DNA of 64,000 nucleotides, from contig JAOZHX010000017.1 in assembly GCA_026014665.1 (NCBI GenBank), positions 372,001 through 436,000 on the forward strand. Reading direction: 5' to 3'. Source of the DNA: Candidatus Bathyarchaeota archaeon. GTDB taxonomy: Archaea > Thermoproteota > Bathyarchaeia > Bathyarchaeales > Bathycorpusculaceae. Position numbers and translations under genes: made by a program. Below, piece after piece: positions 1 through 64,000 of the stretch; position 1 is the stretch's first letter; each line of letters begins with the position of its first letter. The notes beneath the pieces were generated by a model. It did no database searches. It was not told the DNA's origin and worked only from the letters and a program-made list of their open reading frames with translations.

Positions 1-181
1 ACTCAAAACATAACGCCTCAACACAGGGCAGTAAACGCTTGAATAAAAAAGTTTTGCAGAAATTTTGGTGTGCATATCAAGATGGCGTTGAAATGAATGA
101 GTGACCACCAATCAATCCTTGCCTGTTAAGGGTAACACTAAATAAACTACGTACATCATACCGAAATAGGAGAAATCATTA

Positions 182-1714
182 TTGACTAGCAACGTAGAAT
201 CTGCCTACAAGGAGCTTCTTTCTAAATTCAAAGACATAATGGTGTTATCGACCGCTCAAGGCATCATCCACTGGGACATGGAAACCATGATGCCGCCCAA
301 AGCCGTCGAACAACGTAGCCAACAGCTGGCGTTGTTGAGCCGTCTGCACCATAAACTCGCCACTGACCCAGACATAGGCAAACTTCTCAAAACCATCCAA
401 ACAAGCCTTGACTATGAGAGCATGGGACAAGTTGAAAAACGCAACCTCTACCTCATAAACAAAAGCTACCAAGAACAAACGGCGCTGCCTGAAAGGCTTG
501 TCTCTGAGCTTTCCATGCAAGAAGCCATCACGGTGAATTTGTGGAAAAAGGCGAAAGCAAAAAAGGACTTCAACCTATACAAAGCTGACCTCAAAAAACT
601 CCTCGACCTTAGCAAACAAGCCGCCGAAATCCTGATGAAAGTAAAAGAAACTAAAACCCCCTATGAAGCTCTCATCGATAACTTTGAACCAAAGATGCCC
701 GCGCAAACCATAACCGAAACGTTCAATCAGCTATTAGCAGGGCTAAAACCTCTTATAGCCAAAATTGAGAGCTGTCAAACCAAACCCTCGACCGACATTC
801 TTAATTGTCCTGTGCCGGTTGAGGAGCAACGAAAGATTGCCCAACTCATAACCCAAATGCTTGGCTACGACACCGTCTCAGCGGCGGCTTGCGGAAGGAT
901 CGATGAAACAGAGCATCCCTTTACCTCAGGTTGCTATGATGATGTCCGTATAACTACTCACTACCATCCCGACAATTTTTCAAGCTCCATCTTCTCGGTG
1001 CTGCATGAGACTGGACATGCAATCTATGAGAAAAACCTCAACCAAGAATGGAAATACCAGCCTGTCGGCTCCACATGTTCCTTTGGCATCCATGAATCCC
1101 AATCTAGATTCTACGAGAACATAATCGGGCGCTCCCAAGAGTTTTGGGCGAGCTTTTTGCCGAAAATCAGGCAAACCTCATCAGCCCTATCCAACGTTGA
1201 GTTAGAGCCCTTCGTTCAAGCCATAAACAGGGTTGAGCGCTCAAAAATACGCATCGAAGCTGACGAAGTGACCTACAGCATCCATATAATCATCCGCTTT
1301 GAACTGGAACGGGATCTCTTTGCAGACAAACTCAATATAGACGAGTTGCCTCAGGCGTGGAACCAAAAATACGCCGATTACTTAGACGTCAAAATACAAA
1401 ACGATTCTGAAGGCGTCATGCAAGATACACATTGGGCAAGCGGACTGTACGGTTATTTCCCAAGCTATGCATTGGGTAACATCTACAGCGGACAAATCAG
1501 AACAGCCCTCACCAAAACCGCACCAAACTGGCTCAATCAACTATCAGAGGGAAACCTCCAAACCGTCAACGAATGGCTAAAGGACAACATCCATTCCAAA
1601 GGCGACCTCTATGATCCCCAAGAGCTCATCAAATTAGCGACGGGGCAAGAATTGGATTCTCAGCCTTTCCTACAATACCTAAACGAAAAGTACGCCAGAC
1701 TCTATGGGTTCTGA
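182..1714 (+). CDS. M32 family metallocarboxypeptidase (carboxypeptidase Taq)
   Basis: Zinc carboxypeptidase that removes C-terminal residues from peptides in the cytoplasm. The 510 residues match the usual M32 length. The zinc-binding HETGH lies at about residues 275-279, and the family motif HESQSRFYE with its third ligand near residue 305. The start is TTG, supported by an AGGAGA Shine-Dalgarno at about 168-173 with 8-nt spacing. The last 13 bases overlap the convergent small membrane-protein gene. Family assignment is firm; the physiological substrate cannot be read from sequence. Confidence 0.95.
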   Translation: MTSNVESAYKELLSKFKDIMVLSTAQGIIHWDMETMMPPKAVEQRSQQLALLSRLHHKLATDPDIGKLLKTIQTSLDYESMGQVEKRNLYLINKSYQEQTALPERLVSELSMQEAITVNLWKKAKAKKDFNLYKADLKKLLDLSKQAAEILMKVKETKTPYEALIDNFEPKMPAQTITETFNQLLAGLKPLIAKIESCQTKPSTDILNCPVPVEEQRKIAQLITQMLGYDTVSAAACGRIDETEHPFTSGCYDDVRITTHYHPDNFSSSIFSVLHETGHAIYEKNLNQEWKYQPVGSTCSFGIHESQSRFYENIIGRSQEFWASFLPKIRQTSSALSNVELEPFVQAINRVERSKIRIEADEVTYSIHIIIRFELERDLFADKLNIDELPQAWNQKYADYLDVKIQNDSEGVMQDTHWASGLYGYFPSYALGNIYSGQIRTALTKTAPNWLNQLSEGNLQTVNEWLKDNIHSKGDLYDPQELIKLATGQELDSQPFLQYLNEKYARLYGF

Positions 1715-1893
1715 GCGACCGGTTTTTTAGTGATTTCCCTGTAGATGTAAACCGCGACATAGACGATGATTGAGCCGATGAAGAGGAAGACGCCGGTGTA
1801 ACCGACCACAGCGTTATAATAGTTAGCGCCGTAGAGGAAGAGTAGAAAACCAAGAGCAAATACGCCAAGTAAGGTCCAATCAAGCCAAGACAT
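1702..1893 (-). CDS. small two-helix membrane protein
   Basis: 63 residues with two hydrophobic segments (about 5-24 and 28-50) and a short basic tail (REITKK), so probably an integral membrane protein with a helical hairpin. It begins MSWLDW at an ATG preceded by a GGGGGA stretch. It is convergent with the M32 peptidase and overlaps its stop region by 13 bases. No family recognised; the clean hydrophobic pattern is the only evidence of coding. Confidence 0.6.
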   Translation of the reverse strand: MSWLDWTLLGVFALGFLLFLYGANYYNAVVGYTGVFLFIGSIIVYVAVYIYREITKKPVAQNP

Positions 1894-2063
1894 CAGAGTT
1901 CCCCCGTCGAATTAGGCATTCAATACCAGCCTTCAAAATATAAAGATTTACCGCAGAAAGGTTAACCCTTAGCAGATTCATCGCAGACAAAACTCCATTA
2001 ACCGACAACTTAACGCTAAAATCCACCATAGCACCCTTAATCCTTCAAAGCTCATCCGACACT

Positions 2064-2072
2064 CTTATATAC
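2064..2072 (+). promoter_or_regulatory. TATA box of the fae-hps gene
   Basis: CTTATATAC lies about 26-30 bases before an expected start site near 2095. A GAGG Shine-Dalgarno at 2096-2099 precedes the ATG at 2108. Spacing fits an archaeal TBP/TFB promoter with a very short leader. Inference from spacing only. Confidence 0.5.
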
Positions 2073-2107
2073 AAGATAACATACAAGAGCGACTTGAGGC
2101 AAATTAA

Positions 2108-3547
2108 ATGTCGGGAGCAGATGTTAAAAAGCCAGAAACAAGAGAAGAACTCGTAAAAATGCTAACGGAAGCGGCAAAAAAAGAAGTCGGAGCTAAAGGC
2201 AAACCGACAAAACCGACAATAGTCGGGACAGCAAAAGAAATGGACATTCATAGAGACACCCTTTACTCTTGGCTGAAAGAGTTTAATGTCGATTTTAAAG
2301 AAATTGTTGATCGTATGCCGACAGCGACTGGCGACAATGATGAAGCACCAAGAAACGTTTACTTAATCGGTGAATCCCTTGTGGGAGAAGGAAATGAAGT
2401 TGCGCACGTTGACCTCATGATAGGCAACAAAGACGGCCCAGTTGGGTTGGCGTTTGCTAATGGCATGACAAACCTATCCGCTGGACATACACCATTGCTG
2501 GCAGTTATTCGACCTAACCTACCGCCAAAACCCCACACACTCATCGTTCCCAAGGTCACAGTCAAAAACATGGAGGACACGGGGAAAATCTTCGGTCCGG
2601 CCCAAGCAGCCGTCGCCAAAGCCATCGCTGACTCAGCAGAAGAAGGAATAATACCGGCAGATAAACTCGACGATTGGGTAATCATATGCAGCGTCTTCAT
2701 CCACCCTCAAGCAACCGATTACCGCAAGATATACCAATACAACTATGGTGCAACAAAAATGGCGCTACAACGTGCACTCAAGAAGTACCCAACGTTAGAT
2801 AAGATCATTTATGACAAAGATCGCGCAAAACACCCAATCATGGGCTTCAAAGTTCCACGTCTCTGGAGACCACCCTACCTTCAAATCGCACTTGACGCAC
2901 CCTCACTTGAAGGCGCAAAGAAAGTGCTGGAACAAATACCTGGAAGCGACAGAATCATCATTGAAGTCGGAACTCCACTCATAAAACGTTACGGTACACG
3001 CGTGATCAGTGAGCTTAGGCAAATAGCAAAGGACAAATTCATCATAGCGGACCTCAAAACCCTCGACGTAGGCAAAGTCGAAGTAGACATCGCATATGAA
3101 GACACAGCGGACGCCGTAGTCGCAGCAGGCTTAGCACCACCAGAAACCCTTGATGCAACCGTAGCTGAAGCAAGACGAATGGGAATCTATTCAGTCATAG
3201 ACATGCTGAACGTAGAAGATGTCTTGAGCAAATTGAAATCGCTTAAAGACATACCAGACATCGTTATCTTACACCGAGGCATAGACCAAGAAAGCGGAAG
3301 AACCTGCGGACTTGAACGCATACAACTAATCCGCAAAGCATTCCCCAACAAAAAGTTCTTAATAGCAGTCGCAGGCGGCATAGTCCCAGAAACAGCCAAA
3401 GAAGCCCTCGAACAAGGAGCAGACATACTCATCGTTGGCAGATACGTCACACAATCCAAAGACATCGAACGGTCAGTGCGCGAATTCCTAGAATTAACGC
3501 CCAGTATGCGCGAAGACATAGACCTCTACAGAGTACACACCGAATAA
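2108..3547 (+). CDS. fae-hps: HTH-extended bifunctional formaldehyde-activating enzyme / 3-hexulose-6-phosphate synthase
   Basis: Residues about 84-248 are a Fae domain ([21 protein letters not shown] with the presumed catalytic His100), which condenses formaldehyde with tetrahydromethanopterin. Residues about 256-470 are a 3-hexulose-6-phosphate synthase TIM barrel ([15 protein letters not shown]). In archaea such fusions link C1 chemistry to ribulose-5-phosphate supply. Unusual: an extra N-terminal segment of about 80 residues, whose part [20 protein letters not shown] (40-59) looks like a helix-turn-helix. Archaeal Fae-Hps proteins I know are about 390 residues. A GAGG Shine-Dalgarno supports the ATG, so the extension is translated. 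Its role (DNA or RNA binding, or structural) is unknown. Confidence 0.92.
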
Positions 3548-3553
3548 ATATTC

Positions 3554-3592
3554 AGCGAGAAATTCGCTAAACCCTTTCTCTTTTTTGCTTTT
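3554..3592 (+). terminator. hairpin plus T-rich tract after fae-hps
   Basis: AGCGA/TCGCT arms (3554-3558 and 3564-3568) with a 5-base loop are followed by a pyrimidine stretch rich in T (3571-3592) between two convergent genes. It fits transcription termination of fae-hps; archaeal termination mainly needs the T-tract. Low-stability hairpin, so moderate confidence. Confidence 0.4.
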
Positions 3593-4826
3593 ACGTAAAT
3601 ATCTTCAAAACTATGAAGGCTAAGAGGAAGCCGACAGCAGCGATTAAAAATGTCGGAATAAACTTGAGGTTTTCTGCTAAAAAGGGACCCAGAAAGGAAC
3701 CGAATCCAGCGCCTAACCCAACTAATCCATCGAAAAGCCCCGATTTTCCTTCAGGAATAAGCTCCATAGACAGCGCAATCATCATGATGTAGTACATTCC
3801 GAAAGCAAACCCCATAAAAACAAGAAACACACCCATCAACCAGGTCGGCGATAAGACTAATTGAATAGCCCCAATCAGGCTAAAGATAAGCAAACTCCGC
3901 AAAAGAACAAAGCGAGGCATCTGTTTCTTCAAATCCATGGACCTTGCGTTTCTACTAATTAAGAAGTAACCTACAGTGGCACCCAATGAATTTAATATGT
4001 AGGCGAAGTAAACCATGCTTTCTTGTCCACCAAAAATTGAGCGAAGATAGATGGGGAGAGGCGTAAAGAATATGCTCGTTGCCAGCGAGAAAAGAACTAT
4101 AGCGAAGGCAAACCCTAGAAAACTGGGTTGTCTAAGTGAGCCATCCAGCCGTAACCCGTACGATTGTACACCGCGATAGGTGAAATCTATCTTTCTCTCG
4201 ATGCACACTAAACGCCGTTCAAAAATCATCAAGGGATCAGCAACCAACAAAACGGAAGAAATGAATGCAGCTAAACTTAAGCCACTGCATAAGTAGAGAG
4301 TGTAGGTCGCTAAAACAGCGGGGCTAAAGGACGCGGTGAACGTAAACAACCCTACGGATAACACTAAGCCAAGGACCAATCCAACAATAAAACCAATCTC
4401 AGTAAACCCTTCATAGAAACCATAGGATTTCTCCCACTCATCTCTACTGTAGTGTTCGGCTATGAGAACGTTTTTGGGGGCTTCATGCGCCACATGCAAC
4501 ATCTGCATAACAACATACAAGACAACGAAAGGAACGACGCTTTTAGCAAAGGGCAAAGTCATCAAGAAAAGAATTATCGCCGACGAAAGAAAAGAAAGAA
4601 GGATGAAAGCCTTGTAGTGACGCGTGGCATCGCACAGGTAACCCCACAGAAAAGAGGCTGGAATAGAGCAAAAAATCGCTGCGGAAGCCATGATGCCGAG
4701 GGCGACAAGCGGTCCACCAAGAACGCTGGTGTCTTTTAGGGCGACTAGGTAGAGTGGTATGAAGACGCTCAGCAATCCGAAAGCTATCTCGTGAAAGAAG
4801 AACCCTAGCCGCCACATAGCGAACAA
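3591..4826 (-). CDS. major facilitator superfamily transporter
   Basis: 411 residues with about 12 hydrophobic segments, the size and layout of an MFS permease. The loop after the second helix (WGYLCDATRHYKAF) is a degenerate MFS signature, and LFDGLVGLGAGFGSFLGPFL in the C-half is typical of the superfamily. The substrate cannot be inferred. The track start is TTG at 4826; an in-frame ATG at 4817 (MWRLGF) is equally plausible because neither has a clear Shine-Dalgarno. It stands alone, convergent with fae-hps and divergent from S6e. Confidence 0.8.
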   Translation of the reverse strand: MFAMWRLGFFFHEIAFGLLSVFIPLYLVALKDTSVLGGPLVALGIMASAAIFCSIPASFLWGYLCDATRHYKAFILLSFLSSAIILFLMTLPFAKSVVPFVVLYVVMQMLHVAHEAPKNVLIAEHYSRDEWEKSYGFYEGFTEIGFIVGLVLGLVLSVGLFTFTASFSPAVLATYTLYLCSGLSLAAFISSVLLVADPLMIFERRLVCIERKIDFTYRGVQSYGLRLDGSLRQPSFLGFAFAIVLFSLATSIFFTPLPIYLRSIFGGQESMVYFAYILNSLGATVGYFLISRNARSMDLKKQMPRFVLLRSLLIFSLIGAIQLVLSPTWLMGVFLVFMGFAFGMYYIMMIALSMELIPEGKSGLFDGLVGLGAGFGSFLGPFLAENLKFIPTFLIAAVGFLLAFIVLKIFT

Positions 4827-5009
4827 TCGATTCTAAGGCAACATTAAAACCTTACCCCACAGAATTAGCCCTAATTTAATCGGTTTCTCAAAAGTCTCGC
4901 CAAAATTTCTGCAGAGAATATAGGCACTGAAAAATCAATGAGTCGTCGGGCTAAATACTTAATAATTAGATACCCAACTTCATATCTCCGCTGGAGCGTT
5001 AATCAGTAA

Positions 5010-5411
5010 ATGGCAAAATTCAAAGTAATAGTTTCCGACCCCCAGGCTGGCACATCAAAAGTCGTCGAACTGGAAGAAGCCCGAGCAGCCGCCCTCATAG
5101 GCAGAAGGGTAGGCGAGACAATAGATGGCTCAGTCGTGGACCTGCCTGCACACAAAGTCCAAGTTATGGGCGGATCAGACAAAGACGGCGTCCCCATGAG
5201 AGCAAACGTTCACGGGGGCGTACGCCGAAGCGTAGTTTTAAGCGGCGGAGCTGGCTTCAACCCTAAAAACAAAGGTGAACGTAAACGCAAAACCGTCCGA
5301 GGAAACGTAATCACAGACGAAATTGTACAACTTAACATGAAAATTGTTGAAAAACCCGCTTCCGCCAAAGTGCCTGAAGCAAAGCCTGAGCAGGCACCCA
5401 AACAACAGTAA
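5010..5411 (+). CDS. rps6e: 30S ribosomal protein S6e
   Basis: 133-residue small-subunit protein. Family features: MAKFKVIVSDPQAG start, VDLPAHKVQVMGGSDKDGVP core and the basic GGVRRSVVLSGGAGF segment. The last about 15 residues are an A/K/P/E-rich tail. It stands directly before aIF2-gamma, an arrangement common in archaea. An AT-rich promoter-like stretch (4951-4970) precedes it. Confidence 0.96.
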   Translation: MAKFKVIVSDPQAGTSKVVELEEARAAALIGRRVGETIDGSVVDLPAHKVQVMGGSDKDGVPMRANVHGGVRRSVVLSGGAGFNPKNKGERKRKTVRGNVITDEIVQLNMKIVEKPASAKVPEAKPEQAPKQQ

Positions 5412-5436
5412 TCGTGCTTTAGTGCATGCTTAAACC

Positions 5437-5444
5437 TTATAAAC
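5437..5444 (+). promoter_or_regulatory. TATA box before aIF2-gamma
   Basis: TTATAAAC in the 90-base gap between S6e and aIF2-gamma. The predicted start site near 5465 gives a leader of about 37 bases. It suggests aIF2-gamma can be transcribed independently of S6e. Confidence 0.4.
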
Positions 5445-5501
5445 GTCTATAATTAATTCATCCTTTATTCCTCAGTATTTATTGGAAAGAAGAAGAAAGT
5501 T

Positions 5502-6743
5502 ATGAGTACCCCCAAACCCTTGCCTAAGCAGCCAGAAGTCAACATCGGAACTATCGGGCACGTTGACCACGGCAAAACCACCCTTGTCCAAGCCTTAACT
5601 GGCACTTGGGCTTCACGTCACAGCGAAGAACTAAAACGTGGCATCACCATAAAACTCGGCTACGCTGACATGCCAATTTACAAATGCAAATGCCCACCTC
5701 CAAAGAACTACACGACCAAACCTTACTGCGAAGCATGCAATTCAGAAGCCGAATTTGTCCGCGCAATTAGCTTCGTAGATGCACCTGGACACGAAGCGTT
5801 AATGGCTACGATGCTTTCAGGCGCAGCCATCATGGATGGAGCTATCCTAGTTATCGCTGCAGATGAACCCTGTCCTCAACCGCAAACCCGCGAGCACCTT
5901 GCAGCTGCTGAAGTTAGCGGCATCAAAAACATAATAATCGTCCAAAATAAAATTGACATCGTTGATAGCGCTAGGGCGTTGGAGAGCTACAGAGAAATCA
6001 AAGCCTTCGTTAAAGGCACGGTCGCAGAGGATGCTCCGATCATCCCGATTTCTGCTCAACGCGGCATAAACATCGATGTACTCTTAGACGCCATCCAAAC
6101 CCTCATCCCAACGCCTAAACGAGACCCAACCCTGCCGCCGCTGATGTTTATCATCCGCTCTTTTGACACAAACAAGCCTGGAACAACCATAGACGATTTG
6201 GAAGGCGGCGTAATCGGCGGAACGATTGCTCAAGGCACCTTCAAGGTCGGTGATGAAATTGAAATTCGACCTGGCATTATGGCTGAAAGAGAGGGCAAAA
6301 CCGTGTACGACCCCTTAATCAGTGAAATCACAAGCCTCCAAGCAGGACAACAGAACGTTCAACAGGCAACAAGCGGCGGGTTAGTCGGCGTCGGCACCCT
6401 TCTTGATCCATCCTACTCCAAAGCTGATGGCTTAACAGGCAGCATTGCAGGCAAAACAGGCATGCTTCCTCCAACGGTTATGGAACTAACTCTGGAGACG
6501 CATGTGCTGGAGCGGGTGTTGGGCACTAAGGAGCTTCAGAAGGTGGAAAAGATTAACCCTGATGAAGCGTTACTACTGCATGTGGGATCGGCGGTTAATG
6601 TTGGTAAAGTTGTTTCCATAAAGCAGAATACAGTTAAGGTGAAGTTGACGCGTCCAGTCTGTGCCTTGCCAGGTTCTCGGGTGGCTATCAGTAGAAAAAT
6701 CACTGCTCGGTGGAGACTCATCGGGTATGGAATTATTAAGTAA
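5502..6743 (+). CDS. eif2g: translation initiation factor 2 subunit gamma (GTPase)
   Basis: 413 residues, the normal aIF2-gamma length. It forms the GTP-dependent core of the heterotrimer that brings initiator Met-tRNA to the small subunit. G motifs: GHVDHGKTT (about 19-27), DAPGHE and QNKID. The zinc knuckle of the family is present (CKCPPP...YCEAC). Domains II and III follow with KPGTTIDDLEGGVIGG and the C-terminal TARWRLIGYG. Ends 3 bases before the convergent NUDIX gene. Confidence 0.98.
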   Translation: MSTPKPLPKQPEVNIGTIGHVDHGKTTLVQALTGTWASRHSEELKRGITIKLGYADMPIYKCKCPPPKNYTTKPYCEACNSEAEFVRAISFVDAPGHEALMATMLSGAAIMDGAILVIAADEPCPQPQTREHLAAAEVSGIKNIIIVQNKIDIVDSARALESYREIKAFVKGTVAEDAPIIPISAQRGINIDVLLDAIQTLIPTPKRDPTLPPLMFIIRSFDTNKPGTTIDDLEGGVIGGTIAQGTFKVGDEIEIRPGIMAEREGKTVYDPLISEITSLQAGQQNVQQATSGGLVGVGTLLDPSYSKADGLTGSIAGKTGMLPPTVMELTLETHVLERVLGTKELQKVEKINPDEALLLHVGSAVNVGKVVSIKQNTVKVKLTRPVCALPGSRVAISRKITARWRLIGYGIIK

Positions 6744-6746
6744 AGT

Positions 6747-7175
6747 CTAGTTTTTTATTATTCCTTGTTTTATAAGGTAGTCATGGGCTTTTTTGAGGAT
6801 GTCTTTGGCGTTTTTATAAGTCAGTTTTTCTTGGGCATCTGCATAGCTGAGCCAAACATAGCCTATGTGTTCAAAAGATAACTGGATTTTAGGCGTCTGA
6901 GTTTCCATTAAGAAAAAAACCACTTCTTTATGCACTGTCAGGTTTTGCCTGCGGTAGAAGTAAGATATGGTTTCTCGAAAACCATCGATGAATTTAGCGT
7001 CGGTTATGCCTGTTTCTTCCTGGAGTTCTCGGATAACAGTTTGTTTTTCGGATTCGTTTGGTTCAACGTTTCCCTTGACGAAGTCCCAGTGGCTTGCGGC
7101 ATAGTTTAGAAGAAGATATTTTGTCGGTTCGTTTCTTAGGAAGATTACGGCACCACAAGATTTTTCGCGGAGCAT
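6747..7175 (-). CDS. NUDIX hydrolase, bis(5'-nucleosyl)-tetraphosphatase type
   Basis: 142 residues. The NUDIX box runs from G35 to I57 (GNVEPNES...RELQEETGI) and keeps the metal-binding REXXEE pattern. Size and the opening MLREKSCGAVIF resemble archaeal Ap4A hydrolases, which clear dinucleoside polyphosphates. Inserted on the opposite strand between aIF2-gamma and the PIN gene, so it probably has its own promoter. Substrate is inferred from subfamily resemblance. Confidence 0.88.
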   Translation of the reverse strand: MLREKSCGAVIFLRNEPTKYLLLNYAASHWDFVKGNVEPNESEKQTVIRELQEETGITDAKFIDGFRETISYFYRRQNLTVHKEVVFFLMETQTPKIQLSFEHIGYVWLSYADAQEKLTYKNAKDILKKAHDYLIKQGIIKN

Positions 7176-7368
7176 TCAGTCACCAGTTTGACCAAACCAT
7201 TCTTCTGTATTTAAAGTAATGGTAAGTTAAGTTGAGTCTTCCTGTTTTTGTCTGCTTTAGCGCTTTTCTCTCCGTTGGCGGTCGACATGCAGCAACCTGT
7301 GGATGCTGTGGTCGGTTGCGTATGCCAAAGCGAATAGCGAGGTGGAAAGAAATAACAATGCGAAATGT

Positions 7369-7376
7369 TTTAAATA
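7369..7376 (+). promoter_or_regulatory. TATA box of the PIN-Rpo7-Spt4 operon
   Basis: TTTAAATA about 28 bases upstream of AGGAG (7399-7403), which serves the GTG start at 7413. The start site would be near 7398-7400, leaving almost no leader beyond the Shine-Dalgarno. Inferred from spacing. Confidence 0.5.
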
Positions 7377-7412
7377 CGCAGATTCCAACGTTAGAGCCAG
7401 GAGCCATGTCAA

Positions 7413-7835
7413 GTGTCGGCTTCACCGCCCAAACATCCACCGGTAAAAGTAATTTTAGATTCAAACGCCCTCTTTGTTCCACTTAAGTTCAAGATTGATA
7501 TTTTTGAGGAAACAAAACTTTTGGTAAATAGGAGTGTGGAGTTTATTTTACTGTCGCCGGTAAAGAGTGAACTTGAGTTCCTTGCGGCAAAAGAGCCCTC
7601 TAAGCTGCAGCGTGAAGCGGTTTATGCGTTGCGTTTAGCGGAGAAATGCAAGTTGGTGGCAGTTGAGGGCGGCGGCGAGACGGTGGATGATGTTATCGTT
7701 AGGGTGGCGAAAAGCTGGGGTTCTCCTGTTTTTACGAACGATAGAGCCTTAAGGGCGAGGCTAAGAGATATAAGTGTGCCAGTGATTTATGTGAGGCAAA
7801 AAACGCGTCTAGACGTTGACGGGTTGATATCGTAG
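7413..7835 (+). CDS. PIN-domain nuclease, Fcf1/Utp24-like
   Basis: 140 residues. PIN acidic residues are visible: Asp in VILDSNALF (near 16), Glu in SELEFLA, and Asp in VFTNDRALRARL near the C-terminus. Archaeal members encoded between aIF2-gamma and Rpo7 are thought to act in rRNA processing. GTG start at 7413 is set by AGGAG with 9-nt spacing; the ATG at 7406 is in another frame. The stop abuts the ATG of rpo7, so the two are co-transcribed. Confidence 0.85.
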   Translation: MSASPPKHPPVKVILDSNALFVPLKFKIDIFEETKLLVNRSVEFILLSPVKSELEFLAAKEPSKLQREAVYALRLAEKCKLVAVEGGGETVDDVIVRVAKSWGSPVFTNDRALRARLRDISVPVIYVRQKTRLDVDGLIS

Positions 7836-8426
7836 ATGTTTAAACTCATTACTTTGCAAGATACAATTCGCATTCCGCCTGAAACCTTCGGAAATCCACT
7901 CTCGAAGGTTGGTCGAGACCAAGTGAAACACAAGTATGAGGGCATAGTAGATGAAGAATTAGGCTATGTTATAGCTGTGACAGGGATAGAAGTTAGCCCT
8001 ATTGGGAAGATAATTCCAGGGGACGGCGCAACTTACCACAAAGTTTCCTTCTCACTGCTGACCTTCTACCCAATCATTCAGGAAGTGGTTGAAGGCGACG
8101 TCGTGGAAATCGCTGATTTCGGGGCTTTTGTGCGCATCGGACCCGTTGATGCCCTGCTGCATGTGTCGCAACTAATGGATGACTACATATCATACGACGA
8201 AAAACAAGGCGTACTGCTAGGAAAAGAATCGAAACGCAAACTTACCGCAGGCGACCAAGTCCGTGTCCGCATAACTGCAGTTTCGTTAGGCAGGGCTGGC
8301 AGCAGTGGCAAAATCGGTGTTACCGCAAGGCAACCATTCTTAGGCAAACTGGACTGGCTTAAGATGGATCAAGCTAAAGAAGGCGCTGAGAAGAAGCCTG
8401 CTGAGCAGGCTGAAAAAGCAGCGTAG
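7836..8426 (+). CDS. rpoE1: DNA-directed RNA polymerase subunit Rpo7 (E')
   Basis: 196 residues. N-terminal RNP-like domain (MFKLITLQDTIRIPPE) followed by an S1/OB domain from about residue 80 (EGDVVEIADFGAFVRIGPVD). With Rpo4 it forms the polymerase stalk that binds nascent RNA; the Rpo4 gene is at 39.4 kb. Starts immediately after the PIN gene stop. The C-terminal 15-20 residues are a K/E/A-rich tail. Confidence 0.96.
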   Translation: MFKLITLQDTIRIPPETFGNPLSKVGRDQVKHKYEGIVDEELGYVIAVTGIEVSPIGKIIPGDGATYHKVSFSLLTFYPIIQEVVEGDVVEIADFGAFVRIGPVDALLHVSQLMDDYISYDEKQGVLLGKESKRKLTAGDQVRVRITAVSLGRAGSSGKIGVTARQPFLGKLDWLKMDQAKEGAEKKPAEQAEKAA

Positions 8427-8442
8427 AATTGGAGGGTCAATC

Positions 8443-8628
8443 GTGAGTGAAAAAGCATGCACTAACTGCCATTTTATAACGAAAGAGAACGTTTGTCCAA
8501 AGTGTAAGTCGACGAGTTTTAGCGAAGACTACAGTGGTTTGGTGGTTATGTTCGACCCCGAACACAGCGCGATTGCTAAAGCCATGAACATTAAAGAAAA
8601 AGGCAGATACGCACTCAAGGTGCGTTAG
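8443..8628 (+). CDS. spt4: transcription elongation factor Spt4 (RpoE'')
   Basis: 61 residues. A zinc ribbon formed by CTNCHF and CPKCKS is followed by the Spt5-binding sheet (YSGLVVMFDPEHSAIAKAM). Partner of Spt5 in processivity of RNA polymerase. GTG start with GGAGG at 8431-8435. Normally follows rpo7, as here. Confidence 0.95.
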   Translation: MSEKACTNCHFITKENVCPKCKSTSFSEDYSGLVVMFDPEHSAIAKAMNIKEKGRYALKVR

Positions 8629-8682
8629 TCGCGGTAACTTCATAAACATACAACACTTTCTTTTTTATTTAGGTTCAATTGG

Positions 8683-9210
8683 ATGACTGTGGTTTACAGG
8701 GTTACTCCAGCTCTACGCACCAAATTCAAAGAACCCTTCGGAGACCTCATCCAGGGTACGGCTATGGAGACGATGGCCAAGTTGAAAGAAATTGTTGCTG
8801 TTGAAAAGCCGTCTCGAATTATTTCCGTCGGAGATGTGGTTTCCCGCAACCTCCACGAGCACAAGCTTCATCCACAGTTAACCATCATAGATAACAAGTT
8901 TCTAAGGAACCAGTCTGCACCTCAAGAGGGTTACGTTGACAAAACCGTTACCGTTAGTAATCCACAGGGAACCATAACAGAAGAAGCAATCGCTACCATC
9001 AAAGAAGCCTTAGAAAACAATCAGCACACGCATATCGTCGTTGAGGGTGAGGAAGATTTGCTCACGCTCATAGCAGTCTTGTTTGCACCTCAGAACTCGT
9101 TTGTGATTTATGGCCAGCCATATTCAGGAGTCGTTGTGGTTAAAGTCTCTGCTGAGAAAAAAGCTCTGGCACAGCAGTTCCTAAACGAGATGAAAGCCAC
9201 GAAAAGCTAA
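8683..9210 (+). CDS. GTP-dependent dephospho-CoA kinase (DUF359)
   Basis: 175 residues of the archaeal DUF359 family, which phosphorylates dephospho-CoA with GTP in the last step of CoA synthesis. Motifs seen: ISVGDVVSRNL, IIDNKFLR, VVEGEEDLLTL and YGQPYSGVVVVKV. It sits between spt4 and S24e, its usual position in archaeal genomes. Confidence 0.93.
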   Translation: MTVVYRVTPALRTKFKEPFGDLIQGTAMETMAKLKEIVAVEKPSRIISVGDVVSRNLHEHKLHPQLTIIDNKFLRNQSAPQEGYVDKTVTVSNPQGTITEEAIATIKEALENNQHTHIVVEGEEDLLTLIAVLFAPQNSFVIYGQPYSGVVVVKVSAEKKALAQQFLNEMKATKS

Positions 9211-9253
9211 ATAAGAAGATTATTGTATGAACTTACGCCTTAAGTGAAGATTA

Positions 9254-9565
9254 ATGCAAGTCAAAATAAAATCAATCAAGGATAACCCGCTTCTCAAACG
9301 GAAAGAAGTAAGCTTCACAATTGTTCAGGGTCCTAAAGAGAAAACCCCCCAACGGTTGGAAGTTAAGAAAGCCGTTGCAACAGAAATGCAAAGTGGCGAC
9401 GATGTGGTTTTCATCAAAAAAATGCGGACTAAAACGGGAACCACCATAACTGAGGGGGTTGCGAACGTTTACGAGTCCGTTGCTCACGCTAAAAAAGTTG
9501 AGCCTGCCTACATCCAAAAAAGGAACATCCCGCAAGAAAAACCCAAAGAAGAGGCTAATGCATAA
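9254..9565 (+). CDS. rps24e: 30S ribosomal protein S24e
   Basis: 103 residues. Family pattern: NPLLKRKEVSFTI near the start, then FIKKMRTKTGTT and GVANVYES. Short acidic/lysine tail. Its final base overlaps the ATG of S27ae, so the two are translationally coupled. Confidence 0.95.
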   Translation: MQVKIKSIKDNPLLKRKEVSFTIVQGPKEKTPQRLEVKKAVATEMQSGDDVVFIKKMRTKTGTTITEGVANVYESVAHAKKVEPAYIQKRNIPQEKPKEEANA

Positions 9566-9834
9566 TGCCACCGAAAGCTCCCACACAGAAAGACGATGCA
9601 CCAGTAGCTGCAGCAGAAACCGCTGCACCAGTTGCAAAGAAAGCTGAAAAAGGCAAACATGAAAAAAAACACAGAGAAGAGAAAGGTGTACATGCAATGT
9701 ATAAGATTGAAGGCAACAAGATCACCAGGGCACGGCCAACCTGCGAGCGATGTGGACCCGGTTACTTCATGGCAGACCACCATGATCGTTACACTTGTGG
9801 TCACTGCGGCTTTACACGTTACAAGCAAAAATAA
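9565..9834 (+). CDS. rps27ae: 30S ribosomal protein S27ae
   Basis: 89 residues. The last 40 carry the zinc ribbon CERCGPGYFMADH...CGHCGF. About 45 N-terminal residues form a low-complexity A/K/E extension (PAKAP-type composition), longer than in many archaeal orthologues of about 50-60 residues. It overlaps S24e by one base. The extension may be disordered and rRNA-binding. Confidence 0.93.
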   Translation: MPPKAPTQKDDAPVAAAETAAPVAKKAEKGKHEKKHREEKGVHAMYKIEGNKITRARPTCERCGPGYFMADHHDRYTCGHCGFTRYKQK

Positions 9835-9879
9835 GCAGTTTTAAATCTCTCACTGCAGTTATTCCTTTTTTGACCTTTC

Positions 9880-10311
9880 ATGCTTAGAGTAAACGTAGTC
9901 GTTTCCAGTATTTCCGCGGAACGTTTCTGGGATGTCCGCAAGCCCATCCCCCCGATTCAAATAAATACTAACATTAACGTTGTGGGAATGGAAAAAAAAG
10001 CCGATGACTCCTTGGAAGTGCCGTTTGTTTTATCCATTGTTTATAATCCTTCCATAGCTCAAATGAGCCTCAAGGGCAACGCTTTTGTGGTTGGAGAAAA
10101 AGCTGAAGTTGACAAAGTCATGAAGGATTATGAACAAAAGAAACCGCCTGCCCAAATAATCATACAATCCATATCAAACGTTGTTTTCATAGAATCAGTA
10201 CTCATATCACGAACGCTAAACATTCCACCGCCTATCCCGCTGCCGCAGATTCCAGAGGCTGGAGCAAAACCGCCGGTTTCCAAGCCAGAAGGCAGAGATT
10301 ACAGCGCTTAA
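9880..10311 (+). CDS. conserved protein, possible SecB-like fold
   Basis: 143 residues; no signal peptide or membrane segment. A beta-rich N-terminal half (VPFVLSIVYNPSIAQMSLKG) is followed by helices and ends with ISRTLNIPPPIPLPQIP. That order (beta sheet, then a helix ending in a proline-rich PPL/IPLP motif) recalls bacterial SecB and the SecB-like archaeal protein MJ0357. If so it would be a chaperone for unfolded proteins. The resemblance is pattern-based and unproven. A TTTTAAAT box at 9839-9846 suggests its own, nearly leaderless, transcript. Its end overlaps the convergent radical SAM gene by 4 bases. Confidence 0.6.
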   Translation: MLRVNVVVSSISAERFWDVRKPIPPIQINTNINVVGMEKKADDSLEVPFVLSIVYNPSIAQMSLKGNAFVVGEKAEVDKVMKDYEQKKPPAQIIIQSISNVVFIESVLISRTLNIPPPIPLPQIPEAGAKPPVSKPEGRDYSA

Positions 10312-11807
10312 AGAAACCCTTTTGCTTTGCGAGCTACCCAATCAGCAATTTTCAATTCGATGGGGAAGTTGAAGTTTCGATGTTGCCACCTATATTTCGC
10401 AATCTTATTCAGGAAATTGTAGGCTAACCTAAACGCTACACCACGCTCTTTAATTCTTGATTCCGGGTAGAATGCGCACCGGGTAACCGCGGAAATGGCA
10501 TGTAGCTTCTCAACTTGTTTTTTGGTATGCCATGGTGGATTGAAATGGAACACTTCCACTTTGCCCCATTCTTCGAGGGTTTGCGGCGGCATAAATTCTG
10601 GTGGGAGGTAATTCATGACTGGGCTTGGAAACGGAGTGTACAAGAATATTCCGTAGTGTTGGGTTTTAGGGTTGACTTCACGCATCTGATCCATTAAATC
10701 AAACGTTTGCTCCAAATCCTCATCGGTTTCTCCTGGCAGTCCGCTCATCCAAGACACATAGGGCTCGATTGATGGTGCCCAGCGATGCAGCTTATCCACT
10801 GATTCTAACATCTCTTGAGCAGTCACATCCTTGCATATCATTTGTTGCAGCCGTTCAGAGCCTGATTCGCCGCCGAAATCCAGTTCCACGCAACCAGCAT
10901 GTTCCAAAAGTTCAAGAAAATCCTTATCATACGAGGCAAGGTAGTCGAAGCGGCAGTTGGCACGCCATTTAAAATCAAGTTTTCTATCTATGATGCCTTG
11001 GCAGATTTGCTTAACCCTGTATTCGTCGACAAACACGTTGTCATCTATTGGGTCGATTATGTGTATGTTGGGGTACCTGTCTAGGATATATGCGATTTCA
11101 TCTAGCACACGCTTGGCACTTTTGCCTCTCCACCTGCACCTGTTAAATAATGAATTATAGCAGAAACCACATCGATGCGGACAACCGCGGCTTGTTTGGA
11201 TGTGGAAACGTCCTGATTTGAAAGAAGGATACTTCTCCAACTCCAACAAGTCATAGGGAAGCGCTATTGGGATTGCATCTAAATCGATAGCTTTTCCATC
11301 TTGGTTGGTTTTGATAGTTCCGTTAACGTCATAGCTTATGCCTGCAACTTGGTCAAGAGGCTGATTCTCAGTCAAAGCCTTAGCTAAATCCTTGATTATT
11401 AATTCACCTTCGCCGCGAACCACAATATCTACAAAATCGTTGCTTGCAGTTTGCTCTGGCAACAACGTTGGGTGAACGCCGCCCCAAACAAGTGGAGCTG
11501 TAGTGTTTTGCGTACGGAAGAAACGAGCAAACTCCAACGCGTACTTGATTTGCAAACCAGTCATGCAGCTTATGCCGACAAAAACAGGGTTTCCTACACG
11601 GAACCGGCGGTAATCTTGCAGGCGCATATCTAAAATTCTAACCAAGAAGCCTTCCTCTCTGAGGGAAGCAGCGATGTAGAGAAGAGCCAGCGGAACCTGA
11701 GGGTCAGGCGCTTTAAACTTGCCTGGAAAAACAAGCAACACCTCTCCTTGATTTTTGGCAAAAGTTTCCACAACAAAGTTCGATGAACACGATTGAGAAC
11801 TAAACAA
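10308..11807 (-). CDS. B12-binding-domain radical SAM protein
   Basis: 499 residues. An N-terminal Rossmann-like cobalamin-binding region (about 20-145, with VWGGVHPTLLPEQ and DIVVRGEGE) precedes a radical SAM core. The [4Fe-4S] ligands are C209-x3-C213-x2-C216 in SRGCPHRCGFCYN. The order is that of the B12-dependent radical SAM group that carries out methylations or ring rearrangements; substrate unknown. The listed start is TTG; GTG codons at residues 13 and 23 are alternatives and none has a convincing Shine-Dalgarno. Confidence 0.88.
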   Translation of the reverse strand: MFSSQSCSSNFVVETFAKNQGEVLLVFPGKFKAPDPQVPLALLYIAASLREEGFLVRILDMRLQDYRRFRVGNPVFVGISCMTGLQIKYALEFARFFRTQNTTAPLVWGGVHPTLLPEQTASNDFVDIVVRGEGELIIKDLAKALTENQPLDQVAGISYDVNGTIKTNQDGKAIDLDAIPIALPYDLLELEKYPSFKSGRFHIQTSRGCPHRCGFCYNSLFNRCRWRGKSAKRVLDEIAYILDRYPNIHIIDPIDDNVFVDEYRVKQICQGIIDRKLDFKWRANCRFDYLASYDKDFLELLEHAGCVELDFGGESGSERLQQMICKDVTAQEMLESVDKLHRWAPSIEPYVSWMSGLPGETDEDLEQTFDLMDQMREVNPKTQHYGIFLYTPFPSPVMNYLPPEFMPPQTLEEWGKVEVFHFNPPWHTKKQVEKLHAISAVTRCAFYPESRIKERGVAFRLAYNFLNKIAKYRWQHRNFNFPIELKIADWVARKAKGFL

Positions 11808-12220
11808 AGCCTAAAAAAGCCTCAATAGACACTAAGTAAACGGCACTATTAACACTTTGCTACTATGCTTAAACCTGGACTAAAATGTAATTTGGGCATC
11901 CAAGGTTAAGCTTCGGAATCATCTTTTTCTCAACCCACCGAGCCATTGCTAATTGTAGAGCAACAGGTGCTTTCTTTTACTGCTCCTCCATTTTTTCAGA
12001 TTAGCGGTTGCATCCCATATGCAAGTTCAGATAAAACCCAGCCTCTTCTCAATGAACAAGCAGCCCAAAACATCCAAGCCCCTGCAACCTTAGAGAGTAT
12101 AAATAAGGGGGCTATAGTCTCCAAGAGCAACTAAAGCAGAGAAGCCTAGTCTTAAAGATACTAAAGAAACCTAACGCCAATTCCAAAGGTCAGCAGACAA
12201 GAAAATAAAGGAAAGATAGT
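11808..12220. other. 413-base intergenic region between radical SAM gene and S19
   Basis: No credible gene: the one plus-strand ORF in it (11946-12134) lacks a Shine-Dalgarno and any recognisable pattern. It holds the promoter-like element at 12098-12117, which would drive a short plus-strand RNA of at most about 100 bases ending against the 3' end of S19. Confidence 0.5.
12098..12117 (+). promoter_or_regulatory. promoter-like element, copy A (TATAAATAAGGGGGCTATAG)
   Basis: Eighteen bases (from TAAATAAGGGGG to CTATAG) are identical to positions 48046-48063. The AT-rich start fits a TATA box; the downstream sequences of both copies also share TCCAAG and CAGAG. It faces into a gap with no ORF, so an untranslated RNA is possible. 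Confidence 0.45.
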
Positions 12221-12625
12221 TTATTTCAGCGGCACATACATCGAAGAACGCGATGCACCGATACCTGGAGTGCCATGGCGCACTGGCTTGTTGGTTATGG
12301 CAAATTCGCCAAGGTAGTGACCAATCATTTCAGGCTTTATGTCTATGGCGACGAATTCTTTGCCGTTGTGCACACTGATCTTTGCACCAACCATCTCGGG
12401 CAAGATAATCAGGTCACGAACATGAGTCTTTATGATTGCTTCCTTACCCTGCTTTTGAGCTTCTTTGGCTTCACGCAACTTCTCAAGCAAGATACGTTGC
12501 TCAGGAGTCAAACCCCTCTGCAGACTTCTGCGTTGACGAGACGGAAGCAAATTTATGAATTCATCCATAGACATCGCTGCTAAACTGGCTAGGCTGTGTC
12601 CACGATAGCTAAATTCTTTCGGCAT
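12221..12625 (-). CDS. rps19: 30S ribosomal protein S19
   Basis: 134 residues, the archaeal length. The C-terminal half carries the family core: [19 protein letters not shown] and [20 protein letters not shown]. Last gene of the L3-L4-L23-L2-S19 run; the L22 and S3 genes that usually follow are absent here. Confidence 0.97.
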
Positions 12626-12652
12626 CTTTCATTTCTCCATGTTTGATTAGTT

Positions 12653-13396
12653 TTATCCTCGAATTGCACGTTTCTTCTTCTGACCAGGACCCCGAGCAGC
12701 AATCAAACCAACTTTCTGCCCTGGAGGAGCACCATGCGAAGTTGTCGTGGTTCGACGTGCACTGCGTTTGCTACTACCATACGGGTGAACCGCAGGAACC
12801 ATCTTGCGACCACTGGTACGTGGGTATTTGTGACCTTTAGCCTTCATAAGGTGGAATTTCTCGCCTGCTTTCAAAAACGGCTTCTCTATGCGTCCAGCAG
12901 CAGAGATTACACCGACTGTAGCTAAACAGTAATCATCAACGTACCGTGTCCGCCCAGAAGGCAAACGAATCATGGTGCCCTGTGGAGTGTGACCGACCAC
13001 AGTTGCGTATGCACCCGAAGAACGAGCCATCTTTCCCCCGTCGCCTGGACGAAGCTCAAGGTTACAAACCAGCGTTCCCTCAGGCATCTTTCCCAACGGC
13101 AGAATGTTGCCGATTTCTGCCGGAGCTTTTCCACCGTAGCAGATTTGCTGGCCAGCGAAAACTCCTTCAGGAGTAATGCTATAAATCGACAAGCCGTTAT
13201 CGAATTCTATGAGCGAAAGCGGAGAACCTCGACCTGGATCATGCACCAAATCCGCAATAGTACCCCTAAGCTCTGCTTCAAAAGCTTCCTTTGGCGCTAT
13301 AGCTGGATACTTGGCAGGAGCAACCCGTTTATGGGTTGAAGCACGGAAGTTTTGTCCACCGCGACCCCTTCTTTGAACACGAATACGTTTTCCCAT
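12653..13396 (-). CDS. rpl2: 50S ribosomal protein L2
   Basis: 247 residues. Signature sequences: MGKRIRVQRRGRGG start, GGKMARSSGAYA and the C-terminal VAMNPVDHPHGGG-equivalent VPAVHPYGSSKRS. Peptidyl-transferase-proximal rRNA-binding protein. Between L23 and S19 in a minus-strand operon. Confidence 0.97.
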   Translation of the reverse strand: MGKRIRVQRRGRGGQNFRASTHKRVAPAKYPAIAPKEAFEAELRGTIADLVHDPGRGSPLSLIEFDNGLSIYSITPEGVFAGQQICYGGKAPAEIGNILPLGKMPEGTLVCNLELRPGDGGKMARSSGAYATVVGHTPQGTMIRLPSGRTRYVDDYCLATVGVISAAGRIEKPFLKAGEKFHLMKAKGHKYPRTSGRKMVPAVHPYGSSKRSARRTTTTSHGAPPGQKVGLIAARGPGQKKKRAIRG

Positions 13397-13413
13397 AGAT
13401 CATACCTTCTAAA

Positions 13414-13674
13414 TCAGAGTATTCCAAGTTTAATAGCAACGTCTGAAGCCCTAAATTCCGGCGTGAGCTTCACGAACGCTTTCTTGACACCTTGAGGTGT
13501 GATGAGCAAGTTTACCTTGTTTACTTTCACTGCATAGAGTTGCTCAACCGCACGTTTAACATCGGCTTTGCCAGCCCTAAGGTTCACGACAAAGATTAAT
13601 TTGTTGTCCTTCTCAACCATTAAGCTGGCTGATTCCGTCATGAGTGGATAAGAGATTACATCGTTAACGTCCAT
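13414..13674 (-). CDS. rpl23: 50S ribosomal protein L23
   Basis: 86 residues, the short archaeal form that lines the peptide exit tunnel. It begins MDVNDVISYPLMTESA and has KRAVEQLYAVKVNKVN. One base overlaps the stop of L4, so translation is coupled. Confidence 0.95.
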   Translation of the reverse strand: MDVNDVISYPLMTESASLMVEKDNKLIFVVNLRAGKADVKRAVEQLYAVKVNKVNLLITPQGVKKAFVKLTPEFRASDVAIKLGIL

Positions 13675-14459
13675 TACGCATTCTCTCCATACAGGTTGCT
13701 TAATTTTTCAATGGCGCCATTAGTCCAAACCGTTAACCTGCCTGGGTGAGCTCCAGGTGCCAGCATCTCCGTGTTAAGGTTAGCCACTGTGGTTACGTCT
13801 ACTCCTGGAAGGTTACCCGCAGCATTAGCCAAGCTTTTCCCGTCCACAACCACGATAAGGGGACCAACTGCCTGCTTCATCTTTCTACCGCGGTGTTTGC
13901 CCTTGCCTGCGCGCACATTGCGGCTGTCTCTAACTCTGACGATATCAGCGATGAGACCGAGGTTTGCAAAGGCATCCTCTACTTCTCTTGCTTTGGTTAA
14001 ACCTTCAAATGAATCTTCGACCACCAAAGGCAAACCGACCACATCGTCAATTCTATGTCCGCGGGAAGCCACGATTTCTTTTTGTGCAGTTGCAGCGATA
14101 GCGGAAGTTAAAGCGAGTTTAGCTTCCTTCTTCGGTATGTTTTTTACTATGATTTTTTCTGCTTTTGGCGGATGGGGTTGCCTGCCTTTTACAGTGCTAG
14201 GGGCAAATGCTGCTCTGCCGCTTCCACCTTTGATGCGTGGAACCCTAGCGGTTGCACTGCCTGTTCCGCGTGATTCCGCAGTGGTTTTCTTTCCAGCCAT
14301 GGGATCTCTGCCCTGCGGCTGAAGCCTGTTAGATTGGATGGCTAAGACTGCCCTTTTTATTACGTCTGGTCTTAGCGGTGTCGAGAAAACAGCAGGTAAC
14401 TTAATTTTGCCCGTCGCTTTGCCCTCTAAATCAAAGATTTCGATGGTTTTCTGTGCCAT
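13674..14459 (-). CDS. rpl4: 50S ribosomal protein L4 (L1e)
   Basis: 261 residues, archaeal/eukaryotic L4 type. Visible: VFSTPLRPDVIKRAV, the flexible arm AESRGTGSATARVPRIKG that reaches into the rRNA, and a C-terminal NVRAGKGKHRGRKM. Second gene of the L3 operon. Confidence 0.97.
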   Translation of the reverse strand: MAQKTIEIFDLEGKATGKIKLPAVFSTPLRPDVIKRAVLAIQSNRLQPQGRDPMAGKKTTAESRGTGSATARVPRIKGGSGRAAFAPSTVKGRQPHPPKAEKIIVKNIPKKEAKLALTSAIAATAQKEIVASRGHRIDDVVGLPLVVEDSFEGLTKAREVEDAFANLGLIADIVRVRDSRNVRAGKGKHRGRKMKQAVGPLIVVVDGKSLANAAGNLPGVDVTTVANLNTEMLAPGAHPGRLTVWTNGAIEKLSNLYGENA

Positions 14460-14470
14460 AACTATTCAAC

Positions 14471-15484
14471 CTATTTTCCTTGGGGGGACTCCACTGAAAC
14501 GTATGTGACTTGAGGCGGAGATTCAGGAACTTCTGTCGGTGGACGCGCTGGGACTCGAAGACGTATATGTCGTTTTTCTGTGCCTGGGATGCTGCCCTCG
14601 ATTATCATGTAGGGTCCGTTGACTTCGCCATATCGGAGGAAGCCGCCTTTGACAGTGACTTCTTTGCCGTCTTTTCCAATTTTGAGAATGCGTTTGTTGT
14701 ATTCTATGCGTTGGTGGTACCCCATTTGTCCTGCACGTGGGATGCTGTACATGAGGTGATGGGGGTTCCATGGACCGAGCGTAGCGATGCCGCGCTTGGT
14801 TTTTCTGCCTTTATGCTGCAGTTTGGTGACACCCCATCGTTTAACTGGGCCTTGGAAGCCTTTGCCGACTGTGATGCCGGCGACGTCTATGTATTGTCCT
14901 TCTTTGAAGACCTCTTCGGGTGCGACTGTTTTACCTAAGAGCTGTTTGGCATAGTCGAGTTGTTGTTGGATTGTTCCTCCGCCGATTTGGATTTCCATTG
15001 TTTCAGGTTTTTTCTTTGAGAGGCTGGTTTGGCTGGGTTGGGTGGCGGCGATGACTCGGATGGTGGTTGTTTGGTCGAGGTTTTGCTGGATTTTTTCGAG
15101 CATGGCTTCGGTGTCAAAGTTTTCTGGCAATACCAACAGTCGGTCCAATACGGCGGGTGGGTCTTTCATCCAAGCTTCGGTGATGTTTTTGAGTCCGTAG
15201 GGTGTTTTGGTGTAAGTTCGAATGCCGCATACGAGTATTGGGGGTGTTTCTAGGACTGTTGCTGCCCGCATTACTTCTTTTCCGAAGTGGGGGGAGCGTT
15301 TTTTGTCTTCGATGGCGAAGACGTATGTCATGCCTGCTTTGTAGGCGCTAAAGCCTAAGAGGCGTGGAGAATCCGCTTGTACTTTTGGCCAGTGGCGTAT
15401 GCGTGCTACTGGTTTTTTAGCGCGGTGCCTAGGTAAGTAGGCTAGTGAACCATGTTTTGGAGCGTGAGTTTTACGATGTCCCAT
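14471..15484 (-). CDS. rpl3: 50S ribosomal protein L3
   Basis: 337 residues from MGHRKTHAPKHGSLAYLPR, the canonical archaeal start; the open frame continues 54 codons upstream but that part is not L3-like and lies within the promoter. Core motif GKGFQGPVKRWGVTK is present. First gene of the operon with GGAAG before the ATG. The coding strand is strongly A/C-rich, especially in the 5' half. Confidence 0.96.
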   Translation of the reverse strand: MGHRKTHAPKHGSLAYLPRHRAKKPVARIRHWPKVQADSPRLLGFSAYKAGMTYVFAIEDKKRSPHFGKEVMRAATVLETPPILVCGIRTYTKTPYGLKNITEAWMKDPPAVLDRLLVLPENFDTEAMLEKIQQNLDQTTTIRVIAATQPSQTSLSKKKPETMEIQIGGGTIQQQLDYAKQLLGKTVAPEEVFKEGQYIDVAGITVGKGFQGPVKRWGVTKLQHKGRKTKRGIATLGPWNPHHLMYSIPRAGQMGYHQRIEYNKRILKIGKDGKEVTVKGGFLRYGEVNGPYMIIEGSIPGTEKRHIRLRVPARPPTEVPESPPQVTYVSVESPQGK

Positions 15485-15525
15485 AGTGCTTCCGCTTCGC
15501 GCCTTTAGCAAATAGTGAAAGAAGT

Positions 15526-15532
15526 TATAAAT
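15526..15532 (-). promoter_or_regulatory. TATA box of the L3-L4-L23-L2-S19 operon
   Basis: On the minus strand this reads TTTATAAC within CAACATTTATAACTTC, about 42 bases before the L3 ATG. The predicted start site near 15500 gives a leader of about 16 bases that includes GGAAG. It also argues against the longer L3 ORF. Confidence 0.55.
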
Positions 15533-16134
15533 GTTGCCGTCAAAAACGCAAAAGCACGATTCGACCTTTCGGGAAGACAACTTTAGCAGTGTTAAGCTGA
15601 AGGCTTTGACTGCTATGTATTTTGAAATTTGATTCTCAAATAGCAATTTTGTTTGGTAGCTTTAAGGAATTAAAATTTTGTTTGTAAGCTGTGTTTGTTT
15701 GGCTGGTGCTGGTTGAGGTTGTTTCCTCTCTTTATGTGAGTGTGGATGTTCTTAGTGTGCCACAAGATTGTTTGTGCGGGCGGTTGCTTTTTGGGTTTGG
15801 GTTGTTTTTCTGTTTGTTTTTGCGTGTGGATTATGTGTTTTTCTTCACATGCGGTACATGGTTCCATGTTGAAGATGCTGCGGTGTGGGTGTGGAAGCAT
15901 GTGAAGACTGCTTTTTTTCTCACAAGCTACAGCAACGTCACAATGGCATACCATCAGCCTGCAAACTCGGCGAAAGAAAAGGATTGGTTGATTGATTAAG
16001 CTTGAAGGTTGGCGTTTAGATAACTGTTGATGCCGTTGATGAACTAAGGAACGTTAACAGGTCTACTTTAATGTTTTTTTAGGTGAAGGCTTGATTTTTT
16101 GCAAATTGTTTTTTAAACTCAAGGCACCCATACA
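15533..16134. other. 600-base intergenic region of extreme strand composition
   Basis: Between the divergent L3 operon and the archaeosortase gene. Positions about 15650-15930 are G/T-rich on the plus strand (A/C-rich on the minus). Overlapping ORFs on both strands (15691-15999 plus; 15670-15954 minus) translate to low-complexity sequence without family features, so I do not call them genes. AAGG at 16122-16125 may serve the downstream TTG start. Confidence 0.45.
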
Positions 16135-17187
16135 TTGGTATCGTCCGCAGGTATGGGTGTAATGCCGAAGTTTTTGCTTAAAATCAAGGATTACGCGGTT
16201 AAGCTGTTGCCGCTTGCAGCGTTTGTAGTTCCTTTGGCGCTGCTCTACCTACTCAACCCAGGTGATACTTACCTTAACTTGTCTGGGCGTGAATCTTTCG
16301 ATTTCATGTGGAAAGGCAGAACCTTTGAGCTCTTCTTCATTTGGCTCATCGCCTTGGAATTTATTCTGAGCTGGGAAACCATCAAGCCTCAAATTACTAG
16401 ACAGGACAAGGCAAGGTTGATTGCGGCGGGCGTGGCACTGTTGTTGCCGACGGTTTATGTGGTTTTAGAAAGCTATTTTGGACTTAACTCAGCAGTCGCT
16501 GGTTGGGCACTGCAGGTTGGAGTGGCTTTTGCGGGTTCGATGCCGCTTGCCGTGGAGTATTTGATGTTTGCTGTTTTCTTCGGCGTTTTAGTGTGGCTTT
16601 TTTTTGGCAAGAAGGGCTTGGCAAGTTTTGCTTTGCCCACTTTATTTGTAGCCCTAGTTGGAGCCCTCTACACGGTTGACAATGTTTTTCCGTATGGAAC
16701 CTTTACGCCGTTTCAACTGCTTGTTCCCACTACCGCATCGCTTGCTGCTGGGGTCCTCGGTGCCATGGGGTACGTTGTGGTGCCTGGAACTGACCTTGCC
16801 ACTTCAATGCCAACCTTGCAGGTCACTGGTGCGTTGGGAACTGCCAAATTCGCTATAGCTTGGCCCTGTGCAGGCATAGAGAGCTTGCTGATTTTTACGG
16901 CGGTGGCGTTGCTGTTTTTGAAGCGGATGCGTATAGATTGGAAAGCCAAGGTGGGTTTCTTTGCCTTTGGCGCCGCAGTAACCTACCTCATAAATGTGCT
17001 ACGCATCGTAACCATATTCACCGTTGGGATGCAGTTTGGCGAGAACTCACATGAAGTGCAGATGTTTCACTTCTACTATGGACCCCTCTACGCCATGACA
17101 TGGATTGTCGCATATCCGCTTCTCCTATTAGGCGTCCAGGCGTTATGGTTAAAAAGGAATAATAGAATACGAATAAGGCAATCATGA
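16135..17187 (+). CDS. archaeosortase/exosortase-family transmembrane protease-transpeptidase
   Basis: 350 residues, about 8 membrane helices. The exosortase-type catalytic set is visible: Cys245 in IAWPCAGIESLL, Arg290 in INVLRIVTIF and His312 in MFHFYYGPLYAM. Such enzymes cleave exported proteins near a C-terminal motif-helix-basic tail signal and attach the new end to a lipid or other acceptor. An N-terminal region of about 200 residues precedes the core, longer than the minimal family. Start TTG at 16135, with in-frame ATGs at 16153 and 16162 as alternatives. The next gene encodes an exported protein with such a C-terminal tail. Family assignment is by motif. Confidence 0.82.
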   Translation: MVSSAGMGVMPKFLLKIKDYAVKLLPLAAFVVPLALLYLLNPGDTYLNLSGRESFDFMWKGRTFELFFIWLIALEFILSWETIKPQITRQDKARLIAAGVALLLPTVYVVLESYFGLNSAVAGWALQVGVAFAGSMPLAVEYLMFAVFFGVLVWLFFGKKGLASFALPTLFVALVGALYTVDNVFPYGTFTPFQLLVPTTASLAAGVLGAMGYVVVPGTDLATSMPTLQVTGALGTAKFAIAWPCAGIESLLIFTAVALLFLKRMRIDWKAKVGFFAFGAAVTYLINVLRIVTIFTVGMQFGENSHEVQMFHFYYGPLYAMTWIVAYPLLLLGVQALWLKRNNRIRIRQS

Positions 17188-17517
17188 AACCTTAATGAAA
17201 GATAGTTATAACTTCTTGGAAAAATAATAAGCCTTATTCAAACCCTGACTCGGTTATAGGATGCTATTTTATCTCTATCCCAGTATTGTATATTCGATAA
17301 AAAACAACGCAAGCAATGGCAAAACTCTATATCCACTCAACCGTACATAAGTGTTAACCATAGAGGTTGAAATAATGAGAGACGACTATGGCAGCCTAGA
17401 TAGCGGCAATTTCTGTTACATAGAATTCGAGAACCTGTCAAGAGACTTGACGTACAACTTAGAATTCGGCATGTACGGCCATAACAACGGCGATGCTCCC
17501 AACTTAGGATAACTTCG
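17188..17517. other. 330-base intergenic region after the archaeosortase gene
   Basis: AT-rich. The only coding hint is a 45-codon ORF at 17375-17512 (see separate entry). I see no tRNA or other structured RNA. Confidence 0.4.
17375..17512 (+). CDS. possible 45-residue ORF or gene remnant
   Basis: ATG at 17375 preceded by GAGGT (17363-17367), ending TAA at 17510-17512, five bases before the next ATG. It reads MRDDYGSLDSGNFCYIEFEN onward, hydrophilic, without known motif. The Shine-Dalgarno and tight spacing to the next gene are the only support; it may be a remnant of a longer exported protein. Confidence 0.25.
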   Translation: MRDDYGSLDSGNFCYIEFENLSRDLTYNLEFGMYGHNNGDAPNLG

Positions 17518-18123
17518 ATGAACAAACAACCAAAAAAATTGGTCACGACTCTTATTTTATTAGCCCTAACTATCACATTAATAACCAGATTCCAAAAACG
17601 GTTTCTGCGGAATCGACTGTTAGAGAAAAAGCGCTCATTGCCATAAAAGAAATAATTGGCATAGATTCAAACAATTATGATACGAAACTAACCAGCTATT
17701 TGCTAGTCAATCCCGAAATGATGCCTGACCAAGGAAAGTCTTTGGGTAATGCACAAAAAGAAATTGTTAGTTACGCTTTCAAATCAACTGAAGAAGACAT
17801 AACAGTAGACTGCAATTTCATAAATGGAACGCTAATGCAACTTGGAATTAACTCGAATAAAGGGATATCACTCTCAAGCATTCAGTTGCCCTCAAACCTC
17901 ATAGATGCAACAAAATACTGTTATGCGGTAGGTTCCATGGGCAGTGGTTCCCAGCAACCAACAAACCCGCAGGCTACACTGCTTGGACCATCCGAAAGCA
18001 CGTTACCTGTTTCTGAACCAGAAAAACCCCCCCGACCACCTTACAATCATAGTTATCGCCGCTATCACGGCAGTAATAGCAATCGCTGCAGGTTTAGCGG
18101 TGAGACGAGCAAGAAAACGCTAA
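17518..18123 (+). pseudogene. exported C-terminally anchored protein, interrupted by two compensating frameshifts
   Basis: ATG at 17518 opens frame 1 with a signal peptide (MNKQPKKLVTTLILLALTIT). From about 17583 the coding sense moves to frame 0 (NQIPKTVSAES, then an open stretch to about 18030). After a run of seven C at about 18027-18033 it returns to frame 1 and encodes a helix LTIIVIAAITAVIAIAAG with tail RRARKR and TAA at 18121-18123. So one base seems missing near the 5' end and one C extra near the 3' end. The product would have about 200 residues: signal peptide, globular part, P/S/T/Q-rich linker, membrane helix, basic tail. It is a candidate substrate of the adjacent archaeosortase. 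Sequencing error and true decay or phase variation cannot be separated here. Confidence 0.6.
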
Positions 18124-18201
18124 TCAACACTTACCTTTCCTTTTTTGATTTGCCCTAGTAATCGCCTTTTTAAAGGGTGGTCACCTGAAGTAAGATTAAC
18201 G

Positions 18202-18816
18202 TTAAGAAACTTCAACCAACACCGCCAAGCCCTGCTTAACCAGGATTTTGGCGTTGAGTTCAGGCAGCGACGCCACGTCTTCGGCTTGGAAGGGTCCGTA
18301 GGATTTCATGTCAGAGCCCATGATGGCAGGGATAGCCTTTGAGAAGCGCACAGTCAACCGTTTAGGCGCAGGCGGCGAACTCGGGATGCTCGCATCGAGT
18401 TTGGCTTCAGCTTTGACCGGCTGGGTTAAGATGACTCGGATAGGTTGCTGAGTGGTGGATGATTGTCCCTGAAGCAGGCTTTTCGAGAATTTCTGGTAGG
18501 CGTCCGTGAAAGCCGCGAAGGTCTCTGTCATTTTGGTTTCTTCAACCGTTAAAAGTTCCACTGGAACCTTTTGGGTTTTGGTAGTCATTTTAATTATTTT
18601 TCTGTATCGTGTTGCAAGCAGTTCTTCAAGCATGCGCTCTACGTTTTGCGCTTCATGCTCCAACAAACTAATTTTTACGGATTTCTGGTCCTGTCGGTTT
18701 TCCTCTTTTATGTGTTTGATGTATTGAGCGATTCTTGCGTAGAAGTCGGACGGGAGTGCTCCAAGCGAGGTTTGGGTGATTTCCCTTTTCCAAGCCTCGT
18801 ACAACTCATTGTACAC
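18202..18816 (-). CDS. gins51: GINS complex subunit (Gins15/51)
   Basis: 204 residues. N-terminal A domain (MYNELYEAWKREI, LGALPSDFYARIAQYIKHI) and C-terminal B domain (AIMGSDMKSYGPFQAEDVAS, LPELNAKILVKQGLAVLVEV), the A-B order of the Sld5/Psf1-type archaeal subunit. GINS joins MCM and GAN/Cdc45 in the replicative helicase. The GTG start shares its G with the TAG stop of priS, so translation is coupled. Confidence 0.88.
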   Translation of the reverse strand: MYNELYEAWKREITQTSLGALPSDFYARIAQYIKHIKEENRQDQKSVKISLLEHEAQNVERMLEELLATRYRKIIKMTTKTQKVPVELLTVEETKMTETFAAFTDAYQKFSKSLLQGQSSTTQQPIRVILTQPVKAEAKLDASIPSSPPAPKRLTVRFSKAIPAIMGSDMKSYGPFQAEDVASLPELNAKILVKQGLAVLVEVS

Positions 18817-20042
18817 TAAGGTGCCACCTCAGCTCGTCTCTTGCAGATTAGCATAACTGCCGCCGCAGTAGGCAACACGACCGTTTGGTTTTTGTATGGA
18901 CCCAACGCTTCATCTCCCAACCTAAACTCTGGCGCATCCGAAACAAACACTTTCACTTCGCCCTTTTTAAAAGCTACCGCTCCAGAAAACGGGTCAAAAT
19001 CCGCCAAGGATTTGGCTGGAAACTCCACTTTCATCAGGCCCGTTTTGCCATGCAACGTACCGTTCATACGGATAAGGCGGTGGACGTCGGTGGTGACCAC
19101 GGTGTCAATTTTTGATGCTTGCTGTTCTCTTACGTATTCAGCGAGTTTGAGCCATGTTTGGACGCTGACTCCGTTTATGCTTTCCCATCTGCCCTCGTTT
19201 ATCGCACGTTTAATAATGGCATCCTTGTTCTCTATTAGAGCCCGATTTCGGATGCCTACAGCTTTTAGGTCTTCCTTACTGGCGTTTAGCAGAAACTTTT
19301 CCATCGCAACCTTGAGCCGCCTATTCCAACCGAAATCATGTAAAATAAAGTGCTTTGCACCCTTTCGTTTGCGTCGTTTCTCATCTGCCTCTTTATCCAA
19401 AACAGCTAAACCCAACCCCGTCACGTAGTCAACAATCTCCTTTCTCGCCATCGCATCCAGCGACCGCACCGATTCAGCTTCCAAATGAACGTGGTAACCC
19501 CGATGACCCGAGAAAAAAACATGCAAATCATCAGTTGAAAAACCAAAATCATTCTCTAACATGTCAAGCAGTTTGCCGGTTTCTTCACGGGCGGATTGGA
19601 TGCAAAGGTCACATGCCCAGATTTTAGTTTCAAATTTTGTTCCTTCACAGCAGGGGCAGGCTTCAGGGGTGATTCCGCGGCCGCTAAACCCGCATTTGAC
19701 GCATTTGAATTCATCGTGAATTTTGTTGCATGACGTGGGGATGTGGTCGGCGTCTATGTCGAAAACTAAGTCGCTGCCGACCCAGCCTTTTTTGTCCATG
19801 TCAAAATCAGGGTTCTCATAGTAGGCGCAACTGTGGTAAACGTCGGAGGGCACAGTCTCCGCCAAAACCGCCCGCAGGTTGCTGATGGAGCTGAAACTGC
19901 GGTGCCGAACCATAAAACGTTCTTTAAACATGAGGTAGCCGAATTCCCGCTGTTCAGTATGCAAGGGAGCAGGAATCTCCGTGGAGGGGTCACGGTAGTA
20001 TTCGGCGAATTTTTTGTACACAAATTCCCTAGAAGCTTCCAT
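18816..20042 (-). CDS. priS: DNA primase small (catalytic) subunit PriS
   Basis: 408 residues. Catalytic acidic residues in DLVFDIDADH (Asp95, Asp97) and the FSGHRGYHVHLE nucleotide-binding motif. A zinc-binding knuckle is formed by C114/C117, C129-C132 and C144/C147. It synthesises primers together with PriL, encoded 2.6 kb away. Immediately upstream of and overlapping the GINS gene by one base, a common archaeal arrangement. Confidence 0.97.
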   Translation of the reverse strand: MEASREFVYKKFAEYYRDPSTEIPAPLHTEQREFGYLMFKERFMVRHRSFSSISNLRAVLAETVPSDVYHSCAYYENPDFDMDKKGWVGSDLVFDIDADHIPTSCNKIHDEFKCVKCGFSGRGITPEACPCCEGTKFETKIWACDLCIQSAREETGKLLDMLENDFGFSTDDLHVFFSGHRGYHVHLEAESVRSLDAMARKEIVDYVTGLGLAVLDKEADEKRRKRKGAKHFILHDFGWNRRLKVAMEKFLLNASKEDLKAVGIRNRALIENKDAIIKRAINEGRWESINGVSVQTWLKLAEYVREQQASKIDTVVTTDVHRLIRMNGTLHGKTGLMKVEFPAKSLADFDPFSGAVAFKKGEVKVFVSDAPEFRLGDEALGPYKNQTVVLPTAAAVMLICKRRAEVAP

Positions 20043-20125
20043 AATCCCCCCAACCTCTTACGCAGCTAACTATCGGTTTTCCAGAATTTAACTATAACCC
20101 AAGTATAAAACGGTTGAACTTGGCT

Positions 20126-21802
20126 TTAGAATTTGAGCAGTGTCCTAAAGTTGTCGAGCAGTCGCAGGGGGTTGAAGGACACACCGCCAAACGAAAGCAC
20201 GCCAATCATAAAAATAAGCCAGAGCATTGTGGCTTCTACCTCTCGTTTCCGTTGAGGAATCAACACGTACACAAAGACAAAGGATAGGTACCAGTTCTGA
20301 ACATAGGGTAAAACAAAAGTGGGCAACAAGAGGAAAAGAGCCGAAAGCGAAAGCAAACTGTTCTTGTTTAACATGTACAGCGAATACACAACAGTGATGG
20401 CAAGCGTCAGCAAGACGGAAAAAGCCTGCAGGGACCAAGGAATCTGGGAATGAGGCTCAAAAGCGTTAACGCCATTCATGATGAACTCGGGTCTTACATT
20501 CATCAAGTAAGGTAAGCTCAGATAAGCTGTGAAACCGCTGAGAACCACTAAAACAACAGTTAAAAAAAGCGATTTGTTGGCTACCAAATCACCCAACCTT
20601 TGTTTCTTAAAAAGCACAATCGCACCCACAACGACTAGGGGAAGCAGAAAAATGCCTGCTTGATACTTTAAGAACACAGAAATTGCGGTGAGCAAGAGGA
20701 AGGAATCATAGCTTTCAAGGGCAAACGCTGTTAACGCAAGCAACGAAAACAGGAAAGCCACAGAATCAAACATGCCATTCGCAGCGTAAATCACCAACGT
20801 AACGTAGATTATGTAGATGCCCAACAGTTTGAGGAACGTATGCATGTCCTTTTTCCAGTAACGATTCAAAAACAAGAAGAGGCAAGCATGAGCAAAAACC
20901 AAGAAAACAACAATCATCAGCTTATAGGTTAAAACAGAACCAAAGCCATTTTGCAGCAAGATGCCAAAAGGCAAAAACAGCACTAAACTGCCCAGAGGGT
21001 AGAGATGGGGCATCTCAGGCCAAGTTACAAACATAAAACCTGACTGATCCCGACTTGCAAGCGCGTCCAGTGGATCACTAAAAACGTTCAGCCCATCCTT
21101 TAGGAACAAACTAGAAACGTAAGCATGCCGCGCATGGTCAGTATACCAATTTTCAAACGTTGCCAGCGGATGAGAGTTTACCGCTAAGAGGGAAACCCAG
21201 AAAACCAGCGATAACAGCAGGAGCGCTATGAGGCGGCGACGGCCAGTACGCCCTAAAGGCGGCAAAGTCAGCCTAAATGGTTCGTTAGCCTGCTTAGAAA
21301 AAATAAACTTCAAAATAAAAATGCAAACGGCGCCTAAACTGACAAAAAATAAGATTTTAGCGGGTAAATTAAGCCATGAGTACGGCAAAAAAACTTCTGG
21401 TTGCTCAACGGAGACTGTGAAATGCACGGTGCCGGTGTTGGTTGCGTTCGAGAAGAAAACGGATTCGTAGTAGTCGGCGCCTGCAGTAAAATTGAAGGCA
21501 ATGTCCTTATCGGTATAGTTGGCATAGCGCAAGCCATTGTAGGTTAGGATGGAAAAATTCTTCACAAACGTGTCGGATGAGTGCACATTCAGAAAAATGT
21601 TTTCGCCCCCATGGAAGGAGCCTAAGCCTTGCCTTCGGGTCTCGTTTGGATGGAGAGTGAATGAGGCATCTATTATCACTCTTGATTGCTGTTCGCCCGT
21701 AGCCACTGGGTAGAGGCTGATAACCGCTAAGGTTAAACTCAACACTAGGCAAAACAAAAGCGTTGACAGAATGGTTTTTTGTGAGCTCAGCCTTCCCATC
21801 AT
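20126..21802 (-). CDS. polytopic membrane protein, GT-C glycosyltransferase-like
   Basis: 558 residues from the ATG at 21802 (MMGRLSSQKT); a GTG 17 codons earlier is possible. An N-terminal signal-anchor, a beta-rich extracytoplasmic domain of about 110 residues and about 10-12 helices follow. The loop FENWYTDHARHAYVSSLFL after a helix has the acidic Asp-x-x-Arg/His pattern of GT-C enzymes that use polyprenyl-phosphate sugars. The neighbouring dolichol-phosphate mannose synthase gene supports a role in protein or lipid glycosylation. Exact reaction unknown. Confidence 0.65.
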   Translation of the reverse strand: MMGRLSSQKTILSTLLFCLVLSLTLAVISLYPVATGEQQSRVIIDASFTLHPNETRRQGLGSFHGGENIFLNVHSSDTFVKNFSILTYNGLRYANYTDKDIAFNFTAGADYYESVFFSNATNTGTVHFTVSVEQPEVFLPYSWLNLPAKILFFVSLGAVCIFILKFIFSKQANEPFRLTLPPLGRTGRRRLIALLLLSLVFWVSLLAVNSHPLATFENWYTDHARHAYVSSLFLKDGLNVFSDPLDALASRDQSGFMFVTWPEMPHLYPLGSLVLFLPFGILLQNGFGSVLTYKLMIVVFLVFAHACLFLFLNRYWKKDMHTFLKLLGIYIIYVTLVIYAANGMFDSVAFLFSLLALTAFALESYDSFLLLTAISVFLKYQAGIFLLPLVVVGAIVLFKKQRLGDLVANKSLFLTVVLVVLSGFTAYLSLPYLMNVRPEFIMNGVNAFEPHSQIPWSLQAFSVLLTLAITVVYSLYMLNKNSLLSLSALFLLLPTFVLPYVQNWYLSFVFVYVLIPQRKREVEATMLWLIFMIGVLSFGGVSFNPLRLLDNFRTLLKF

Positions 21803-21868
21803 CGTGCCTTCATGTATCCGAAAATACCTCAAGCGCATATTTATCGCTGACACAAGAATCGAGCTATG

Positions 21869-22612
21869 CTATGTGTGTAGAGTAGCCTTAAGAGTGTATG
21901 ACAAATAACTCTTAATTTCTGTCCAAGTCAGCTTTGATTTGCCTTGCTTCCGGTTAACAAACACTATGGGCACCTCTTTAACCTTAAAGTTCCGCTGAAA
22001 CGCCTGCCGAACCGTTTCAATCTGAATCTCATACGTGTGACTGTGTAAGGCGCCGATGGCTTCTTTAAGGAACTTGGTTGAGTAACAACGGTATCCACTG
22101 GTGCAGTCTTTGAGTTTCAAACCCAGTAGAAACTTTGCTAGTGCGTTGGCTGTCTTGCTTATGATTTTTCTTGTGAGCGGCCAGCCCGCAATTCTTCCTC
22201 CTTTGCAGTACCTGCTACCTATGACTATCCCAGCACCAGTTTCATCCATGGTTGATAAGAGCTGCGGCAGGTCTTGGGGATTATGGGAGTAGTCCGCATC
22301 CATGGTCACGATGTATTTTGGGGTATGGGGTGATGTGAGAAATATTTTGAATCCGTCGGTTATGGCGGTGCCCAAACCGCTTTTTCTTGGTCGAACATGG
22401 AGTTGAATATTTGGGTATTGCGATTGCTTCTCATGCACTATTTCCGCGGTTCTGTCTGGGCTGGAGTCATCTATGATGAGAATGGAAGTGTCTAAATGCA
22501 GGTTTTCGATGTCATCGATTAATTTTGAGATGTTTTCGGCTTCCCGGTAAGTGGGAAGGACAATGCCAACCGCCGTATCGACTGCCATAGAGCCAAATAA
22601 TTGGTAACTCAT
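21869..22612 (-). CDS. polyprenol (dolichol) phosphate mannosyltransferase, GT2 family
   Basis: 247 residues, DPM1-type. Motifs: VGIVLPTYREAENI, LIIDDSSPDRTAEIV, the metal-binding MDADYSHNP and DCTSGYRCY. Transfers mannose (or a related sugar) from a nucleotide sugar to dolichyl phosphate at the inner membrane face, giving the donor used by GT-C enzymes such as the downstream gene. No C-terminal GtrA-like membrane domain. The pair likely forms an operon. Confidence 0.92.
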   Translation of the reverse strand: MSYQLFGSMAVDTAVGIVLPTYREAENISKLIDDIENLHLDTSILIIDDSSPDRTAEIVHEKQSQYPNIQLHVRPRKSGLGTAITDGFKIFLTSPHTPKYIVTMDADYSHNPQDLPQLLSTMDETGAGIVIGSRYCKGGRIAGWPLTRKIISKTANALAKFLLGLKLKDCTSGYRCYSTKFLKEAIGALHSHTYEIQIETVRQAFQRNFKVKEVPIVFVNRKQGKSKLTWTEIKSYLSYTLKATLHT

Positions 22613-22672
22613 AAAAAACCTTTCTCAAATAAACTAGCAACTACATACACTAATAAACGTTAAAATACAAAT

Positions 22673-23704
22673 TCAGGCAGATTTCAACGACTTCTGCTTC
22701 AAGACATAGTATTTTAGGGGATGGTAAATGCGGCGGCACAACTCATCCCTATTTTTGCAAACACTATGAGTCTGCAGCACGGAGCATTGGGGACAAGTGT
22801 AGCGGGTTCCTGAACCACGTTCACCTGCGATGTGTTCGATTTGATAGCGCGTTAAGCGTTCGTTGTAGTCAGAGAAGGTCTTGAACAATTCGTTGAGTGC
22901 TTCAGGTGTCATGCCGATGTTAACCAGAAAAGCCGTCAGGGTGAAGCGTCCGATATGTGAGAGGTGGTGACTTGCGGCGGCGTCGGCGTAGAGTGCGTTT
23001 ATGCAGGGTGGGAAAGCTGCTTGAACCACAACCTTGGGCAGGTTATCTGTTTCTTCGCCTATCTGTTCTTGAGCTAACCTCACCAAGTCATTAGCGATAA
23101 GATTGATTTCTTCCGGCAAGTTTTTGATTTCTGGAATGTCAAGCCTTTTTTCTACGCGGGCTTTAACTTCTTCTTGGAGAAGCCTGATTACCTTGTCTTT
23201 GTTTAAGTAAACCATGCCCCTATCCATAATTTGGTTTACAAGTTTCCATTCAATGCCGTGCATGTGAGCCGCGTTTCGTAAATAAAACGTGAAGCCGATG
23301 CGAAAGTCCTTGTAAGGGCTGCCTGCACAGATGTCCCAGTCAAAATCTTTAGCAATAGCCGTGAGTGTGTCTATTTTTTCGTTTAGCATTTGTGCATGAG
23401 CTGTTTTTGCTACCGCGAGAGCGTATCTTTTTTTTATCCAAGAATTCTTGGTTGCTATGACTAAAATCAGAGCTGCGGCAAAAGAGGAAATCTCTGTCTT
23501 CTTATCGTTTGCCATTTTGCCAGTGTGCATTTCATTGATGGCACAGGTCACTCGGTTTAATGCGCGGTCAAACACAGTTTTTTCTGAAGACAGATTTGAG
23601 ATGGTAAAGTCTAGGTTTGCTATTTGCTTTGAAGCGTGTTTTAAAAAAGGGTATTTGGCAAAATCTTCAGAGGATAATGCCTTTTCCATCTGTGAGGCTG
23701 CCAT
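22673..23704 (-). CDS. priL: DNA primase large subunit PriL
   Basis: 343 residues. The C-terminal Fe-S domain has conserved cysteines in FPPC (234), YTCPQC (304, 307), C316 and C323. The N-terminal helical domain contacts PriS. Only 2 bases separate it from the PCNA stop-start junction upstream, so pcn and priL are co-transcribed. Confidence 0.95.
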   Translation of the reverse strand: MAASQMEKALSSEDFAKYPFLKHASKQIANLDFTISNLSSEKTVFDRALNRVTCAINEMHTGKMANDKKTEISSFAAALILVIATKNSWIKKRYALAVAKTAHAQMLNEKIDTLTAIAKDFDWDICAGSPYKDFRIGFTFYLRNAAHMHGIEWKLVNQIMDRGMVYLNKDKVIRLLQEEVKARVEKRLDIPEIKNLPEEINLIANDLVRLAQEQIGEETDNLPKVVVQAAFPPCINALYADAAASHHLSHIGRFTLTAFLVNIGMTPEALNELFKTFSDYNERLTRYQIEHIAGERGSGTRYTCPQCSVLQTHSVCKNRDELCRRIYHPLKYYVLKQKSLKSA

Positions 23705-23706
23705 GA

Positions 23707-24462
23707 TTACTCGGTTTCGATTCTTGGCGCTAGGAAGAACGTTAATTTGCCCTCTTTTTGCTGCTGAAAGTCAATTCGCACTGGCATGTCAGTTGAGAAT
23801 TCGAGGGTGGCGATGTCGGAAGTTGCTGAGGCGGCCTTTATGATTTCTGAGAGGTAGCTTAAGCTGAAGGTGGCTTTAGAGTTCTCCTTAACTTCAAGGT
23901 CGAGGAGTGCATCGCTGCCCTTCTGAAGCGTTATGGTTGCACCCATCAGGTCGCCAGAAGCGCTAAGCGTCATTTTGTCTGGTTCTGCTTCGATGCGGAC
24001 ATGGTCGCTGACCAACTGAGCGTCCTCGATGGCTTGGCTTAAGCCTTGAGTGGTCGCTTTTGCTTTAACGTTGAAGGTGATTTTTGGAGTAGGCACTTCC
24101 TCTTCGGAAGCTTCTAAAGTGGGCATGGTAAATTTGCGGCTGTACTTGCCCGTTATCGTGACGAGCAGTCGCCCAGTTTTTTCATCAATGGACAATTCGA
24201 CGGCTTCGTCTTTGCCGGCGCGTTTGAGAAGCTTGAGGAGTTCGCTTATGTTTAAGCAGACTTTGCTGGGTTCGGTGGAGACGTATTCTTGAAATATGGT
24301 TTTGGGCCATTCAAAATCTATCATGGCAACACGTGAGGGATCCATAGCTCGGAGTTTTAATCCTTCAGGGTCAATTTTAAACGTCGCTTCATCAACAAGG
24401 ATGGATATGGCGGTTGCCATGTCACGCAGGAGTTTAGCATCTGAGACTTTAAGCTTGAACAT
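23707..24462 (-). CDS. pcn: DNA polymerase sliding clamp PCNA
   Basis: 251 residues, typical. Visible: DEATFKIDPEGLKLRAMDPS in the first half, the interdomain loop EASEEEVPTPKI, and the C-terminal LTFFLAPRIETE. The only PCNA in the window. Binds PIP-box proteins; the DP2 C-terminus here carries such a box (48762-52163). Confidence 0.97.
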   Translation of the reverse strand: MFKLKVSDAKLLRDMATAISILVDEATFKIDPEGLKLRAMDPSRVAMIDFEWPKTIFQEYVSTEPSKVCLNISELLKLLKRAGKDEAVELSIDEKTGRLLVTITGKYSRKFTMPTLEASEEEVPTPKITFNVKAKATTQGLSQAIEDAQLVSDHVRIEAEPDKMTLSASGDLMGATITLQKGSDALLDLEVKENSKATFSLSYLSEIIKAASATSDIATLEFSTDMPVRIDFQQQKEGKLTFFLAPRIETE

Positions 24463-24833
24463 GTTAATACTCTCTTCCTCGCTCTATTGCATACAGTCTA
24501 GAGTTATATTAGTTTACTCATTAACCCCTAAGTAAATAAATAAGTTGCTATACCCCAACAGCTGGAGAAAAGGTTATAGAATTTAGCGTGAATCCCATCA
24601 GTCCCCATAATTTGGACAACTAAAATCGAAACCCAGGGCCTAGAATTGCAGTCATTTATTTTTTTTTCGTAAACATCATAATCGTTCATGGACTTAATTC
24701 GACCAGTGAAATCTACTGACACCATCGCCCCTTTAGTTGTTAAGTAGATTCAAATCATAATCAGTAATTTGACTTATCAGTACAATTTGAAAAGTAAGGA
24801 ACAGTACAATTTTTCTGAATAAAGAATGAAGGG
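24463..24833. other. 371-base intergenic region between PCNA and TFS
   Basis: AT-rich, with two short minus-strand ORFs (24528-24725; 24761-24961, the latter overlapping TFS in another frame) that lack Shine-Dalgarno and family features. It probably holds the PCNA promoter. No RNA gene seen. Confidence 0.4.
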
Positions 24834-25190
24834 TTAGCTGTATTCTCTGTAGGTATAGTTGCATTTAGTACAGCGCAAAAACTGCGTCGAAGACTCGTCT
24901 GCCCCGCGTGTTTGCACCTGCCAGACATAGGCGGTGTTGTTTCCGCATCTTGGACATTCAACCCGAACAGTGGGCAAGGTGCTGAGTTTCTGCTCCTCTT
25001 TGCCTATGACCGCCACTAACTGCTGCGGATTATGTTGGATGATTTTTGGAGCCACCTTTGCCTCAACTTTTTCGCCTGCTTCAGGCTTTTTGTAGCCACA
25101 CTTAGGGCAAGCAAGAACCAAAGTTGCTTCTTTGCCGCTCTTGGATTTCTTGGGCTCAAGACGAGAACCGCATCTGGGACAGAATTCCAT
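24834..25190 (-). CDS. tfs: transcription factor S (TFS, TFIIS-like)
   Basis: 118 residues. N-terminal ribbon CPRCGS...CPKCGY and C-terminal ribbon CPRCGN...CTKCNY with the acidic hairpin TRGADESS that enters the polymerase active site and stimulates RNA cleavage in stalled complexes. Normal length (about 105-115). Stands alone. Confidence 0.95.
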   Translation of the reverse strand: MEFCPRCGSRLEPKKSKSGKEATLVLACPKCGYKKPEAGEKVEAKVAPKIIQHNPQQLVAVIGKEEQKLSTLPTVRVECPRCGNNTAYVWQVQTRGADESSTQFLRCTKCNYTYREYS

Positions 25191-25263
25191 AGTCCGCTAA
25201 TCACTATCCGTTTTTGATTCCCTTAGCATTGTACCTTTTAAACCTTTTCCAAAAAAGCCGAGT

Positions 25264-25851
25264 TCACGCAGTGATCCCCGAAGCGATAAGATGAGCAACA
25301 CGTAACGGTTCAGGCAGACAACTCCTAGTCGAAGTCAACAAAACAATCCTCTCGGCATCTGCCACTGAGATGCCCGCAACCTCCATGTAGAGTTTTGACC
25401 CCCTGCACGCCAACTCGTAGATTTCGCCCGCACCTAACACGATCCGCCACCGCTCCTCTTCATCAGGCAAGTGTTTGAGAGCATCATGAATTGAATTTAA
25501 ATCGGGTTTTTCACGGGTCAACGCAATAACCGGCAAAGCCGTTAACTCATTTAATTTTTTGATATCCACCAAATTAAACCCTGCTAAGGTGATTCCGTTT
25601 AGCATCGCAAGACGCAGTTGCCTTCGATGTGGCGAATTATTAATCATGTCAGCCAATTTCTGCGTGGCGTCCAGCCCATCGATGGCAATTTCAGTATGCA
25701 TAACACCATCAATCGAGCTGCCTCCACGTAAAACAACACCGACCACAATCACTTTTCCTTGCGTGTGAGGAACAAATTGACCATCATCGATGCCGAGCAC
25801 TCGAATTTCAGGTTTTATAACACCGAAACGCTTCTTGCTGCTCAACAACAA
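25264..25851 (-). CDS. DUF99 family protein
   Basis: 195 residues. Family features: KPEIRVLGIDDGQF at the N-terminus, a central ITLAGFNLVDI and LTREKPD. DUF99 is structurally related to endonuclease V-like folds; a function in deoxyuridine or damaged-base repair has been proposed. The conserved GIDDG aspartates fit metal binding. Function remains unproven. Confidence 0.85.
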   Translation of the reverse strand: MLLSSKKRFGVIKPEIRVLGIDDGQFVPHTQGKVIVVGVVLRGGSSIDGVMHTEIAIDGLDATQKLADMINNSPHRRQLRLAMLNGITLAGFNLVDIKKLNELTALPVIALTREKPDLNSIHDALKHLPDEEERWRIVLGAGEIYELACRGSKLYMEVAGISVADAERIVLLTSTRSCLPEPLRVAHLIASGITA

Positions 25852-25936
25852 CCACGCAAATACTATTAAGTGATGTTATAATTTAAAATCAACCGCAAAA
25901 AAGAAAGCGATCAATCAAAAAAGAGTTGGAGATGGA

Positions 25937-26212
25937 TCAGAGCACGTTTTCTAGTTCTTTGCCAAAAGCCTCGTTTGCCTTGCGGATTTTTGCCACTGCG
26001 GCGACCAACGCGTCCTCAGGCTTCGCGTCTCCTTTCATTCGAAGATAAATTATTGGGCTAGACGCCAAGGGGTGGGGTACGTCGTAGCCTGCAAAATCCA
26101 CAGTCTCATCTTCCAAGAGCTTTTTTTGGATGAGGTTACAAAATCCATGGCTGGAGCCTTGGATTTCAATTTTTAGTTCGTTTGCTGATTTCTTTAGGAT
26201 TTTAACTTTCAT
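25937..26212 (-). CDS. rpoL: DNA-directed RNA polymerase subunit Rpo11 (L)
   Basis: 91 residues, alpha-like dimerisation subunit that pairs with Rpo3. Core pattern: GSSHGFCNLIQKKLLEDETV and DVPHPLASSPIIYLRM. Follows csl4 by 12 bases, a common archaeal neighbourhood. Confidence 0.95.
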   Translation of the reverse strand: MKVKILKKSANELKIEIQGSSHGFCNLIQKKLLEDETVDFAGYDVPHPLASSPIIYLRMKGDAKPEDALVAAVAKIRKANEAFGKELENVL

Positions 26213-26224
26213 GCGTTTTCCCTC

Positions 26225-26812
26225 TTATATCGGTTCTTTCCCGTAATCCGGAGCTAACTTTCGCCGCTCAACGTTGCCGCATTTGGGGCATTTGAGATCA
26301 TAACGTTGCTGTTCAAGCAAGGCACCATCACGAGAACAGAAAGCATAGAGGATGCCTAGGTTTTTGTCGTTTATGGAGAGATGGTAAATTTGGTTTTTCT
26401 CGCTGATAACCTTAGCGCGAATTATATCCCCAGGTTTGCAGACATCATTCATGGCGTTAACATAGCGGTCCGAGACATCGGAGACATGCAGAATACCGCC
26501 GAAGCTCCCTGTTAAACTTTTCTTGCCGATTCGAAAGATGCGTACCAAAACATTATCTGACTGCGCGTTGCCTATTTGCCCTATAACGATGCTTGAGACC
26601 TTGGGAACAACTACACCCTCGACCACTGGGTAAACAGAGACTTTCTTGTTTAGTAAATCAATCAGGGCGCGCCCAACTATCTTGGAGTAGATAATTCCAT
26701 CTTTTACATACGTACCGGCGTCAGGGATGAATTCTTCGATTACGCCTAAACGTTCACCAGGCAGCACCAAATGGCCGCTTTTTTGTTCAGGAGGTTTTAG
26801 AGCTGACATCAC
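26225..26812 (-). CDS. csl4: exosome complex RNA-binding subunit Csl4
   Basis: 195 residues. N-terminal domain (VLPGERLGVIEEFIPDAGTY), central S1 domain (GGILHVSDVSDRYV) and C-terminal zinc ribbon CPKCGNVERR. It caps the Rrp41/Rrp42 ring and recruits RNA and DnaG. Upstream of rpoL in one operon. Confidence 0.94.
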   Translation of the reverse strand: MMSALKPPEQKSGHLVLPGERLGVIEEFIPDAGTYVKDGIIYSKIVGRALIDLLNKKVSVYPVVEGVVVPKVSSIVIGQIGNAQSDNVLVRIFRIGKKSLTGSFGGILHVSDVSDRYVNAMNDVCKPGDIIRAKVISEKNQIYHLSINDKNLGILYAFCSRDGALLEQQRYDLKCPKCGNVERRKLAPDYGKEPI

Positions 26813-26928
26813 ATTTCCCTTAATTTGTAAATAAGCTTAATTTTGACAAATGCATATGCTTAGTTTCCAATCTAATCAATAAACCTTTTGTTAAAATAAC
26901 TACAATAGCCCTCTGCCTGCAGGATGGC

Positions 26929-27624
26929 TCAGTGCTTTTTAATCACGTACAAGTCGACGACAAATTCATGTCTTTGTTGAGAGTGGAAAGCAAACATACG
27001 GGGAATAACCATAAGCATAGCATAAACCGCTTTAATGGTACCGCCGTGTTTTTCGACAAAGGATTCCAAGAATGGTTCAGGCTGAACCTGAAGAAAACCG
27101 TTGCTTGCTTTAAGTTGTTTAATCAAGCGTGGGTCAAATTTTGGGTGATTATGAAGAGAATAGACAGCTTCACCTACTTCAATAGCTTTCATAACGAATG
27201 CTCTGTCAGCCCCACGCCTCTGCACTCCAAACGGCGGATTCTGCAAAACAGTATCAAAGCAGCCATTCATTGCGCCTATGTCGCCAAGCACCCATTGCAC
27301 GACTGCTGAAAAGCCTGTTTGCTTACCGTTCGCATAGGCTGTTTTGACTGCTAACTTATCAACGTCAACGCCAACGACTTCTTTGGCGCCAAGGTAGGCT
27401 GCTCCCAAAGCAAGCCTGCCTGTTCCACAACCCAAATCCAAAACTGACCTGCCTATTATGTCGCCGTTTGTGTAAGCTGCCAAGTGAAGTATGTTTGCAG
27501 CTGTCTGCTCTGAGAGCGTGTACTGTTCCAGTTGGGCTTTAGGCGACGGTTGCGGGTTAACCTTGGAGAGGAACAGTTCAAGGTCTAGTTTTCGAACAAT
27601 CCTTCTTTGAGCAAACTTTCCCAT
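26929..27624 (-). CDS. METTL5-like RNA N6-adenine methyltransferase
   Basis: Rossmann methyltransferase of about 231 residues from ATG at 27624 (MGKFAQRRIV); an ATG 5 codons earlier is possible. SAM motif VLDLGCGTGRLALGAA and catalytic NPPFGVQRRGADR. The archaeal group is related to eukaryotic METTL5, which makes m6A in small-subunit rRNA. Its start overlaps the dph2 coding end by about 40 bases. Confidence 0.85.
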   Translation of the reverse strand: MGKFAQRRIVRKLDLELFLSKVNPQPSPKAQLEQYTLSEQTAANILHLAAYTNGDIIGRSVLDLGCGTGRLALGAAYLGAKEVVGVDVDKLAVKTAYANGKQTGFSAVVQWVLGDIGAMNGCFDTVLQNPPFGVQRRGADRAFVMKAIEVGEAVYSLHNHPKFDPRLIKQLKASNGFLQVQPEPFLESFVEKHGGTIKAVYAMLMVIPRMFAFHSQQRHEFVVDLYVIKKH

Positions 27625-28586
27625 GAAACCTCGCCGCAAACCACCCTAAACTCATTAACCATCAACACGGGCCTTTGAAACTTGCCCGGGGCATCGAGGG
27701 AAATGCGTGGACAAGCCGTGTTGACGTAAGCATCAACTGTTGGAAACTCCAGTAGCGCTTCGGGCGTGATCTCTCTGCCAACTAAAAGATAAGCAGTTTT
27801 TCCCGATTTCTCTGCCAACGCCTTAACCTGCAAGGCTTGGTCTAAGTGTTTCTGTCCTGGCTTCAAACCGATTAGCACTCCAAACGTTTTGGCTTCTTTG
27901 GCTTCTTGGATGCTGGCGAAGCGTTGCCTGAGAATTTTTTGCGCATCCTCATTTATGGAGTATGCTCTGTTATCGTATGGGTCAGCGACGACTGTTGGTT
28001 TAGCAGTGCTTAGCGCGATGCCCAGTGCATGAAAGAGTCCGCCGCCAACAAACAGGAAAGCATCAACTTCTTCTGCGATGGATTTGGCGTTGCTGTAGTT
28101 GCATCCGCTCACCTGCCCAGCATAAGCCATCTGTCCTGCATCGCCGATTATGACTGTTTTTCCAGCTAGTGTAAGGATTTCTTTTGCTCTATCGAGCGTT
28201 TGCAAATGTTGCACAGACATTGCCAAACCAACCTTGGTGTATTCTGCAAGGAGGAGCAGGGATTTTTCGATTGCAGCATCCACCGCTGCCGTTGCTCTGA
28301 CTTCCACGTAGATTGTTGGCACCTGCTCATGCTTAAGCATCCTTACATGCCCAAAATGCACAATCAAGCCTACGCCTAGGCTCTGCGCTTCATTTATGGC
28401 GACGTCGCAGGCGCCATAACATGGATCAACGGAGATAAGGGGCAAGGCACCGCTGTCTTCAACTATCTTTGCTAGCTCGGTAGCTTGAGGCTTAAGCCCC
28501 TCTGGCATCTGCAGCAAAACCCGCTTGGCACCCAGTTTGGCGATTTCCCGTTTAATTCTTTCCTCTTCAAAATCGAAGGCTGGCAT
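27585..28586 (-). CDS. dph2: diphthamide synthase Dph2
   Basis: 333 residues. Three cysteines that bind the [4Fe-4S] cluster are in place: C56 (DPCYGAC), C162 (SGCNYSN) and C292 (TACPRIS). The enzyme transfers the aminocarboxypropyl group of SAM to a histidine of elongation factor 2 by non-canonical radical chemistry. Translationally coupled to the METTL5-like gene. Confidence 0.95.
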   Translation of the reverse strand: MPAFDFEEERIKREIAKLGAKRVLLQMPEGLKPQATELAKIVEDSGALPLISVDPCYGACDVAINEAQSLGVGLIVHFGHVRMLKHEQVPTIYVEVRATAAVDAAIEKSLLLLAEYTKVGLAMSVQHLQTLDRAKEILTLAGKTVIIGDAGQMAYAGQVSGCNYSNAKSIAEEVDAFLFVGGGLFHALGIALSTAKPTVVADPYDNRAYSINEDAQKILRQRFASIQEAKEAKTFGVLIGLKPGQKHLDQALQVKALAEKSGKTAYLLVGREITPEALLEFPTVDAYVNTACPRISLDAPGKFQRPVLMVNEFRVVCGEVSWESLLKEGLFEN

Positions 28587-28755
28587 AACAAAGTACCATC
28601 CAAGTTTTCCTTTGAGGCTAAATATAGGCTACGTGTTATTTGAGCTGTTCTTTTCTGTCGGTCATTGCTTCTTTTAGGATTTTGAATCTGTAAAAGGGAA
28701 TTTTATTGGCTTTAGCTTTCCGTTAAATAAAAAAAAGAGGGATTTTTTAATGAGG

Positions 28756-31320
28756 CTATGGTCGCCTTCTGAGCATCAACACTACTAGTACGATTGCTAT
28801 GATGATGTTTAGGGCAAACAGGCCGGCAATTGCGGGAATGAAATACGTGTCAGCGACAGATGTTGGAGCAGGTGTCGGAGCCTGCGTTGGTGCTGCTTCG
28901 TCTACAACGATTGCTGTTTCTGACTGTGAGGGCCAGTACGATTCAGACCCTTCGAATGTTGCGATCACTATGTATTTGCCTGGGATATCAGGTGTCCATT
29001 TAAAGCTAAAGGAGCCGCTGCTATCGCTCGTTGCAGTACCGATATCTCGGTAGTTACCGTTGTTGTCGATGACGGATAGTTTAACGGTTACACCTGTGAC
29101 GTCGGTGGGCTTTGGCTTTTGCATGTAAACGTATGCCATCCAATCACTCATGCTTTCATCTGAAACCGCTGGAACGCCGCTGGGGAATCGTGCTTTCTGC
29201 TCGGGTTGCGTGGTGCCGCTGGCTATATCGAGGACATTGCCTTCTACGAGGACACTGCTACCCTGAACTGAAACTTTTGGTGATGCAGTTACTGAAAGAG
29301 CGCTTGGGCCTTTACCAATTGTGTAAATTTGGTGGTCGTAGAGATTTAGGTATGTGTAGTAGCCGTCTGCAATTGCAAAGCCATTTGTTACTTGCCCAAT
29401 ACCGCCCGCTGAGGAAGGTGTAGCTGCATCCAAAGACCATATTAAGTCTCCAGTGGTGGCGTTTAAACAGTATACTTTTGAACCCTTCCAGTAGGGTGCG
29501 TTGCGAGAGTGTTCGTTGGTGCCTAAGAAGACTTTTCCATCAGCTACAACTTGTATACCAAGAGGATAGTTGGTATAGGGTGTCGAAAGACCGCTGGGTA
29601 CGCTGAACTTCCATAGAGTGCGTCCGTCCTTCGTGTCATAACAGTATACGGTGCCATAACCGCTATGGATGAGTTTGCCGTATGCAACAGCCCATCCACT
29701 GCTGTAGAAGCCCCAGTCATCTTCGCGTTCTGACGTCCATAATTGTTTTCCATCGTCAAGGCTGTAGCCTGTGAAGGTTAAGCCGTCTCTTAACCAGATA
29801 GTGAAGACGCGATTTGTCTCATCAACCGGTCCCAGCAGGACAGTTTGGTTGCCTGATGGAGCTGGGTAATTTTGGCTCCACAGTAGTTGGCCTCTACTTT
29901 CTGGCTTTAGACTAATAGCCCACATGGTCCATGGATCGGGTGTTCCGTAGGTAGTTATGCCAGCGAAAGATGTGCTTGTGCCTAGCATTATATCGTCAGG
30001 GAATACCCTAACAATTGTATTGGTTGTTCCAGGCAGTTTAGGTATTGTCACATTCCATGAGTACGATTTGCTCATGTCCACTGTTTTTCCGATAGGTCTC
30101 CACTGGAAATAGCTGGAACTAGTATAATCGTTTGGATTAATTGAGCCTGTTAATGCCTGAGCTGCAGTATTATTCCATAAAGCTAGCCAATTTGCCGTTG
30201 AGTTGAGTTGGTAGAAGAGGATTTCGCCGTTGGGGCCGTAAATGGTAGATACACCCCAAGATGCGGCTGAACCAGCGCCGCTTGGACAGTTATAGAGGTC
30301 AAACAGCCAGTTTCCAGTTAAGGAATCATATGCTGACCAGTTTGTTCCAGACACACGCCATAGGTAGCCGTTTGGGATGACTCCGTGTTGATTGAACGAC
30401 TCATAATCGTAGAGTTGACCAAAGGTTGGCATCGTGATGTTTTGCCAGAAAATGTCTTTACCAGTCCTTAAGTCTACGCAAGCGAATCCGCCTGCAGTGG
30501 CGCTATTGCTCTTAGGTACAGCGTAATACAAACGTCCATTGACGACTAAAGGAGCGCCGAATCTGCCTTCATAGGCAGTTCCGTCGTAGAAAGTCATGCC
30601 ATCGGTGCCAGTGTTTGTTCCACCTACAACGCCTCCATCCTCAATGGGCTTTGTCCACATAACGTGGGCACTGCTTGGGGCGGTGCCGTCGGGCTGAAAC
30701 CTCAAGGCTTGCTGGGGACCGAGCCACTGGGAAGCTATTATGTACCAATTGTCGTTTTGTCCCTCTATGGGGCGTGTCCAGTATTCTGTTGGCAAAGGAT
30801 AGAGAGGTGGGCTAGGGAGTGGTTCTTCCTGCACAGTAAACGTCGTTGTTCCACTTGATGCTTTAAAAGTATCATTTATGTAAAGAGAGGTACTTGTACC
30901 CATTATGCCTGTTCCATTGCTACCGGTCAATACCTGTGGTCCAAACCGGGCTGTGACAGAGTAGTTGCCCGTAGCTTCAGGGGTATAAATGTAGTAGCTG
31001 CCACCGACTGGGTCAGAAATAAGGGGACCTACTGTTTGTTTGGTATTATCGGGTTTTGTGATATCTAAGAAGTAATACCATCTGTCGCCAGCACTGCCTG
31101 CTGCCGTAGGCGGTAGCCAGTTAATCCAGAATACTATAGTTATTTGTTGACCAACGCCCACGGGATTTGGTGCTGCAGTGATGTATAGGTATGTTGGTAT
31201 TTCCCACGGGGGAGTGTGTGCTGTGACAAGTGAACTTGTTGCAGCAAAGATTGAAGATGCAATCAGCAGAATTAAGATAGCGGAGCTCAGAAGTTTTTTT
31301 AGGGAATTGTTTGTATGCAC
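28756..31320 (-). CDS. exported PQQ-like beta-propeller protein with C-terminal membrane anchor
   Basis: 854 residues from GTG at 31320, chosen because GGAG stands 8-9 bases before it and a signal peptide follows (LLSSAILILLIASSIFAATS). An N-terminal Ig-like segment, PQQ/quinoprotein-type repeats (GLTFTGYSLDDGKQLW, RTLWKFSVPSG, VYCLNATTGDLIWSL), then an Ig-like domain (TGVTVKLSVIDNNGNY), an A/P/T linker (PTQAPTPAPTS) and a terminal helix with RRRP tail. The layout suggests an extracellular, surface-held protein. No co-factor residues are certain. The C-terminus is of the kind processed by archaeosortases. Confidence 0.8.
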   Translation of the reverse strand: MHTNNSLKKLLSSAILILLIASSIFAATSSLVTAHTPPWEIPTYLYITAAPNPVGVGQQITIVFWINWLPPTAAGSAGDRWYYFLDITKPDNTKQTVGPLISDPVGGSYYIYTPEATGNYSVTARFGPQVLTGSNGTGIMGTSTSLYINDTFKASSGTTTFTVQEEPLPSPPLYPLPTEYWTRPIEGQNDNWYIIASQWLGPQQALRFQPDGTAPSSAHVMWTKPIEDGGVVGGTNTGTDGMTFYDGTAYEGRFGAPLVVNGRLYYAVPKSNSATAGGFACVDLRTGKDIFWQNITMPTFGQLYDYESFNQHGVIPNGYLWRVSGTNWSAYDSLTGNWLFDLYNCPSGAGSAASWGVSTIYGPNGEILFYQLNSTANWLALWNNTAAQALTGSINPNDYTSSSYFQWRPIGKTVDMSKSYSWNVTIPKLPGTTNTIVRVFPDDIMLGTSTSFAGITTYGTPDPWTMWAISLKPESRGQLLWSQNYPAPSGNQTVLLGPVDETNRVFTIWLRDGLTFTGYSLDDGKQLWTSEREDDWGFYSSGWAVAYGKLIHSGYGTVYCYDTKDGRTLWKFSVPSGLSTPYTNYPLGIQVVADGKVFLGTNEHSRNAPYWKGSKVYCLNATTGDLIWSLDAATPSSAGGIGQVTNGFAIADGYYTYLNLYDHQIYTIGKGPSALSVTASPKVSVQGSSVLVEGNVLDIASGTTQPEQKARFPSGVPAVSDESMSDWMAYVYMQKPKPTDVTGVTVKLSVIDNNGNYRDIGTATSDSSGSFSFKWTPDIPGKYIVIATFEGSESYWPSQSETAIVVDEAAPTQAPTPAPTSVADTYFIPAIAGLFALNIIIAIVLVVLMLRRRP

Positions 31321-31513
31321 TAAAATTTCTCCTTTTTTTCGGTAAGTAATAAACTTATCGATTGCCATATAAGTTTTGTGTAAATCTTTGATTCGATTAA
31401 CTACTAAGCAAAAATAAACGAATAAGCTAAGGATTAACAACTACATCAAACCGATTTTACAAATTGACCCCTCAAAATTAGGGTATCGAGGGTTTATCAT
31501 TGTCCATATCGAG

Positions 31514-31759
31514 ATGTCGGTAAAGGGTTACATCAAAGAAATGGTTGATGCGCTTTCTAAGGTACCCGGTGTACATGACATCATAAGGCTAAGTGGAAGC
31601 TATGACTTGGCAATTGTCGCCCACGTAAAAGAGTGTAAGGACATAATGAATATCCACAAAAGAATTGCGAGTTTTCCTCATATTAAAAGAATGGAATCTT
31701 CGCTTGCGCAAGCATTCCCAAGTTGGCCTCCACGTCGCACAACTATAACCACGTTCTAG
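31514..31759 (+). CDS. stand-alone Lrp/AsnC-type ligand-binding (RAM) domain protein
   Basis: 81 residues from the ATG. It has the alpha/beta pattern of the Lrp C-terminal domain (KVPGVHDIIRLSGSYDLAIV) without a DNA-binding domain. In-frame sequence before the ATG (GFIIVHIE) would supply the first beta strand of the fold; GAGGG at 31488-31492 suits a non-AUG start such as ATT at 31499 better than the ATG. Such proteins may sense amino acids or pair with Lrp regulators. Confidence 0.7.
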   Translation: MSVKGYIKEMVDALSKVPGVHDIIRLSGSYDLAIVAHVKECKDIMNIHKRIASFPHIKRMESSLAQAFPSWPPRRTTITTF

Positions 31760-31842
31760 CAACCGAGTGCTCAGAGCAGTTCTGCTCGCTCTTCAGATAG
31801 GCGAATTTGATCAAACAAAAAAATAAGAAGGAAGCTTTGAGG

Positions 31843-34275
31843 TTACCATTCCCAGTCTTGGGTGGGCTTCTTGAGCGGTTGCCCCCGTGCGAGTGCTGCT
31901 TGTTCGGCGAGGCGTTCAAGGATGATTTTCTGCTCAACACTAGCTACATGTCTTCTTGTTGTGGCTACTGCGTCGTTGTTGACTGAGATGCTGTCTATTC
32001 CCGCTCGGACGAGGAATTCGGCAAAGTCGGGGAGGTTGCTGGGTCCTTCGCCACATATGCTGACTGTGCATCCGTTTTCATGTGCGACTTTGATTAGGTG
32101 TGCAATTATGCGTTTTACTGCTGGGTCACGTTCGTCGAAGTAGCCCATTTGTCCTAAGCGTTCACTATCGCGGTCTATCATTAGTACGCCTTGGGTCATG
32201 TCGTTTGAGCCGATGCTGAAGCCGTCAACAAGTTTGCTGAATTCGTCTGCCATGATTGCGATTGACGGAGTTTCAGCCATGAACCAGACTTTGAAGTCTT
32301 TGTTGCGTTCTAAGCCTTCTTCCTTCATGATTTGCAAAACAGCTTTGGCTTCCCAGACTGTGCGAACCATGGGCAACATGACATAGACGTTTTTGAGTCC
32401 CCATTCGCTTCGGCATTTCTTGATTGCTTGGCACTCGAGCCGGAAGGCTTTGTCATACCATTTGCTTATGTAGCGGCTGCAGCCTCTCCAGCCAAGCATG
32501 GGGTTTTCCTCGACGATCTCATACTTTTCGCCGCCTTTTAAGCCGCGATACTCGTTGGTCTTAAAGTCGCTTAACCGAACCACGACGGGTTTAGGCTGGA
32601 TTGCACGTGCAACGGTGGCGACTCCTTCGGCTAGTTTATCGACGAACTCTTGGCTTTTGCCTGCATCAACAAACGCCATGGGGTGTGTTCCGATTGCGCT
32701 GGCAAGGATGAATTCAGTGCGCATAAGTCCGATGCCTTCAAATGGCAAGTTCTTGTAATCCTCAATTTTCTCGGGAACACCCAAGTTCATGTAGATCTTT
32801 GTCGCTGTTACTGGGGCCGATTCGGCTGCTTGCATAACCACTGCTGGGCCGTTGGCTGTTGCTGCAGGTTGAACTGCTTGTGCCATTATGCCTTCGTAGA
32901 TTACGCCGTTTCTTGAGTCCACGGTGTATTCCTGAGCATTCTTCATGACTTGAGTTGCGATTTCTGTGCCTACGACACAGGGTATGTTGAGTTCGCGGCT
33001 GACGATAGCTGCATGCGAGGTGATTCCGCCTTTGTCGGTGACGATGGCGCTTGCCATTTTCATGAAAGGTACAAAATCAGGGTCAGTCATGCCTGTGACG
33101 AGGATGTCGCCTTTGCGCATTTCATGGCTAGCGTCCTCAGCGTTTATAACAATCTTAGCTTTGCCAGTGCCGTAGCCTCTTCTGCCAGCGGAGATTCCGC
33201 GTACAACGATCTTTAAGGCTTCCTGTTGAACTTTAGCTTCCTCCACCTTGGGAGCTTCCATGGTTTTTGAACCGAAAATTGTTTCTGGGCGAGCTTGAAC
33301 TAGCATCATGTTCTGTGGGAAAGGCAGATCTTGGTCGATTGCCCATTCAATATCCATGGGTTTACCATAATGACTCTCGATTCGCTTGGCAATTTCAGCT
33401 AGAAAATTGATTTCTTGGTCACTTATGCAGGCAACTTTCTGTTCTGCTTCTGGAACGTCCAAACTGACAGTTTTGCCAGTTTTAGGGTCGCGAACATACT
33501 TGATTGCTTTTCGGGCGATTCGGCGTTCTTTGATTTGCATTGTGTTCTTGTCCACGACAAAGTCGTCAGGGTTAACTGCACCTGAAACAACAGTTTCCCC
33601 AAGACCATAGTTGCCTTCGATGACTATTTCATCGTGGTTTCCGCTGACCGGGTTGATGCTGAACATGACTCCTGCGGCACGGGAGTTAACCATTTTCTGC
33701 ACGCCGACGCTGATGAAGACTTTTTCGTGTGCAAAGCCTTTCTCGTTTCGGTAAAAGATTGCTCGTGGGGTAAAGAGGCTTGACCAGCATTTCCTGACTT
33801 TCTCGATGAGGTCGTCTGCGCCCTTAACATTGAGATAAGTTTCCTGTTGACCCGCAAAGGATGCGTCAGGCAAGTCTTCTGCTGTGGCGCTTGAACGCAC
33901 CGCAACAAAGGTGTCCTCAAGCTCCAAACGCTTGTTTAAGTCAACGTAGGCTTGCCGTATGGCGTTCTCGATTTCCTTTGGCATCGTTGTTTTCTCAATG
34001 AGTTCCCGAATCGTTTTTGAGGCAGCATCGTACTGTTTTGGGTCGTTTGGGTCTGTGATTGTTTCTTTGAGGATTCGATAGATTTGCTCTGCAATTTTTT
34101 TCTCAACGATAAATTTCTCGTAAGAACGAGCTGTGACTGCAAAACCAGGGGGAACAGGCAACCCCGCGTTAATCATTTCGCCAAGGCTGGCGTTCTTGCC
34201 GCCAACAATTGCAACGTCAGTGTTTCTTAAATCATCAAACCATAAAACCAATTCTTTCTCTTTAGTTACGTTCAA
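31843..34275 (-). CDS. ppsA: phosphoenolpyruvate synthase
   Basis: 810 residues. N-terminal ATP-binding domain (GGKNASLGEMINAGLPVPPG), swivelling phosphohistidine domain with His421 in GGITSHAAIVSRE, and C-terminal PEP/pyruvate TIM barrel (FSIGSNDMTQ, SICGEGPSN). Converts pyruvate and ATP to PEP, AMP and phosphate, the entry to gluconeogenesis. Start is TTG and overlaps the TGA of L10e (TTGA), so the two are coupled. Confidence 0.96.
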   Translation of the reverse strand: MNVTKEKELVLWFDDLRNTDVAIVGGKNASLGEMINAGLPVPPGFAVTARSYEKFIVEKKIAEQIYRILKETITDPNDPKQYDAASKTIRELIEKTTMPKEIENAIRQAYVDLNKRLELEDTFVAVRSSATAEDLPDASFAGQQETYLNVKGADDLIEKVRKCWSSLFTPRAIFYRNEKGFAHEKVFISVGVQKMVNSRAAGVMFSINPVSGNHDEIVIEGNYGLGETVVSGAVNPDDFVVDKNTMQIKERRIARKAIKYVRDPKTGKTVSLDVPEAEQKVACISDQEINFLAEIAKRIESHYGKPMDIEWAIDQDLPFPQNMMLVQARPETIFGSKTMEAPKVEEAKVQQEALKIVVRGISAGRRGYGTGKAKIVINAEDASHEMRKGDILVTGMTDPDFVPFMKMASAIVTDKGGITSHAAIVSRELNIPCVVGTEIATQVMKNAQEYTVDSRNGVIYEGIMAQAVQPAATANGPAVVMQAAESAPVTATKIYMNLGVPEKIEDYKNLPFEGIGLMRTEFILASAIGTHPMAFVDAGKSQEFVDKLAEGVATVARAIQPKPVVVRLSDFKTNEYRGLKGGEKYEIVEENPMLGWRGCSRYISKWYDKAFRLECQAIKKCRSEWGLKNVYVMLPMVRTVWEAKAVLQIMKEEGLERNKDFKVWFMAETPSIAIMADEFSKLVDGFSIGSNDMTQGVLMIDRDSERLGQMGYFDERDPAVKRIIAHLIKVAHENGCTVSICGEGPSNLPDFAEFLVRAGIDSISVNNDAVATTRRHVASVEQKIILERLAEQAALARGQPLKKPTQDWEW

Positions 34276-34814
34276 GTTGTCTCCATCTCCGGTTGAGCCT
34301 TCTCCGCTTGACTATTAGGAGTGCTAATCTTGGAGATAACTATTTTGCATGGTATGGGAAGTTTTGCACTGCCCCGTTTGAGGGACTCTTTGGCAGTTTG
34401 TTCTTGCCCTGCTTTCACCCGCACAGTGATGATGGGTTGGCCCACTTCGACCTTGGCTGCCGTGCCAATGGCTGCACCGAAGGAGCGTCTCATTCCTTGT
34501 TGGAGTCGGTCAGCGTGAGCGCCAAAAATCATCTTGTTTTCTCTAAGGATGATGTGTGGGTAGGGGTGGACGTTCATGTAGTAGTCGTTTATTAGTTTGT
34601 CCATTAGGACACGGTTTGTTGCCACACGGGCTGCTTCGAGTGCGCTGTGTCGGATTTGAGCTCGTTCAGTGGCAATTAGTTGGCCTTCAATTTCGAATTG
34701 GGTCTTGGTGTCGCCCATGGTGAACTTTACAATTTTGGGCGGTGGAAAACCTCGTGCATATTCTTTTCGGGTGTAGGCACGGTTCTTCACGTGTCGGTAA
34801 TTTCGTGCATGCAT
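34272..34814 (-). CDS. rpl10e: 50S ribosomal protein L10e (L16 family)
   Basis: 180 residues. MHARNYRHVKNRAYTRKEY start, PHIILRENKMIFGAHADRLQ and GMRRSFGAAIGTAAKV are diagnostic. A/Q/E-rich C-terminal tail. Pairs in one transcript with ppsA, an unusual partner for a ribosomal protein. Confidence 0.96.
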   Translation of the reverse strand: MHARNYRHVKNRAYTRKEYARGFPPPKIVKFTMGDTKTQFEIEGQLIATERAQIRHSALEAARVATNRVLMDKLINDYYMNVHPYPHIILRENKMIFGAHADRLQQGMRRSFGAAIGTAAKVEVGQPIITVRVKAGQEQTAKESLKRGSAKLPIPCKIVISKISTPNSQAEKAQPEMETT

Positions 34815-34955
34815 GCAACGTCACTTTCTTTGCATAATCACTTCTTTAGCGGTATTTAAACGATTTGTAAATACACGGCAATGCTTACGTGCGATTTTTA
34901 GCAATGAATCCTTGACTAAACTATTTCCTAAAGAACAGTCGGCGGGTACTTTGCT

Positions 34956-34963
34956 TATATAGT
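34956..34963 (+). promoter_or_regulatory. TATA box, probable leaderless promoter
   Basis: TTATATAG about 27 bases before the ATG at 34985, with no Shine-Dalgarno between. This places the transcription start at or next to the ATG, so a leaderless mRNA is likely. Confidence 0.5.
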
Positions 34964-34984
34964 TAGTTCACTTCTGGTTTTGCG

Positions 34985-36280
34985 ATGTTGACTTATGTGT
35001 TTGTCTGCGGAAAGAACTGGGTGCTTTCCCTAGCGGAGCTAGCTGCTTACTTTAGGGCTCGAAACATCAAGTTTGTCATAGAGTATTTTTCAAGGGAGTT
35101 CTTCGTCATCCAGATAGAGCCCATCGCTGTTGCTTCGCTGATGGCTGATTTGGGCGGAACCTTAAAAATCGGTAAACCCAAAACAGTTCTACCTACAGTA
35201 ACCGTTAAGGAAGCGTTCCTTAAGAAAAACAGGCAAGCTCAAAAACACATCATCCAAGCCATGGGTGCAAGCGGCATCTCAACTGGAATGACGTCGGCGA
35301 CGGCGGAGAAAATTTTTTTCGGAGTAAGCGTTTACTTTACGGATAACACGTTTTCCTCTGTTTCTGGGAGAATTCAGCGTTTTGTCGGCAGCACCGTAAA
35401 GGATGAACTGAGGGCTCTGGGAAAAAACGCGGGTTTTATGGGCACTTCCTCGGCAAGGCAAGCGAAGTTGACTAACGTTGAAGTGATAAAGAAGCGTTTG
35501 GTGGAAAACCAAGCTGAAGTGTTGTTTTGCATCGGCAAAGAGCAAACATGGGTTGCGATAACGGTAGCTGTACACAACCCGTTTGAGTTCCAAAAAAGGG
35601 ACATATATAAACCCAACCAACGCAAGATTTTTGCTATGCCTCCGCGACTGGCACGTATGATGGTTAATTTATCGTTGTGCAGAGAAGGAAAGGTTTTGCT
35701 TGACCCCTTCTGTGGTGTTGGCACGATCTTGCAGGAAGCATTGCTGGAGCGTTCTGAGGTGGTGGGGTTGGATGTCAATGCGTGGTGTGTGAAGGCTGCT
35801 GAGGAAAACCTTGAGTGGCTCATCAGAGAGTATGGGCTAAAAGAAGCGGATTTTAGGGTTCTGCAAGGAGAAGTGGGTAGGATGGTTGAGAAGGTTGGGT
35901 TAGAATCCGTCGATTGCATAGCCTCAGAGCCTGATTTAGGTCCTGCGCTTAGGGAATTTCCCACAGTCCCCTATGCCAAAAGGATTATCGCTAAGCTTGA
36001 ACCTCTCTTCTTTGAGTTCATCGACCAAGCGTATAGAGTTCTAAAGTCTGAAGGACGTTTGGTAGTGGTGACGCCGTACATCAAAACGCGCTCCAAGGAA
36101 GCAGTGACTATGCCAATTGGCGAAAGGCTTGAGGCTATTGGATTCAAACGCGTATACATTTTTTCAAGGGATATGTTCTCTGAAAAATTAGAGATTGGGC
36201 GCCTTTTACATACGTCGTCGCTTGTGGAGTTGGATGAGCGGCATAAAATCGGCAGGGAAATCCACATACTCCAAAAATAA
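34985..36280 (+). CDS. Trm11/TrmG10-family RNA (guanine-N2) methyltransferase-like protein
   Basis: 431 residues. An N-terminal THUMP-like region (about 1-190) precedes a Rossmann methyltransferase with DPFCGVGTILQEA near residue 240. The family modifies G10 of tRNA. Where DPPYG is expected, this protein reads SEPDLGPAL (about 315-323), so catalysis may differ. Probably leaderless. Alternative: a diverged paralogue with another RNA substrate. Confidence 0.75.
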   Translation: MLTYVFVCGKNWVLSLAELAAYFRARNIKFVIEYFSREFFVIQIEPIAVASLMADLGGTLKIGKPKTVLPTVTVKEAFLKKNRQAQKHIIQAMGASGISTGMTSATAEKIFFGVSVYFTDNTFSSVSGRIQRFVGSTVKDELRALGKNAGFMGTSSARQAKLTNVEVIKKRLVENQAEVLFCIGKEQTWVAITVAVHNPFEFQKRDIYKPNQRKIFAMPPRLARMMVNLSLCREGKVLLDPFCGVGTILQEALLERSEVVGLDVNAWCVKAAEENLEWLIREYGLKEADFRVLQGEVGRMVEKVGLESVDCIASEPDLGPALREFPTVPYAKRIIAKLEPLFFEFIDQAYRVLKSEGRLVVVTPYIKTRSKEAVTMPIGERLEAIGFKRVYIFSRDMFSEKLEIGRLLHTSSLVELDERHKIGREIHILQK

Positions 36281-36351
36281 AAACCGAGCCAGATAACAAT
36301 TTATTAGTTCGTTCATTTAACTATGTTTCTAAACCTCGGGGAACAAAACGC

Positions 36352-36840
36352 TTGGAAACTAAAAGTGCAAGACCCAATTGGGACCGATACTTCTTGGATT
36401 TATGCGAAGCCGTGGCTAAACGGGCAACATGTGACAGGGGAAGAAGCGGATGCGTCATCGTCAAAGACAAACGCATCATGACCACTGGCTACGTGGGTGC
36501 TCCAGCCGGGTTGCCTCATTGCGACGAAGTTGGACACGATATGCGCAAAGTCTTCAATTCCAACGGAGAAGTAACCCAACACTGCGTCCGAACGCTGCAT
36601 GCTGAACAGAACGCGATCATTCAAGCGGCAAGGTTTGGGATTCCCTTGGAAGGCGCCACGCTTTTTTGCAAGATGACGCCGTGCCGAACGTGCGCTATGA
36701 TGATAATTAACGCGGGAATAAAGCGAGTTGTATGCGAGAGACGTTATCATGCTGACGCTGACACGATTGAGATGTTTAAGCAAGCTGGGATAGAATTAAA
36801 CATCATGAACCATGAAGTCGAAAAGTACGATAAACAGTAA
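36352..36840 (+). CDS. deoxycytidylate (dCMP) deaminase
   Basis: 162 residues. Zinc site H83-A-E85 and P110-C111-x2-C114 (HAEQNAII, TPCRTCAMMI). An internal CDEVGHDM loop matches dCMP deaminases, which make dUMP for thymidylate synthesis. Start is TTG at 36352. No adjacent thymidylate synthase. Confidence 0.92.
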   Translation: METKSARPNWDRYFLDLCEAVAKRATCDRGRSGCVIVKDKRIMTTGYVGAPAGLPHCDEVGHDMRKVFNSNGEVTQHCVRTLHAEQNAIIQAARFGIPLEGATLFCKMTPCRTCAMMIINAGIKRVVCERRYHADADTIEMFKQAGIELNIMNHEVEKYDKQ

Positions 36841-36896
36841 CGTGTAAGCTCGTTTTTGGGCTCAAAAAAATTTACGATCATACAGGCGCCTTTGGC

Positions 36897-36933
36897 ATGG
36901 TCGTGGTAACTACGACCATACGTATGGTCGTGG
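36897..36933. repeat. cluster of ATGGTCGTGG repeats with a 20-bp perfect palindrome
   Basis: ATGGTCGTGG at 36897-36906, its inverted form CTACGACCAT at 36910-36919, and ATGGTCGTGG again at 36924-36933. Positions 36912-36931 form a perfect palindrome (ACGACCATACGTATGGTCGT). Located in the 140-base gap between two convergent genes, so a terminator or dispersed repeat is likelier than a promoter. A related pair lies at 63869-63905. Confidence 0.65.
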
Positions 36934-36981
36934 CAAATCAACGAGCGTACAGAAGGAGGGTTGATACAAAAAGCGTAATGC

Positions 36982-37311
36982 TTAACTGGGTTTGGGAACC
37001 ACGATCCATTTGACATTGTCGAAACCATATTTTGTTATCAGTGGATCTAAGAAGTTTGGGGCTAAGGCATCGTCGATTTCTGAAAGAACCACGGCATCGC
37101 CGATCCTGTAAACAATTCCAATGACTGTAAGGTCTTTTAGTGGGGCATACTTCCCCCTGATTTCCCAGTATCCGGGTTCGCTGCGTCCGGCTTCCATTAC
37201 CCAAGAATACTTATCCTCAGGATGCTTTCCTTGGGTGAAGTTGAAGGCGCAGACCACATCGCCGACGTCTTTGGGGTCATCTTTAGTTTTAACATAAACC
37301 CACATGGTCAT
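36982..37311 (-). CDS. conserved hypothetical protein
   Basis: 109 residues from the ATG at 37311 (MTMWVYVKTKDDPKDVGD), chosen for GGTG six bases upstream; a GTG three codons earlier is the alternative. Soluble, alpha/beta composition (GKYAPLKDLTVIGIVYRIGD). I do not recognise a family. Coding is supported by start context and a balanced composition. Confidence 0.6.
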   Translation of the reverse strand: MTMWVYVKTKDDPKDVGDVVCAFNFTQGKHPEDKYSWVMEAGRSEPGYWEIRGKYAPLKDLTVIGIVYRIGDAVVLSEIDDALAPNFLDPLITKYGFDNVKWIVVPKPS

Positions 37312-37368
37312 GCAGAACACCTAGACATAATGAAGCAGTTTATGCCTTTAATTGTTTCTTTTGGCAAA

Positions 37369-37983
37369 CTACCGCTTAGCCTCTATCAACGTTAAGGTTT
37401 CAAAAAAAGGTAGTTTCCGCTGGGCCTTCACATGAGCCTTCAGATTATAGTCAGCAAATTTACGGATGGTTTCCTCCACGCCAGCAAGAGTTGACTGCAT
37501 TAAAAGCACCCTGCCGCCAACCTTGAGGTGCAACGGAACTTGAGCTATAAAGCGATCAAGGACCTCTCGCCCACTGGGGCCTCCTGCCCATGAGCGCTCA
37601 ATCCACGCCAGCTCTTCATCTTCATCAGAAGGCAAATAAGGCGCGTTAAAAAGCACCAGATCGAAAAGTGCCGAGGGGTTTAGAGCCGAAAGCAAATCTG
37701 CCTGCAAAAAATCCACCTTGCCGTAAACGTGATTGAGCATAGCGTTCTGTCGAGCACACCGTACGGCATGCGGATTTATCTCCACTCCAACAACATGCCC
37801 AGCCTGCCTTGCTGCAACTATGGCAAGGACACCGCATCCGGTGCCGACATCCAAAACCCATTCGCCCTCTCTTATGCCAAGGTTCTCAGCTAAAAGGTAT
37901 GTATCCTCGGCAGGTTCATACACTTCTTCGTAGATGTCAAAACTATAGTTATTGAAATACGTGCGTTTAGCTGGGTAAGGCAT
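37369..37983 (-). CDS. HemK/Mtq2-like glutamine N5-methyltransferase
   Basis: 204 residues from MPYPAKRTYF at 37983; the longer frame (to 38055) overlaps ksgA too far. SAM motif VLDVGTGCGVLAIVAA and catalytic FNAPYLPSDED, a variant of NPPY. The family methylates the GGQ glutamine of release factor aRF1. Overlaps the ksgA stop by 17 bases at the end of the L21e-Rpo4-DUF655-ksgA run. Confidence 0.9.
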   Translation of the reverse strand: MPYPAKRTYFNNYSFDIYEEVYEPAEDTYLLAENLGIREGEWVLDVGTGCGVLAIVAARQAGHVVGVEINPHAVRCARQNAMLNHVYGKVDFLQADLLSALNPSALFDLVLFNAPYLPSDEDEELAWIERSWAGGPSGREVLDRFIAQVPLHLKVGGRVLLMQSTLAGVEETIRKFADYNLKAHVKAQRKLPFFETLTLIEAKR

Positions 37984-38785
37984 CAAGGATTGCTCCGAAA
38001 TCTTTGGGTGCCAACTCTCGCACTCGCTTATGCTGCAAGGGCAAACTGCAAGCAAGTTTTTCTGCGTCTAGCTTGCTTAACTTATAATTGCTTCTCAGGA
38101 AAGGCACAAGGGCTTTGGATAGTTTTTTGTTACGCTCAGTAAACAGCCACTTTACCAACCGCAAAAACAGCGCTTCATCGAGGACTTCAAAAGCTTTTTT
38201 CTTCCAGGGTTTTAGGCTTATGATCACGGAATCAACTTCTGGCCGGGGGTAAAACATTTCTTTGGGTACAATATCCAAAAGCGCTACTTCTGCATGTTGG
38301 TAACCCACGACCATCAACCACCCGTATTCCTCGCTGCCTACTTCAGCAACGAGTCGCTGAGCGAACTCTTTCTGTACAATCAGTACAGCGCAATCGATTC
38401 TTCGCTCAAAAAGCCAGGTTACGAACTGAGAGGATAAGTAGTATGGGGGAATGGCTATGACTTTGTTGAAGGGCGGCAAGGGTGCTTTCAAAACGTCACC
38501 TACAATCACGCTGACGTTACCCAATCCGCCAACCTGTTCACACAACACCTTGGCAACTTGCGGGTCTTTCTCAACAGCCACGACAGCCCTACACTTATCA
38601 GCCAAGAAACGCGTTAGAAAACCGAAGCCTGCCCCAGCATCCAACACTACATCCGAACTTTCAAGCTCAGCGTAACTGCAAAGTCTAGCGTACAGAGATG
38701 GCTCAACCATGAAGTTCTGTCCCAAAAGCTTGTTCGGGGTAATTCGGTAAGCTCGAAGTAGCTGCTTCGTTTCCTCAAGACTCAT
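37967..38785 (-). CDS. ksgA: rRNA small-subunit adenine dimethyltransferase KsgA/Dim1
   Basis: 272 residues. N-terminal LLGQNFMVEPSL and SAM motif LDAGAGFGFLTRF (48-60). Makes the two adjacent m6,2A near the 3' end of 16S rRNA. Odd: motif IV reads AIPPYYLSS (111-119) where N-L/I-P-Y is expected, so the usual Asn is Ile. Cluster position with DUF655, Rpo4 and L21e is standard for archaea. Confidence 0.92.
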   Translation of the reverse strand: MSLEETKQLLRAYRITPNKLLGQNFMVEPSLYARLCSYAELESSDVVLDAGAGFGFLTRFLADKCRAVVAVEKDPQVAKVLCEQVGGLGNVSVIVGDVLKAPLPPFNKVIAIPPYYLSSQFVTWLFERRIDCAVLIVQKEFAQRLVAEVGSEEYGWLMVVGYQHAEVALLDIVPKEMFYPRPEVDSVIISLKPWKKKAFEVLDEALFLRLVKWLFTERNKKLSKALVPFLRSNYKLSKLDAEKLACSLPLQHKRVRELAPKDFGAILDALPS

Positions 38786-38794
38786 GTATATGCC

Positions 38795-39370
38795 TTACTG
38801 TGCCCGCGTAAACAAACGATACTTACTATCACCCTCGAGTTCTTCTAGCACACGTTTCGTGATCAATTTGGCAGGGCTCGGGAGTTCGGTACGTTTTTGA
38901 AGGTCGTCAAAACTTTCAAAAGGCTTTCGGTCACGTTCATTGATGACCTGCCACATGTATTTTTTGCCGATACCTGGAACCAGTTCCAAGGCATGCATAC
39001 GAGGTGTGATTGCTCGCGCGGTGTTGAAGAAGTTAACAAACCACCTTTCTCTATTGAGCACAATACGGTTGACTACGCTGGGAAGCTCAGCTTTCGCAGC
39101 AGCGGTCAACTCATCATATCCAACGCGACCTATGATGTAGGTGACTTCCTCACGTGAGTCTTTCCCCACGTGCACGCGGTCGCCAGGCTTTAGAACTAAC
39201 CCTTCTTTAACTAAGGCCTCCAAAAGTGTAAAGAACTCTTCGCCTACACACTGGATTAGGGCGCCTGCTCGGTAACCTGCACGTCCGGTGGGTCGAAACC
39301 CTGGCTTTCCGTGCGGGAGGAAATCTAGCACGTAAGCGTTCTCTTCATACCGCTTCTCCATAATAGTCAC
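38795..39370 (-). CDS. DUF655 family protein, probable RNA-binding
   Basis: 191 residues. An N-terminal OB-like region (YVLDFLPHGKP, LKPGDRVHVGK) and a C-terminal helix-hairpin-helix (LVPGIGKKYMWQVI). Conserved in archaea between rpo4 and ksgA. Molecular role unknown; context suggests ribosome or rRNA maturation. Confidence 0.88.
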   Translation of the reverse strand: MTIMEKRYEENAYVLDFLPHGKPGFRPTGRAGYRAGALIQCVGEEFFTLLEALVKEGLVLKPGDRVHVGKDSREEVTYIIGRVGYDELTAAAKAELPSVVNRIVLNRERWFVNFFNTARAITPRMHALELVPGIGKKYMWQVINERDRKPFESFDDLQKRTELPSPAKLITKRVLEELEGDSKYRLFTRAQ

Positions 39371-39424
39371 TGTGTCCGCTAATTATTCAGTGGTCACTGC
39401 TTAAAAATACTTAGTCGCTTTCGT

Positions 39425-39772
39425 TTATTTTAACGTACGATTCTCGCTTAAAAGATCAACAATAGCCTTCAATTTCGCCGTTTCAATTATTTTGCGACCA
39501 CCCGCTAAGAACACCCGCAACTCATCCACTGTCTCAGGCATGCAATTGACGATCTGAACCGCCTCGGCCTCATCTATATCGTATTCCTTTACCAAAGTCT
39601 GCAGCAATTCTTCGGCTTTCTCCGGTTCAGCTTTTGAGAACTTGTTGACATAATCGAGAGTTCTGCGCTGGAATTGATCTAGATTCTCTTCCCCGATGCT
39701 TTCCAGAACCTTCTTAACTTGCGGCAGAGTCAAGCGGCTTTCGCTTACTTCTCTTTTGCTCATACTGCTCAA
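39425..39772 (-). CDS. rpoF: DNA-directed RNA polymerase subunit Rpo4 (F)
   Basis: 115 residues, all-helical HRDC-like stalk subunit that pairs with Rpo7. Features: SESRLTLPQVKKVLE start and the C-terminal EAVQIVNCMPETVDELRVFL. Overlaps the L21e stop by 4 bases. Confidence 0.94.
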   Translation of the reverse strand: MSSMSKREVSESRLTLPQVKKVLESIGEENLDQFQRRTLDYVNKFSKAEPEKAEELLQTLVKEYDIDEAEAVQIVNCMPETVDELRVFLAGGRKIIETAKLKAIVDLLSENRTLK

Positions 39773-40077
39773 CTACCTGTATAAGGCTCAAGATGCTCAG
39801 ACCGCACGATGATTTGTTTGACAGCTTCACCTTGCGGAACACTTACAACATAGGCCCTGCCTCGTTTCTCAACTATTTTGCCTATTTTGCCGTGGAATCG
39901 TTTATGAGGCATACTCTTCTGCACGCTAGAATCCATTTTTATGATAACTTCTGAACCTGGAGCGTACTCTTGAAGAATCTTGCCTATGTTTGGCTTACCT
40001 TTCGCACGAGTGGGTTTACGCAGTAGACTGCGAGTACCCGAATAATAGCCTTTTGAACCTCTCATCTTGTCTTTCAC
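39769..40077 (-). CDS. rpl21e: 50S ribosomal protein L21e
   Basis: 102 residues. MRGSKGYYSGTRSLLRKP near the start and the KOW-like PHKRFHGKIGKIVEKRGRAY. Between pus10 and rpo4, all on the minus strand with 4-11-base spacing. A slightly earlier in-frame Met (MKDKMRGS) is used in the listed start. Confidence 0.95.
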   Translation of the reverse strand: MKDKMRGSKGYYSGTRSLLRKPTRAKGKPNIGKILQEYAPGSEVIIKMDSSVQKSMPHKRFHGKIGKIVEKRGRAYVVSVPQGEAVKQIIVRSEHLEPYTGS

Positions 40078-40088
40078 CTATCTTTCTT

Positions 40089-41423
40089 TTATTCCATGAT
40101 TACGTTGAGAACGTCAAGCTTAAGCGTCTTCGCTGGGTTTCCAAGCAAATCCGCCACGTTCGGTTGTGTGCGTCCATCGTCTCCAGACACCAATTCTTTA
40201 ACGTAGAGCCCGCCTTGGCAACGAATTTCCAGCAGAGCTCTCTTAAGCGACACCTTCTTAACTTTAACCTTATATATGTACCTTTCCCGTACAATATCTG
40301 CCCTTCGATGCATAACCCGCCGTGGAGTCTGCTGCTTCACTGTTACGTTTGAAAACGTTTCCTCAATAAGGCGCAAATCAGAGTCTGATAAGTCTTTTTC
40401 AAACTCTGCCAGCAAAGCATACTCCTTCACGGCTCCTTCCCCCTTCTTAAGATGCCTGACAACATCCTTGTTTGTAAACTGCAAATCAAACACTTCAACC
40501 TTCCCAGATGCACTGGCATTAACCGCATCCTCAACATGCTTCAAATCAACAGAACGTTTCTTGGGCTTAGAAACCTCAATTACAAAGGGCCGCCCGCTTC
40601 CCAGCATGCGGGCATCGATGTCCTCGCGTCCCGAAGCATGGAAGAATGAATCTTCGCCTTCTGTGGCTTCCAGCAGAGGTTTAGAAGCGTACTCTTCTAC
40701 TGATTCAGGATACATCTTGCCCGTGCCACCACATTGCTCACAGCCTCTTCCGCGGCATCTGGAACAGAACCATTTTGACTGTGGAATGTCACGCGCCAAT
40801 TTGCGGTACCTGCCCGTGACAAACAAGGGGTTGGGCTGGATTCGCACTTGCTCAGTGAAGGGGTTGATTACTACGACCATGTCAGGCTTTAAGTATTCAG
40901 TTTCTTTTCCAGTGCGTTTGCCTATTGCTTTACCGAACACTCTGCCGAATTCATGCCGAAGGCTCTCGCCGTAAGCAATGTTGAATTGAGCTTTAAACTC
41001 ATCTTCCCTCTCCTCAACCTCGGTTGGCAACTCGATGCCGACAAGAAAAGTGGTAAACTCGTAGCCGTCGACTGCTTGCAATGACTTATCAGTTAAACCG
41101 TCAATGAGTTCAAACTTGCCATCGCACAAGAAGCATCTTTGGCTAGAACTTTGTTTTGAGACACGCTTCTTTAGGTGCTTTAGGGTTTCTTGGGCTTCTC
41201 TGGAAAAGCCGTTAGTCGCTAAAACCTTAAGCCGCTTCACGCCTTCGAGGCATTTTTCCGCGGTGGCTAGGTCGTTGGCTTGCATCGTCAAGCACACCTT
41301 GAGCGCTTGGCCACGAACGTTGTTTTCCATGCTGTAACCGAGAAGGGCAAATTGCCTGCCTAAGCAGTGGTCGCAAAGGGGGTACTTGTTGAGCAACTCG
41401 AAGGCTTTTTCTAAAAGATCCAT
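40089..41423 (-). CDS. pus10: tRNA pseudouridine synthase Pus10
   Basis: 444 residues. N-terminal zinc-binding cysteines (LCDHCLG, CFLCDG), a THUMP-like segment, an internal knuckle CSRCRGRGCEQCGG, and the catalytic motif SGREDIDARMLGSG. Makes pseudouridine 54/55 of archaeal tRNA. Eleven bases separate it from srp54. Confidence 0.94.
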   Translation of the reverse strand: MDLLEKAFELLNKYPLCDHCLGRQFALLGYSMENNVRGQALKVCLTMQANDLATAEKCLEGVKRLKVLATNGFSREAQETLKHLKKRVSKQSSSQRCFLCDGKFELIDGLTDKSLQAVDGYEFTTFLVGIELPTEVEEREDEFKAQFNIAYGESLRHEFGRVFGKAIGKRTGKETEYLKPDMVVVINPFTEQVRIQPNPLFVTGRYRKLARDIPQSKWFCSRCRGRGCEQCGGTGKMYPESVEEYASKPLLEATEGEDSFFHASGREDIDARMLGSGRPFVIEVSKPKKRSVDLKHVEDAVNASASGKVEVFDLQFTNKDVVRHLKKGEGAVKEYALLAEFEKDLSDSDLRLIEETFSNVTVKQQTPRRVMHRRADIVRERYIYKVKVKKVSLKRALLEIRCQGGLYVKELVSGDDGRTQPNVADLLGNPAKTLKLDVLNVIME

Positions 41424-41433
41424 ACTGCTTAGC

Positions 41434-42780
41434 CTACTTAATGCCTGCAGGCATTCCCATGCCTTTGCCGCCTAACCCAAACGGCAGCTTCTTTTTGCGC
41501 TTAAACATCTTTAACATCTTTCGCATCATAACGTACTGCTTGAGGAGTTCTTTAACGTCCTTCTCTGTAGTCCCTGAGCCACGGGCGATGCGTCTAGCGC
41601 GGGAAGAATTGAGGATTTTGGGGTTTTCTTTCTCATCAGGCGTCATAGACTGTATGATAACACGCCACTTATCAAGGCGGCCTTCTGCTGTGTTGAGCAT
41701 TTCGTCTGGGATATCATAAGACATGCCAGGCAGCATCTTGAGCACCTTGCTAAACGGCCCCATGTTTTTAACAGCACTAAACTGTTCATACATATCAGTC
41801 AGGGTGAATTTGCCGCTGAGGATTTCCTTTGCCTTTTTCTGGGGCACCTTGATTTCTGCATCATGCACTTTTTCGAGCAACGTTTCTAGGTCGCCCATAC
41901 CTAAGAGGCGCCCAACGAATCGTGAGGGTATGAAAGCTTCAAGGTCTTCGATTTTTTCGCCTGTCCCTATAAACTTGATAGGCGCTCCTGTCGCCGCTAC
42001 TGCGGAGAGGGCGCCACCTCCACGTGAGGAACCGTCGAGTTTGGTTACGATGATTGCGCCGATGGGTGTAGCTTCATGGAAGGTTTTGGCTTGGATGAGC
42101 GCTTGCTGCCCGATTGTGCCGTCGATGACCATTATGACTTCGTCGGGCTTGATGTGTTTCTCAAGGTCCTTCATTTCTTTGATGAGGTCTTTTTCTTCTT
42201 TGTGTCGCCCCGCAGTGTCAACGATGATGAGGTCCTTGTCAGCATACTGTTTAAGTCCTTCCCGCACGACTTTGACAGGGTCTTTGGCTTTTGGGTCGCC
42301 GTAAACAGGCAGGTTAATTCTTGCGGCTAACTGTTGCAGTTGTGCAAAGGCACCTGGGCGATAAGTGTCCGCGCAGATTAACCCAACCTTTAGGGCTCTT
42401 TTCTGGAAGTACTTCGCTAACTTTGCAGCGTGAGTGGTCTTGCCAGAGCCTTGAATTCCAACGAGCATGATGATTTTTTTCTTACCCGGTTCCACCTTGA
42501 GGGGTACAGGTTTGTCACCCACGAAACGGGTTAACTCTTCATAGACTACTTTTATGACGTGTTCTCGCCTTGAAATGCCCGGTGGCACCTTTTCGTTTAG
42601 CGCTCGTTCTTCGATGCGTTTGGAGATCTCTAGTACGAGTTTGACGTTGACGTCTGCTTGGAGCAGGGCGCGTTGGATGTCACGAACCAGTTCCTTCACT
42701 GCCGCTTCGTCCACTACGCCAGCTCTAAACAGTTTCTTTATGGCAGAAGTTAAAGATGAACCTAGTTTGTCAAGTGCCAT
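41434..42780 (-). CDS. srp54: signal recognition particle GTPase Srp54
   Basis: 448 residues with N, G and M domains. P-loop GIQGSGKTT (108-116), DTAGRHKEEKDLIKEM, TKLDGSSRGGG. Methionine-rich M domain ends KGMGMPAGIK. Targets ribosome-nascent chains to the Sec translocon; Sec61-beta is encoded at 47.5 kb. Confidence 0.97.
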   Translation of the reverse strand: MALDKLGSSLTSAIKKLFRAGVVDEAAVKELVRDIQRALLQADVNVKLVLEISKRIEERALNEKVPPGISRREHVIKVVYEELTRFVGDKPVPLKVEPGKKKIIMLVGIQGSGKTTHAAKLAKYFQKRALKVGLICADTYRPGAFAQLQQLAARINLPVYGDPKAKDPVKVVREGLKQYADKDLIIVDTAGRHKEEKDLIKEMKDLEKHIKPDEVIMVIDGTIGQQALIQAKTFHEATPIGAIIVTKLDGSSRGGGALSAVAATGAPIKFIGTGEKIEDLEAFIPSRFVGRLLGMGDLETLLEKVHDAEIKVPQKKAKEILSGKFTLTDMYEQFSAVKNMGPFSKVLKMLPGMSYDIPDEMLNTAEGRLDKWRVIIQSMTPDEKENPKILNSSRARRIARGSGTTEKDVKELLKQYVMMRKMLKMFKRKKKLPFGLGGKGMGMPAGIK

Positions 42781-43045
42781 CAGAGTCTCCAGCCCTAAAT
42801 ATTCATCGTTTCTTTTAGATAAAGATTACAGTTAAAAGCCCATGAAAACAGGCGCGTTTTGGCGACTTGGTATTTTTGCTAATTCTGAAGCCTCAGTTTC
42901 CCCATTTTTAGCATTCTTCACAATTCAGACGGCTCTTCATGCATCATCGGCTTCACAGCAAGGATGCTTCAAGCTAGAACATAAAGTTTAATGGGAAAAT
43001 CTTAAAACAGAACCGGCACAATCCAAGATGTAAACGGTGAGGTAG

Positions 43046-43246
43046 TTGACTGCCGAGAGAGCAATCCATGCTACGATTTTTATCCTCTTACTTGTAGGCT
43101 TGACGGTTTTAAGCGCATGGATTAGCTACAGTTACTTACAAAACGACCTTGTCTTGTTAATCGCATGCATTCCATTAAGTTGGGGAATAATCCTGCTGGC
43201 GATGTACGTGGGTTTTAACAAGCTTGGCTGGAAATGGTGGAAATAA
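43046..43246 (+). CDS. small membrane protein, two helices
   Basis: 66 residues, TTG start behind GGTGAGG (spacing only 3). Two hydrophobic segments (about 9-27 and 33-55) and a C-terminal KLGWKWWK amphipathic end. No family recognised. It stands alone between srp54 and aIF5A. Confidence 0.55.
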   Translation: MTAERAIHATIFILLLVGLTVLSAWISYSYLQNDLVLLIACIPLSWGIILLAMYVGFNKLGWKWWK

Positions 43247-43303
43247 ATAAACCCATTAAAGAGCCTGTAAAGCAAAGGAAAGAAAAAATCGAATTACTGT
43301 TAA

Positions 43304-43696
43304 CTATTTTGCTCGGACGATTTTGACTTTACCGAGAATTTTCCAATACTCAATCTCGGTGCCCGGAGTGAGCTTTGCTTTAAGGTCTTCTTCATCTGGA
43401 AATGGCGCATCAATATATTCGTAAGTTTCTAAGTCCATAATCTGGACCCCGTTTGGATTTACGGCAAAAACTTGCCCCGGACGCTTGTCGATTATGGGGA
43501 TTTCTGCGCTCGCATCGACTGGTTTGACGAACTGCCTTTTTTGGTTATCAAAAATGCCAATTGCTACTATTCGGGCTTTTGCGGAACCGTGTTTTCCAGG
43601 CTTGGATTTTGCTATGTCCACGATGCGGCAGGGTTCGCCGTCAATCATCATGTAACCGCCAACTCGAAGTTCTCCGACATCTACGGGTCTGCTCAT
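43304..43696 (-). CDS. eif5a: translation initiation factor 5A (hypusine-containing)
   Basis: 130 residues, SH3-like then OB domain. The hypusine site is Lys35 in SKPGKHGSAKAR. Helps peptide-bond formation at stalled sequences. Its promoter region is shared with the divergent NAD kinase gene. Confidence 0.97.
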   Translation of the reverse strand: MSRPVDVGELRVGGYMMIDGEPCRIVDIAKSKPGKHGSAKARIVAIGIFDNQKRQFVKPVDASAEIPIIDKRPGQVFAVNPNGVQIMDLETYEYIDAPFPDEEDLKAKLTPGTEIEYWKILGKVKIVRAK

Positions 43697-43744
43697 ACAC
43701 TCACCACAGTATAGATTCTACTCAATGCATTCTAAACAACACCC

Positions 43745-43752
43745 ATATATAG
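43745..43752. promoter_or_regulatory. shared near-palindromic TATA element between eif5a and nadK
   Basis: ATATATAG in a 91-base divergent gap. Read rightward it predicts a start site near 43775, just before GGAG and the nadK ATG; read leftward (CTATATAT) it predicts one near 43722, about 26 bases before the eif5a ATG. One TBP site may serve both. Confidence 0.45.
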
Positions 43753-43787
43753 ATTAAGGTTTATCGCTATTACGGAGCGGTGGAACA

Positions 43788-44627
43788 ATGTTCAAAAGCG
43801 TTGGATTAATCGCCCGCTATGACCAAAAACAAGCGCTAAAACTCACAGAGAAGTTAGCTGAGTACATAGCAAGCAAAGGTTTGAAGGTTTACGTAGAAGA
43901 CACCCTTGCAGACAAGGTTAGAACCAAGGAAGAATTTGTTCCACTCTCAAAACTTAACGTTGATTTTTTAGTTACAATAGGCGGCGACGGAACTATTCTT
44001 CGCGCGTGCATCAACGTGCCCAAGCCTGAACCGCCAATCTTGGCAATAAACATGGGCGTTAGAGGTTTCCTAACAGAAGTGGAACCAAATTGTGCTTATG
44101 AAGCTGTGGAGCGAGCGCTCGAAGGCGACTTTAAGATAGAGAAATGTGCAAAACTTGCTGTTTCAGCAGGCGACAAGGCAATTCCGGACGCGTTAAACGA
44201 TGTGGTTCTTTCCGCAGGTGAACCCTCAAAGATTCTTTATGCACAGATCTGTAAAGATGGAAAGCCCATCTTGAAGTGTCAAGCTGACGGCTTAATCGTG
44301 GCAACCCAAACTGGCTCCACGGGGTATTCTCTATCAGCTGGTGGCCCAGTTTTAGACCGAGAGGTAGATGCGTTTGTTTTGACGCCGATTTGTTCGTTGA
44401 CTGTGTTTCATTCGCTTGTGTTTCCAGCTGATTCTGAAATCACTTTTAACATCGTTCGACCCAGAGAAATGCTCGTTCTCATCGATGGAAACTACCGCAA
44501 ACTCGTAAACTGTGATGAGCCGCCGCTGAAGGTTACAAGGTCCAAGAATGTGTCGTCGTTTATTCGTTTTGAAACAGAGTTCTATGATAGGTTGCGCAAT
44601 AGGTTGCTGTTTAAGGGAACGGAATGA
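43788..44627 (+). CDS. nadK: NAD kinase
   Basis: 279 residues. GGDGT at 65-69 binds the phosphate donor; the second NAD-kinase motif is TQTGSTGYSLSAGGPVL. Makes NADP from NAD. Stop overlaps the start of the Nob1-like gene (ATGA, 44624-44627). Confidence 0.96.
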   Translation: MFKSVGLIARYDQKQALKLTEKLAEYIASKGLKVYVEDTLADKVRTKEEFVPLSKLNVDFLVTIGGDGTILRACINVPKPEPPILAINMGVRGFLTEVEPNCAYEAVERALEGDFKIEKCAKLAVSAGDKAIPDALNDVVLSAGEPSKILYAQICKDGKPILKCQADGLIVATQTGSTGYSLSAGGPVLDREVDAFVLTPICSLTVFHSLVFPADSEITFNIVRPREMLVLIDGNYRKLVNCDEPPLKVTRSKNVSSFIRFETEFYDRLRNRLLFKGTE

Positions 44628-45166
44628 ACCGCCAAGCCGACGGCCAAATTAAGCGCATAGTTGTCTTAGATACTTCTGCTTTTGTGGCAGGGTATGATCC
44701 TTTCTCGCTCGGTGTTGAACAGGTGACTGTGCCCAAAGTTGAGGAGGAGATAAGACGCAATTCTATGGTTAAGATGCGTCTGCAAACAGCCGTTGAAAAC
44801 GGCAAATTACAAGTTATAGCGCCCTCAGAAGTCTATTCACGTCAAATTAAGTCGTACGCGGGTAAGATTGGCGATGTGTGGAAGCTATCTGAAACGGATA
44901 TGCAGCTTTTGGCACTTGCCCTTCAGCTAAAGTCAGAGGGGTTTAAGCCTCAGGTTATTTCCGATGACTACTCAATACAGAACGTCGCAAAACAAATGGG
45001 GGTAGAGTTCTTGTCACTGGCAACTTTTGGTATCAAGCGCCCGTTAGAGTGGATGCGGTACTGCCCTGCTTGCCATCGCGAGTACCCTGCCGACAGCAAA
45101 TCCAATGAATGCCAAGTTTGCGGCACAGAACTAAAACGAAAGCCTCGCAAGCAAAGAACAAAATAG
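44624..45166 (+). CDS. nob1: rRNA maturation endonuclease Nob1-like (PIN plus zinc ribbon)
   Basis: 180 residues. PIN domain with Asp in VVLDTSAFVAGYDP, Glu in PKVEEEI and DD in QVISDDYSIQ, then a zinc ribbon CPACHREYP...CQVCG and a basic tail. Nob1 cleaves pre-16S rRNA at its 3' end. Coupled to nadK by a 4-base overlap. Confidence 0.92.
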   Translation: MNRQADGQIKRIVVLDTSAFVAGYDPFSLGVEQVTVPKVEEEIRRNSMVKMRLQTAVENGKLQVIAPSEVYSRQIKSYAGKIGDVWKLSETDMQLLALALQLKSEGFKPQVISDDYSIQNVAKQMGVEFLSLATFGIKRPLEWMRYCPACHREYPADSKSNECQVCGTELKRKPRKQRTK

Positions 45167-45172
45167 CGTTTA

Positions 45173-46981
45173 TTAGAAAATCAACAGGAGCAAAATCAAC
45201 GCTAAGCCTTCGAGCCCAAATATTGGAGCCACGATGTGTTTTGCTTTCACCAGAGCCTTATCCACCAGAGTTGTGACTGATCGCAACCGTTCCTCCCCTA
45301 TGACTCGAACATGGGGAACAACGAATTGCTTATACCCTACCTTACAGTCTTCCAAGTTTGCTCTTGCTTTATTTGCTGCTTCACCAACCCATCTAACGAG
45401 CGCGTCCTGATCCATGGCTTCGCCGACTGGATGATATCCACGCCTGCCAGTAACCAACGCACTCACAGCATGAGTGTCGGTCGTGAAAATTTCTGTTTGG
45501 TCAAAGCCGCCAGATTGGAGAACAGCAATCAGTTTCTCCCGCAAGCCAGGAATCATGTTGTTTCCATCGATTACGATGTAAGCGGTTTTCTGCCCTTGAA
45601 CTTCGACAACAATTGCAGTTATGCCGCCTGTCCCCATGCCCTGTTTTGCAGTGAATTCCTGCGGGAACACAGAGGCAGCACCAACTTTAAAGCGTACTTT
45701 AGGCAACTCAGAAGCTTGTTTTATACACTTAGAAGCCGCTTTCTCTAAAGCACCTAAATGCTCTTCGGTATCAACTACATCAGTTAGGCAATTATGGGCG
45801 TTAACTACTATAGCGGTTTCCAACCCATATTTTTTTGCTTCTTCACGAACCATGCGACCAAGTTCTTGGGGTAAATCTTCGGTGGTTTTGGGTGCTAAAG
45901 AAAAAGAGAGGAAAGCGACATTGCCAAAGATTTGACAGGAAGCCGTCGCGTATCCCTCGGTCGCTCTGACGAAAGGCGAAGCCAAGGCGTCTGGAGTCTC
46001 AAACTTGGCTTCGCTAATGGTTCGAGATACGATTTTACGGTTTTGGGCTTGTGAAGCAAGGTCTAATTCATGCCCTAGGATACCTAAGGGAACGCAGGCG
46101 GTACAGTCGAATTCTATTTCAAACTCCTCTTTAAGAAGGGAAGGCAGTAGGCTGCTTCCAACGTTTTTAAAGGGACCTGGATGCACCAATGGAAGGATGA
46201 ATGCTGCTTTAGTCTTTTTTGCACTAAATTTTAGCAAAGATACTTCGATGTCGGAGTCTTCACCCATTTCTTCAAGGTGTTCTTCTAATGGTCCGTTAAG
46301 GTCGGTAACCCAGTTGAGTATGAAGGCGCGAAACATACGCAGGGTTGGCAAAGCATACGTATTCTTCCCCAGACGGTCAATTGTATGCAGGAATACGTAA
46401 ACAGCTAAGTAAGTGATTATTGGAGCGAATACGATAAAGGGCAAGACCTGCAGCAGAGCCACCGTTGCAGTACTTATCCAGAGAACTACAAAGGAGATTA
46501 TGCAAAGCATTGGCTGAAGAAACGCCGTCAGCAGTTGCTGCCATTTAGCTGCAAAAGATGTTGCTGTGAGCACGATAGTGCGTAGCGTGATAACGGCGGC
46601 AAACCCTAGAAGCGATAGCTTTACCCATAGCAGTGGACCGAACATGGTGCCCACCCCAGCACCGATTGCAATGAAAGCTATCCACAGTAGCCAACCGTAA
46701 AATGACATGGCGAGAGTGCGCCTGATTGTGAAAATGGGGTCTTTTTTGAGAGTTAGTTTGCTAGCTAAAACATCGGTTGTGACTGTGATGGCAAATACAG
46801 TTATGCCTATAACCAGGCTTCCTATACTTGGAAAAATAACCGCTGTGGCGAGGCTAACGCACAGGATGCAGAGGAAGGCAAGGGCTACGAGAGATTTTTT
46901 GTAGGATGGCAAAAAGAACATCGAAGAGTAGTGCTTCTTGGCGTTGTCCAGAGAATGGTTAAGAGAAGACTCAGGTTTCAT
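45173..46981 (-). CDS. DUF2070 family membrane protein
   Basis: 602 residues. Six or so helices in the first 210 residues, a large soluble domain (LPLVHPGPFKNVGSSLLP, VVNAHNCLTDVVD, TTDTHAVSALVTGRRGYHPV) and a last helix at the C-terminus. Archaea-specific family of unknown function; the conserved His/Asp motifs suggest a metal-dependent activity on the cytoplasmic or extracellular side. Six bases after the convergent Nob1 gene. Confidence 0.88.
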   Translation of the reverse strand: MKPESSLNHSLDNAKKHYSSMFFLPSYKKSLVALAFLCILCVSLATAVIFPSIGSLVIGITVFAITVTTDVLASKLTLKKDPIFTIRRTLAMSFYGWLLWIAFIAIGAGVGTMFGPLLWVKLSLLGFAAVITLRTIVLTATSFAAKWQQLLTAFLQPMLCIISFVVLWISTATVALLQVLPFIVFAPIITYLAVYVFLHTIDRLGKNTYALPTLRMFRAFILNWVTDLNGPLEEHLEEMGEDSDIEVSLLKFSAKKTKAAFILPLVHPGPFKNVGSSLLPSLLKEEFEIEFDCTACVPLGILGHELDLASQAQNRKIVSRTISEAKFETPDALASPFVRATEGYATASCQIFGNVAFLSFSLAPKTTEDLPQELGRMVREEAKKYGLETAIVVNAHNCLTDVVDTEEHLGALEKAASKCIKQASELPKVRFKVGAASVFPQEFTAKQGMGTGGITAIVVEVQGQKTAYIVIDGNNMIPGLREKLIAVLQSGGFDQTEIFTTDTHAVSALVTGRRGYHPVGEAMDQDALVRWVGEAANKARANLEDCKVGYKQFVVPHVRVIGEERLRSVTTLVDKALVKAKHIVAPIFGLEGLALILLLLIF

Positions 46982-47134
46982 GAGTTGTCTGAACTATGGA
47001 ATTGGATAGCCCTATTAAAATTTAGCTAACTAAAAGCATACGAGTGCTTGACATTAAATACATAATCCTTTATAACTCCAAGCGAAGGCATGGTTATTTT
47101 AGCATCAATAACGCAAAGACAAGGACATAAAATC

Positions 47135-47215
47135 ATGATTTTGCCAGTTAAACTGCAGAAATCAACATACTACAGCAAGGAAACTGTTTTAACCATAGAA
47201 GCACAATCATATTAG
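47135..47215 (+). other. possible 26-codon leader ORF before the LSm gene
   Basis: ATG at 47135 with AAGGA ten bases upstream, reading MILPVKLQKSTYYSKETV and stopping 13 bases before the LSm ATG. A TATA-like TTTATAAC at 47069-47076 would put it in the LSm 5' leader. Only position supports it. Confidence 0.2.
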
Positions 47216-47228
47216 TTTACCGACGTCT

Positions 47229-47519
47229 ATGCCAGAGCCAGATTTACCTCCTACAATATTTCACATGCTGGAACGAAACGTGGGCAAAAAGATCCGAGTT
47301 ATTATAGATCCAGCATATGGTTTCGAAGGAACTTTAGCAGCGGTAACGCATGAACCCTCAGGAATCTGGCTGTCAGACGCAGAAGCGATTGTTTTGCGTT
47401 CAACCATTGCCCAGCCAATCCCCCAAGTGGCGAGTCGTGAAGAAAGAAGCGAATTGTTTCTCCACTTAAACTCAGTCCAAAGAATAGAAGTCTTGCATGC
47501 CACTGTGCCAAGACGTTAG
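47229..47519 (+). CDS. LSm/Sm-like RNA-binding protein
   Basis: 96 residues. An Sm1-like part (LERNVGKKIRVIIDPAYGFE, GTLAAVTHEP, WLSDAEAIVL) and an Sm2-like strand (FLHLNSVQRIEVL) separated by an insertion of about 18 residues. Archaeal LSm proteins form heptameric RNA-binding rings. The insertion and weak Sm2 make this a diverged member. Confidence 0.7.
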   Translation: MPEPDLPPTIFHMLERNVGKKIRVIIDPAYGFEGTLAAVTHEPSGIWLSDAEAIVLRSTIAQPIPQVASREERSELFLHLNSVQRIEVLHATVPRR

Positions 47520-47530
47520 AGTAAAAAACG

Positions 47531-47704
47531 TTAAACTGGGAAGAAAATTTTCGCTAGAACTGAAACAACAATAAGCGCAACCGCAAAGACTACAAGCAGT
47601 TCAGGTCGAATTTTTATGCCTTCGGTTTCTTCCTCAAAAAACCTGAGCAAACCCGCACTCGCAGCAGGCATCGGACCTGTATCCTTCTTTCTACGTCTAC
47701 TCAT
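47531..47704 (-). CDS. secG: preprotein translocase subunit Sec61-beta (SecG)
   Basis: 57 residues: MSRRRKKDTGPMPAASAGLL, then FFEEETEGIKIRPELLVV and one C-terminal membrane helix. This is the archaeal Sec61-beta pattern (basic N-terminus, GPMPASSAGL-like motif, tail anchor). ATG at 47704 behind GGAAGTGA; stop at 47531-47533. Part of the SecYEG channel. Easily missed because of its length. Confidence 0.92.
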   Translation of the reverse strand: MSRRRKKDTGPMPAASAGLLRFFEEETEGIKIRPELLVVFAVALIVVSVLAKIFFPV

Positions 47705-48172
47705 CCAAGAGTCACTTCCATTTTTAACGCATGTTTAGTCTTTTCTTGAACTAATTAATCTTGCGCCAAAAAATACGTACTTAAAGCAAATACCCCACTC
47801 ACCAAACATTCTTTTAAAATGCAAGCACTTTGCACCATGGGCGACATGTCAAACCCCTTTTTAAAGGGGGAGAGGAAGCTGAGCCAGAGCAACAAAAGAA
47901 CACACTCTTGAAGGCGCCACAAACCGATGCTGAAAAACAAATATTGACAAATCCAGCACTTTTCCTTGCATACACACGCAAAAGCAACCATTAACCATGC
48001 AAAAATGCAGCCATACAGCTCAAATACGCATTTTTGTTGAGCCTTTAAATAAGGGGGCTATAGATTTTTCCAAGCAAAACAGAGTACCGTATACAAAAGC
48101 ATCAACCAAACATACAAAACACGCCTAAATCAAGTCGAAACCTTATAACACTCCACGCCCTTTTTGAAAACC
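47705..48172. other. 468-base divergent intergenic region between secG and the MazG-like gene
   Basis: No gene seen. It contains a near-palindrome CCCCTTT-TT-AAAGGGG at 47854-47869, a stem-loop with 9-bp arms (CAAAAATGC at 48000-48008, GCATTTTTG at 48028-48036), and directly after it the promoter-like element at 48046-48063. Confidence 0.5.
48046..48063 (+). promoter_or_regulatory. promoter-like element, copy B (TAAATAAGGGGGCTATAG)
   Basis: Identical over 18 bases to 12100-12117. Preceded by TT so that the TATA-like part reads TTTAAATA. It would start a transcript about 85-100 bases before the MazG-like ATG: either a long leader or a separate small RNA. Directly downstream of a 9-bp-arm stem-loop. 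Confidence 0.45.
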
Positions 48173-48460
48173 ATGCAAATCCAAGAATTCCAAGAAATGA
48201 TGAAACGCCATTACTTCAAACGTGACTCCCAAAGAGGCATCGAAGGCACCTACAACTGGCTTGTTGACGAAGTAGCGGAACTCGGAGAGGAATTGAAAGG
48301 ATCTGATAGAGAAGCAACCGAAAAAGAATTCGCTGACGTAATCGCTTGGCTTGCATCCCTCGCCAACATCATGGGCATAGATCTAGAAAAAGCAGCAGTC
48401 AACAAATACAACAACCTGTGCCCAAAATGCCAGCATTCGCCCTGCCAATGCACCTCTTAA
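48173..48460 (+). CDS. MazG-like nucleotide pyrophosphohydrolase with cysteine-rich tail
   Basis: 95 residues from ATG 48173; a TTG three codons earlier is less likely. CCTTATAACA at 48141-48150 places a start site at the ATG, so a leaderless mRNA is plausible. The MazG helices carry metal-binding Glu/Asp residues (DEVAELGEEL, EKEFADVIAWL). The tail NLCPKCQHSPCQC may bind zinc. Such enzymes hydrolyse NTPs or dNTPs to monophosphates. Its last 4 bases overlap the convergent winged-helix gene. Confidence 0.85.
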   Translation: MQIQEFQEMMKRHYFKRDSQRGIEGTYNWLVDEVAELGEELKGSDREATEKEFADVIAWLASLANIMGIDLEKAAVNKYNNLCPKCQHSPCQCTS

Positions 48461-48732
48461 CCCAAACGTTTCTGACCCAAACCCGTAGAGAGCCAAACAA
48501 AACGTCGCTTCCCTTTCCGCTCCACGATGCCCTCATTCTTCAACAACCTAAGATGGTACATCACAACACCATACGAAAGAGAACATTCCCTAGCAATCTT
48601 TGAAGCGCTGTAAACCTGATGATCCAGCAAACCCAAAATTCTGCTTCTCGCCAAAAGACCACTGCGAACGTTCCTTATGCAACTTAAGTAAGCGTTAGGA
48701 TGCAAACTTCCCTTTATACCGGCCACCACCAC
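48457..48732 (-). CDS. winged-helix (ArsR-like) transcription regulator
   Basis: 91 residues. Winged-helix pattern: RSRILGLLDHQVYSASKIAR, recognition helix SYGVVMYHLRLLKNEGIVER and wing KGKRRFVWLST. No sensor domain or metal-binding cysteines typical of true ArsR. Located 29 bases downstream of DP2's end on the same strand, convergent with the MazG-like gene. Target unknown. Confidence 0.8.
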   Translation of the reverse strand: MVVAGIKGSLHPNAYLSCIRNVRSGLLARSRILGLLDHQVYSASKIARECSLSYGVVMYHLRLLKNEGIVERKGKRRFVWLSTGLGQKRLG

Positions 48733-48761
48733 ATTGTATGCTGTTATCGTTGAAAAACTTT

Positions 48762-51700
48762 CTACTTAAAATCAAACAGCGAAGCCTGCTTTGGTTTTTT
48801 ATTATCAAACATGGCAGCTATCTCTTCCTTAACTAACTCCATACGCTGAGTGTAATACCTAGGCAAACCATACTTATCCACAAGTTGCTGAGCCGCAACC
48901 AAGTACTTCTCGATACCTCCACGATAAACCGTCAACGTCAACTTCCCCCCACAAAACGTACATTTCCCCCTAAGGGGCAAACGACGATACTTTTTATTGC
49001 AAGACTTACAACGAAAACCCTGAGTGGAAAAAGCACGCATGTTCCCAGCGATGTCACGCATAAAATGCGTATTTAAAACCTTCAACGCCACACGCCTAGC
49101 ATCGACAGCCTCAATCTTCTCCCCCAAAGCCAACTGCATATCCAACTTATCAATCATGGACTTAAATTCCTTGTAAGAGCTGTTGGCGTTGCCAAGATTA
49201 ATGTTAGTCACAGGAGTAGTGTACTGGAAACCCTCAAACTGCGCCTCAGTATCAAGCCTATGACTAATAACATCCATAACAGCACTCACTGACCTAGCAT
49301 CCGACTTCTCAAGCGTCTTCTTGTAAAACTCAAGCGGATAAGACGCATCAACATCAAAATCATGAGCCTGCCGCTGAACTTCCTTAGTATTAACAAAAGG
49401 AATCAACAGAATCGGCGCATCCATAATACCGCCAATCTGCGCAGGCAAATACACACGAGAAAAATTAATCAGCGTATCAAGCGCCAGCATTATAGCATCT
49501 TCATCACCGTCACAATCCCGACGCTTAGCAGAATGCCAAACAGGATGTGCATAAATCACATTGCGATCCGTAAAACCGACCACCCTTCCCAAGATGCAAG
49601 CACAGGTGTGAGGCGCTAAGCCGAAAATAAGTTGCCCCACGATGTCTTCAGCCTTTTTAACATTGTAGAACGCAGGCAGCTTGTAAACTCGCACCAGCAA
49701 GTCATCGATAAAATTGGCAATTTGAACAAAGTATTCTCCAGCACGCCATGGAATCACAACATCTTGAATCTTTAACTCTAAAACCTGATCTGGATCCTTA
49801 AGCGGCAAACCATGCATGTCAGAGACATAGCCCATTTGCCTAAGCTTCTCCAAAGACACCCCAATTTCACATGGCTTAATATGCGTCAACGGCGCATTGG
49901 TAGCGTCAAAGCGTATGGTGCCATCCTTGTAAACCGACAACTCATACCTTGCTCTCAAAATGCCTTTTTCAACCAGTTCAGGCGTTTTATCCAGATTAGT
50001 TAAACCCTTTACACCCCGTAGAACTTTTGGCACCTGACATCCAAGCGCGCTAGAGGCATTTTCAAGCAATTCTTTGAAATTAACCGGTTGACGCTGGTAC
50101 TGAACACCCTCAGTCTTGCAGGTAGGACAACCTGAATCTTTAACCACTCTGCCGCAACGCGGACAACTCTTCTCAGGCACTGTTTCAAGCCCGCATTCAG
50201 CGCACTTTACCCTCACAGTATACGTTTTACAGTTAGGACATTTACGCCTAGCTAACTCCACAAACACCGAATCCTTTTTTGCCGCCTCCAAAAGATCCCT
50301 ATGAGCACCACCAGCCAAACTAACTGGAAAAAGCACATGAACCAGAGGCTTCATTTCACGGCGCTTAGCCTTCTCAGGACGCCCCATGCGTGCCCCAACG
50401 TAAGTAGGAGCTTTATCCTTAATTTGCACACCACTAAGCAGGCTTAGCAATTCCAGCACAGAATCAGCATGCGCAGTTACTGTTTGACCATAGCCAACTG
50501 TGAAAGCAAAAGCAGCCGCATCCTCACCAATTATTCGGACTTTACCGCCGACTATCTGATGAGGCACAAGGACCTTTCTCAATAAGCCCAAAACTGCCAA
50601 GTCAGCTTCACCCAAAACCCTTTGGGCAAGCCCATCTTTGAGGTTAACTTCACAGAAACTCAACCATTTATTGAGCAACTGAACCTCCTGAACGTTCAAT
50701 AAGCTGCTCCAAAAGAAAAGACAATTAGGCGCCAACGGTACACCCAAACTCTGACTTAGAGCAATTGCTTCTTTAACAGTAGGCTTGTTCACGAAAGGAT
50801 CAGCAATGAAAGCAGACAACCTTTCTGCAGGTACCTTTGTAGCCTCAGACGCACTGGCATAATCAAAACCAAACTTAACTTGAAGAGCATTCTGGAGATC
50901 CTTCACCCACCATTCTTCAACATACCCAGAAGGCGGAAGAGCTTTGCTACAGTACAGAAAATCACCAAACCCGATGAGTATGTCACCTAAGAAAAGAATT
51001 TTCTCAACCTTTCCCTTAACTTGAAGAAAATTCTCAAGCGTAACTCTGACTACCGACTTATCCTTAAGCAAGACAACAGGTGGCTCAAGACTGTCCACGG
51101 GAACAGCAACCCCGCCCTTGCCAGGCAACTCTAAACGCATCTGAGTGCCAGCAGCAAGAAAACTCTCGACTACAAACATAGTCGCTGGATGGATACCTAC
51201 AGCTGTAAGCCCAGTGTTGCGTGAGCGGCCATACCTTAGCCTAAAGCCCCCCCGAGTCGATGGAAAAGAGAAAATGGGACGACCAGCGATCACGTCATCC
51301 ATGAAACCGCCCGATTTTTTCTCGGATTTCTTTTTGAATTCTTTTAACCAGTCCCAGCCTTGGAAGCCAATTTTATCAACGATCACAAAAACTTTTTGGG
51401 CACGACCAACAATGCCATCATTTACAACCCGAAGCGCACCACCTCGCACACGATTGGTTTCCACTCGAGGCAAATTTCTATAAGAAGAAACTTCAACAGG
51501 ATCCGACTCTGTACCTGTTACCTCGACTGGAATCAGATTCAGCGCTTTGCGAAGTTCTTCGTCGGGAATATGGTATTGAAAGCGCCCCACTTGACGCTCG
51601 TAAAGTCTAAGTTCTTCAACAAAGCGAGAGATCTCTTCCTCTGTGGGCTTATACTTATCCAACCCAAGCTGTCGCCGCACAAAATCACCCACCACTAAGG

Positions 51701-52163
51701 TCAAGGCTTGATCGGTTCCACCCGCAGAACGAATGGGCCCAGCAAAGTAGATTGCAAGGTAGCGTGTTCGGTCAGCGTTTGTCTTAATCTTAACTTGGGC
51801 TATACCTTGGATGGGTGCAGCGGTTAAGCCTTCAGTGAAAATCGCTAGCGCAGTACGAATTGCTTGTTCAGCTGCTTGCTCAGGCTCCATATGAGTGAAT
51901 TTGCCCAAAGCAATTTCTTCTGCAACTTTGAAAGCGATTTCCTCTCTTTGCATTTTAGTGCTTAAATCCCTTATGCTGTGAGCAACTCCTTTTGGTCCAA
52001 CCAACCCTTCGACTAGATCAGCGATATCTTGGGCTATCATGCACTCAGTTTTCAAGGCTGGATCCAACCCTTTGGATCGAGCGCTGTCGCTGATTGCATA
52101 GAGTTCTTTAAGTTGGTTCTCTAGGGTCCGAATGTAGGTTTGATAGCCGTTGCTAATTTTCAA
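48762..52163 (-). CDS. polC: DNA polymerase D large (catalytic) subunit DP2
   Basis: 1133 residues, uninterrupted (no intein). Double-psi barrel active site RRDCDGDEDAIML near residue 881 and FDVDASYP near 940; zinc ribbons CPNCKTYTVR...CAECG...CPRCG...CPTCK (about 640-690) and CKSCNKKYRR...CTFCGG near 1050. The end, KQASLFDFK, is a PCNA-binding PIP box. With DP1 it is the replicative polymerase of most archaea other than Crenarchaeota. Confidence 0.98.
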   Translation of the reverse strand: MKISNGYQTYIRTLENQLKELYAISDSARSKGLDPALKTECMIAQDIADLVEGLVGPKGVAHSIRDLSTKMQREEIAFKVAEEIALGKFTHMEPEQAAEQAIRTALAIFTEGLTAAPIQGIAQVKIKTNADRTRYLAIYFAGPIRSAGGTDQALTLVVGDFVRRQLGLDKYKPTEEEISRFVEELRLYERQVGRFQYHIPDEELRKALNLIPVEVTGTESDPVEVSSYRNLPRVETNRVRGGALRVVNDGIVGRAQKVFVIVDKIGFQGWDWLKEFKKKSEKKSGGFMDDVIAGRPIFSFPSTRGGFRLRYGRSRNTGLTAVGIHPATMFVVESFLAAGTQMRLELPGKGGVAVPVDSLEPPVVLLKDKSVVRVTLENFLQVKGKVEKILFLGDILIGFGDFLYCSKALPPSGYVEEWWVKDLQNALQVKFGFDYASASEATKVPAERLSAFIADPFVNKPTVKEAIALSQSLGVPLAPNCLFFWSSLLNVQEVQLLNKWLSFCEVNLKDGLAQRVLGEADLAVLGLLRKVLVPHQIVGGKVRIIGEDAAAFAFTVGYGQTVTAHADSVLELLSLLSGVQIKDKAPTYVGARMGRPEKAKRREMKPLVHVLFPVSLAGGAHRDLLEAAKKDSVFVELARRKCPNCKTYTVRVKCAECGLETVPEKSCPRCGRVVKDSGCPTCKTEGVQYQRQPVNFKELLENASSALGCQVPKVLRGVKGLTNLDKTPELVEKGILRARYELSVYKDGTIRFDATNAPLTHIKPCEIGVSLEKLRQMGYVSDMHGLPLKDPDQVLELKIQDVVIPWRAGEYFVQIANFIDDLLVRVYKLPAFYNVKKAEDIVGQLIFGLAPHTCACILGRVVGFTDRNVIYAHPVWHSAKRRDCDGDEDAIMLALDTLINFSRVYLPAQIGGIMDAPILLIPFVNTKEVQRQAHDFDVDASYPLEFYKKTLEKSDARSVSAVMDVISHRLDTEAQFEGFQYTTPVTNINLGNANSSYKEFKSMIDKLDMQLALGEKIEAVDARRVALKVLNTHFMRDIAGNMRAFSTQGFRCKSCNKKYRRLPLRGKCTFCGGKLTLTVYRGGIEKYLVAAQQLVDKYGLPRYYTQRMELVKEEIAAMFDNKKPKQASLFDFK

Positions 52164-52243
52164 GTCGACAGCTCACCCGCAAGATATGCAATGAAGGCTT
52201 ATTTTGGCTTTCTAAAAAAGAAGCAAAAAGAAGAAATGAAGCA

Positions 52244-53011
52244 TTACGCCTTGGTAACTTTAATTGCGCAGATAATGTCTGAAATCCTCTGTTTGGCATC
52301 ACTTGACTCGGTAACGTTCCCCGTTACGATTATGTCCGCACCTGCAGAAGCCGCAGCCAACGCTTGCTCTTTAGTTCGGATTCCGCCACCAACGATTAAG
52401 GGTACATCAAGCACGTGTTTAACCGCACGAATCATCTCGGGAGGCACGGGATTTGCCGCTCCAGAACCCCCCTCAAGATAAATAAAGCGCATTCCAAGGT
52501 ATTGCCCTGCAAGAGCATGAGCCGCTGCCAACTCTGGTTTATTGTACGGCACAGAAATCGCTTTGCCAACTACTCCAGCAGTACCCCCCTCCCCTACGAT
52601 TACGTAGCCCATGGAGATTGGCTCTAAACCAAATTTCTTTACAAGTGGAGCACCAAGTATTTGAGCGCCTATGAGAAAGTAGGGGTCAACGGAGTTTAAT
52701 AGGGACATGAACCATATGGCGTCCGCATAACTTGTTATGCCTGTTACGTTGTTTGGGAAAAGAATCGTTGGAATGTCAACGACGGCTTTTATGGCTTTCA
52801 CTACATCGTCAAGATGATTTTGAGAAACAAAAGTTGAACCCCCAATCATTATGGCGGCAGTTCCGCTGTTTTTCGAGTTTTCAGCAATCCGTGAAGCATC
52901 CTGCGCAGTAACTTTTTCAGGGTCAATGAGGGTTATGTGGATTGCCCCGTCATTTTTTATTTTTTCAAGCAAGTACCTCTCAACGCGCCCAAGCATACAC
53001 TGAGCCTTCAA
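52244..53011 (-). CDS. geranylgeranylglyceryl phosphate synthase
   Basis: 255-residue TIM barrel. Motifs: HITLIDPEKV, IMIGGSTFVS, FIYLEGGSGAANPV and LIVGGGIRTKEQA. Makes the first ether bond of archaeal membrane lipids from glycerol-1-phosphate and GGPP. One base before the Elf1-like gene, which lies upstream in the same operon. Confidence 0.96.
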   Translation of the reverse strand: MKAQCMLGRVERYLLEKIKNDGAIHITLIDPEKVTAQDASRIAENSKNSGTAAIMIGGSTFVSQNHLDDVVKAIKAVVDIPTILFPNNVTGITSYADAIWFMSLLNSVDPYFLIGAQILGAPLVKKFGLEPISMGYVIVGEGGTAGVVGKAISVPYNKPELAAAHALAGQYLGMRFIYLEGGSGAANPVPPEMIRAVKHVLDVPLIVGGGIRTKEQALAAASAGADIIVTGNVTESSDAKQRISDIICAIKVTKA

Positions 53012-53281
53012 CTATTCTTTTTTAATATTTGACACTGAAACCCTTTTTTGATTACCATAAACGCGGTCAGTTAACATGCAGTATACATCAACTTCTCCTT
53101 GTGCAGGGCGAATTGTGAATTCTTCTTTCAAGCCACAACTACTGCATTGTGCAATGGCGCGGCCGCCGTCTTCGCGGAAAATCTCGACTCTGACAGTTTC
53201 TTTTCCGCATCGTGGGCATGAGAAGAATTTGGGTAACCTTTTTTTTGGAATGTGAACAACTTTTTTCCTTCTCCGACCCAT
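53012..53281 (-). CDS. elf1: Elf1-like transcription elongation factor
   Basis: 89 residues from MGRRRKKVVHIPKKRLPKFF; an ATG two codons earlier exists. Zinc ribbon CPRCGK...CSSCGL and basic N-terminus are as in archaeal and eukaryotic Elf1, which associates with elongating polymerase with Spt4/5. The C-terminal 20 residues are basic. Family is known mainly from TACK archaea. Confidence 0.88.
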   Translation of the reverse strand: MGRRRKKVVHIPKKRLPKFFSCPRCGKETVRVEIFREDGGRAIAQCSSCGLKEEFTIRPAQGEVDVYCMLTDRVYGNQKRVSVSNIKKE

Positions 53282-53380
53282 TAACAATAACCTTCTACAT
53301 GTCTGGTAATCTTCATTAGTATTTATGCTTGTCCTTAAATACTTGCCTACTAACCATTGAAGTGAGGCTTCGAAAAAGAA

Positions 53381-54223
53381 TTGAAATTAACGCTCTCCCT
53401 GCTAAAAATCGATTGTTCAGAAATTCAAAAAAGAATCTGCCGTTTCATTAAAGAGTACGTAGAAAACGCAGGAGCTAAAGGCATCGTGCTGGGGCTATCT
53501 GGCGGAATCGACAGCGGAACCATAGCTGCACTCTCAAGCCTTGCTATCGGTAGCGAAAATGTCTTGGGTCTAATGCTCCCAGAAAAAGAAAACTTTAGCC
53601 AAAAAGACATTGATGATGCCAAAGCAATTGCCCACATCTTTAACTTCGAAACACAGATTTGTGACATGTCAGAAGTTCTTGTTGCATTCTACGAGGCAAT
53701 TCCAATCTTTGACCCATCCGACCGGCTTTGTAAAGGGAACATCAAGGCTAGAACCAGAATGATTATCCTGTACTACTACGCTAATAAGCAAAACCGAATC
53801 GTGTGCGGCAGTTCAGATAAGTCTGAAACTCTTATGGGCTACTTCACAAAGTGGGGTGATGCCGCAGCCGATATAGCGCCTATCCTTGACCTCTACAAAA
53901 CTCAAGTCCGCCAACTTGCACTTCACTTAGGAATTCCAAAAGAACTCGCGCTAAAGCCGTCTACGCCTGCATTATGGCCCAATCAACTTGCCGAAAACGA
54001 GCTTGGAATCCGCTATGAAACGCTGGATCTGATTCTTTATGGGTTGGAGCGGTTTATGTCATCGGAGGAAATTGCAACCCAATTAAGCGTTGATAAAGCT
54101 ATCGTGGACCAAATAAAGAAACGCTGGCTTGTAAATGAACATAAACGCAGAATGCCGCTTGCACCAAAGCTTGAGTATAGGACTGTGGGAAATGATTTTA
54201 GGCTCCCAAGGCATACATACTAA
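53381..54223 (+). CDS. nadE: NAD synthetase
   Basis: 280 residues, stand-alone synthetase domain. P-loop LGLSGGIDSGT (38-48), CGSSDKSETLMGYFTKWGD and the C-terminal HKRRMPLAPKL. Converts nicotinate adenine dinucleotide to NAD. The next gene, 21 bases on, encodes a nitrilase-fold protein; together they mirror the two halves of glutamine-dependent NadE. Confidence 0.95.
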   Translation: MKLTLSLLKIDCSEIQKRICRFIKEYVENAGAKGIVLGLSGGIDSGTIAALSSLAIGSENVLGLMLPEKENFSQKDIDDAKAIAHIFNFETQICDMSEVLVAFYEAIPIFDPSDRLCKGNIKARTRMIILYYYANKQNRIVCGSSDKSETLMGYFTKWGDAAADIAPILDLYKTQVRQLALHLGIPKELALKPSTPALWPNQLAENELGIRYETLDLILYGLERFMSSEEIATQLSVDKAIVDQIKKRWLVNEHKRRMPLAPKLEYRTVGNDFRLPRHTY

Positions 54224-54244
54224 AAGGGAATAGGGCTTAAGTCG

Positions 54245-55078
54245 ATGAAAAATCACATTAAACTTGCACTCTGCCAGATAAGCAGCAAAAGAGAAAACAA
54301 GCAAGCCAACCTTGAAACAATAGAAAAGTTAACCACAAAAGCAAAACAGCAGGAGGCAGACATAGCGATTTTTCCAGAGCTCGCTCTCACAGGCTATGTA
54401 CTGCATGACCAAGTTTACGAGTTAGCCGAAACAATTCCTGGACCGACCACAGAGAAAGTCGAGGCATTAGCTCGAAAGACTGGATTGCACATCATCTTTG
54501 GAATGCCCGAGCTAAGCGAAAAAACTCAAGCAACAATCTATAACACCGCAGTCATGATCGGTCCTCAAGGACTCATAGGGAAATATCGAAAGATGTACTT
54601 ACCCACGCACAGTGTTTTTGAAGAAAAAAGATATTTCCGTCCAGGCTATCAACCAGCTGCATTCCAAACAGACTTAGGTAACATAGGACTCACAATCTGC
54701 TACGATGTATTCTTCCCTGAGGTTTTTAGACTGCCAAGATTGCTTGGTGCCCAATTAATAGTGTGCATCTCAGCGTCCCCAGCTGTTCGAAGAGACTACT
54801 TTGAAATTCTAACCTCAGCAAGAGCATTGGAAAACACCACGTATCTCGCATACATTAACCTTGCAGGCGTTCAAGACGGCCTACAATTCTGGGGAGGAAG
54901 CAGACTTATTGGCCCAACCGGATCCGTTTTAGCAAAGGCAAAGTATGATGAAGAAGACTTTCTTACCTGCGACGTAGACTTTCATGATTTAAGAGCTGCT
55001 GAAACATTCATTCCAACTCTGAGAGACCTTAGGCCTGAACTTTATGAAAAGCTAAAAGAACTCTCAGAAAAAATTTAA
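54245..55078 (+). CDS. nitrilase-superfamily carbon-nitrogen hydrolase
   Basis: 277 residues. Catalytic triad Glu45 (FPELALTGY), Lys116 (GKYRKMYLP) and Cys152 (TICYDVFFPE). Downstream of nadE by 21 bases. In glutamine-dependent NAD synthetases the glutaminase half has this fold, so this could deliver ammonia to NadE; other amidase roles are equally possible. Co-transcription is likely, functional coupling is inferred. Confidence 0.88.
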   Translation: MKNHIKLALCQISSKRENKQANLETIEKLTTKAKQQEADIAIFPELALTGYVLHDQVYELAETIPGPTTEKVEALARKTGLHIIFGMPELSEKTQATIYNTAVMIGPQGLIGKYRKMYLPTHSVFEEKRYFRPGYQPAAFQTDLGNIGLTICYDVFFPEVFRLPRLLGAQLIVCISASPAVRRDYFEILTSARALENTTYLAYINLAGVQDGLQFWGGSRLIGPTGSVLAKAKYDEEDFLTCDVDFHDLRAAETFIPTLRDLRPELYEKLKELSEKI

Positions 55079-55555
55079 GGTTACCCATCCATTTTTCCTT
55101 GTTTAACATAAATCACACTCGTATCACATCCTGTGATATCAAGTGATTTTAGAACAAAATCACCGTGACTTTACTTATCATAAGTGACATCACGAATATA
55201 ATAACTCATAGACTAATATGATTATTATTTCGGCGAAAGAAAGAAAATACTATGAACTAAAAAAATTCAAAAAACCGCGATGATCCAAAATCAGATAGTT
55301 GCAAAGTGCAATGTATATGACAAATTAGAGAGAAAAATTTTGAATTAGAACATAATAAATTGCTTATTTATGTCAATTTTCTTAAAAAAGGAGGAAAGTG
55401 CCGAATGACGGAAAAGCATATAGATTTTTAAAATCAAAGGCTAATTTAACTTTCTTAAATTCATTTGGAAGCCATTTTTGCGCTTGGAGGAAAGTTATAA
55501 AGGCTAGTCAGTATACAAAACTGTATGCATTTAGGCTAAGGAAGGAGCACTTACT
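55079..55555. promoter_or_regulatory. 477-base regulatory region with GTGAT/ATCAC inverted repeats
   Basis: No gene. Contains TATCACA-TCC-TGTGATA (55122-55138), GTGATTTT-AGAAC-AAAATCAC (55143-55163) and ACTTA-TCA-TAAGT (55173-55185): at least six GTGAT or ATCAC pentamers in about 85 bases. Further on, TTATAAAG at 55495-55502 preceded by GGAGGAAA is a good BRE/TATA for the gene at 55556. Confidence 0.6.
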
Positions 55556-56035
55556 TTGAAACTAAAAGAGGGCGTTCAAGCATATTTAAATGGAGTCTTA
55601 AATGACCCTGTTGCGCGAATACTGGCCAATAATAGCCAATTAACTAAAACCCAGCTCGAAACTTTGCTTATAGACGTTTTATCCGAAAATATTTCGGGCA
55701 AACAGTTAAAGTACGATGAAAAAGCCTCTTTAAGGTTAACAAAGGCTAAAATAAGTCGCGGAGCGTTTAACAGGACATTAAGACAGTCCAAAGAAAACGT
55801 AATAAAGTCTATCTATACCGTTCTACTTTTAGGTTATTTAGGGATCTTTGAAAGTACAACTCTTGATCCGTATCTCGAAATAGCGAACAAACTACACGAA
55901 TACGTGGAAGCTCACCAAGACATTCCTAACAAGGAAGAAGAACTAAAAGACCATTTGAAATTGATAGAAATTATCCGAGAGGAGCTTGAAATGAGCTTAA
56001 AACAACTTTCCAGCCCATCGCAAGAGCACTTGTGA
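55556..56035 (+). CDS. uncharacterised helical protein
   Basis: 159 residues, TTG start with GGAG at 55544-55547. Mostly helical, charged, no signal peptide; one moderately hydrophobic helix (SIYTVLLLGYLGIFE) preceded by KISRGAFNRTLRQSKENVI. I do not recognise a family. Preceded by the GTGAT-box region and its TGA stop lies inside a 14-bp palindrome (TTGTGACGTCACAA, 56030-56043). Likely under the same control as the next gene. Confidence 0.7.
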   Translation: MKLKEGVQAYLNGVLNDPVARILANNSQLTKTQLETLLIDVLSENISGKQLKYDEKASLRLTKAKISRGAFNRTLRQSKENVIKSIYTVLLLGYLGIFESTTLDPYLEIANKLHEYVEAHQDIPNKEEELKDHLKLIEIIREELEMSLKQLSSPSQEHL

Positions 56036-56192
56036 CGTCACAAATCACAAAGGATATTAAAAAGATCGTATTTGGTTTTAGTGATAGTTACTTCTATTTT
56101 CAAGCGCCTTTATTTGACCACATAATTATAAAATAAACACAATTTATGGCTTTTAATAAGGGTTTTTGAAGTCTTCAATATACAAGGGGATG

Positions 56193-56275
56193 CTGTGATG
56201 TGTGATGTCATGTTCAACTTATGGCTGATCACCATAAACCTTAAAAAGCCCATGGGTTAACTGTGATGTGTGATG
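56193..56275 (+). promoter_or_regulatory. duplicated operator CTGTGATGTGTGATG around a TATA box
   Basis: Two identical 15-base copies at 56193-56207 and 56261-56275, 68 bases apart, flank TTAAAAAG (56241-56248). The second copy covers the predicted transcription start. Additional ATCAC boxes at about 56229, 56286 and 56297. Layout suits a repressor of the downstream gene. Confidence 0.65.
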
Positions 56276-56334
56276 CAACCGATTGAATCACGCAGAAATC
56301 ACAGGAGGGTAAGATTACGGTTGATATAACACCA

Positions 56335-57072
56335 TTGCTCCCATTGCTCGTGGGGGTTATGTTAGCCATGACGATGATTGCGTCGGCTGAGTATTATAGG
56401 CGAATTCGTAGGGCGCAAAAGGAGTATGAGAGGGCAAGGGACTTTGTAGAAGATATTGTGTTAAGTTTCAACCGTGAGCTTAAGCGTGAAGCGGAACGTT
56501 TAGAATTAATCGCATTCAAGGTTGAGGGAACTTCCTCAAAAACTGACACCAGTTTAAATAAAATGGAAAGTGCCGAAAGGCGAATCGCATCAATTGAAGA
56601 GCAGCTTGGTGTTCTTCGAGAGCACGCAGCACAGACAACATTGCAGACTACGCAAGACAACATCAAGAGTTCTTCAGTGTTGGAAGGTTTAGAGCTAAAA
56701 ATCAAAGATGTTGAGTTCAATCAAGATTCTTTGAGAACTAAAATTTTAAGTATAGAGGAACAAATCCAGAGAATACAAGCGTCTCCTACCGAAGTAAAGG
56801 TTGAGACACCAGTACCCCTGATGCCTATTAAGCGAGACAAAGCCCTCGCAGCGCTAACCGATACAGAAATCGCAGTTCTTGAAATGCTCGCAAGGGAAGG
56901 TGCAAAAACTGCCCCCGAAATCAAAGAGCGAGTGCACCTTAGCCGAGAGCATACGGCCCGATTGATGAAGAAACTTTATGAAGAAGGTTACGTGGAGCGG
57001 GAAGCGGGTAAAATACCCTTCCGGTATAACATCAAAAAAGAAATGGAAAAGCTGATGCAGAGAGTCGAGTAG
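56335..57072 (+). CDS. membrane-tethered coiled-coil protein with C-terminal winged helix
   Basis: 245 residues from TTG. One N-terminal membrane helix (LLPLLVGVMLAMTMIASAEY), a long charged coiled coil (about 25-150), then a MarR-like winged helix (LTDTEIAVLEMLAREGAKTA, LSREHTARLMKKLYEEGYVE). The layout puts the DNA-binding domain in the cytoplasm and suggests a membrane-held regulator. GGAGGG at 56304-56309 points to a start near 56314-56317 (ATT or ACG), as the listed TTG is 25 bases away. Flanked by GTGAT boxes; convergent with herA. Confidence 0.8.
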   Translation: MLPLLVGVMLAMTMIASAEYYRRIRRAQKEYERARDFVEDIVLSFNRELKREAERLELIAFKVEGTSSKTDTSLNKMESAERRIASIEEQLGVLREHAAQTTLQTTQDNIKSSSVLEGLELKIKDVEFNQDSLRTKILSIEEQIQRIQASPTEVKVETPVPLMPIKRDKALAALTDTEIAVLEMLAREGAKTAPEIKERVHLSREHTARLMKKLYEEGYVEREAGKIPFRYNIKKEMEKLMQRVE

Positions 57073-58602
57073 TTACAACTTGACTTTTTCTTGGCTGCGC
57101 AACATTCTTAATTTTTCATCCATGATAGATAGGCTTTGGAAGTCGCGCAGACCGTGATCTATGGGTGGGTGCTTTTCTAAGTACTCTGGGTAGTGGGTTA
57201 CTCGTATTGGGACCGCAAATTTTATTTTTGGTTCAGAAATAAGTAAGGCTTCACCGACGTCGAGCATCTTAATTTCGGTTTCACTATACTCCATATAGGG
57301 TGTGTTTTCTGTTAGATACATTCGGTCTTTTTTCAATTCTGTTTTCATGATGACTTTTGTCCATAGTTCGGCGAAAACGTCAAAGTTAATACGTGATGGT
57401 CGTGGTGTAACAGCGTTGAGTCCGACGCGGTACTTGCGGTATGTTAGGGCTATGTCTGAAAAGATTGTGCGGGGTTTATTTGGGTCTAAAAATTCATGCG
57501 CTTCCTCCAATGTTATTAGAAGAGTTGGGAGTTTAAGCCATTCATCGAAGTTGCTCTCCCAAGTGCGCTTATAGTGTTCAGCAATGGTTGAGGAGGATAG
57601 GCAGACAACGCGGTTTTGGTCTTCTGAGCGCATGCCTGAGATATCGACTAGACAGCTTACGCCGTTGCATATGTTTTGAAGAGCGCTATCCACAAAGGTG
57701 TAGTCTGAAGAGGGGAATAGTTCACCCGAAAGCGAAGATAGCTTCTGCATCAAAGCTTCAACAACAACTTTTTGTGCACGTACACCAACGTTGCCCTCTG
57801 AGCGGTATAGCTCCCTGGAGTTTTCAATCCAATTAGCACCAAAATGCCTAAACAGTTGCCAAGCTAACCGTCGCTGAGGCGGCTGAATGTCGGGAAAAAG
57901 CATTTCTAACTTTCCAGGAGTGATTGTTTTTAACCCGACCGCCATTTTCCCATCCTGACCCGAGTAATACTGGATTCTTGTCGGGAACAGCGGGTGGTGT
58001 TTGAGGCCTTTTTGAGTTTTGATCTCTTTACCTTCTAGAAGCTGCCCGGCGAAGTCGTAGATGAGAGCAACGGTTCTTGGGCTGTTATCGATTATTTGAG
58101 CATTTATAACCAGCTCAGTGTTGGTTTTGCCCGAGCCGGTCATCCCAAACATCCCCATCATCCGGGGGATAGCATCGATGTTTATACCCACAGAGCTCAA
58201 CAGTTGGTTTTCTGAGCGTAGCCGCCCAACTTGGAGCTCACCGGTAAGGTTAAGGACAGCACAATCTTCATCTGTAGCAGCATAGACTTGATCACGGTAA
58301 TTCGGATTAAAGGTGGGAGAACGGATGCTGTCACCTCTTTTTTCTAGAAACAACACTGCTTCGACGCTGCGGTAAGCTGAGTATGGCCCGAATGCTTCTT
58401 TCCCCTGCGCCTCTCGAAGTTGCTCTATAGTTTCTAAGGTGGAACTGCTCTCAGAGTTAACGACTCGAGCGTAGAAACTTCGTTTATCAGATTCGATGCG
58501 TACGATTTGACCAAACGATAATGTCACATTAGTGTTCACTAGGAAAGTGACGGCGTCACCTTTGGTTCCACACACAAATCCTATCGAGTTAGTATTGGGC
58601 AT
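57073..58602 (-). CDS. herA: HerA helicase/translocase
   Basis: 509 residues from ATG 58602, chosen because GAGAGGGAGA lies 7 bases upstream; a TTG six codons earlier is the alternative. P-loop GMTGSGKT, a HAS-barrel N-terminus, LITLEEAHEF Walker B and the C-terminal AVTPRPSRINFDVFAELW with arginine finger. Hexameric DNA pump that works with NurA in end resection for homologous recombination. Overlaps nurA by 14 bases. Confidence 0.95.
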   Translation of the reverse strand: MPNTNSIGFVCGTKGDAVTFLVNTNVTLSFGQIVRIESDKRSFYARVVNSESSSTLETIEQLREAQGKEAFGPYSAYRSVEAVLFLEKRGDSIRSPTFNPNYRDQVYAATDEDCAVLNLTGELQVGRLRSENQLLSSVGINIDAIPRMMGMFGMTGSGKTNTELVINAQIIDNSPRTVALIYDFAGQLLEGKEIKTQKGLKHHPLFPTRIQYYSGQDGKMAVGLKTITPGKLEMLFPDIQPPQRRLAWQLFRHFGANWIENSRELYRSEGNVGVRAQKVVVEALMQKLSSLSGELFPSSDYTFVDSALQNICNGVSCLVDISGMRSEDQNRVVCLSSSTIAEHYKRTWESNFDEWLKLPTLLITLEEAHEFLDPNKPRTIFSDIALTYRKYRVGLNAVTPRPSRINFDVFAELWTKVIMKTELKKDRMYLTENTPYMEYSETEIKMLDVGEALLISEPKIKFAVPIRVTHYPEYLEKHPPIDHGLRDFQSLSIMDEKLRMLRSQEKVKL

Positions 58603-59632
58603 CCCATATCTCCCTCTCAAACGGGTGTCTTACACCATGAAGTTCATCTGCAAAATTGCAAGAACGTTCTTCTGTTCGCAAAATCTCAAGCAACCCTGCT
58701 TCATTTAATTTTTCCTCTACTTGATCATGATAGTTCAAAAGCATCGAATCGGATGGAGCCGAGAATTCATGCGCTAAAAAAAGGCTGATAGGATAGCCTA
58801 CGCAACGTGGATCCTCGGAAACGGAGGTTAACGGCGATAAGACTTCGCCGATGTCCTGCTTGGTTAAGTAGTCCATGACATCGCAGCGGAAGACGTAAGG
58901 GCTATCGGAACATAGTTTTATCAGGGTAATATCACCATAGAGACCGTTTTTCTTGTCCGCACACTCAACAGGATGATAGAACCAAATATCATTATGGGAC
59001 AACGCCTGGGCAGTCGCCATGAAATCTCGGCCCTTTTCATCTCGCAGAGTAGGGGAGTTCTTGCTTATAGCTAGAAGGCGTATGTTTAGTTTTTGGCATT
59101 TATCGTAAAGTGAAACTCGGAAGCGCCTTTCCCCACCAAAAACGCCACTACCATCTAGCAGTAGGTAGACGGCACGATCAGCAGTATGGTCGTGGCAGTT
59201 TCGGTCCTTTTGATGGTCATAGTACAGGTCGATTCTATTTTGCAGTACGTTTAGTGCCATTTGACTCTCGAGCTCCATTCGAGTGCCTTTTAGGTAATTA
59301 CTACGACTGTACCCATCTCCTATCGCAGTGAAGATGCGTTCGTCAAACCCCCAATCTACCATCCGTTCTTTGACTATAACATAGGAAGAGCGCATGAGAT
59401 AGATTCCCCAGTTGTTGGCTCTCTTTAAGGTTCGTGTGGAACAATCAACGGCGATAAAACTCCCTTCGAAGGCAGAGATTTTTTTTAGAGGCTTTATGCG
59501 TGAGGCTTCAGGTTTTTGGTTCATCAGTGGTTCATCTTTTGTCTCATCATCAATGGCTAATCTGCCTTTTTCCACATAGGTTCGAAGCTTGTATTGCATT
59601 TGTACAAAGTCTACTTTAAGGCTACTATTCAT
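58589..59632 (-). CDS. nurA: NurA 5'-3' nuclease
   Basis: 347 residues. Acidic active-site segments IAVDCSTRTLKRANNWG and LLLDGSGVFGGE; C-terminal His in LLNYHDQVEEKL. Partner of HerA, encoded directly downstream with overlap. Residues around NCHDHTADRA are encoded by a copy of the ATGGTCGTGGC motif (59184 onwards). Confidence 0.92.
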   Translation of the reverse strand: MNSSLKVDFVQMQYKLRTYVEKGRLAIDDETKDEPLMNQKPEASRIKPLKKISAFEGSFIAVDCSTRTLKRANNWGIYLMRSSYVIVKERMVDWGFDERIFTAIGDGYSRSNYLKGTRMELESQMALNVLQNRIDLYYDHQKDRNCHDHTADRAVYLLLDGSGVFGGERRFRVSLYDKCQKLNIRLLAISKNSPTLRDEKGRDFMATAQALSHNDIWFYHPVECADKKNGLYGDITLIKLCSDSPYVFRCDVMDYLTKQDIGEVLSPLTSVSEDPRCVGYPISLFLAHEFSAPSDSMLLNYHDQVEEKLNEAGLLEILRTEERSCNFADELHGVRHPFEREIWDAQY

Positions 59633-59697
59633 GGACCCAACCTTTGGCTTGAAAGTAATCCTAATTTGGAGGTATTTGGTTTTATGCCTTACGCAGG

Positions 59698-60129
59698 TTA
59701 CTTGATACGTTGCTTAATAGCCGCTTGGGGAATGTTTGTCGCCGTTTTATACTTTATGTTGTTTGGTCCACCTGTCCTAAGCAGCATACCCTTGTTTGCC
59801 ATTCTTGAAAGGTATGTCGAAATAGTGCTAAGGCTGACGGGTTCTTTTAGTTCCTGCTCATAAACCGATTGAATATCCTTGGAAGTAAACCAGATTAAAG
59901 GAAAGTTCTTCTGAATAACAAGCTGAACTTTCTCAAATCGCGAAATAAACCTATTTTGCAAAGTCACCCCAGTTTTGACCGTTGGCTCTTCATTTGGTGC
60001 CCCACCTAACAATTCAACGAGATCTAATAGGCGAAGGGCTTTGTCGCGGGTAACTTGACCTTCAAAGGCAATAGTATATCGATTTCCTTCACTATCGAAC
60101 AGCTCCACGCGTATTTTCCGAGCCGGCAC
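59698..60129 (-). CDS. helix-turn-helix protein upstream of nurA
   Basis: 143 residues. N-terminal beta-hairpin (IRVELFDSEGNRYTIAFEG) and C-terminal winged helix (FTSKDIQSVYEQEL, SLSTISTYLSRMANKGMLLR). Sits 65 bases before nurA on the same strand and borders the candidate origin. Not a recognised family; it may regulate herA-nurA or bind the origin region. Confidence 0.7.
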   Translation of the reverse strand: MPARKIRVELFDSEGNRYTIAFEGQVTRDKALRLLDLVELLGGAPNEEPTVKTGVTLQNRFISRFEKVQLVIQKNFPLIWFTSKDIQSVYEQELKEPVSLSTISTYLSRMANKGMLLRTGGPNNIKYKTATNIPQAAIKQRIK

Positions 60130-60322
60130 TTGTTGGCACCTTAAGGTTGTTCACAAAGTTTACACTTCACATCTTATAGCTGTTATGGTGAAGTGAGGTA
60201 AAATAAAAAAGGCTATTTTGTGTTGAAATTAGCAAAGCGGTTAAATTTGCAAAGATTTTAGAATAACCAGCTTCACCGTTTAGTGAATAGGGAAAAAAAA
60301 TTTGGTTACAGCTTGGTTATGC

Positions 60323-60345
60323 TTTTCGAGTAGAAGTGAAGGGGT
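60323..60345 (+). promoter_or_regulatory. ORB-like element 1
   Basis: TTTCGAGTAGAAGTGAAGGGGT-type sequence: half-dyad core, short A-rich part and GGGGT, as in archaeal origin recognition boxes. Its CGAG...GAA core resembles element 2. Confidence 0.55.
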
Positions 60346-60572
60346 CGCTTATTCACTAGAAGGAGGCAGGGAAAGAGTAATTTAATAAAAAAGGAGCTTA
60401 GGAAACCTACAAATTTAGTGGTAATTCGCATGTATTCACAGAGTTGTGAAAGTAAAGAAAAAAAATCACTGACCTTGAGAGGGGATTGGGATTTACTTTG
60501 TAGATATAAAATCAATATACAATGTTAAAGTTCATTCTCAAGATTTTGTTTGGTTAAAAAAGATGCTGTGGG

Positions 60573-60597
60573 ACACCCCTTTATTTCCGCTCGAAGC
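60573..60597 (-). promoter_or_regulatory. ORB-like element 2 (inverted)
   Basis: On the minus strand: CTTCGAGCGGAAATAAAGGGG followed by TGT. It matches 17 of 21 positions of a Pyrococcus/haloarchaeal-style ORB recalled as GTTCCAGTGGAAACAAAGGGG. G-tract points away from the AT-rich core. Confidence 0.65.
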
Positions 60598-60757
60598 TTC
60601 AAAGCAAAAAATAAGTGTGTTTGCGATTAGAAAAATGTTTATTGATAAAAAGTCTAATTTCTTTGATAATAATTGTTAATATACAAATTCTTGCTTTAAA
60701 TAATCAGAGTAGATATTAACTTAATTAACTATTTGTTTATTTTTTACAGCCAATTTT

Positions 60758-60782
60758 TTTCCAATAGAAACTTTGGGGTGTG
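60758..60782 (+). promoter_or_regulatory. ORB-like element 3
   Basis: TTCCAATAGAAACTTTGGGG followed by TGTG. The dyad TTCC-x5-GAAAC and the GGGGT are well kept. Oriented opposite to element 2, with the AT-rich stretch between them. Confidence 0.65.
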
Positions 60783-60927
60783 CGTTTTCTCTTTCAAGTG
60801 TTAGTCGTGACCTGCTTTAATCCCTTTTTAGGATTGTTGTACTCTAAAACCAGTTTTTTGTACTGTCGACTTTATTTGTTCCATAAGAAATAACGGTTGT
60901 GCCTCTGTAGAGTTAGGGGGAAGAATC

Positions 60928-62166
60928 GTGGGAAATTCAAGCGTACTTGATGATGTGTTCGATAGTTTCGTAAACGGTGTAAGATTGTTTAAAGACCGTG
61001 AAGTTCTCAGGCATGATTATATTCCGGAAAAACTTCCCCACAGGGAAGACCAAATACGTTTGTTGGGTGCAACCGTTGCTCCAGTTTTAAGGGATGCTAG
61101 ATGCTCAAACGTATTTATCTATGGGAAAACTGGTACAGGAAAAACTGCTGTAGCAAAGTTTGTCCTAAGCCATTTGGAAGCAAAAGCGAAAGAGTATGGT
61201 GCCAATGTACGATTTTGTTATATTAACTGCCGCATGACAGGGTCCGAGTATCGAGTTTTCGCCAGTTTAAGTCAAAGTGTAGGGTTATCCATACCCTTTA
61301 CGGGTTTATCAGTGGGAGAGGTTTTTGATCGATTTCGGTCAGGATTGGATTCGTATAGAATTAATTTCATCATAGTTCTGGATGAGGTTGATGCTTTGAT
61401 TAAGGATCGGGGAGATGCTTTCATGTACGAGTTGACGCGGATAAATGAAACATTAAGCAAAAGCAAGGTATCCATCATTGGCATATCTAATGATTTACGT
61501 CTAAAAGAGTTCCTTGATCCCAGAGTATTTAGCTCTTTGAGTGAAGAGGAGCTTGTTTTTCGGCCATATGATGCTGGAGAATTAAGGAATATCTTGCTTG
61601 AGCGCTCAAAGTTGTCTTTTCAAGAGGGAGTTCTTTCCGAGTCTGCGTTGAGTATTTGCTCAGCTCTGGCTGCTGCAGAACACGGTGACGCTAGAAGGGC
61701 TTTGGATTTGTTACGTGTTGCTGGGGAAGTTGCTGAACGGGAAAACGCTAAACTGATTACTGAAGAGCACGTTCGCCAGGCTGAGAAACATATTGAGCAT
61801 AATCGGGTAATTGAAGCCCTCAAGAATTTGACGTTACATTCTAAGCTTGTTTTATTAAGTGTTTATCACCTTAACAAACCAAGTGCTACGACAGGCGAGA
61901 TTTATGATGTTTACAACGAGCTCTGTGGAGAATTCGGTGCTGGGTTACTTACGCAACGTAGGTTGGGAACCTTAATCAACGAGTTGGACTCCATGGGTTT
62001 AGTGAACGCAAAAGTTGTAAGTATGGGTCGTTATGGTAGAACTAAAAAGATTAGGTTGGAGATTTCCAGAAGCTTAATTCGGGACGTCTTTGAGAGTGAT
62101 GGCCGTTTCAGTCGACTATTTGAGTATTCGGCTGTAGCTTGCCGCAAAGATAAAAAAGAAACTTGA
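60928..62166 (+). CDS. cdc6: origin-binding initiator Orc1/Cdc6
   Basis: 412 residues, AAA+ ATPase with C-terminal winged helix. Walker A GKTGTGKT (66-73), Walker B LDEVDAL with Asp152-Glu153, sensor 1 GISND and sensor 2 HGDARRALDLL. Winged helix contains LLTQRRLGTLINELDSMGLV. GTG start behind AGGGGG with 7-base spacing. Lies right of the candidate origin and presumably binds its ORB elements. Confidence 0.97.
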   Translation: MGNSSVLDDVFDSFVNGVRLFKDREVLRHDYIPEKLPHREDQIRLLGATVAPVLRDARCSNVFIYGKTGTGKTAVAKFVLSHLEAKAKEYGANVRFCYINCRMTGSEYRVFASLSQSVGLSIPFTGLSVGEVFDRFRSGLDSYRINFIIVLDEVDALIKDRGDAFMYELTRINETLSKSKVSIIGISNDLRLKEFLDPRVFSSLSEEELVFRPYDAGELRNILLERSKLSFQEGVLSESALSICSALAAAEHGDARRALDLLRVAGEVAERENAKLITEEHVRQAEKHIEHNRVIEALKNLTLHSKLVLLSVYHLNKPSATTGEIYDVYNELCGEFGAGLLTQRRLGTLINELDSMGLVNAKVVSMGRYGRTKKIRLEISRSLIRDVFESDGRFSRLFEYSAVACRKDKKET

Positions 62167-62175
62167 CTTGCTCTG

Positions 62176-63753
62176 TTAAAGGAATGAAAGTATCGTGGTT
62201 TCTAAGGTTTGCAGGTTGACTACAGGAACTTTTCCTGGTGTAGGAACTAATCCAAGTTTCTCCATGTAGTCAGTTTGAGATTGCCATCCACCTGAGTTAA
62301 CCACTAAGACACCTCGATAATTACAGTATCCAAGTACATGGACATGTCCAGCATGGAAGATGTCTGGTACCTTATCGATGACAAGGTAATCTCGGTTTTC
62401 GGGTGACAGCATGGTTTTTCCGCCATAAACCGGTGCCAAATGTCGACTTTGCATAAGAAGCCTCATAGATTTCTCTGGATGGTCGTGATCCATGCCTGGG
62501 ACAACAGAAATTATATCGTCCAAGCTACGGCCATGGTACATAAGAATTTCTATGCCATGTATGTTTAGCAAGCATGGGCTGCCTACTGAATGTATGTTCT
62601 TTTTGCCTTTGAATGCAGTCAGATAACTTTCTGGTATAGCTGGTTGAGGAAGGGATTTGCGGGAAGCATCATGATTTCCCGGTGAAATTATTATTTCGAT
62701 GTATTCTGGTATTTTTTCGAAGTACTTTGAGGCAAAGTCGTATTGTTTGTGGACGTCGCGGATGGTTAATTCTTTTTGTTGCCCTGGGTAGATTCCGATG
62801 CCGTCAACGATGTCTCCTGCGACAAGAAGGTATTTTACTCGACCAGCGATCTGGCGCATTTCGTCGTTTCCGTATTTGCCCCTTAACCAGAGTATAAAAC
62901 GTTTGAAGGCTTCTTTTTGAAATTTGGTGCTACCTATATGGATGTCTGAGGTAAGGACTGCGTAGACAGGTTCTTGGGCTCGCTGTTGCGGTTTTCGGCC
63001 GATTTCTGGGAAAATTATGTCTTCGGCTAAAAGGAGGTTGCTGCGTGTTTTAATGACGGCTAGACAGATAATTTGGTCAGCCAAGAGCATGAGCGCTTTC
63101 TTTTTGACTTCCTCAGGTGCTTTTTGTGGTATGAGCACGGTTGCGCTACCTTGAAGATCCTCTACCGAAAGAATAGTATGATTCTTTGAATCCCGCTTCT
63201 CAGTTAGCATACAGATAATTTTTAGCTTAGTTTTTGGCGGTGATTTGAGAGCTTCAATGATGGGCGTGGCGGCCTTAACATCTATTCTTTGCCGGAAGAT
63301 GCGTTCGATTCGCTTGAAGCGATCTTGGAAATATGTTAGGTATTCTTCTATTGTGCCGTTTGAGCTAAGCTTGCCAGTAGCATCTTCAAGGATAGTGATT
63401 TTTGCAGGGATGTCTTTAGCAAAGGGGTAAAACTCGGTTGTGCATGGTTGCTGGTTCCCTGCGGATGGTCGTGGTAAATCCATCACTCCATCGATAGCTT
63501 GAGGTTGAGGCGTTATGTCTTGGCGGGGACTGGTTATCTTTGGCTGCTGCATTAGGGATTCAAGAAAGGGTTTCTCTATGAACATGGGTTTGTCTTTTAA
63601 TTCTTCGATCCGTTTAAGCGCTAAGTCCACGATGACACAGGGATCGTTGGTTCCACAACTTTGGCTTAGGAACTCGAAGGCTTCGCTGTTTAGCATGTAG
63701 CCAGCTGCGATTGCTGCTTCGATTGCCACCTGGAGTTTTTCCTTTGTGCTCAT
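62176..63753 (-). CDS. polB: DNA polymerase D small subunit DP1 (3'-5' exonuclease)
   Basis: 525 residues from ATG 63753 (MSTKEKLQVAIEAA); a TTG five codons earlier is possible. N-terminal helical domain, OB fold, then a metallophosphoesterase: LTSDIHIGSTKF, LVAGDIVDGIG, SPGNHDASRKS, GHVHVLGY. Proofreads for DP2. Convergent with cdc6, 10 bases apart, as near the Pyrococcus origin. A variable linker near residue 95 contains an ATGGTCGTGGTAAAT copy (63465). Confidence 0.97.
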   Translation of the reverse strand: MSTKEKLQVAIEAAIAAGYMLNSEAFEFLSQSCGTNDPCVIVDLALKRIEELKDKPMFIEKPFLESLMQQPKITSPRQDITPQPQAIDGVMDLPRPSAGNQQPCTTEFYPFAKDIPAKITILEDATGKLSSNGTIEEYLTYFQDRFKRIERIFRQRIDVKAATPIIEALKSPPKTKLKIICMLTEKRDSKNHTILSVEDLQGSATVLIPQKAPEEVKKKALMLLADQIICLAVIKTRSNLLLAEDIIFPEIGRKPQQRAQEPVYAVLTSDIHIGSTKFQKEAFKRFILWLRGKYGNDEMRQIAGRVKYLLVAGDIVDGIGIYPGQQKELTIRDVHKQYDFASKYFEKIPEYIEIIISPGNHDASRKSLPQPAIPESYLTAFKGKKNIHSVGSPCLLNIHGIEILMYHGRSLDDIISVVPGMDHDHPEKSMRLLMQSRHLAPVYGGKTMLSPENRDYLVIDKVPDIFHAGHVHVLGYCNYRGVLVVNSGGWQSQTDYMEKLGLVPTPGKVPVVNLQTLETTILSFL

Positions 63754-63868
63754 GTGCCTTGCGCCCAAGCCAATGCTGGTTTTTTATGTTTAGGCTGTAT
63801 GCTTTTGAGTTATTTACTGTTTGTTGTTTGCAAGTGGAATTTACAAACGGCGGCTGGATTGGCACTTC

Positions 63869-63905
63869 CTACGACCATGCTGATAACCGTATTTGCCACG
63901 ACCAT
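63869..63905. repeat. pair of CYACGACCAT repeats
   Basis: CTACGACCAT at 63869-63878 and CCACGACCAT at 63896-63905. The 15 bases ATTTGCCACGACCAT (63891-63905) are the exact reverse complement of 36924-36938. Upstream of DP1 in the terminal gap of the window. Confidence 0.55.
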
Positions 63906-64000
63906 CCCAACCTTTGCATCATATGAGCAATGCTTGTTTTATTCGAATTAGCTTTAATTTATATAAGTAACCAAACGTTTAGATAGGTTATGATAAATTT

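Follow-up and report, generated by a model that had tools for sequence, protein, structure and literature searches.

The 798-bp gap at positions 60130–60927 of the window (the 64,000-nucleotide stretch of bathyarchaeal DNA analyzed here), which separates the gene for a 143-amino-acid winged-helix protein on the minus strand from a divergent orc1/cdc6 gene on the plus strand, is, judging from its sequence, very probably a chromosomal replication origin (oriC). Archaeal origins are generally described as ORBs together with an AT-rich element. In addition to the ORBs, known to bind the initiator, this origin has a further set of boxes with the core TTCACA, which appears to be read by a small DNA-binding protein common to many related archaea. 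Taken as a whole, the gap is probably an oriC of the Orc1-1 type to which another, widespread protein also binds, at boxes cognate to it.

On the contig in question (C15 of the window's own genome, G000, of which the window takes up 372001–436000), the orc1/cdc6 gene (60928–62166, +) matched the model TIGR02928 with 421.6 bits, above the cut-off, and its product matched the Pfam domains Cdc6_lid and Cdc6_C; because its closest solved structures were 2qby_A (Cdc6 homolog 1, E 6e-115) and 2v1u_A (E 5e-105), we assigned it to the Orc1-1 type. It is followed by the gene for the small subunit of DNA polymerase D (DP1; 62176–63768, −; NCBIfam NF003118, 485.4 bits with a cut-off of 445), and the gene for the large subunit lies at 48762–52163. 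Downstream of the winged-helix gene (59698–60129, −) are an ORF at 58589–59632 (−), which by eye encodes a NurA-like protein and had no Pfam match, and one at 57073–58620 (−) encoding a HerA-type ATPase (DUF87) that scored below cut-off with the NCBIfam HerA and CedD models; their shared strand suggests that the three genes form an operon. The genome also carries a second orc1/cdc6 paralogue, 31% identical (L002, G000:C1:94202–95305), which is possibly an Orc1-2-type regulator and not an initiator. We considered the DNA upstream of this paralogue as a further origin and set it aside, having found by eye one weak TTCCA-like site and no clear ORBs.

The original prediction had placed three ORB-like boxes in the gap, and all three were recovered: ORB1 at 60323–60346 (+), ORB2 at 60574–60596 (−) and ORB3 at 60757–60782 (+), with mean conservation across 44 aligned loci of 0.90, 0.83 and 0.87, respectively. 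The inner two had been described as inverted around very AT-rich DNA, and indeed the G-string of ORB2 points away from the 159-bp spacer between ORB2 and ORB3 (60598–60756), which is 79.9% AT (54.7% for the window) and is a candidate duplex unwinding element. Between these two ORBs there is also a conserved, AT-rich block at 60652–60712 (GTCTAA..TTTGATAATAATTATTAATATA..CAGAGTAT). Absent from the original prediction was a mini-ORB without a G-string (TTCCAnnnGAAA, 60878–60892, +; conservation 0.82). Just 5′ of it, ahead of orc1, lies a TATA-like CTTTATTT (60870–60877), which is a putative promoter element of orc1, and the mini-ORB may serve orc1 autoregulation.

For the alignment we collected 46 distinct loci with both genes, in all but two of which the gap measured 728–885 bp. 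The two exceptions, L049 (2169 bp, 8 TTCACA) and L072 (581 bp, 1 TTCACA, with a same-strand gene), were left out, which gave 44 regular loci including the window; L049, from Candidatus Bathycorpusculum sp. Co191P3bin4, has the sole long gap in the genus set. Mean column conservation was 0.86 for the three ORBs versus 0.59 at the 658 unboxed positions, and none of 20,000 random placements reached the ORB value. The expectation that the boxes would be conserved in relatives was thereby borne out. A profile built from the non-window rows ranked ORB3 (33.2 bits), ORB1 (32.0 bits) and ORB2 (20.6 bits) first to third in 455 kb of the window's own contig, with the next match at 10.5 bits. The three ORBs of G006, a training row, likewise ranked first to third in 0.8 Mb. 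In 1.1 Mb sampled from G048, the sequence of which was outside the training set, the top three matches (28.9, 24.5 and 20.1 bits; next 15.1 bits) lay upstream of orc1 in the same forward-reverse-forward order as in the window. A looser ORB pattern (up to three mismatches) found ORB3 and ORB1 in the window's own genome, missed ORB2, and gave four isolated matches elsewhere versus five for a reversed control. Compared with the common ORB motif published with Ori-Finder 2, ORB2, ORB1 and ORB3 had two, three and five mismatches, respectively, such that ORB2 and ORB1 were the best two matches in the 64 kb and ORB3 tied with five scattered ones.

The original prediction had also looked to a GC skew minimum at the gap, which did not materialize: there was none in 455 of the 463 kb of the window's own contig, nor did cumulative skew have a minimum at the origin in the half-sampled contig of G006. 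In G048 (a single contig, about half sampled) the cumulative minimum fell at ~1.70 Mb, some 50–70 kb from orc1 at 1.748 Mb, which by our own estimate would happen by chance about once in 18 cases; we set skew aside as uninformative and gave no weight to the G048 result. The joint outcome named as counting against the candidate origin, unconserved boxes together with extremes elsewhere, did not arise, and the candidate stands supported. The oriC reading derives from the conservation of the ORBs and from their specificity within the sampled DNA, that of G048 included. The gap combines several of the features by which an archaeal oriC is recognized, with an adjacent orc1/cdc6, at least two ORBs (a TCCA..GAAA core plus a G-string), an inverted pair around an AT element, and conservation.

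Among the hexamers in the 44 gaps, TTCACA stood out most from expectation (285 occurrences versus 27.7 expected), exceeding every ORB word, and every one of these gaps had at least four copies. The window's gap contains nine TTCAC/GTGAA sites, of which those at 60283 and 60336 were not conserved as boxes. The conserved ones are boxes a (TTCACA, 60150–60155, +; conservation 0.96), b (TTCACA, 60166–60171, +; 0.94 over 60165–60171), c (GTGAA, 60188–60192, −; 0.95 over 60186–60192), d (TTCAC, 60272–60276, +; 0.95 over 60271–60276), e (TTCAC, 60352–60356, +, just past the ORB1 G-string; 0.82 over 60351–60357), g (TTCACA, 60435–60440, +; 0.97) and h (TGTGAA, 60445–60450, −; 0.90 over 60444–60450). 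Box f (60425–60429, +; 0.91 over 60424–60429) is degenerate in the window, where it reads TTCGC, and is mostly TTCAC in relatives. Boxes b and c form a 22-bp dyad and boxes g and h an 11-bp dyad, and across the 44 loci inverted boxes were spaced by 22 bp 49 times and by 11 bp 37 times, a recurrence that suggests dimer sites. Within the b–c dyad lies a TATA-like CTATAAG (60173–60179, −), presumably a promoter element of the winged-helix gene. The original prediction did not include the array at 60150–60450, although the extra dyads that it listed are members of this box family, not recognized as such; the dyad at 60163–60195 proved conserved, as did the right arm of the other (60350–60358), whereas the left arm (60281–60289) did not.

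The densest TTCAC cluster was the origin in all three sampled DNA sets (9 versus 6, 7 versus 6, and 9 versus 5 sites), the narrowest case for this shorter word being G048, in which the next-best cluster had 6 and the origin 7. We also considered TTCACA as the site of a genome-wide regulator and rejected the idea, given an overall density of 0.40–0.68 per kb and next-best clusters of 2–3 TTCACA versus 4, 5 and 7 at the origins.

Very probably the protein that reads the TTCACA boxes is the 143-amino-acid winged-helix protein, to which neighborhood, predicted fold and covariation (recognition-helix residue T102 in the window) all point. Its gene is single-copy in the window's own genome, and its AlphaFold2 model (mean pLDDT 70.8, pTM 0.49) has a hairpin-helix segment at the N terminus, followed by a winged helix; the nearest folds found by Foldseek were the MecI/BlaI, RosR and Fur repressors, one of them at E <0.001. 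The window protein matched no Pfam family above cut-off and no NCBIfam model; with the MecI/BlaI family Penicillinase_R (PF03965) it scored 18.5 bits, below the cut-off of 22.6, and 30 of 31 homologues matched that family weakly (E up to 1, best 1e-4). Matches to the protein were found in 100 of 151 genomes of the class and, across the sampled genomes of the phylum (class included), in 184 of 300, with f28, f36, f37, f40, f42, f44, f45, f53 and f57 among the families absent from the matches in those 300 genomes.

Of 40 class regions taken from the 106 matched genomes, 38 were usable after two that were cut short (L194 and L226) were dropped. The winged-helix gene was divergent beside orc1 in 28 of the 38; TTCACA was present in 27 of these 28 gaps (5.9 per kb, compared with 1.2 per kb over 1 kb in the 10 other regions), and 19 of the 28 had ORBs above 10 bits in the forward-reverse-forward order. 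Eight of the 10 regions without an adjoining gene belonged to f22 or f24, in which the winged-helix gene sits elsewhere. In four f22 loci (L261, L262, L263 and L265) it lies ~3.3 kb from orc1, and a TTCACA cluster and 1–2 ORBs lie beside it and not beside orc1; in L264, three boxes lie beside the gene, where the contig ends. In f24 the gene lies 4–5 kb from orc1, and a TTCACA cluster and one strong ORB adjoin it in L266, L267 and L269, with one box and one ORB at the gene and two ORBs at orc1 in L268. Members of f24 also have ORBs with few boxes upstream of orc1 (G095 has ORBs at both places, and G117 and G159 at orc1). Origin prediction anchored on orc1 could miss the clusters of ORBs and TTCACA boxes that lie 3–5 kb away (L261–L263 and L265 in f22; L266, L267 and L269 in f24), and the boxes can locate origins that have become separated from orc1. 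In f35, f39 and f50 the winged-helix gene is farther off still, at 18 kb to ~500 kb, and the cluster stays with the ORBs upstream of orc1, leaving at most one TTCACA within ~600 bp upstream of the distant gene. The two remaining regions of the 10 are L204, where ORBs occur but TTCACA does not and the genome gave no match to the winged-helix protein, and L215, where ORBs are accompanied by four TTCACA and the genome, 66% complete, likewise gave no match. Dense box arrays accompany ORBs, and ORBs also exist without boxes.

Among 30 phylum loci, the gene was divergent beside orc1 in 11 and on the same strand in one, and the start of the contig cut five. No ORB above 10 bits was found upstream of orc1 in eight of the 30, though the upstream DNA was full-length there, and the layout is therefore not universal. 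The TTCACA array is thin in f30, all seven loci of which (L289–L294 and L297) have a strong ORB at roughly −214 to −224 relative to the winged-helix gene; in four of the seven there are 5–8 TTTACA per 900 bp, possibly another box variant.

Seven gaps from f29 and f61 carry a different box, with 9–10 copies of TTAACA (about 1 expected) and 0–2 of TTCACA; the f29 genomes are single contigs and include G265, which we take to be Nitrosopumilus maritimus SCM1. Chance TTAACA in AT-rich DNA was discarded as an explanation, the count being reached by none of 500 dinucleotide shuffles in each of the seven gaps. In a set of 94 loci (containing at least one genome twice, as L067 and L197, and with boxes counted in the 700 bp upstream of the winged-helix gene for f22, f24 and f30), residue 102 of the protein was T in 80 of 81 TTCACA loci, the remaining one (L228) being cut off before that residue; in 10 of 11 TTAACA loci it was I, L, V or A. 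The exception, L199, had T102 with four TTAACA and three TTCACA; L205 and L208, both with T102, had tied box counts; and L203, with V102, had TCAACA and not TTAACA as its commonest hexamer, making it a weak third case of a box and residue change. Residue 102 comes third in the recognition helix (100–112) of the AlphaFold2 model. It was the sole position of the 143 to separate the groups, in that at most 5% of the 77 comparison rows shared a residue with either switched group; T stood in all 77 of these rows, which were grouped by family and not by box count, with L203, L284, L285, L287 and L296 left out. No other position shared as much mutual information with the box (0.444, versus 0.407 for the runner-up). 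Comparison of the sequences shows that the boxes exist and are conserved, that they keep company with ORBs, and that residue and box covary.

The f9 proteins have A102 and their origins TTAACA; because f9 lies within the window's own order, with clade support of 100, its switch is separate from that of f29 and f61. In 17 loci fetched after the rule had been seen, f9 agreed in three of three, and L292 and L295 (T102, at least three boxes with a clear majority) agreed as well; L291 contradicted the rule (T102 with two TTAACA and no TTCACA), L286 was tied, and the others had tied counts, under three boxes, or a gene that does not adjoin an origin. On a tree built without the helix columns (16 near-duplicate rows and L228 were dropped before it was built, and another 17, with tied counts or under three boxes, before labelling), the box changed four times and the residue three times. 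Two independent box switches were well supported, in addition to a weak one (f12). The pairs on supported branches numbered two, the residue changing the same way in one and not differing in the other; two independent pairs being too few for a sign test, we claim no significance.

At origins that the gene does not adjoin, with boxes counted in up to 700 bp upstream of orc1, residue 102 agreed with the box in all six cases read: G415 (V102, gene on another contig; TTAACA:TTCACA 7:1), G407 (M102, gene 3 kb away; 6:0), and G239, G192, G185 and G272 (T102, gene at least 18 kb away; TTCACA:TTAACA 3:0, 5:1, 5:0 and 5:1, respectively). This match argues for action in trans. Four further origins were covered for their boxes only: that of G344, with ten TTAACA and no TTCACA, and three more (one from f46 and two from f54) with few boxes of either kind. 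A paired element that we tried and did not retain, TGTTAAC-N9-TGTTAAC, was exact in eight of nine f29 genomes, without an exact copy outside the origin (the G270 copy is close to the end of a contig with orc1 at its start), and in the ninth it lay beside the gene with one mismatch. It was not found at f61 origins, and at one mismatch a reversed control was equally or more frequent.

We infer that replication starts in this gap, and that the winged-helix protein binds the boxes, dimerizes and has a role in initiation. Orc1 made next door would bind ORB1–3, and the inverted ORB2 and ORB3 would bracket the AT core where, by analogy with Sulfolobus oriC1, the duplex would be opened and MCM loaded. 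The ~8 TTCAC(A) boxes, which extend from the winged-helix gene beyond ORB1 and stop ~120 bp before ORB2, would be a second module. The 143-amino-acid protein would bind them, probably in dimeric form at the 11- and 22-bp inverted repeats, and residue 102 of its recognition helix would read the third base of the box. The protein would most likely build an accessory nucleoprotein platform around ORB1, helping or timing initiation, and also control its own promoter.

Such an accessory role in initiation, as opposed to segregation or autoregulation only, is the one toward which we lean. That the protein binds the boxes of a true origin for chromosome segregation, with the array as an origin-proximal, centromere-like site, seems unlikely to us. 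A cluster of short boxes close to an origin, bound by a small winged-helix protein, would fit a parS-like site, and the centromere-binding AspA is among the Foldseek matches (E 5e-3), but a ninth place in a list of generic winged-helix repressors is weak evidence, and ORB1 has boxes to either side. Those same repressors, with MecI/BlaI/RosR as the best fold matches, would suit an origin in which the TTCACA boxes are only the operator of the winged-helix gene, and perhaps of orc1 too, as would the position of the gene's TATA-like element within the first dyad. However, boxes occur as far as 300 bp from the gene, and where the gene is at least 18 kb away (f35, f39 and f50) they remain by the ORBs; we think this reading improbable. 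We give very little credence to the gap being inactive as an origin, with the ORBs as Orc1 operators for orc1 autoregulation and the boxes regulating the divergent gene: the skew does not mark the site and the mini-ORB overlaps the orc1 promoter region, but an autoregulatory role sits poorly with three ORBs that include an inverted pair around an 80% AT core, 130–600 bp upstream of orc1, with the joint presence of ORBs and boxes ~3 kb off orc1 in f22, or with the like layout at the N. maritimus-type locus.

A stronger version of the accessory-initiation reading, on which we are nearly evenly divided and tip slightly toward doubt, would make the winged-helix protein a second sequence-specific origin-recognition factor, needed with Orc1 for initiation and ancestral to much of the phylum (Bathyarchaeia and, by extension, ammonia-oxidizing archaea), with the array as its cognate site and coevolution through one recognition-helix residue. 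In the literature that we covered, ucm/UBP is the one other origin motif with a known protein; it was reportedly acquired by the Desulfurococcales and Sulfolobales, and the authors who discovered it close by raising the question of analogous proteins at the origins of more divergent archaea (PMC12141716). The winged-helix protein is a concrete candidate of this kind from a large and for the most part uncultured section of the domain, and it comes with a putative binding site, a likely specificity residue and a cultivable type of host (ammonia-oxidizing archaea). In the titles and passages of open-access literature available to us, we found no description of a bathyarchaeal replication origin, and we found no open-access paper that links the box words with archaeal origins.

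Haloarchaeal origins have ORBs around an AT-rich region beside orc/cdc6 (PMC4010727). The window resembles these orc/cdc6-adjacent origins in that its ORBs flank an AT-rich region beside the initiator gene. To our knowledge, no TTCACA-type array is known from haloarchaeal origins. Sulfolobus has a winged-helix protein, WhiP, encoded beside oriC3 (PMC4010727), and WhiP itself defines that origin (PMC12141716). The window likewise has a winged-helix gene beside its origin but differs, by description, in having Orc1 and ORBs, and WhiP was not named among the PDB structure matches listed for the 143-amino-acid protein. Sulfolobus oriC1 adjoins orc1-1 and has three ORBs, with ORB2 and ORB3 inverted around an AT-rich element (PMC12141716). 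The window shares with oriC1 the orc1-1 adjacency, the three ORBs, the inverted pair and a second, non-ORB motif with its own protein, but oriC1 has one 11-bp ucm inside the core, whereas the window has a multi-copy array outside it, and UBP is beta-rich, whereas the window's candidate models as a winged helix. The ucm motif itself was not found above chance in the 44 gaps, where the mismatches of its best matches were like those in shuffled sequence.

A single mapped origin is reported for N. maritimus in a review (PMC4010727). By analogy with that species, the origin of another organism was placed after the last annotated gene and before the ORB repeats and cdc (PMC5797428), a placement that fits the layout of both the window and f29. 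At the presumed N. maritimus locus (G265) the ORB-like boxes are, by eye, in tandem, with an additional inverted one. As in the window, the winged-helix gene there is divergent to orc1, and the DNA between them (~480 bp in G265) contains ORBs and a box array, but the box is TTAACA and residue 102 is V.
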